Source of the DNA: a virus
Direction: 5' to 3' (one strand)
Length of the DNA: 22,973 bases
IMG/VR virus record: IMGVR_UViG_3300023117_000088
Location: 1-22,973 of that record
Shown: piece after piece, positions 1 to 22,973 of the stretch
Layout: the number at the start of each line of letters is the position of its first letter
Numbering within the stretch: the first letter of the stretch is position 1
Notes under the pieces: model-generated
Seen by the model: only the letters and a program-made list of their open reading frames with translations
Databases searched by the model: none
What the model was told of the DNA's origin: nothing
Program-made: the position numbers and the translations under genes

Positions 1-1
1 G

Positions 2-601
2 GCATCTTCCGCTACACCGTACGGGCTGAAACCCGTAAAGCGGGCTGATGGCTTACCCTATGCGGGTGCCGTCACTCACTACAAAATTGACCCTGCTGGG
101 GTCGCCAACAACATCTTCTACGGCTCGATTGTTCAGCTCACTGCGGCTGGCTATATCGAACTGGCTGATGGCACTGGCAAAGACATCACAACCAACAACT
201 TCGGCGGTAGCGGCATTGGCGCTGCTGGTGTTTTTGTAGGTTGTGATTATGTCGACAGCAATGGTCAGACACAGCACTCTCAATACTACCCTTCTGGCGC
301 GTTGAATGCGGTAGCTTACATTGTCGATGATCCTAACGTACTGTTTCAGGCTCAGCTTGACGGTGTTAGTGGTCAGGATGATGTCGGTACTATTACCGGC
401 TTCGCCGCCGCTCAGAACGCTACCACTTCAGGCAACACCTCTACCGGTAACTCTACTATGGCACTAGATGCTACTGTACAGACTACCGTTGGTGGCTTGT
501 TGATTATGGGTTTTGTATCACCTACTACTGATGCTTACCCAGACGTTCTGGTTAAATTCACCACTGGCGCACATCGTGTAACGATGAGCACCGGCGTCTA
601 A
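2..601 (+). CDS. Virion structural protein, possible capsid decoration protein (5' partial)
   Basis: The frame is open from base 2 to the stop at 599-601, so the gene starts before the window; the internal ATG at 302 is not the real start. The visible 199 residues begin ASSATPYGLKPVKRADG and continue as a Gly/Thr/Val-rich beta protein with VGCDYVD and YIVDDPNV motifs. I remember such proteins directly upstream of the major capsid gene in many uncultured marine phages, where they are usually called structural proteins. Position before the capsid gene suggests a head decoration or capsid-stabilizing role, which is inference. The reading frame is clear; the function is not. Confidence 0.8.
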   Translation, partial: ASSATPYGLKPVKRADGLPYAGAVTHYKIDPAGVANNIFYGSIVQLTAAGYIELADGTGKDITTNNFGGSGIGAAGVFVGCDYVDSNGQTQHSQYYPSGALNAVAYIVDDPNVLFQAQLDGVSGQDDVGTITGFAAAQNATTSGNTSTGNSTMALDATVQTTVGGLLIMGFVSPTTDAYPDVLVKFTTGAHRVTMSTGV

Positions 602-614
602 GGAGTATTGACAC

Positions 615-1523
615 ATGGCTATTTCAAGAGCGCAACTTCTCAAGGAACTCCTGCCGGGTTTGAATGCCCTGTTCGGCCTTGAGTATCAGAAATATGGTGA
701 AGAACACGCAGAGATTTTTGAAACAGAATCTTCTGACCGTTCTTTTGAAGAAGAAACCAAGCTGTCTGGCTTTGGTGCGGCCCCCGTCAAGAACGAAGGC
801 TCTGCCATTGCTTATGACAATGCACAGGAAGCGTGGACTGCACGGTACAACCACGAGACAATTTCTATGGGCTTTTCAATCACTGAAGAAGCGATTGAAG
901 ACAACCTGTACGATTCACTGTCTTCACGTTATACCAAGGCTCTGGCTCGTGCTATGGCTTACACCAAGCAGGTTAAGGCTGCCGCTATTTTGAACAACGC
1001 GTTCAATAGCAGCTATACCTATGGTGACGGCGTAGAACTCTGTTCTACTGCTCACCCGCTGGTGTCTGGCGGCACTAACTCCAACGAGCCTGCTGTATCT
1101 GCTGACCTGAACGAAACTTCGCTCGAAGCTGCAATCATCCAGATTGCTGGCTGGACTGATGAGCGTGATTTGTTGGTTGCCGCTAAACCGCGTAAGCTGG
1201 TTGTTCCGCCCGATCTTCAGTTCGTTGCTGATCGTCTGCTGGAAACAGAAGGTCGCGTGGCTACTGCTGATAACGACATCAACGCTATCCGCAATATGGG
1301 CGCAATCCCGCAGGGTTACACTGTCAATCATTACCTGACAGACACAGATGCTTGGTTCTTGTTGACTGACGTACCGAACGGTCTGAAGCACTTCGTTCGT
1401 ACTCCGATGTCTACATCAATGGACGCTGACTTTGATACCGGCAATAGCCGTTACAAAGCCCGTGAAAGGTACTCCTTCGGGGTATCTGATCCGTTGGGCA
1501 TCTTCGGAAGCCCGGGCGCTTAA
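615..1523 (+). CDS. Major capsid protein, Mu gpT-like
   Basis: This 302-residue protein forms the shell of the phage head. It matches the Mu gpT-type major head subunit family in its whole layout: an N-terminal LLPGLNALFGLEY segment, then FEEETKLSGFGAAPVKNEG, WTARYNHETISMGFSITEE, a central STAHPLV motif, AGWTDERDLLVAAKPRKLVV, and the C-terminal ARERYSFGVSDPLGIFGSP signature. The length is usual for the family. An AGGAG ribosome site at 601-605 supports the ATG at 615. The preceding virion protein ends 13 bases upstream. A strong terminator follows within 10 bases, which fits a highly expressed message ending here. The family is common in Mu-like myoviruses and in marine phages and does not imply transposition. 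Confidence 0.95.
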   Translation: MAISRAQLLKELLPGLNALFGLEYQKYGEEHAEIFETESSDRSFEEETKLSGFGAAPVKNEGSAIAYDNAQEAWTARYNHETISMGFSITEEAIEDNLYDSLSSRYTKALARAMAYTKQVKAAAILNNAFNSSYTYGDGVELCSTAHPLVSGGTNSNEPAVSADLNETSLEAAIIQIAGWTDERDLLVAAKPRKLVVPPDLQFVADRLLETEGRVATADNDINAIRNMGAIPQGYTVNHYLTDTDAWFLLTDVPNGLKHFVRTPMSTSMDADFDTGNSRYKARERYSFGVSDPLGIFGSPGA

Positions 1524-1529
1524 TGAATT

Positions 1530-1552
1530 AGGGGGGCTTGTCCCCCCTTTTT
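1530..1552 (+). terminator. Intrinsic terminator after the capsid gene
   Basis: Six G residues at 1531-1536 pair perfectly with six C residues at 1542-1547 around a CTTGT loop; A1530-T1548 can add a pair. A T-rich tract, TTTTT then CTTTT, follows. It begins seven bases after the capsid stop codon. This is a textbook rho-independent terminator. Since no clear promoter follows, partial readthrough probably feeds the downstream genes, giving more capsid than downstream message (inference). Confidence 0.93.
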
Positions 1553-1576
1553 CTTTTCTATACACTAAACCAACTT

Positions 1577-1652
1577 AGGGCACCAATTAGTTTCGTAGAC
1601 AGGTATTTGCCCTCCTGACGTTGCACAGACTACGAAACAAAACCTTGTGCAA
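1577..1652 (+). ncRNA. Structured RNA element: tandem pseudoknot downstream of gpT-like capsid gene
   Basis: Three perfect or near-perfect helices interleave. P1 pairs AGGGCA 1577-1582 with TGCCCT 1608-1613. P2 pairs GTTTCGTAG 1590-1598 with CTACGAAAC 1630-1638. P3 pairs TTGCACAG 1621-1628 with TTGTGCAA 1645-1652, the last pair inward being G-U. P1 crosses P2 and P2 crosses P3. The 5' strand of P3 is one base from the 3' strand of P2, as in a classical H-type pseudoknot with stacked helices. The 3' strand of P3 touches the Shine-Dalgarno GAGGT at 1653-1657 of the next gene. I recall a published comparative-genomics RNA motif called Mu-gpT downstream element (Mu-gpT-DE), known mainly from marine metagenomes; the position fits, but I cannot verify the consensus. 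It could be a cis-acting translational control or a small RNA. Confidence 0.6.
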
Positions 1653-1664
1653 GAGGTAATTCCA

Positions 1665-1907
1665 ATGGCTTCAACCACTTTTTCTGGGCCGGTAACAAGC
1701 ACTAATGGCTTTGTCGGCGACATTAAAGTTTCAACTTACACTGTAGCTACCCTTCCAGCCGCCGCTTCTGCTAATGAAGGTACTGTTCTATATGCTTCAG
1801 ACGCTCTTAAGGCTTCTGAAACAACAGGTAACGGTACTGGCAACCTCGTATTTTCCGATGGTTCCAACTGGATTCGCGTAGATACTGGCGCAACTGCATC
1901 TGCTTAA
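1665..1907 (+). CDS. Small virion-type protein, unknown function
   Basis: The protein has 80 residues, starting MASTTFSGPVTSTNGF. It is Thr/Ser/Ala/Gly-rich and has a DGSNWIRVDTG motif near the C-terminus, a pattern often seen in phage fibre and decoration proteins. The ATG at 1665 is chosen over the in-frame GTG at 1647. GAGGTAATT at 1653-1661 is correctly spaced for ATG 1665, while the GTG lies inside helix P3 of the upstream RNA element. It is the first gene after the terminator, so its expression depends on readthrough or on that element. A capsid-surface role is possible; no family function is known to me. Confidence 0.75.
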   Translation: MASTTFSGPVTSTNGFVGDIKVSTYTVATLPAAASANEGTVLYASDALKASETTGNGTGNLVFSDGSNWIRVDTGATASA

Positions 1908-1918
1908 TGGGGTGACTT

Positions 1919-2194
1919 ATGCCAAGTTCTGATGTTTCCAGTAAGCGAGTTACGGGAACGGGTTCTCTGGCTGTTGGCCCTGCGCGTGTAAGACAAGTAC
2001 AAGTTCTTACTAGTGCTGGTGCTGGCAGGCTTACTATTACTGATGGTAATGGTGGAGCAACCCTGCTGGATTTAGACTTTCTGGCTTCTGACTCCCACTC
2101 TGTCAATATTCCTGACAATGGGGTTCGGTTTGCTACAGATGTCTACATAACTGCGCTTACCAATATAACTGCTATGACGGTGTTTTATAGCTAG
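1919..2194 (+). CDS. Small beta-rich phage protein, unknown function
   Basis: The protein has 91 residues, starting MPSSDVSSKRVTGTG. Alternating hydrophobic stretches such as VRQVQVLTSAG, RLTITDGNG and DVYITALTNITAMTVFYS predict a beta sandwich, and there are no cysteines and no membrane segment. A GGGGTG run ahead of ATG 1919 can serve as ribosome site, 11 bases after the previous stop. Similar short beta proteins are common next to capsid genes in marine phages. A structural role is likely by position, but it is not recognised specifically. Confidence 0.72.
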   Translation: MPSSDVSSKRVTGTGSLAVGPARVRQVQVLTSAGAGRLTITDGNGGATLLDLDFLASDSHSVNIPDNGVRFATDVYITALTNITAMTVFYS

Positions 2195-2203
2195 GAGATT
2201 CTT

Positions 2204-2497
2204 ATGCGTCGCTATTTTAAGGCTGGCGGTAAGGTCGACAAGAAAGCTATGTCTTGTAATAAGCCAAGGCGTACTCCCAGCCACCCAAAGAAGTCTCATG
2301 TAGTTAAGGCTTGCGAGGGTGGTAAGGAGAAAGTTATACGTTTTGGCGAGCAAGGTGCCAGCACTGCCGGTAAACCCAAGAAAGGCGAATCTGCGCGGAT
2401 GAAAGCCAAACGGAAGTCGTTTAAGGCTAGGCACGGGCGTAACATCAAGAAAGGCAAGATGAGCGCTGCGTATTGGGCTGACAAGGTGAAGTGGTAA
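2204..2497 (+). CDS. Basic KSHVVKACEGGKEK-type phage protein, unknown function
   Basis: This is a 97-residue, very lysine/arginine-rich protein. It carries the block KSHVVKACEGGKEKVIRFGE followed by SFKARHGRNIKKGKMSAAYW and ends in ADKVKW. I recognise this as a widespread family of phage proteins whose role is unknown. The N-terminus (MRRYFKAGGKVDKKAM) has the Lys-Gly-Gly pattern shared by neighbouring small proteins. AGGAG overlaps the previous stop codon, eight bases ahead of the start. The high charge and position among head genes suggest contact with packaged DNA or the inner capsid, which is inference. It opens a run of five small basic proteins. Confidence 0.82.
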   Translation: MRRYFKAGGKVDKKAMSCNKPRRTPSHPKKSHVVKACEGGKEKVIRFGEQGASTAGKPKKGESARMKAKRKSFKARHGRNIKKGKMSAAYWADKVKW

Positions 2498-2501
2498 CAA
2501 A

Positions 2502-2816
2502 ATGCCAAGCAAGTCAAAGAAACAACATGATTTGATGGTAGCAGTTGCTAACAACCCGAAGTTTGCCAAGAAAGTAGGAATCCCACAGAGCGTGGGCAAA
2601 GACTACGAAAAGGCCGATGAAACTAAAAAATTCAAAAAAGGTGGCGAAATGTCAAATTGCGGTACTAAAAGAATGAAAAAAGGTGGTATGACTGGATACC
2701 ACAAAATGCCTGATGGCTCCATGATGAAAGACTCTGAGCATAAAATGATGGGCGGCGGCAAGGTCCGTGGTGCTGGTAAGGCCATGAAGGGCGTACGTCC
2801 TTGTAAGATGAGGTAA
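2502..2816 (+). CDS. Basic phage protein with RGxGxAxKG C-terminal tag
   Basis: The protein has 104 residues. The N-terminal part (MPSKSKKQHDLMVAVANN, then KFAKKVGIPQSVGKDY) is a recurrent phage family in which helices end in a lysine-rich tail. From residue 50 the protein continues with KKGG repeats, a Met/Lys/Gly-rich segment and the C-terminal VRGAGKAMKGVRPCKMR. An in-frame ATG at 2649 is preceded by AAGGTGG, so a second product of 55 residues could be made, or two formerly separate genes have fused. The last 16 residues are repeated almost exactly at the end of the next gene. Function is unknown. Confidence 0.75.
   Translation: MPSKSKKQHDLMVAVANNPKFAKKVGIPQSVGKDYEKADETKKFKKGGEMSNCGTKRMKKGGMTGYHKMPDGSMMKDSEHKMMGGGKVRGAGKAMKGVRPCKMR
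2763..2810 (+). repeat. Direct repeat, copy 1, encoding the C-terminal tag
   Basis: This 48-base stretch is identical at 47 positions to 3146-3193; the single difference is T2771 versus G3154. Both copies sit at the extreme 3' end of a gene, in the same frame, and encode VRGAGKAMKGVRPCKM. The upstream parts of the two genes are unrelated. The near identity, including synonymous positions, points to recent duplication or gene conversion. Confidence 0.92.
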
Positions 2817-2821
2817 AGACG

Positions 2822-3199
2822 ATGGCAACAGCGGCTGAAAAATTCGATGCGGCTTTCATAAATGCACGTAAGCGTGGGGCTAAAACTTTCACCCACAACG
2901 GAAAAAAATACAGCACTGAAACCGCAATGGAAGAGGCTAGAAAGCAACTAAAGCAAGGTGACTTCAATGAGAGACCGCGTTCAGGAAATCTTCCCGGCTA
3001 TGCAAAGTTTGTAATGGATGCACAGGATGGGTCAAAGGGCTATACGCTTTCTAGGGGTGCAAATGCTAGAGCAAATGCGTACAAACAGCTTCGTGATGAA
3101 GGTAAAATTGATTCTTCAGGTCAAGCCTTAAAAAAAGGCGGTAGCGTCCGTGGGGCTGGTAAGGCCATGAAGGGCGTACGTCCTTGTAAGATGCGATGA
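2822..3199 (+). CDS. Basic phage protein with RGxGxAxKG C-terminal tag
   Basis: The protein has 125 residues. The N-terminal half includes FTHNGKKYSTETAMEEARK, the middle has GNLPGYAKFVMDAQDG, and the tail is KKGGSVRGAGKAMKGVRPCKMR (final 16 residues shared with the preceding gene). The N-terminal FxHNGKKYxTE pattern recurs in marine phage proteins of unknown role. The ribosome site GAGG lies in the end of the previous gene (2809-2814 region). The stop TGA overlaps the ATG of the next gene as ATGA, so translation is probably coupled. Role in or near the head is inferred from the neighbourhood. Confidence 0.75.
   Translation: MATAAEKFDAAFINARKRGAKTFTHNGKKYSTETAMEEARKQLKQGDFNERPRSGNLPGYAKFVMDAQDGSKGYTLSRGANARANAYKQLRDEGKIDSSGQALKKGGSVRGAGKAMKGVRPCKMR
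3146..3193 (+). repeat. Direct repeat, copy 2, encoding the C-terminal tag
   Basis: This is the second copy of the 48-base repeat at 2763-2810, 383 bases downstream, differing at one base. Recombination between the copies would delete the 125-residue gene but leave the tag in frame on the upstream gene. Confidence 0.92.
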
Positions 3200-3360
3200 G
3201 AAGCTATTACAAAAAAGGCTGTGGCTGTGGCATGAAGGAAGGCGGTACGGTAAAGGATGCGTGTTATCGCAAGGTAAAATCTCAGTATAAGGTTTTCCCG
3301 TCTGCCTATGCCTCCGGGGCTATAGCCAAATGCAGGAAGAAGGCTAGTGGCGGTTCGTAA
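3196..3360 (+). CDS. 54-residue Cys-containing viral protein, unknown function
   Basis: This short gene starts at the ATGA overlap with the previous stop and ends at TAA 3358-3360. The product begins MRSYYKKGCGCGMKEGG and then has VKDACYRKVKSQYKVFPS followed by AYASGAIAKCRKK. The core CxxKVKxxYKVFPSAYASGAxxKCRK is a recognisable viral motif that I remember from small proteins of phages and of large eukaryotic viruses; its role is unknown. Four cysteines (9, 11, 23, 46) could bind metal. The coupling to the upstream gene and the conserved motif make this a real gene in spite of its size. Confidence 0.82.
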   Translation: MRSYYKKGCGCGMKEGGTVKDACYRKVKSQYKVFPSAYASGAIAKCRKKASGGS

Positions 3361-3622
3361 GACTAAAAAGGGCGCAGCCCTTAAAAGGTGGTTTAAAGAG
3401 GACTGGAAGGACGTTCGTACAGGAAAGGCGTGCGGACGCCAAGAGGGCGAAAAACGCGGTACGCCGTACTGTAGGCCCACTAAGAGGGTGTCTAGTAAGA
3501 CCCCTAAAACCGCCTCTGAAATGACTTCAACGGAGAAGAAGTCGAGGATTAGCCAAAAGAAACGGCTAGGCCAGCCCGCAGGTGCGCCCCGTAGGGTGTC
3601 CCCGCTAAAGAGGAAAAAGTAA
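3347..3622 (+). CDS. Basic RWFKEDW/CGR-type viral protein, unknown function
   Basis: The protein has 91 residues, starting at GTG 3347 inside the end of the previous gene (14-base overlap). It begins MAVRKTKKGAALKRWFKEDW, then has DVRTGKACGRQEGEKRGTPY and CRPTKRVSSKTPKT, and ends in a Lys/Arg tail. The RWF-x-E-x-W, CGR and YxxCxP elements form a recurrent viral family, often beside the SAYASG protein that also precedes it here. It is strongly positively charged, which would suit DNA contact inside the head (inference). The start is the earliest that keeps the KKG lead; no ATG lies near. Confidence 0.78.
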   Translation: MAVRKTKKGAALKRWFKEDWKDVRTGKACGRQEGEKRGTPYCRPTKRVSSKTPKTASEMTSTEKKSRISQKKRLGQPAGAPRRVSPLKRKK

Positions 3623-4312
3623 ATGGCTACATCAGGCACTACGACATTTAACCCAGACTTCACCGAGATTGCGGAAGAAGCGTGGGAACGTGCCGGTAGG
3701 GAAATGCGTTCAGGCTATGACCTGCGCACCGCCCGTAGGTCTATGAATTTGCTCACAATTGAGTGGCAAAATCGCGGCATAAACATGTGGACTATAGACG
3801 AGGGCAGCGTAGCCCTGACTTCAGGCACAGCCACTTATAACCTACCAGCCGATACCATTGATTTAATGGAGCAAGTTATACGGACGGGTGCTGGTAGTGT
3901 AAGTACGCAGTCAGACCTAAACATATCGCGTATTAGTGTTTCTACGTACTCGTCTATACCGAACAAGATTTCGCAGGGCAGACCGATACAGGTTTATGTT
4001 GATAGGGGCAGAGACAATCCCTCAATAACCGTATGGCCTGTGCCGGATAGCAACGACTATACGCTTGTGTATTGGCGTATGCGTAGGATTCAGGACGCTG
4101 GGGCTGGTGCAGAAACAGCCGATATGAACTTCAGGTTCTTGCCGTGTTTGATGGCTGGTTTGGCCTACTATATTGCCATGAAAGAGCCAGATTTGATGCC
4201 CCGAGTACCGATGTTGCAGGCCGAGTACGAGAAACAGTTTGATCTGGCGGCTGGCGAAGACAGGGAGAAAGCCTCTGTTAAGTTCGTCCCGCGTATGTTT
4301 AGGGCTGTCTAA
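3623..4312 (+). CDS. Neck / head-tail adaptor-like protein 1
   Basis: The protein has 229 residues. The N-terminal half is helical (FTEIAEEAWERAGREM, then LRTARRSMNLLTIEWQNRG). A beta region follows with TATYNLPADTIDLMEQVI and TVWPVPDSNDYTLVYWRMRR, and the C-terminus is again helical. This helical-beta-helical layout with Y-x-L-P-x-D and PVPDSxxYTLxYW motifs is shared with the protein at 4847-5476. I associate it with the tail accessory or adaptor proteins that bridge portal and tail in short-tailed phages (P22 gp4 or T7 gp11 type); that assignment is by pattern and context only. The ATG follows the previous stop directly (TAAATG). Confidence 0.72.
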   Translation: MATSGTTTFNPDFTEIAEEAWERAGREMRSGYDLRTARRSMNLLTIEWQNRGINMWTIDEGSVALTSGTATYNLPADTIDLMEQVIRTGAGSVSTQSDLNISRISVSTYSSIPNKISQGRPIQVYVDRGRDNPSITVWPVPDSNDYTLVYWRMRRIQDAGAGAETADMNFRFLPCLMAGLAYYIAMKEPDLMPRVPMLQAEYEKQFDLAAGEDREKASVKFVPRMFRAV

Positions 4313-4659
4313 TGGCGCGTTATTCTGCTGCGGTTAATGCGATTGCTATATGCGACGTTTGTGGTTTTCAGTACCGTCTACGTCAGCTAAAGAATTTAGT
4401 AGTAAAAGGTCAAGTCACGAATATAAAGGCTTGCCCGGAATGCTGGAACCCAGACCAGCCACAGTTACATCTAGGGGAATTTGTTATTGAAGACCCACAG
4501 GCTGTTCGCGACCCAAGGCCAGATTCCGCTGAGTTAGTAGCAAGTAGAGATATTCAATGGGGTTGGAACCCTGTAGGATTCAACAATAATGACGGACTTA
4601 CTCCAGATAATTTAGAAGGAACCGGGGCCGTAGGAACTGTAACAGTAACAACAAGTTAG
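4312..4659 (+). CDS. Zinc-ribbon phage protein, unknown function
   Basis: The protein has 115 residues. Two CxxC knuckles, C14-DV-C17 and C41-PE-C44, form a probable zinc ribbon: ICDVCGFQYRLRQLK and NIKACPECWNPDQPQ. The rest is acidic to neutral and ends in a Thr/Val tail. The start overlaps the previous stop (TAATG), so it is coupled to the adaptor gene. This zinc-ribbon type recurs in marine phages near connector genes. It may help fold or place a structural protein, or be part of the neck; nothing in the sequence decides. Confidence 0.78.
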   Translation: MARYSAAVNAIAICDVCGFQYRLRQLKNLVVKGQVTNIKACPECWNPDQPQLHLGEFVIEDPQAVRDPRPDSAELVASRDIQWGWNPVGFNNNDGLTPDNLEGTGAVGTVTVTTS

Positions 4660-4669
4660 GAGTTACGAG

Positions 4670-4834
4670 ATGAAACAGAAACAACCAAAAGTAGCCAAAA
4701 TGGCGAACCAACCTAAAATTTATAAGGTTGCTGATTGCTGTAACCAGCCGATTGATATGAAGACCAGCGGCGTAAAAACTCGCGGTAACGGTGCGGCTAC
4801 TAAAGGCACTATGGCCCGTGGCCCAATGGCGTAA
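4670..4834 (+). CDS. 54-residue basic protein with RGxGxAxKG tail
   Basis: This short gene runs from ATG 4670 to TAA 4832-4834, with AGGAG overlapping the stop of the previous gene and about nine bases upstream. The product begins MKQKQPKVAKMANQPKIYKV, has a CC pair at residues 23-24, and ends TRGNGAATKGTMARGPMA. The tail matches the pattern RGxGxAxKG seen at the ends of the genes at 2502 and 2822. Proteins ending in GAATKGTxARGPMA are familiar to me from marine phages, without known function. Good ribosome site and exact fit between flanking genes support it. Confidence 0.8.
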   Translation: MKQKQPKVAKMANQPKIYKVADCCNQPIDMKTSGVKTRGNGAATKGTMARGPMA

Positions 4835-4846
4835 GAGGTAATTCTG

Positions 4847-5476
4847 GTGAACTACACCGAATTAAAGACAAATATCCAAGACATCTGTGAAAACACGTTT
4901 ACGGATGCCCAGCTTGCTATGTTCACAGAACAGGCAGAGCAGAAAATATATAACAGCGTACAGATACCTGAACTGCGCCGGAATCAGACTGGTAACGTAA
5001 CTTCGGGGAATAAGTACCTGATATACCCGACGGATATGCTGTATGTGTTCTCTTTGGCTCTAACAGACGGTGATGGCAACTTCCAGTATTTGCTCGATAA
5101 GGATGTCAACTTTATTCGTGAAGCCTATCCAAACCCCAGTACCACGGGGGTTCCCAAGCATTATGGGTTCTTTGACGATACTGCGTTTATTTTAGGGCCG
5201 ACACCGGACAGCAATTACGTAGTAGAGCTTCATTATGGCTATTACCCTGAATCCATTGTTACTGCCGGTACGACGTGGCTTGGGGATGAGTTTGACTCCG
5301 CCCTACTAAATGGTGCGCTTATTGAGGCTATTAGGTTCCTTAAAGGTGAGCCTGATATGGTTGCTTTGTATGAGAAAATGTACGCGCAATCCATTGTTCT
5401 ACTTAAAAATCTTGGCGATGGTAAGATGCGTCAAGATGCGTATCGATCTGGTCAAGTTAGGAAAGAGGTAGCTTAA
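4847..5476 (+). CDS. Neck / head-tail adaptor-like protein 2
   Basis: The protein has 209 residues, starting at GTG 4847 behind AAGAGGTAATT. The N-terminal helices (YTELKTNIQDICENTFTDAQ) are followed by YLIYPTDMLYVFSLAL, then a beta region with AFILGPTPDSNYVVELHYGY, then helices (FDSALLNGALIEAIRFLKGE) and a conserved QDAYRSGQVR end. I know this family from pelagic phages as a structural or adaptor protein. The YxxPxD and PTPDSxY motifs parallel those of the protein at 3623-4312, suggesting two rings of similar fold in the neck. The stop overlaps the next ATG (TAATG). Confidence 0.75.
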   Translation: MNYTELKTNIQDICENTFTDAQLAMFTEQAEQKIYNSVQIPELRRNQTGNVTSGNKYLIYPTDMLYVFSLALTDGDGNFQYLLDKDVNFIREAYPNPSTTGVPKHYGFFDDTAFILGPTPDSNYVVELHYGYYPESIVTAGTTWLGDEFDSALLNGALIEAIRFLKGEPDMVALYEKMYAQSIVLLKNLGDGKMRQDAYRSGQVRKEVA

Positions 5477-5769
5477 TGCTGGGCACAGAGGCAAAGAATG
5501 ATATTGGGTTTGACGTAAAGGTAGTTACTACGCAGAACCGTGGGCACACGCCAGAGGAGCTTGCTGAGAGGGCATTGGAAAAGATGCTGTCTATTAGCGA
5601 TACCGCTGATCCAGCGATTAAAGCCCAAGCATACGCATATAGGGATCGGATTAAGTATTTACTGGTCTTCTATATGCAAGAGGCGATTCGCTCAGATAGG
5701 ACGACTATTTGCGCCGAGTTAGCGCAACAGGGCCATGCTGACTTGGCTCGAATTATCAGTAAATTATGA
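5476..5769 (+). CDS. Small helical phage protein, unknown function
   Basis: The protein has 97 residues, containing VVTTQNRGHTPEELAERALE and a helical C-terminal part with FYMQEAIRSDRTTICAEL. The NRGHTPEELAERA motif is a frequent marker of a phage family of unknown function next to the adaptor gene. It is coupled to the upstream adaptor by TAATG. It has no membrane segment and no beta pattern; a small adaptor, chaperone or scaffold role is conceivable. Confidence 0.78.
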   Translation: MLGTEAKNDIGFDVKVVTTQNRGHTPEELAERALEKMLSISDTADPAIKAQAYAYRDRIKYLLVFYMQEAIRSDRTTICAELAQQGHADLARIISKL

Positions 5770-5779
5770 GGTAATTATC

Positions 5780-6226
5780 ATGGCGATTACACAAGCAATG
5801 TGTACGTCTTTTAAGGTTGAACTACTTAACGGCGTTCATGCCTTTGGGACTACTGTAGCCCGTGGAAGCACCACTGCGGACACAATGAAAATAGCGCTGT
5901 TCACTAGCTCTGCAACATTGGACGCAACTACTACGGCTTACAGCACTTCAAATGAAGCGTCTGGAACTGGATATAGCGCTGGTGGTAATACACTTACTAC
6001 TGTAGCTCCTACAAGCTCAGGCACCACAGCGTTTACTGACTTTGCCGATACTACTTGGTCCACATCTACCATTACTGCTAGGGGCGCGTTGATCTACAAC
6101 AGCACCCAGTCTGACAAAGCTGTGGCGGTTCTGGACTTTGGTTCCGATAAATCATCCTCTGCGGGCGACTTTAGTATTATATTCCCGACGGCGGACGCTA
6201 GTAACGCGATTATACGGATAGCCTAA
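5780..6226 (+). CDS. Beta-rich virion protein (MCTSFKVELL family)
   Basis: The protein has 148 residues from ATG 5780, which is preceded by GAGGTAATT; the longer in-frame start at 5735 lies inside the previous gene and lacks a site. It begins MAITQAMCTSFKVELLNGVH, has a MKIALFTSSATLDATT segment, and ends FSIIFPTADASNAIIRIA. This family is frequent in marine tailed phages as a structural protein. The Thr/Ser-rich beta content suggests a tail or capsid surface part. No catalytic motif is visible. Confidence 0.78.
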   Translation: MAITQAMCTSFKVELLNGVHAFGTTVARGSTTADTMKIALFTSSATLDATTTAYSTSNEASGTGYSAGGNTLTTVAPTSSGTTAFTDFADTTWSTSTITARGALIYNSTQSDKAVAVLDFGSDKSSSAGDFSIIFPTADASNAIIRIA

Positions 6227-6227
6227 T

Positions 6228-6728
6228 ATGGCTGACGTAAGAGTCGTATTTGAGGGCTGGGGTCGAGGCCCATGGGGTTTTGGCCCGTGGGGTGAGGGTA
6301 GCTACGCCTTTGAACTCACTACGTCTCTTGGTGAAGAAACTGTATCTGGTGATGCTAACGTCAGTGTTACGGGCGTTCAAGGCATTACAGGACTAGGCAT
6401 ACCGGCTGTAACGGGTGACGCAAATGTCTACCCAACTGGTGTTACAGGGACTATCGCGCTTGGTTCTATTTCTGTAATAACAATAAACTACGTCAACGTC
6501 ACAGGCGTTGCGGGCACTACTGAAATAGGTGTAGTTTCCGTAGTAGGTAAGGCTAATGTATACCCGACAGGCGTACAGGCAACTGGGCAGGTTGGGACAT
6601 TATTGGTCTGGAGTGAGATAATTCCAAACCAAACAGCGAATTGGGCGGAAATAGACCCTAACCAGACATCAAACTGGACAGAGATAACCCCCAGTCAGAC
6701 AGCAAATTGGGTGGATATTGCGGCATGA
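6228..6728 (+). CDS. Repeat-containing beta virion protein
   Basis: The protein has 166 residues. It starts with the aromatic-Gly segment WGRGPWGFGPWGEGSYAF. There follow about four imperfect beta repeats of 21-25 residues, each with a NVyPTGVxG-like core (residues about 30-125), and a C-terminal stretch of 11-residue units, WxEIxPNQTxN, repeated three times and ending WVDIAA. Such repeats suggest a fibrous beta solenoid or trimeric stalk. The protein type is common beside fibre genes in marine phages. It starts one base after the previous stop and overlaps the next gene as ATGA. Confidence 0.75.
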   Translation: MADVRVVFEGWGRGPWGFGPWGEGSYAFELTTSLGEETVSGDANVSVTGVQGITGLGIPAVTGDANVYPTGVTGTIALGSISVITINYVNVTGVAGTTEIGVVSVVGKANVYPTGVQATGQVGTLLVWSEIIPNQTANWAEIDPNQTSNWTEITPSQTANWVDIAA

Positions 6729-6937
6729 AGACGACAGCACAAGCAGTTAATTTAGACAGCGGTATAGACCCCAAGCACGAAATTGAGATTTTGTGCGCAA
6801 ACTGCGGCTTTGATCTGGACGAATCTGAGTTATCAGCGGATACTTGCTCTGATTGCGGGGAAGCACTTAACTTACGGAAAAACTTAAAGATATACGCCAC
6901 CAGCGTCCCTGCGGCACAAGGCCAGACAATGGGTTGA
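6725..6937 (+). CDS. Small zinc-ribbon protein
   Basis: The protein has 70 residues, starting at the ATG of an ATGA overlap. C24-AN-C27 (ILCANCGFDL) and C41-SD-C44 (DTCSDCGEAL) form a zinc ribbon, followed by RKNLKIYATSVP. Extending the frame upstream to TTG 6707 would add six residues with no ribosome site. It lies between a repeat protein and the first fibre gene. The role is unknown; it differs from the other zinc ribbon at 4312 in the spacing between the knuckles (13 residues versus 23). Confidence 0.75.
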   Translation: MKTTAQAVNLDSGIDPKHEIEILCANCGFDLDESELSADTCSDCGEALNLRKNLKIYATSVPAAQGQTMG

Positions 6938-6947
6938 GGTAAAAATA

Positions 6948-8018
6948 ATGGCTACTTACACTAACAACTTACGCCTAAAAGAAATCACCACGGGTGACGA
7001 AGACGGTACTTGGGGCACTAGCACTAACAACAACCTCGATCTTATTGCCGAGTCTCTAGGATATTCTACCCAAGATTGTTTCAGCAGTGACGGAGATGCC
7101 ACTACAACAGTAGCAGACGGCAATACTGACCCTGCCCGCGCGTTGTATTTTAAAGTTACCTCTAGCGCAACCCTTACAGCTACTCGAACACTCACAATAG
7201 CCCCTAATACAATATCTAGGGTTATGTTCATCGAGAACGCTACTACTGGCTCTCAAAGCATAGCAATCAGTCAAGGTAGCGGTGGCACAGTAACTGTGGC
7301 AAATGGTAGTTCAAAACTTGTTTATTTAGACGGTGTTGGTGCAACTGCGGCTGTAATAGATATAAGCACGAGGCTTTCGTTAGCGTCAACTTCAGGGTCT
7401 TTTGCAAATCTTACCGTTACTAGCACAGGTAATTTTAGTGGTGCAACAATCTCTAATTTGGGGACAGTTACTACCGCAGATATAAACGGCGGTACAGTTG
7501 ATGGTGTGACTATCGGCGGGGCTTCTGCCGGTGCGGGGACTTTCACTAGCCTAAACGCCACCAATGGTGGTTCTCTTACAGGCACTTGGAGTAATCTGGG
7601 TACTGTTACTACTGTGGACATTAACGGCGGCACTATAGATGGCGTGACCATTGGTGGGGCTTCTGCCGGTGCGGGAACCTTTACTACGCTTGCAGACCAA
7701 GACGGCAGTGTACGGACAATACCGTCTGTGGGTACTAAAACATCTAGTTATACATTGGCTACCAGTGATGTAGGCCAGTATGTGCAAGTAGGTACAGGCG
7801 GCTCAATTACGATACCTGACGCTACTTTCAGTGAAGGCGATGTTGTCAATATTTTTAACAACACAACAGGTGACATAACTATTACTTGTTCTATTACCAC
7901 TGCGTATAAAACAGGAACAGACGCAGACGTTGCAAGCGTCGCACTAGTCACGCGCGGTTTGTGTAGCATTTTCTTTATATCAAGCACAGTTTGCGTCATT
8001 GCAGGAGCCGTTCGCTAA
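6948..8018 (+). CDS. Tail fibre protein with duplicated N-terminal domain
   Basis: The protein has 356 residues. The N-terminal domain (residues 1-138; MATYTNNLRLKEITTGDE, then GTWGTSTNNNLDLIAESLGY) is the phage fibre type that probably docks to the tail. A Thr/Gly-rich beta-helical shaft follows with two copies of a unit ending DGVTIGGASAGAGTFT (around residues 175-200 and 220-245). The C-terminal domain (about 255-356) is a compact beta domain. The N-terminal domain is about three quarters identical, without gaps, to the protein at 9450-9950. GAGGTAAAA precedes the ATG. The stop overlaps the glycine-rich adhesin gene (TAATG). Confidence 0.83.
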   Translation: MATYTNNLRLKEITTGDEDGTWGTSTNNNLDLIAESLGYSTQDCFSSDGDATTTVADGNTDPARALYFKVTSSATLTATRTLTIAPNTISRVMFIENATTGSQSIAISQGSGGTVTVANGSSKLVYLDGVGATAAVIDISTRLSLASTSGSFANLTVTSTGNFSGATISNLGTVTTADINGGTVDGVTIGGASAGAGTFTSLNATNGGSLTGTWSNLGTVTTVDINGGTIDGVTIGGASAGAGTFTTLADQDGSVRTIPSVGTKTSSYTLATSDVGQYVQVGTGGSITIPDATFSEGDVVNIFNNTTGDITITCSITTAYKTGTDADVASVALVTRGLCSIFFISSTVCVIAGAVR

Positions 8019-8848
8019 TGTCAGGTGTACTTGCTTTATTTTCTGGGATCAATGCCGGTGCTTTACCATACAACATTGATTACCTAGTTGTTGGTGGTGG
8101 AGGCGCTGGCGGCTATGCTGCCGGTTATGCTGGCGGTGGAGGCGCTGGCGGCTTTAGGTCTGATGTAAAAACTATTGAACCAAACACGGTTTACGTCGTA
8201 ACCATTGGCGCAGGGGCTGCGGGGCGCAATACCACTGGCGGCTCCGTTCGTGGTGGCGCGTCAAGTTTTGATGGTTTTGAGTCCGCTGGCGGTGGCTCAG
8301 GTGATGCCACTGGTGGGTGCTGCGCACAATCCGGCGGCTCAGGTGGTGGTGGAAGTGGCAGCAGCGTGGGCGCATACCCGGGAGCGGCTGGTAATTCTCC
8401 GGCCACAAGTCCCTCACAAGGCTATCCGGGGGGCAATGGCGCATACATACCTGAATTGGCGACGGGTAGACCCGGTGGTGGTGGTGGAGCCGGGGGCGCT
8501 GGTAGAAGTAGCCCTCCATACCCAAATCATGACTATGGTGCCGGTGGCCCGGGAGCCGATTGGAACTCACAAGGGCCTTTTGCGGGCGGCGGAGCACCTG
8601 CTTTTGGGAGTAGCGGTGGCTCTGGAGCCGGTGGCACTGGCACGCCCGCTACAGCTAATACTGGGAGTGGCGGAGGCGGGGGCTATAGTTCCGGCTCTGT
8701 AGCGGGAGGTAATGGCGGCTCTGGCGTAGTCATCCTGAAAATTCCAGCAAGTGATTACTCTCGTACGTACACAGGCCCTGCAACAGCTACGCCCAGTGGA
8801 GACTACGTATACCTTAAATTTACAGGTTCGGGGAGCTATACAGGATAA
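8018..8848 (+). CDS. Glycine-rich tail-fibre adhesin
   Basis: The protein has 276 residues from ATG 8018 (TAATG overlap); an upstream in-frame start at 7991 lies within the fibre gene and is rejected. After MSGVLALFSGINAGALPYN comes IDYLVVGGGGAGG, then about 200 residues of GGxGG runs separated by short variable loops. These close with GGNGGSGVVILKIPASDY and a beta end domain. This is the Gly-rich phage adhesin pattern, similar in principle to T4-type gp38 adhesins in which polyglycine helices present variable loops to the receptor. A GGCCAQSGG segment carries an adjacent Cys pair. Likely receptor binding at the fibre tip. Confidence 0.82.
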   Translation: MSGVLALFSGINAGALPYNIDYLVVGGGGAGGYAAGYAGGGGAGGFRSDVKTIEPNTVYVVTIGAGAAGRNTTGGSVRGGASSFDGFESAGGGSGDATGGCCAQSGGSGGGGSGSSVGAYPGAAGNSPATSPSQGYPGGNGAYIPELATGRPGGGGGAGGAGRSSPPYPNHDYGAGGPGADWNSQGPFAGGGAPAFGSSGGSGAGGTGTPATANTGSGGGGGYSSGSVAGGNGGSGVVILKIPASDYSRTYTGPATATPSGDYVYLKFTGSGSYTG

Positions 8849-8851
8849 TTT

Positions 8852-9427
8852 ATGAGCTTTTACAGCATACCGACAATGCAAAGGCCGATGGAAGACTGGG
8901 CCTACTGGGAAGATGCATTAAGCGCCAAGCAGATAGCCATGGTCAAGAAAATGGCATTTAGAGGGAAGGGCACTGGCTTTGTAGCCCAAGATACAGAAGA
9001 CGAGAGTATCCGAAGCACAAAGCTGCATTGGATGGAATTGACTGAAGATACAACCCCGATATATAGCGCCATTGGGCATGTTGCGGCGAGCCTTAACGCC
9101 CAATTCTTTGGGTTAGACCTCACAGGATTTAGTGAGAGAATCCAGCTTTGCAACTACAAGGCAAAGGAGAAGGGGCACTACGACTGGCATAACGACATTG
9201 GCAATGGGGCAGTGAGGAAACTATCTCTTGCCATGCAACTAACAGACCCCTCCAAATACGAGGGGGGAGATTTAATCCTGTCCCCATCTGGGCACGATAT
9301 TGTAGTCCCGAAGAAGGCGGGGTACATTGCGGTATTCCCATCGTGGACTCCACATAAGGTAACTCCGGTTACTAAGGGTAGTAGACAGTCATTGGTTGCT
9401 TGGTTTACCGGGCCAGCGCTTAGATAA
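8852..9427 (+). CDS. 2-oxoglutarate/Fe(II)-dependent oxygenase
   Basis: The protein has 191 residues with a double-stranded beta-helix dioxygenase signature: H113-x-D115 in KGHYDWHNDIG, the distal H168 in FPSWTPHKVTPV and R178 for 2-oxoglutarate in SRQSLVAWFTGP. YEGGDLILSP is the conserved core strand. Enzymes of this prolyl-hydroxylase-like family oxidise a substrate with O2 and 2-oxoglutarate, giving succinate and CO2. The substrate is unknown. It lies between adhesin and fibre genes, so modification of a virion protein is a reasonable guess; host or small-molecule targets are alternatives. It begins three bases after the adhesin stop. All iron and co-substrate ligands appear present, so it should be active. 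Confidence 0.9.
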   Translation: MSFYSIPTMQRPMEDWAYWEDALSAKQIAMVKKMAFRGKGTGFVAQDTEDESIRSTKLHWMELTEDTTPIYSAIGHVAASLNAQFFGLDLTGFSERIQLCNYKAKEKGHYDWHNDIGNGAVRKLSLAMQLTDPSKYEGGDLILSPSGHDIVVPKKAGYIAVFPSWTPHKVTPVTKGSRQSLVAWFTGPALR

Positions 9428-9449
9428 TACATGAACTATAGGTGCGAAC

Positions 9450-9950
9450 ATGGCTACTTACGATAATGATTTACGCTTAACAGAGCTAACTACAGGCGAT
9501 GAGATCGGTAGCTGGGGCGATGTTTCGAACCTTAACCTAGAGCTTATCGCCGAGTCTCTTAGCTACGCCACACAGGATGGGTTTGCTTCTGATGCAGACG
9601 CCACTACAACTGTTGCTGATGGTGCTTCTGATCCGACCCGTGCCATATATCTCAAGGTAACTTCCAGCGCAACACTAACCGCTACGCGCACCCTGACTAT
9701 CGCCCCCAACACAATTAGCCGCCTGATGTGGATAGAGAACGCCACTACAGGGGGTCAGTCCATTACAATAGCCCAAGGCTCCGGTGGTACAGTAACAATA
9801 GAAACCGGACAGAATAAAACAATTTACCTTGATGGTGCTGGGGCCGGGGCCGCAGTTATTGATGCAATGGCAAGTTCAAACATACAAGCGCAACTAAATA
9901 CAAAAGCAACGGTCGATGATGCCTTGGCGTTGTCTATAGCTTTAGGGTAA
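9450..9950 (+). CDS. Short tail-fibre protein, paralogue of 6948 N-terminus
   Basis: The protein has 166 residues. Residues 1-138 align without gaps to the N-terminal domain of the fibre at 6948-8018, with about 103 identical positions by hand count, including the stretch around TATRTLTIAPNTISR. Instead of the repeat shaft and tip domain there is a 28-residue helical end (SSNIQAQLNTKATVDDALAL). It could be a fibre base onto which another protein docks, or a cassette that lost its distal part. The ATG at 9450 follows a 22-base gap with a GGTGCG site. Confidence 0.82.
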   Translation: MATYDNDLRLTELTTGDEIGSWGDVSNLNLELIAESLSYATQDGFASDADATTTVADGASDPTRAIYLKVTSSATLTATRTLTIAPNTISRLMWIENATTGGQSITIAQGSGGTVTIETGQNKTIYLDGAGAGAAVIDAMASSNIQAQLNTKATVDDALALSIALG

Positions 9951-9955
9951 TTCTC

Positions 9956-10264
9956 ATGGCAAATACATTTAAAAATTACACGGGCGCGTCAATAGGCACA
10001 TCACCCAGCACTGTATACACCGTTCCAGCGAGTACCACGGCGGTTATCATCGGGCTGAACTTGGCTAATCGCACTGCAAGTAGCGTGACTGTAGACGTAC
10101 AACTTGGTTCTACCTATATCGTTAAAGCCGCGCCTGTCCCTACGGGGTCAGCTTTGAGTGTGCTGGAAGGTAAAATAATCGCGGAAACCACAGAAACTAT
10201 CGTGGTTACATCAGATACGGCGTCTTCAATAGATGCGATTGTGAGCGTACTGGAGCAGACCTAA
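9956..10264 (+). CDS. Small beta virion protein (FKNYTGASIG family)
   Basis: The protein has 102 residues, MANTFKNYTGASIGTSPSTV, then VYTVPASTTAVIIGLNLANR, and a C-terminal IDAIVSVLEQT. The family is common in marine phages as a small structural protein near fibres. GGGTAATTCTC precedes the ATG and overlaps the previous stop. Its stop at 10262-10264 abuts the relic frame of a glycine-rich fibre described separately, so this gene may have been the incoming partner in a cassette exchange. Confidence 0.78.
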   Translation: MANTFKNYTGASIGTSPSTVYTVPASTTAVIIGLNLANRTASSVTVDVQLGSTYIVKAAPVPTGSALSVLEGKIIAETTETIVVTSDTASSIDAIVSVLEQT

Positions 10265-10307
10265 TGGCGGCTCAGGTATAGTAATCATAAGGTATAAGTA
10301 TCGATGA
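10263..10307 (+). pseudogene. Relic C-terminus of a lost glycine-rich fibre gene
   Basis: Read in frame from 10263, this stretch encodes NGGSGIVIIRYKYR and a stop at 10305-10307. It matches the conserved end of the glycine-rich domain, NGGSGVVILKI in the intact gene at 8018-8848, with differences partly at third codon positions (for example TCT/TCA, GGC/GGT). The relic stop overlaps the next ATG as ATGA, the same coupling seen elsewhere in this genome. The left limit coincides with the stop of the 9956 gene. The simplest reading is that a glycine-rich fibre gene once preceded the 10304 gene and was deleted except for its last 14 codons. Confidence 0.65.
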
Positions 10308-10666
10308 CACATTTTGCAAAAGTAGAAAATGGGATTGTTACGCAAGTTATCGTTGCGGAACAGGATTTTGTGGATACACAAGAAGGCACTTGGGTGCAGA
10401 CCTCCTACAACACGCGGGGTGGAGTTCACTACAGCCCTGAGACTGGTGAACCGGATGGCGGGGTAGCACTGCGGAAGAACTACGCTGGTATTGGCGATAC
10501 ATACGATTCCGCGAGGGATGCCTTTATACCGATACAGCCGTACCCAAGCTGGGTGTTGAACGAAGATACTTGCTCGTGGGATTCCCCTGTACCTTATCCG
10601 ACAGACGGAAAACTCTATGATTGGAACGAAGACACCCAGCAGTGGGATGAGATTACCCAGCCCTAA
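10304..10666 (+). CDS. Fibre-associated small protein, possible assembly helper
   Basis: The protein has 120 residues, MTHFAKVENGIVTQVIVAEQ, then WVQTSYNTRGGVHY, KNYAGIGDTYDSARDAFIP, and a Trp-rich end (PSWVLNEDTCSWDSPVPYP, YDWNEDTQQWDEI). This is a familiar family in cyanophages and marine phages near fibre genes. The end resembles the last 40 residues of the protein at 17121, which carries a tail-assembly chaperone-like domain. A fibre assembly or fibre-cap role is therefore plausible. The ATG overlaps the stop of the relic frame; AAGG at 10289-10292 may be its ribosome site. Confidence 0.75.
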   Translation: MTHFAKVENGIVTQVIVAEQDFVDTQEGTWVQTSYNTRGGVHYSPETGEPDGGVALRKNYAGIGDTYDSARDAFIPIQPYPSWVLNEDTCSWDSPVPYPTDGKLYDWNEDTQQWDEITQP

Positions 10667-10678
10667 CGAGATACGATA

Positions 10679-11611
10679 ATGGCCTATATAGGAAATCAGC
10701 CTGTCCCACAGGCTACGCAGACCAGAGACAGCTTTACCGCTACTGCAAGCCAAACTACGTTTACTACGTCTGGTGGGTATTCTATTGGGTACATAGACGT
10801 ATTCATGAACGGCGTGAAGCTGGCTAATGCGGACTTCGCTGCTTCTGACGGCAATACCGTGGTTCTTGCTTCGGGTGCGGCGGCTGGTGACATAATTGAT
10901 ATTATTGCTTACGACACATTTGTAGTAGCGCAGAATACTTATACTCGCTCGACTTTCACAGCTACAGCGGCCCAGACTACTTTCTCTGTTAATTATACCG
11001 TTAACTTCATCGATGTCTTCATGAACGGTGTTAAGTTAATTGTCGGCACTGACGTTACAGCAACCAGCGGCTCAGAGATTGTATTGGCTTCGGGTGCGGC
11101 GGCTGGCGATATAATAGAGACAATAGCGTACGGGACATTCTCGGTAGCAGGTACCCTAGCGCCTTCCGACATCGGTGTAACCGTACAAGCCTACGATGCT
11201 GACACCACAAAGAATGACGTAGCAAACACGTTCACCGCAGACCAGACAATCAGTGCGGAACTCATAGCAGATAGCTATAACGAGTCTTATAACGCAGTTA
11301 CATCCACATCTAATGCGACCACTGTTGACTGCGAGACAGGTAACGTCTTTAGCCACACCCTGACTGAAAACACCACCTTCACCTTTAGCAATCCCCCGGT
11401 ATCTGGGACAGCCTATGCTTTCTCTTTGCGGGTTGTGCAGGACGCTAGTGCGTCAGGATACACGGTCACATGGCCCGGTGCGGTTGATTGGCCTTCTGCT
11501 ACAGCCCCTACGCTTACCGCCACCGCAGACGCGGTTGATTGGTTTGTTTTTTCTACCGTTGACGGTGGAACAACTTGGTATGGATTTACTTCGGGACAGG
11601 CGCTCGCATAA
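10679..11611 (+). CDS. Tail fibre protein with two N-terminal repeats
   Basis: The protein has 310 residues. It starts MAYIGNQPVPQATQTRDSF. Two beta repeats cover residues 19-81 and 93-154, each with FTATAxQTTF, IDVFMNGVKL and VLASGAAAGDII. A linker (AYDADTTKNDVANTFTADQT) follows, then a C-terminal domain at 206-310 with FSHTLTENTTFTFSNP and DGGTTWYGFT. The C-terminal domain aligns without gaps to that of the 132-residue protein at 14422. The FMNGVKL repeat is typical of marine phage fibres and may form the tail-docking stalk. The stop overlaps the next large adhesin gene (TAATG). Confidence 0.8.
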   Translation: MAYIGNQPVPQATQTRDSFTATASQTTFTTSGGYSIGYIDVFMNGVKLANADFAASDGNTVVLASGAAAGDIIDIIAYDTFVVAQNTYTRSTFTATAAQTTFSVNYTVNFIDVFMNGVKLIVGTDVTATSGSEIVLASGAAAGDIIETIAYGTFSVAGTLAPSDIGVTVQAYDADTTKNDVANTFTADQTISAELIADSYNESYNAVTSTSNATTVDCETGNVFSHTLTENTTFTFSNPPVSGTAYAFSLRVVQDASASGYTVTWPGAVDWPSATAPTLTATADAVDWFVFSTVDGGTTWYGFTSGQALA

Positions 11612-14426
11612 TGAGTAACTATACTAAGTTAATGCAACAAGCCGCCGCTGGTATTGGTGGCGGTTTCTACCCGTACACGGTAGATTATTCTGCGCGGTTT
11701 AATGACGATGATTCTGCTTATCTTAGTAGAACGCCATCTGCGGGAAACTCCAAAACATTTACGATTTCTTATTGGATGAAGGTTGCCAGTCCCACTCCAG
11801 TTGATTTTATGCTTGCCGCACGGAACAGTTCTGGTGGGGCTTTTTTCTCTATTAAGTACCAAACAAACGGTGCGTTACAATTAAACGACTCACAAAACTC
11901 AGATGCGCTAAATTTAATAAGCAATGCACTCCACAGAGATGTATCTTCTTGGTATCACATTGTTGTTGCTATGGATACAACACAAGCAACATCGTCTGAT
12001 AGGTGTAAGATATATGTAAATGGGGTGCAAATAACAAGTTTCTCAACATCCTCATACCCCGCACAAAACGCTAACATGATTTGGAATACTGCTGTTGGGC
12101 ACTACATAAATTGCACTGTGGATGGTAGTGGTAATCCAACTTCGCTTTGGGATGGATATTACTCACAAGTGTCCCATGTAGACGGTCAAGCACTAGACCC
12201 TACATCGTTCGGTAAATTTAAAAACGGTGTCTGGGTTCCTAAAAGACCATCTGTAACTTACGGCACCAACGGCTTCTACTTAGACTTCGCAGACTCATCC
12301 AATCTGGGTAACGATGTCAGTGGCAACAACAATGACTTCACATCTTCAGGGCTGACAAGTTCTGACCAGATGATTGATACGTCTACGAATAACTTCTGTA
12401 CCTTAAATCCACTAGACGGAGTGGCAACTGCTGAAGGAAACCTACAACAGCCAGCACGTTCTTCTTCTTGGGCAACTTGTCAGTCAACTATGGCCTTCCC
12501 AAAAACAGGCAAGTGGTATTGGGAAGCAGGTGTATTTGGGAGTGGCACATCTGACGTTGGCTCTATAGGTATATCTGCTGACCCAGCAAGTTCTTATGTC
12601 GGAAGTACCACTAACGGTTATGGTTATGTTGGGGCAAATGGGAATATTTATGTGTCGGGGGCGGCTACTGCATACGGAGCGACCTATGGTGCGAACGATA
12701 TAATAGGAATACTTTTTGATGCGGATAATGGAGACTTAACCTTCTATAAAAATGGTACAAGTCAGGGTGTGGCTGAATCAGGTTTAGATACTAGCATTGA
12801 TTACAGACCCGCTGTTTCACAATATAACGCCTATGTAACCAACGTAAACTTTGGACAAAACGGAACATTCAACGGTGCTGTAACAGCCGGAGGCAACTCA
12901 GACGCTAACGGCATAGGTGACTTTAAATACACAGTACCAACAGACGCACTAGCACTCTGCACAGCCAACCTCGCAGAACCTACCATCGGGCCTAACATAG
13001 ACGAAAACTCTTCAGGCACAACGTCTGATGAGAACTTCGCTCCTGTACTCTACACAGGCAACGGCACAGCTATCGGTAGCGGTGGCAAGACCATCTCTGA
13101 CTTGGTGTTCCAGCCTGACTTTGTATGGATTAAGAACAGGGACGCGGCTGACAACCACATGATGTTTGATGCTGTGCGTGCTGCCACTAAGTATCTGTCG
13201 TCCGACACGACTACTGCGGAAACAACAGACACGGAATCACTGACATCCTTTGCTTCTACCGGATTTACGCTTGGTAATAACGTAGCAGTAAATACCAACG
13301 CTGAAGACTATGTAGCTTGGAACTGGAAAGGCAACGGCTCTGGTGTATCTAATACAGACGGAACCATAACATCTACTGTCTCTGCTAATCAGGATGCTGG
13401 GTTTAGTATTGTTACTTATACCGGGAATGGCACGGCGGACAGCACAATCGGTCATGGATTAAACGCCAAGCCAAAGCTGATACTCGTCAAAAACATAAGT
13501 TCAGCAACTGATTGGATGGTATACAGCGAAGATTGCACAAAAGATTACTACTTAGTATTAAATACCACTGATGCACAAGTATCAGCTTCTAATTTCTGGG
13601 GCGGAACAGGCCCAACAACATCTACATTTCAGGTTGGGGCACCTCCCCCTGCTGGGTATATGACGAAAGGTTCGACTTCATATATGTCTATTGGCGGTTC
13701 TGGCACACAAGCAAGCCCTTATTCCGGTAATTCAACGAACCATGCACATAGCACACAAGGGGTTGCTAACTTTGCTGTCGCAGGGGGAGCGGGCGTTCTT
13801 TACTGGAAAGTAACTGTTAGTTCGGAGGCGAGTTACGACTTTGCTAGACTTTATGTTGATGGATCGCTGAAAGTTAATATCTCAGGAAGTACGTCCAGAA
13901 CTTCCTCACAAGCTGTCAATAGCGGGTCTAGTGTACAGTTTCGATATTACAAAGACGGTTCTGTGTCGTCTGGCGCGGATACGGGATATTTGAACTATTT
14001 ATATTTAGTTCCAAGCAGTTCAGGGAAAGGAGCGAATGACAATGGCGATAACTATGTGGCCTACTGTTTTGCAGAAGTTGAATCTTTCAGTTCCTTCGGG
14101 AAATTCACCGGGAACGGCTCGGCTGACGGCCCCTTTGTCTACACAGGTTTCAGACCTGCTTTTATTATGGTTAAGAGAACTGATGCTTCAAGTGACTGGG
14201 TTCTTTGGGATGAAAAACGTGACCCTTATAACTATATGGGCAGGGAACTACAACCAGATAAAAGTGACGCTGAATTATCTTTAAGCGAAGACCTTGACTT
14301 TTTATCTAACGGCTTCAAGCTAAGAGGGTCTGGTACAAATTTTAACGGATCAGGCGGCACATACATTTACATGGCATTCGCAGAAAATCCTTTCAAATAC
14401 GCAAACGCAAGGTAAACGACAATGAG
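11294..14426 (+). repeat. Duplicated receptor-binding module, copy A
   Basis: This unit includes the C-terminal domain of the 10679 gene, the TAATG junction, the whole large adhesin gene and the start of the following gene. It corresponds to copy B at 14503-17125. Proteins align along most of the length. A 42-base segment is identical (12340-12381 and 15501-15542), and the last 25 bases are identical (14402-14426 and 17101-17125), including the spacer TAAACGACA and ATGAG of the following gene. Copy A is about 510 bases longer, mostly because of one inserted domain. Confidence 0.85.
11611..14415 (+). CDS. Large tail-fibre adhesin with LamG-like, SPRY-like and DUF7483-like domains
   Basis: The protein has 934 residues from ATG 11611 (TAATG overlap); the longer in-frame start at 11575 lies inside the previous gene. 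The N-terminus MSNYTKLMQQAAAGIGGG is followed by YPYTVDYSARF and a LamG-like lectin domain (about 25-190; WYHIVVAMDTT, IYVNGVQ, WDGYYSQVSHVDG). A SPRY-like domain lies about 285-425 (GKWYWEAGVF, LTFYKNGTSQGVA). A region resembling DUF7483 of phage fibres runs from about 475 to the end (GHGLNAKPKLILVKN, GDNYVAYCFAEVESFSSFG, ending AFAENPFKYANAR). About 125 extra residues at 677-805 are absent from the paralogue at 14820. It probably binds surface glycans of the host. Confidence 0.83.
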   Translation: MSNYTKLMQQAAAGIGGGFYPYTVDYSARFNDDDSAYLSRTPSAGNSKTFTISYWMKVASPTPVDFMLAARNSSGGAFFSIKYQTNGALQLNDSQNSDALNLISNALHRDVSSWYHIVVAMDTTQATSSDRCKIYVNGVQITSFSTSSYPAQNANMIWNTAVGHYINCTVDGSGNPTSLWDGYYSQVSHVDGQALDPTSFGKFKNGVWVPKRPSVTYGTNGFYLDFADSSNLGNDVSGNNNDFTSSGLTSSDQMIDTSTNNFCTLNPLDGVATAEGNLQQPARSSSWATCQSTMAFPKTGKWYWEAGVFGSGTSDVGSIGISADPASSYVGSTTNGYGYVGANGNIYVSGAATAYGATYGANDIIGILFDADNGDLTFYKNGTSQGVAESGLDTSIDYRPAVSQYNAYVTNVNFGQNGTFNGAVTAGGNSDANGIGDFKYTVPTDALALCTANLAEPTIGPNIDENSSGTTSDENFAPVLYTGNGTAIGSGGKTISDLVFQPDFVWIKNRDAADNHMMFDAVRAATKYLSSDTTTAETTDTESLTSFASTGFTLGNNVAVNTNAEDYVAWNWKGNGSGVSNTDGTITSTVSANQDAGFSIVTYTGNGTADSTIGHGLNAKPKLILVKNISSATDWMVYSEDCTKDYYLVLNTTDAQVSASNFWGGTGPTTSTFQVGAPPPAGYMTKGSTSYMSIGGSGTQASPYSGNSTNHAHSTQGVANFAVAGGAGVLYWKVTVSSEASYDFARLYVDGSLKVNISGSTSRTSSQAVNSGSSVQFRYYKDGSVSSGADTGYLNYLYLVPSSSGKGANDNGDNYVAYCFAEVESFSSFGKFTGNGSADGPFVYTGFRPAFIMVKRTDASSDWVLWDEKRDPYNYMGRELQPDKSDAELSLSEDLDFLSNGFKLRGSGTNFNGSGGTYIYMAFAENPFKYANAR

Positions 14427-14820
14427 TTTAGCAAGAGACTTGGCAGACAGCCTATTTACAAAAGTAACAACCTTTGACTCTGGCGTTATTGAGGAATTTA
14501 CGGCGGTTACTTCTACCAGCAACGCGACCACTTGCGATATGCAGGACGGTACGAACTTCTCTCACACACTGACAGAGAACACCACGTTTACCTTTAGCAA
14601 CCCGGCTTCAAGCGGTAAGGTGACTAGCTTTACTCTCAAGATCATACAGGACGCTAGTGCCTCCGGGTACACTGTGACATGGCCTGCTTCGGTAGATTGG
14701 CCTTCTGCTACTGCACCTACACTGACAGCCACAGCGTCAGCCGTAGACTACTTTGTGTTTTTAACTAGCGATGGCGGTACTACTTGGTACGGCTTCACTG
14801 CTGGACAGGCGATGGCGTAA
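14422..14820 (+). CDS. Short fibre protein, partial paralogue of 10679
   Basis: The protein has 132 residues. A 27-residue N-terminus (MSLARDLADSLFTKVTTFDS) is joined to a 105-residue domain that aligns without gaps to residues 206-310 of the 10679 fibre, with identical blocks such as FSHTLTENTTFTFSNP and SASGYTVTWP. It lacks the FMNGVKL repeats. The gene is the first of copy B of the duplicated module and overlaps the second adhesin gene by TAATG. The common C-terminal domain probably serves as the base or cap that holds the adhesin translated next. Confidence 0.82.
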   Translation: MSLARDLADSLFTKVTTFDSGVIEEFTAVTSTSNATTCDMQDGTNFSHTLTENTTFTFSNPASSGKVTSFTLKIIQDASASGYTVTWPASVDWPSATAPTLTATASAVDYFVFLTSDGGTTWYGFTAGQAMA

Positions 14821-17125
14821 TGACTAGTTCTAAGAATTTAATACAAGCCGCCGCTGGTGTTGGCGGTGGTGACTTCTATCCATATACGGTGGATTACTCT
14901 GCGCGGTTTAACCAAGCAGACGATCCTTACCTTTATCGGACTTTAAGCACTACATATTCTACATACACATTTTCTGCATGGGTAAAATTAACAGCACTGT
15001 TTGTAGACTACGCATATTTATTTTCTAGTTGTGCCGGAAGCACTCAAAAGGGTGGAGTTGCATTAAACCCATCAGGCAATTTTTATATGTTTAAATACTC
15101 TGGTTCTACTTCAACATCAATAGAATCGGCTATAAGGCGTGACCCTTCAGCTTGGTATCATGTAGTAATGAAAGTTTCGTCTGGGACTGCTTCGCTACAC
15201 ATTAATGGAGTACAGGTGTTGAGTGGATTTTCTGCTAACTCCCTTCAAACAGGAACAAACCAAACTATTGTAGGTGCTTTTAACGATGGATCGTTAGCCT
15301 ATCACTGGGACGGGTATATGAGTGAAGTTGCTCTTATTACTGGCACAGCCTACGACCCGACAGATTTTGCAGAAGATAAAAATGGCGTTTGGGTTCCAAA
15401 AGATATTTCTGGTCTGACCTTTGGCACAGACGGCTTTTACTTAGACTTCTCCAACTCTGCCGCACTCGGCACAGACGTATCAGGCAACGGTAACAATTTA
15501 ACATCTTCAGGGCTGACAAGTTCTGACCAGATGATTGATACGCCTACGTCAAATCATGCAACGTGGAACCCTTTAAAGTTTAGAAGCACATCTCTAAAGG
15601 CTGTCTTAGCAGAAGGTAATCTAAAAGCTACTTTTGACGATACAGGTTCTATTGAATATGCCTATGGCACTATGGCTGTTACAAGCGGTAAGTGGTATTG
15701 GGAGCATACTTGTAATGCAGTAGGCGGTGAGCAGTATATTGGTGTTGTCGGTGCTAACGTAGGAGAAGGAAACCCATCTGACTCAAGACACTACAGAAAC
15801 AACGGAAATAAATACTTGGACGGTGGTTCTGCTACAGCTTACGGAGCAACGTGGACAACTGGCGATATTATGGGTTGTGAGTTGGACATGGACAACGGGA
15901 CGATTGAGTTTTTCAAGAATGGCTCTAGTCAGGGCGTTGCTTACACAGACCTCCTTACTGCTATGCCGGATGGTGGGTGGGCTATCATGGCAGGTGGCTA
16001 TAACAACTCAGCCTGTACTATTCATACTAGCTCAGACAAGTGGACTTACACGCCAAGCACAAACTTTGTAGCTATGTCCACAGCTAACTTACCAGAACCC
16101 ACAATCGGGCCGAATAGTGCTGCAACGTCTGATGAGAACTTTAATACTGTTTTGTATACAGGTAATGGTACTAGCCAAAATGTAACAGGCTTTGGCTTTG
16201 ACCCTGATATGGTTTGGCATAAAGCAAGGTCTGTAGCATATAGCCACAGTATTGTTGATGTAATCCGTGGTGACAGCAATGTTATATTTACAAATACAAC
16301 TGATGCAGAACAGAACCCCGGTGCGCAACTTGATTTAATTGCAGACGGAGCAACTGTAACTTACAGGTCTGCTAATCTTTCTAATAACCAGTCTGGATCA
16401 ACCTACGTCATTTGGGGTTGGAAAGCCAACGGCTCTGGTGTATCCAACACAGACGGAACTACAACTTCTACTGTATCAGCTAATACTGATGCTGGGTTTA
16501 GTATTGGTACTTACACTGCGCCAATATCATCTGCGTTTACTGTAGGTCATGGATTAACGGCTACTCCTGATATGGTTATTATTAAAGCCTATTCAGACGC
16601 ATACATCTGGTCTGTCATGCACATTGGAGCAGGTAATTTAACCAGTCGTTTACAGCTTTCAACTACAGCAGCAGCCCAAACAGGTATATTTACTGCACCT
16701 ACGTCAAGTGTGATTAACCTTCCAGCATCTTATGGTGATGGTGCAGATTATTTATTCTATGCGTTTCACTCCGTTGAAGGCTTCAGCAAGTTCGGCTCCT
16801 ACACTGGGAACGGTTCAACAGATGGCCCCTTCATTTTCACAGGTATGCGTCCTGCTTGGTTGATTACTAAGAGAATTGACTCAACAAGTAGCTGGTATGT
16901 ATGGGATGCGGTGAGAGATGCTTATAATCCAATAGGCACCTATCTTGTGGCAAACGTAGCGCAAACAGAGCAGTCACTTTCGACAGGGTACTTTGATTTT
17001 CTTTCTAACGGCTTTAAATTAAGAGATACATCAACGGAAATAAACGCATCAGGTGGCACATACATTTACATAGCATTCGCAGAAAACCCATTCAAATATT
17101 CAAACGCAAGGTAAACGACAATGAG
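14503..17125 (+). repeat. Duplicated receptor-binding module, copy B
   Basis: This is the second copy of the module at 11294-14426. It keeps the order of fibre C-terminal domain, TAATG junction and LamG/SPRY/DUF7483-like adhesin, and the identical 25-base end with the ATG of the following gene. Copies have diverged most in the LamG-like part and in the middle of the DUF7483-like part, as expected for receptor-contact surfaces. Confidence 0.85.
14820..17114 (+). CDS. Large tail-fibre adhesin, paralogue of 11611
   Basis: The protein has 764 residues from ATG 14820 (TAATG overlap; the in-frame start at 14784 is inside the previous gene). The N-terminus MTSSKNLIQAAAGVGGGDF continues as YPYTVDYSARF. 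A LamG-like domain covers about 25-185 (WYHVVMKVSSG, LHINGVQV, WDGYMSEVAL), a SPRY-like domain about 275-405 (SGKWYWEHTC, IEFFKNGSSQGVA), and a DUF7483-like region about 440-764 (GHGLTATPDMVIIK, FHSVEGFSKFGSYTGNGS, AFAENPFKYSNAR). It lacks the inserted domain of its paralogue. Two adhesins with shared ends and different centres suggest alternative or joint receptor recognition. Confidence 0.83.
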   Translation: MTSSKNLIQAAAGVGGGDFYPYTVDYSARFNQADDPYLYRTLSTTYSTYTFSAWVKLTALFVDYAYLFSSCAGSTQKGGVALNPSGNFYMFKYSGSTSTSIESAIRRDPSAWYHVVMKVSSGTASLHINGVQVLSGFSANSLQTGTNQTIVGAFNDGSLAYHWDGYMSEVALITGTAYDPTDFAEDKNGVWVPKDISGLTFGTDGFYLDFSNSAALGTDVSGNGNNLTSSGLTSSDQMIDTPTSNHATWNPLKFRSTSLKAVLAEGNLKATFDDTGSIEYAYGTMAVTSGKWYWEHTCNAVGGEQYIGVVGANVGEGNPSDSRHYRNNGNKYLDGGSATAYGATWTTGDIMGCELDMDNGTIEFFKNGSSQGVAYTDLLTAMPDGGWAIMAGGYNNSACTIHTSSDKWTYTPSTNFVAMSTANLPEPTIGPNSAATSDENFNTVLYTGNGTSQNVTGFGFDPDMVWHKARSVAYSHSIVDVIRGDSNVIFTNTTDAEQNPGAQLDLIADGATVTYRSANLSNNQSGSTYVIWGWKANGSGVSNTDGTTTSTVSANTDAGFSIGTYTAPISSAFTVGHGLTATPDMVIIKAYSDAYIWSVMHIGAGNLTSRLQLSTTAAAQTGIFTAPTSSVINLPASYGDGADYLFYAFHSVEGFSKFGSYTGNGSTDGPFIFTGMRPAWLITKRIDSTSSWYVWDAVRDAYNPIGTYLVANVAQTEQSLSTGYFDFLSNGFKLRDTSTEINASGGTYIYIAFAENPFKYSNAR

Positions 17126-17708
17126 ATACTATGACATAACCAACGCTACTATTGTCAGCGAGAGACAGATTCTCAAGGCTAACCCGAACACCAGCTTTGC
17201 TTTGCCCCTGAGTGATGCGGCTTTGGCTGGCCTGAACATGGCTAAACTGCTAGAAGACCCACGCCCCAGCTACGATGCAGAAACTCAGACTGTCATCGAA
17301 GGTGCTGTTGAGGAGCGCAGTGGTTCGTACTACCAGACTTTCAGCGTCCTTGACCGCAGTGCTGATGCCATTGCAAACGATCTGGCTAACAAGAAGGCAC
17401 AAGTTCGCGCACAGCGTAACGCACGACTGGCTGAGACTGACTGGGCCATGATGCCGGACTCCCCGCTTATTGATTACGACAAGGGCTTGATGGCAAGCTA
17501 CCGCGCTGCTTTGCGTGATGTCCCGGCACAGGATGGGTTCCCGAACAACCCGCTACCCGAAGGCCCAGACCAGCAGTGGTATGATTCGTGGACATACAAC
17601 TCTACCGACTTTGTCTGGGAAGCACCTCTGCCCAAGCCGGATGGCAAGGCTGTATGGGATGAAGACGCGTACCAAGAAGACAACACAACTGGTTGGATAA
17701 CCATCTAA
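17121..17708 (+). CDS. Tail-assembly chaperone-like protein
   Basis: The protein has 195 residues. Residues about 98-142 (QRNARLAETDWAMMPDSP, then ASYRAALRDVPAQDGFPN) match the short phage tail assembly chaperone domain of the RNxLLxxxDWTxxxDxP type. The end (WTYNSTDFVWEAPLPKPDGK and GWITI) is Trp-rich like that of the 10304 protein. The N-terminal part (MRYYDITNATIVSERQIL) is specific. Proteins of this class follow fibre genes and help fold or attach the fibre. The ATG lies in the repeated spacer at the end of the duplicated module. Confidence 0.8.
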   Translation: MRYYDITNATIVSERQILKANPNTSFALPLSDAALAGLNMAKLLEDPRPSYDAETQTVIEGAVEERSGSYYQTFSVLDRSADAIANDLANKKAQVRAQRNARLAETDWAMMPDSPLIDYDKGLMASYRAALRDVPAQDGFPNNPLPEGPDQQWYDSWTYNSTDFVWEAPLPKPDGKAVWDEDAYQEDNTTGWITI

Positions 17709-17709
17709 A

Positions 17710-18168
17710 ATGCCTGTAGCCGAAATAGCCATCCTCATTGGAGGAGCCACAAAAGCCTTCAACATGTGTAAGGCCGCTGTTTCGGCTGGGCGCGATTTAG
17801 AGGATATGGGGGCGTATTTCACCAAGTTTTTTGATGCGAAAACAGCAATTGACGAAGCCGCCATCCACAATCAAAACGGTAGTAAACTACTGCGGGGAAA
17901 GTCAGTAGAGGCTGAGGCAATGCAGATTATGCTGGCTCGGAAAAAGTACGCAGACATGGAAAAGCAGCTAAGAGAGTTGTGTATGTATACTGTCGGCTCG
18001 GAGTTTTATCAGGAGATGCTCCGCGAACGCTCCCGCATACGACAGCAGAGACTGACCAGAGCCAGAGAACAAGCGGCGCGTAACAGACTTATTCGTGATG
18101 GGGCTATTTTAACTGGCTTGACGGGCTGTATAATAGGGCTTATCGGGTGGTTTGTAAGAGCAGCATAA
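17710..18168 (+). CDS. Membrane-anchored helical protein, lysis region
   Basis: The protein has 152 residues. It is mostly helical and charged, with a basic coiled-coil-like part (about 101-129, rich in Arg) followed by one C-terminal membrane segment at about 130-149 (GAILTGLTGCIIGLIGWFV). Similar proteins without assigned function occur before holin genes in marine phages. It could be a regulator of the holin or a tail-anchored spanin-like part; the C-terminal anchor differs from typical inner-membrane spanins, which are anchored at the N-terminus. It begins one base after the previous stop. Confidence 0.72.
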   Translation: MPVAEIAILIGGATKAFNMCKAAVSAGRDLEDMGAYFTKFFDAKTAIDEAAIHNQNGSKLLRGKSVEAEAMQIMLARKKYADMEKQLRELCMYTVGSEFYQEMLRERSRIRQQRLTRAREQAARNRLIRDGAILTGLTGCIIGLIGWFVRAA

Positions 18169-18169
18169 A

Positions 18170-18415
18170 ATGACCGAACAAGAGATAGAGGTATTGATTG
18201 ACAGAGCCGCTAAAGAAGGCGCTAAACAAGCACTTCGGGACATCGGCCTGTCTGACTCTGACGCCTACGATGATGTCAAAGAATTACGGTCTTTACTGGA
18301 GACTTGGCGGGATACGAAGCGCACAGTGGGGCAGACCATAGCTAGAATGGTTACTACGGCACTTCTGACAGTATTAGCGGCAGGTGTATGGATGAACTGG
18401 GGCGGCGGTAAATAG
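18170..18415 (+). CDS. Small single-pass membrane protein, holin-like candidate
   Basis: The protein has 81 residues: an N-terminal helix (MTEQEIEVLIDRAAKEGAKQ), a middle with SDSDAYDDVKELRSLLETWR, and a membrane segment at about 58-76 followed by a short GGGK tail. The pattern of a DRAAxxGAxxAL helix, DVxxLRSLLxxWR and one C-terminal membrane helix is known to me from small proteins in phage and gene-transfer-agent lysis regions. A holin or antiholin role is a guess. It starts one base after the previous stop. Confidence 0.72.
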   Translation: MTEQEIEVLIDRAAKEGAKQALRDIGLSDSDAYDDVKELRSLLETWRDTKRTVGQTIARMVTTALLTVLAAGVWMNWGGGK

Positions 18416-18435
18416 CGTTCTTAGATGGTGAAAAT

Positions 18436-18558
18436 ATGATTATATTCAAGAAGATAGGTGAGTATTGCAGGACTTATATGGTGGGTTCCACCGTTGAGCA
18501 ACTTGGCATGACCGTGAGTGTCGTTGCACTGGCTATGATTGTACTGGCTATCCTATGA
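18436..18558 (+). CDS. 40-residue single-pass membrane protein
   Basis: This tiny gene starts at ATG 18436, 20 bases after the previous stop, and ends at TGA 18556-18558, overlapping the next ATG as ATGA. The product begins MIIFKKIGEYCRTYMVGSTV and ends in a hydrophobic helix (MTVSVVALAMIVLAIL). GGTG at 18428-18431 is a weak ribosome site. The exact fit between neighbours and the membrane helix in a lysis region support it. It may be a holin, antiholin or small regulator; there is no family I can name. Confidence 0.65.
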   Translation: MIIFKKIGEYCRTYMVGSTVEQLGMTVSVVALAMIVLAIL

Positions 18559-19040
18559 AATTTGACAAGTTAAAAGGACTTATTGGCGGTATTGCACCCA
18601 CCATCGGTACGGCTATGGGTGGCCCTCTGGGCGGCATGGCGGCTCAGGTCTTGGCGGGGGTACTTGGTTGTGAACCGACCCCACAGGCTATTGAGACGGC
18701 GTTTGAGACGGTCACCCCGGAACAGCTTGCGGAGATCAAGAAGGCCGAGTTGAAGTTCGAGGCCAAGATGAAGGAACTCGACGTTGACTTGTTCGCGTTG
18801 GAAACCAAGGACAAGCAGGACGCCCGTAAGCACTTCAGTAAGGATTGGACGGCAAAGTCTATCGGCCTGATCATGGTGCTTTTCTTTTGCGGTTATATTG
18901 CAATGATTACTATATTGCCACCCGAACAGAACTCGATGGAACTGATTAACCTTGTCCTCGGCTATATGGGTGGGCTGGTGTCCGCCGTTATTAGCTTTTA
19001 CTTTGGGGCTTCATCTTCAGACAATGGAAAAACTGATTGA
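18555..19040 (+). CDS. Holin-like membrane protein
   Basis: The protein has 161 residues. A Gly/Ala-rich hydrophobic N-terminus (GGIAPTIGTAMGGPLGGMAA) is followed by an acidic helix (EQLAEIKKAELKFEAKMKEL), a DARKHFSKDWTAKSIG segment, and two membrane helices at about 102-121 and 130-150, with the conserved end SFYFGASSSDNGK. This matches the holin-like family found beside endolysin genes in phages and gene transfer agents. It would let the endolysin reach the cell wall. The endolysin start lies inside its last codons (17-base overlap). Confidence 0.82.
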   Translation: MKFDKLKGLIGGIAPTIGTAMGGPLGGMAAQVLAGVLGCEPTPQAIETAFETVTPEQLAEIKKAELKFEAKMKELDVDLFALETKDKQDARKHFSKDWTAKSIGLIMVLFFCGYIAMITILPPEQNSMELINLVLGYMGGLVSAVISFYFGASSSDNGKTD

Positions 19041-19461
19041 ACTACTGCGCCGACATGAGGGCGTAGAAAAACACGTTTACCTAGATACCGAAGGTCTTGA
19101 GACTATTGGCGTAGGTAGAAATGTTTCAAAAACAGGTTTGGGTTTGTCTGACGATGAGGTAAACTACCTGTTACAGAACGATATTTCCCGCGTAATCAAA
19201 GAGTTAAGCGGTGCATTTCCTTGGTTTTCTGGGCTTAATGAAGCCCGTAAAGATGCCATGATTTCGTTAGGATTCAACCTTGGTTTGCCAAGATTGCTAC
19301 AGTTTAAAAACGCTTTAGAATCAATGAGTTCTGGCGATTTTGAGTCTGCCGCCGAGCATTTTTTAGACAGCAGATGGGCGACGCAAGTTAAAGGTAGGGC
19401 TATCGAACTGACTGACATGATTAGGTCTGGGGAATATGCCGGTACAAAAAATCCAGTTTAA
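19024..19461 (+). CDS. Endolysin, T4-type lysozyme (GH24)
   Basis: The protein has 145 residues from ATG 19024; a longer in-frame start at 18952 lies in the holin gene and would add sequence unlike the family. The catalytic triad has the T4 spacing: E12 in RRHEG, D21 in YLDTEG and T27 in TIGVG (E-8-D-5-T). RKDAMISLGFNLG and SRWATQVKGRA correspond to the second lobe. The enzyme cleaves the N-acetylmuramic acid/N-acetylglucosamine bond of peptidoglycan. It has no signal peptide, so export needs the upstream holin. The end overlaps the next gene by 26 bases. Confidence 0.93.
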   Translation: MEKLIELLRRHEGVEKHVYLDTEGLETIGVGRNVSKTGLGLSDDEVNYLLQNDISRVIKELSGAFPWFSGLNEARKDAMISLGFNLGLPRLLQFKNALESMSSGDFESAAEHFLDSRWATQVKGRAIELTDMIRSGEYAGTKNPV

Positions 19462-21334
19462 GCCCGGGGTCAACCGGGAAACTACCCGCTACAATGCCGA
19501 AGGTACATGGTATGAGACGGACAAAATCCGTTTCCGCTTTGGCGCACCCCAGAAAATTGGCGGGTGGGAGCGTATCTCCGCTGATACATACTTAGGTGTA
19601 TGCCGGTCTATGTTCAACTGGGCTACTCTGGGCGGACAAAACTTAGTGTCGGTTGGCACTAACATCAAATACTACATAGAGCGCGGCGGCGCGTACTACG
19701 ATTCAACCCCCTACCGCCTTATTTCCGGTGTCGGAGATGCAACATTCGCCGCTGTTAATGGCGACGCTACTATTACTGTAACCGAAGTAGACCACGGGGC
19801 TAGTGCTGGTGATTACGTGACTTTCTCCGGGGCGGTTTCTTTAGGCGGTAACATTACTGCTGATGTCTTAAACCAGAACTACATAATAGCTACTGTAATA
19901 GACGGAAGTAATTTTACTATAGAAGCCGTAGACACTTCTGGTGCAACTGTACTTGCTAATGCGTCCGATACCGGTAATGGCGGGGCATCCGCTGTAGCTT
20001 CCTATGAAATAACCCCCGGAGCAGAGTATGCTGTGCCCTTTACAGGTTGGGGTTCCGGTACATGGGGTGCCAGCACTTGGGGTTCTGGCGGGGCTACCAC
20101 GGCCACTATACGCCTCTGGAGCCAATCTAACTTTGGGGAAGACCTGATTCTGGCTGACCGGGGCGGTAACATTTACCTCTGGGACGGAGGCATTGGCGCA
20201 ACCACAAACAACAGGGCTGTTATCTTATCTGACGTTGTAGGGGCAGATGCAAGCACTCCTACAGTAGTAAATTACACTGCCGTGTCTGATATATTCCGGT
20301 TTGTCTTCTGTTTTGGGTGTAACGATTATGGTAGCAGTACCCTAGACCCAATGCTCATACGGTGGTCTGACCAAGAAGACGCGCTTACTTGGGCACCCTC
20401 AGCTACTAACCAAGCCGGTAGTTTACGTCTTTCTAACGGCAGCGAAATCGTCACCTCAATACAATCTAGGCAGGAAGTGCTTGTATGGACAGACGCGGCG
20501 CTTTACGGCATGCAGTATCTGGGTGCCCCGGAAGTTTGGGGGGCTAACCTTCTCGGCGGTAACATAACTATAGCCAGCCAAAACGCGGCTGCGTTTGCCA
20601 ATGACGTTGCTTACTGGATGGGTAAAGACAAGTTTTATACCTACGACGGTACCACTAAGACCCTACCTTGTTCTGTCCGCAGTTACATTTTTAACGATTT
20701 CAACCAGCAACAGACAGATCAAATAATATGTGGTACTAACGAGCGTTTTAATGAGGTCTGGTGGTTTTACTGTTCTTCTGGGTCTACTACCGTAGATAAG
20801 TACGTAATATACAACTACTCCGAAAATGCTTGGTCGTACGGGAATATGGCTAGGACAGCTTGGATGGACGCTGATCTACGAGAACTACCGCTTGCCGCAA
20901 CCTACAGTAATAACCTTGTGGAGCACGAAACCGGCTACGATGACAAAGAAACGAGCAGCGTATTCCCGATTACAGCTACGCTAGTATCGTCAGAGTTTGA
21001 TTTAGACGACGGCAACAGGGCTATGTTTGTTACGCGCGTACTGCCAGACGTAACCTTTGATGGGTCTACTGCTTCTACTCCATCCCTGACCATGACGCTG
21101 TCCCCCATGGCTAACTCCGGTTCCGGGTACAAATCCCCCCTTTCTGAAGGCGGTAACAGTTCAGCTACGGTAACGCGTTCCGCTACTGTGCCCGTTGAGC
21201 AGTTTACGGGACAGGCGTACGTACGTCTAAGAGGCCGCCAGATGGCATTTAAGGTCGAATCTACTGCGGAAGGGGTGGCATGGAAACTAGGCGCTACACG
21301 CTTCGATATGCGCCCTGATGGTCGGAGAGGCTAA
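19436..21334 (+). CDS. Tail protein, P22 gp10-type stabilization-like
   Basis: The protein has 632 residues. It begins MPVQKIQFKPGVNRETTRYN, with TDKIRFRFGAPQKIGGWERI next. An Ig-like beta insert at about 98-190 (YVTFSGAVSLGGNITADVLN) is followed by a large beta region with repeated patterns such as LWSQSNFGEDLILADRGGNI and GSLRLSNGSEIVTSIQSRQE. The end, GATRFDMRPDGRRG, is typical. This large family is very common in marine short-tailed phages and is often compared with the packaged-DNA stabilization protein gp10 of P22, a tail-hub or plug component. I recognise the family with confidence; the exact structural place is inferred. Confidence 0.8.
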   Translation: MPVQKIQFKPGVNRETTRYNAEGTWYETDKIRFRFGAPQKIGGWERISADTYLGVCRSMFNWATLGGQNLVSVGTNIKYYIERGGAYYDSTPYRLISGVGDATFAAVNGDATITVTEVDHGASAGDYVTFSGAVSLGGNITADVLNQNYIIATVIDGSNFTIEAVDTSGATVLANASDTGNGGASAVASYEITPGAEYAVPFTGWGSGTWGASTWGSGGATTATIRLWSQSNFGEDLILADRGGNIYLWDGGIGATTNNRAVILSDVVGADASTPTVVNYTAVSDIFRFVFCFGCNDYGSSTLDPMLIRWSDQEDALTWAPSATNQAGSLRLSNGSEIVTSIQSRQEVLVWTDAALYGMQYLGAPEVWGANLLGGNITIASQNAAAFANDVAYWMGKDKFYTYDGTTKTLPCSVRSYIFNDFNQQQTDQIICGTNERFNEVWWFYCSSGSTTVDKYVIYNYSENAWSYGNMARTAWMDADLRELPLAATYSNNLVEHETGYDDKETSSVFPITATLVSSEFDLDDGNRAMFVTRVLPDVTFDGSTASTPSLTMTLSPMANSGSGYKSPLSEGGNSSATVTRSATVPVEQFTGQAYVRLRGRQMAFKVESTAEGVAWKLGATRFDMRPDGRRG

Positions 21335-21984
21335 TGAGTGAAGCCTTAATCAGTAGAACACCGCCCCCCGCACTGCCAATACCGGGTGAGAACATTGATA
21401 AGCGGTACATAGACTCTCAGAACAACGTACTGCGGTTATACTTCGGGCGTATATCTAATGCCATAAACAATGTAACTGGGCACTTGGGCGGTAGGTTCCT
21501 AGATCAATCTAACGGGCTTTTCTTTTCTACTGTAGACCAGACAGCCGCCACTACAAACACAGGATACCCGATTCAATTTGAGAATACTTATTTAAATCAT
21601 GGTGTTACAATAAACGGCGGGTCTAGCACACAGATTACCGTAGAGTACTCAGGGGTATATAATTTCCAATTTACCGGGTCTGTGTACAGCAATTCGGCGT
21701 CGCCCAAGAATGTGTACTTGTGGATTAGGCGTAACGGTACTGATATTGGCTACTCCACTAAGCAGCACGTATTGTCCGGCTCTGGGGATGCCGTCCCGGT
21801 AGCGTGGAACTTCAATATAGATATGACCGCAGGACAGTATTTGGAGATGATATGGGCTACTTCCGATACGACAGCCATTCTTGAAGCCGCCGCGCCGTCT
21901 AGCCCCCACCCCGGTATACCGTCTGCTGTTATGGCGGTTAGTTTAGTATCAGCGTTGCCCGATACGCTGCCGACCCCTCCGTAG
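21334..21984 (+). CDS. Virion protein with C1q/TNF-like end domain
   Basis: The protein has 216 residues. The N-terminal segment contains RYIDSQNNVLRLYFGRISNA, typical for marine phage proteins following the 632-residue tail protein. The C-terminal part (about 85-210) has the jelly-roll pattern of C1q/TNF-like domains: EYSGVYNFQFTGSVYSNS, NVYLWIRRNGTDIG and AGQYLEMIWATS. It probably trimerises and forms a small spike or cap. The ATG overlaps the previous stop (TAATG). No ligand can be named. Confidence 0.78.
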   Translation: MSEALISRTPPPALPIPGENIDKRYIDSQNNVLRLYFGRISNAINNVTGHLGGRFLDQSNGLFFSTVDQTAATTNTGYPIQFENTYLNHGVTINGGSSTQITVEYSGVYNFQFTGSVYSNSASPKNVYLWIRRNGTDIGYSTKQHVLSGSGDAVPVAWNFNIDMTAGQYLEMIWATSDTTAILEAAAPSSPHPGIPSAVMAVSLVSALPDTLPTPP

Positions 21985-21992
21985 GTGATGAG

Positions 21993-22973
21993 ATGAGCAA
22001 AGTTAAAAAATTTCAAGGTGGCGGCGATATTTTTGGTGGTCCGGGTTTTGCAACCACAGATTTTTCTATGGACGACATAAACGCCATAATAGAGCAACTC
22101 CAACGCGAACAGCGGGAAATTGAATTAGCTATGGCTAGGGCATTATTTGGGGATGTGCTTAATAGACCTTTCGATAACCCTTTCTTTAAAGACCCGAATT
22201 GGGGTGACCCCGGCGCCATACGGGACGGGGTGTATAACATTAGCCCTACACCAGCAGTAAGTAATACTGGTGGAACCGATGGTGGTGCTGGTAGAACCGG
22301 TGGTGAGGGAGGAAAACAAGAAGACGCAGTAGAGGTAATTACCGGCACACAAGACGGTACTTCGGTAGACACTATACGCGACCTCATAAACAAGGGCGCA
22401 GTAAACGCAGGTGAAGTCTGGGACAAAGTAACCGGTACGTTTAGTAAAGTATTTCAAATGCCGGGTATGCCAGATTGGACAGTTTTTAACCCATTCGACC
22501 CTTCTGCTACTGTTACATGGGGAAAAACAGGCGGCTCCCCAACAATCCCCGTAGGCACCACTCCGGGCGGCACAAGTACCAGTGCCACTACCGGAATACC
22601 CGCTGTAGATAGAGTATTAGCTGATGTTATAGACGTGATAATGGGTAGAGCTGGGGCTGGAGATTTAATCCCTACAGAAGAAGAGATAAGAGAAGTGTTG
22701 GCAGGGGTACTAAAGACAAAGTACGGACTGCCCGGGGATATGTCTGTAGATGATGTTTTAGCCGAAGCTAGCACCGCAGCATCTCGTGCGTGGGAACGCA
22801 GGCAACGGTTAGGAGAGGGTGACGCCGGTAATAATGGCGGTTTTGGGGTAAACCTGGGCGACAAAGATTGCAGCGACTCCGCTTACGCTATAGCTAATCC
22901 AGAAGAGTGCGGCCCCGGTGGTGATGGTGGAACTGATGGTGGAACCGATGGTGGAACCGATGGCGGAATCGAT
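21993..22973 (+). CDS. Large virion-type protein with Gly-Thr-Asp repeat (3' partial)
   Basis: The frame is open from ATG 21993 to the window end, 327 codons without a stop. The start MSKVKKFQGGGDIFGG has a Lys-Gly-Gly lead known from phage virion proteins. A helix (about 27-50, INAIIEQLQREQREIELAMA) follows, then low-complexity Gly/Thr linkers and a helical domain with AVDRVLADVIDVIMGRAG and YGLPGDMSVDDVLAEAST. Two Cys (DKDCSDSAY and NPEECGPGG) precede a GGTDGG repeat in which the window ends. It could be an internal virion protein ejected with the DNA, as often encoded after tail genes in short-tailed phages; this is inference. Confidence 0.75.
   Translation, partial: MSKVKKFQGGGDIFGGPGFATTDFSMDDINAIIEQLQREQREIELAMARALFGDVLNRPFDNPFFKDPNWGDPGAIRDGVYNISPTPAVSNTGGTDGGAGRTGGEGGKQEDAVEVITGTQDGTSVDTIRDLINKGAVNAGEVWDKVTGTFSKVFQMPGMPDWTVFNPFDPSATVTWGKTGGSPTIPVGTTPGGTSTSATTGIPAVDRVLADVIDVIMGRAGAGDLIPTEEEIREVLAGVLKTKYGLPGDMSVDDVLAEASTAASRAWERRQRLGEGDAGNNGGFGVNLGDKDCSDSAYAIANPEECGPGGDGGTDGGTDGGTDGGID
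22917..22973 (+). repeat. 12-base tandem repeat coding Gly-Gly-Thr-Asp
   Basis: A 9-base lead GGTGGTGAT is followed by four 12-base units, GGTGGAACYGAT and variants, at 22926, 22938, 22950 and 22962. The array reaches the window end and may continue. The same unit occurs once at 22269-22280. It encodes GGTD repeats, a flexible acidic linker, and could change length by slippage. Confidence 0.9.

Follow-up and report, generated by a model that had tools for sequence, protein, structure and literature searches.

Sequence comparison identifies the RNA encoded at positions 1577-1652 of the window (the whole virus record IMGVR_UViG_3300023117_000088, 22,973 nt, analysed at its full length) as a real, conserved and covarying pseudoknot. 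Its topology is that of two interlocked pseudoknots, one formed by P1 with P1b and one by P2 with P3. P1b is nested in P2, P1 crosses P2, and the P1b loop contains the 3' strand of P1. We propose that this RNA is probably a structured 5' leader, namely the entire 5' UTR of a transcription unit which begins behind the capsid terminator and codes for a decoration or cement-type virion protein, and that it gates translation. The features of the locus are:

615-1523 (+): major capsid gene, matching PF25209 (Phage_capsid_4, E 2e-14) and PF10124 (Mu-like gpT, E 1.8e-7), also phrog_371, major head protein
1530-1548 (+): intrinsic terminator, AGGGGGGCTTGTCCCCCCT followed by a T-rich tail, in the gap between capsid gene and RNA; rank 1 in the terminator scan
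1561-1566 (+): candidate -10 box TACACT, 10 nt 5' of P1; weak if taken alone
1577-1652 (+): tandem pseudoknot RNA, between the capsid terminator and the 80-residue gene
1577-1582 (+): P1, 5' strand, AGGGCA; from direct reading and the own-versus-permuted pairing test
1590-1598 (+): P2, 5' strand, GTTTCGTAG; from direct reading and covariation in relatives
1599 (+): joint between P2 and P1b, a single A; invariant in 62 of 62 non-redundant leaders, which had been selected for a one-base joint with any letter
1600-1603 (+): P1b, 5' strand, CAGG; a fourth helix, overlooked in the sequence-only reading
1608-1613 (+): P1, 3' strand, TGCCCT, inside the P1b loop; from direct reading and the own-versus-permuted pairing test
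1614-1617 (+): P1b, 3' strand, CCTG, followed by a conserved AC at 1618-1619
1621-1628 (+): P3, 5' strand, TTGCACAG; from direct reading, all cells paired in type A
1630-1638 (+): P2, 3' strand, CTACGAAAC; from covariation in relatives
1639-1644 (+): A-rich connecting loop AAAACC between P2 and P3; similar loops in relatives
1645-1652 (+): P3, 3' strand, TTGTGCAA, ending at the Shine-Dalgarno sequence
1653-1656 (+): Shine-Dalgarno sequence GAGG, with zero gap after P3
1665-1907 (+): gene for the 80-residue protein, N-terminus ASTTFSGPV.STNGF; the RNA is its leader

The sequence-only reading had described helices P1, P2 and P3, and all three are present base for base. P1 comprises 6 of 6 and P2 9 of 9 Watson-Crick pairs, and P3 consists of 7 Watson-Crick pairs and one G-U pair. 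The one-base junction that had been noted between P2 and P3 is A1629, and P3 indeed ends exactly at the GAGG. The window RNA has the features of the tandem-pseudoknot family, i.e. P1, P2, P1b and P3 in this order, the A joint, and the AC after P1b.

Conservation and covariation of the fold

With an architecture descriptor the site scored 26.5, and the next best sites of the window reached 18 on the plus strand and 19 on the minus strand. In 893 kb of related loci, descriptor scores of at least 22 were found for 64 sites on the coding strand versus 4 on the opposite strand. These results bear out the earlier judgement that chance formation of the helices is unlikely. A finder for the core (P2-joint-P1b) produced 318 matches, 228 of them distinct, in 405 loci, and 2 matches in 1.14 Mb of shuffled sequence. 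The nested folding energy of the window RNA gave no signal (z = -0.64), which is explained by the pseudoknot, and hence the case rests on comparison. This ordinary energy is what speaks for chance pairing within one sequence, an explanation that is nevertheless ruled out, with practically no probability left to it, by the descriptor scans, the core finder, the covariation and the pairing test on permuted strands described below.

Related loci came from two sources. Searching viral contigs for homologues of the 80-residue protein and the capsid protein gave 159 loci, and two DNA-pattern scans added further ones; locus counts are lower bounds. The sample is non-random, as loci were fetched by these protein queries or by core sequence patterns, and the IMG/VR contigs are genome fragments. 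For the 80-residue protein, relatives were found in at least 473 candidate stretches of viral contigs. Leaders of type A, the kind found in the window, and of the diverged types D and E have a common architecture built from different helix sequences. The architecture also occurs in the sequenced phages HTVC023P (a Pelagibacter phage) and DSL-LC04, and both complete phage genomes carrying it contain one clear copy of the RNA. Five contigs from metagenome-assembled bacterial genomes match the type E pattern; these are unsafe for host assignment. BLAST searches for similar DNA in sequenced phages returned only the query phage itself or chance matches, which indicates that the kinship of the RNA across phages is structural.

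Compensatory changes, the check proposed for the three helices in the sequence-only reading, were found in related phages. In 28 leaders of types D and E, P2 is 100% paired with changes on both sides at 9 of 9 pairs, and the covariation score of the whole structure is 0.608 versus 0.203 for shuffled sequences. Among 22 type A leaders, 97.8% of the cells are paired, compared with 92.6% when shuffled and 35-48% when slid; P2 covaries at 5 of its 9 pairs, and for P3 100% of the cells in this alignment are paired. P1b starts with CAG, CTG, CCG or CGG in the relatives, each with a matching partner.

On the raw MAFFT alignment P1 was 60.7% paired, with its 5' strand mis-registered, and for this reason P1 was tested alignment-free. 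This test was based on 62 non-redundant leaders selected without reference to P1 or P3. The only selection criteria were P2, the one-base joint, P1b with AC/GC directly after it, a start codon and the N-terminal motif encoded by the gene that follows. In 2000 permutations over the 62 leaders, both helices passed: own-pairing of P1 amounted to 4.90 versus a permuted mean of 3.64 (maximum 3.99), and that of P3 to 6.53 versus a permuted mean of 4.81 (maximum 5.46).

A covariance model for use across subtypes was built from the D and E leaders with a structure comprising P2 and P1b only. It reports type A leaders at their exact place. The window RNA is among them with 14.4 bits, at an E-value of 0.7 for a search of 375 kb and of 3e-4 for a local stretch of 181 bases, and other type A members score up to 24.7 bits. 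From 78 matches at E<=5, one was located away from a leader.

Downstream gene and start of the transcript

In 150 of the 228 distinct leaders the capsid gene is located upstream and an FSGPV-type gene downstream. Another 24 distinct leaders have the capsid gene upstream and a different downstream gene, e.g. with GFATHLGPWLLGT or AATHYSGPLQYSG N-termini; the genes under the leaders thus belong to more than one family. A GIY-YIG/NUMOD3 homing endonuclease gene lies between capsid gene and leader in L107 (4008-4931), L150 (1549-2403) and L151 (4044-4964), and other ORFs take this place in L126, L131, L137, L148, L155 and L159. These insertions separate the RNA from the capsid gene and leave it attached to the gene that follows, which makes it an element of the downstream gene. 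The initial description of the RNA by its place downstream of the capsid gene was therefore misleading, as it goes with the next gene, usually behind a terminator and its own -10 box. An assignment as an element of the capsid 3'-UTR was rejected on the same grounds, i.e. insertions part the RNA from the capsid gene and leader and next gene stay together.

Searches with the 80-residue protein returned no Pfam or PHROG family, and no solved structures were found for this protein or the capsid protein. Its AlphaFold model has a mean pLDDT of 68.5, i.e. low confidence. The gene occupying the same slot in DSL-LC04 is annotated as 'cement protein' and its product begins with MATTTFSGPV. By position and N-terminal motif, the 80-residue protein is a probable head decoration or cement-type protein. 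Two further kinds of leader were observed upstream of the small gene. L017, L023 and L025 possess a third, unrelated leader before the same protein family, with hairpins that end in CCTCGGACACGAGAGGAG and CCTC facing the Shine-Dalgarno sequence. L018, L027, L034, L035 and L037 have very short leaders (CATAGACTGC..GCAGACTAT), which seemingly consist of the P2-A-P1b-A core alone.

Many of the related leaders are preceded by a terminator, as in the window. The best -10 hexamer is located 5-10 nt 5' of P1 in 94 of 126 non-redundant leaders. Strong -10 hexamers (score >=5.5) were found for 36% of these 126 leaders versus 3.8% of shuffles, and some leaders also have a TTGAC-like -35 sequence; all these promoter calls are consensus matches. 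Leaders of the Mu-gpT-DE type show a -10 box 7-10 nt upstream in 24 of 28 cases, and this common spacing suggests that both RNAs probably begin at the transcript start. Hence, a promoter immediately upstream of the leader is a well-supported prediction, and the window transcript probably starts at about the first bases of P1. In the copies L409, L411 and L413 from metagenome-assembled genomes, no clear promoter was seen between the hairpin and P1.

At the other end, 129 of 181 leaders have 11-12 nt between the end of P3 and the start codon. Among 175 leaders with a recognised Shine-Dalgarno sequence, this sequence follows P3 without a gap in 108 and overlaps it in 46, so that it lies at or in the P3 end in 154. 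In L107 the Shine-Dalgarno sequence includes the 3' strand of P3, TGAGG. As the leader appears to span the distance from the transcript start to the ribosome site, the head (cement-type) gene probably has its own mRNA, whose 5' UTR consists entirely of this RNA.

A conserved anti-Shine-Dalgarno switch was also considered. In the window, pairing of GAGG with CCTCC at 1611-1615 is conceivable. However, many type A leaders have CCACC there and type E leaders lack the motif, and this candidate was discarded. Reduced forms, apparently made up of P2 and P3 (CCTAG/CTAGG), occur in L414 (2885-3050, HTVC027P) and L164 (4218-4528, 023Pt_psg01), and in these the 3' strand of P3 falls within the Shine-Dalgarno sequence. 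The published text on the HTVC027P transcriptome contains no promoter or UTR data (PMC12753301).

Relation to Mu-gpT-DE

The sequence-only reading had linked the RNA to the Rfam motif Mu-gpT-DE. The part of this link that concerns position stood: the window RNA is located downstream of a Mu gpT-like capsid gene (PF10124 match), as is Mu-gpT-DE, and the Mu-gpT-DE model RF03012 matches 19 sister loci in the same slot before the next gene. The search against Rfam, which had been suggested as a check, did not extend the link to the RNA itself. None of the 4227 families of Rfam 15 matched the window at gathering score, and RF03012 matched it neither at its gathering score (49 bits) nor at E<=10. 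In 31 loci with the tandem-pseudoknot architecture Rfam gave no match either, RF03012 included. Permissive thresholds gave chance matches to Rfam only, among them one for the type E leader L143 (E 6.4). Conversely, the covariance model R1 of the tandem-pseudoknot RNA gave 0.2 bits on Mu-gpT-DE, on the wrong strand, so neither model detects the RNA of the other. Strict membership of the window RNA in Mu-gpT-DE is thus refuted by the missing RF03012 matches.

Both RNAs share a core; for Mu-gpT-DE, this comparison draws on the Rfam model and on the loci collected here. The Rfam consensus of Mu-gpT-DE consists of an outer CCUG, an A, a hairpin opened by CAG and closed by CUG, AC and, further on, CAGG, which corresponds to P2-A-P1b-AC of the window RNA, and the core common to window positions 1590-1638 and the Rfam alignment of L024 consists of an outer helix, an A and an inner hairpin CAG..CTG-AC. 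Further likenesses are the location, with a gpT-type capsid gene on one side and the following virion gene on the other, and the -10 box just upstream. In contrast, the Mu-gpT-DE model comprises 53 positions. Its outer helix is 4 bp long, with a 3' strand (CAGG) that continues into the Shine-Dalgarno sequence, an extended inner hairpin stands in place of P1, and the Rfam structure contains neither P1 nor P3. The window RNA possesses a 9-bp outer helix, an inner loop that pairs upstream (P1), and the additional P3.

A tree of 79 capsid proteins shows 8 switches of leader type, also between closely related capsids, and well-supported branches force at least 5 of these switches; for example, L113 with a tandem pseudoknot adjoins L105 and L156 with leaders of the Mu-gpT-DE type. 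The Mu-gpT-DE labels on this tree were set by descriptor, and 16 of 20 loci tested reach the Rfam gathering score. Such repeated exchange indicates that the two RNAs behave as interchangeable parts. Together with the common slot and the core CTG-A-CAG..CTG-AC..A-CAG, this exchange could be taken to mean that the window RNA simply is Mu-gpT-DE, but with no RF03012 match in the window or the 31 loci, with R1 missing Mu-gpT-DE, and with Mu-gpT-DE devoid of P1 and P3, identity is improbable. We infer that the common core descends from one ancestor, the alternative being convergence. Somewhat short of an even chance, we consider a broader idea in which Mu-gpT-DE and the tandem pseudoknot form one superfamily of interchangeable 5'-terminal leaders that set the dose of the head decoration protein in a large group of aquatic phages. 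If this is true, it would be a widespread class of phage RNA regulators that has hitherto been filed as 'downstream element' or sRNA. The analysis also recasts Mu-gpT-DE, an RNA without known function, as a probable leader of the next gene. The tandem pseudoknot is absent from Rfam; it may have been described outside Rfam and the open-access papers searched.

Proposed function and alternatives

According to our proposal, a transcription unit separate from the capsid message would start after the capsid terminator, and its RNA would fold from about +1 to the Shine-Dalgarno sequence as two interlocked pseudoknots. P1 would form between the 5'-terminal strand of the mRNA and the loop of P1b. P3 would link the stretch 3' of P1b, across P2, with the bases that directly precede the Shine-Dalgarno sequence. 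Folding and unfolding of P3 would set ribosome access to this site, and the leader would meter synthesis of the head protein relative to the capsid protein, with a phage protein or an assembly state perhaps acting as the signal. As P3 ends at or inside the Shine-Dalgarno sequence, its folding would govern ribosome access, and on balance we favour gating of translation initiation via P3. A ribosome block is not forced by this arrangement, because most members have the Shine-Dalgarno sequence next to P3, not within it. Diversity among the downstream genes weakens simple autoregulation and makes a single cognate protein less likely, unless it is another phage protein.

The main rival explanation is a 5'-end stabiliser that provides a longer-lived message for an abundant late virion protein, with ribosome control being incidental. 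Here the paired first bases and the lack of a single-stranded 5' UTR would exclude RNA pyrophosphatase, RNase E and RNase J. This explanation accounts for P1 beginning at the predicted transcript start, for a compact UTR that is wholly folded from P1 to the Shine-Dalgarno sequence, and for the -10 spacing of 7-10 nt in 24 of 28 Mu-gpT-DE-type leaders, and it requires no common downstream family. Taken alone, it leaves the exact fit between P3 and the Shine-Dalgarno sequence and the invariant core bases unexplained, and copies with no obvious promoter (L409, L411, L413) would not lie at a 5' end. We therefore regard it as possible but less likely. The fit of P3 to the Shine-Dalgarno sequence favours control of ribosome loading, that of P1 to the transcript start favours 5'-end protection, and translational gating and 5'-end protection may act together.

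Invariant core bases, a complex fold and a location at the extreme 5' end of the transcript would also suit a riboswitch that binds a ligand, or an RNA that acts in cis in antitermination, as the put sites of phage HK022 do. Since no metabolic gene was seen downstream and no conserved alternative terminator within the leader, and as the two complete phage genomes carry one clear copy each, such a role is very improbable. Still lower is the probability of a free-standing small RNA, for which the Rfam type of Mu-gpT-DE ('Gene; sRNA') and the likely own promoter can be cited, because P3 runs directly into the Shine-Dalgarno sequence with fixed spacing to the start codon and the strong terminator of the window stands before the RNA, not after it.

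The closest viral case found in the literature is the operator of T4 gene 32, where gp32 binds a simple H-type pseudoknot located 67 nt 5' of the start codon (PMC3014915). Gene 32 and the window have in common a pseudoknot in a phage mRNA upstream of the ribosome site. They differ in that the former has one pseudoknot bound by its own gene product, whereas the window RNA has two interlocked ones reaching the Shine-Dalgarno sequence. The gene 32 pseudoknot may be the sole viral example in translational autoregulation (PMC3014915), and thus a second, widespread candidate would matter. A pseudoknot is also part of the translational operator of the autoregulated rpsO (S15) gene of E. coli (PMC3014915), which, unlike the gene under the phage leader, is a host ribosomal-protein gene. 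The manA (RF01745) and wcaG (RF01761) RNAs are structured 5' UTRs known from marine metagenomes and cyanophages (PMC2864571), which shows that structured 5' UTRs do occur in aquatic phages. These differ from the window RNA in that they are associated with metabolic or light-induced genes and have other structures, and no Rfam match was found in the window. To these cases our analysis adds a structured RNA with four helices, two interlocked pseudoknots and strong covariation in widespread aquatic phages, among whose carriers is HTVC023P, the type phage of an abundant group of Pelagibacter phages.

Several repeated gene arrangements were observed elsewhere in the window. Lysine-rich small ORFs span 2204 to 3622, and two small basic proteins (2502-2816 and 2822-3199) have an identical end segment, VRGAGKAMKGVRPCKMR. 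Two SU10-type adaptor proteins (3623-4312 and 4847-5476) are encoded in this single genome. The genes at 6948-8018 and 9450-9950, which flank a 2OG-Fe(II) oxygenase gene (8852-9427), encode proteins whose N-termini belong to one family (phrog_31104). Two large paralogous virion or tail-fibre proteins, both phrog_19943, are encoded at 11575-14415 and 14784-17114, and each is preceded by a shorter protein with a similar C-terminal sequence.
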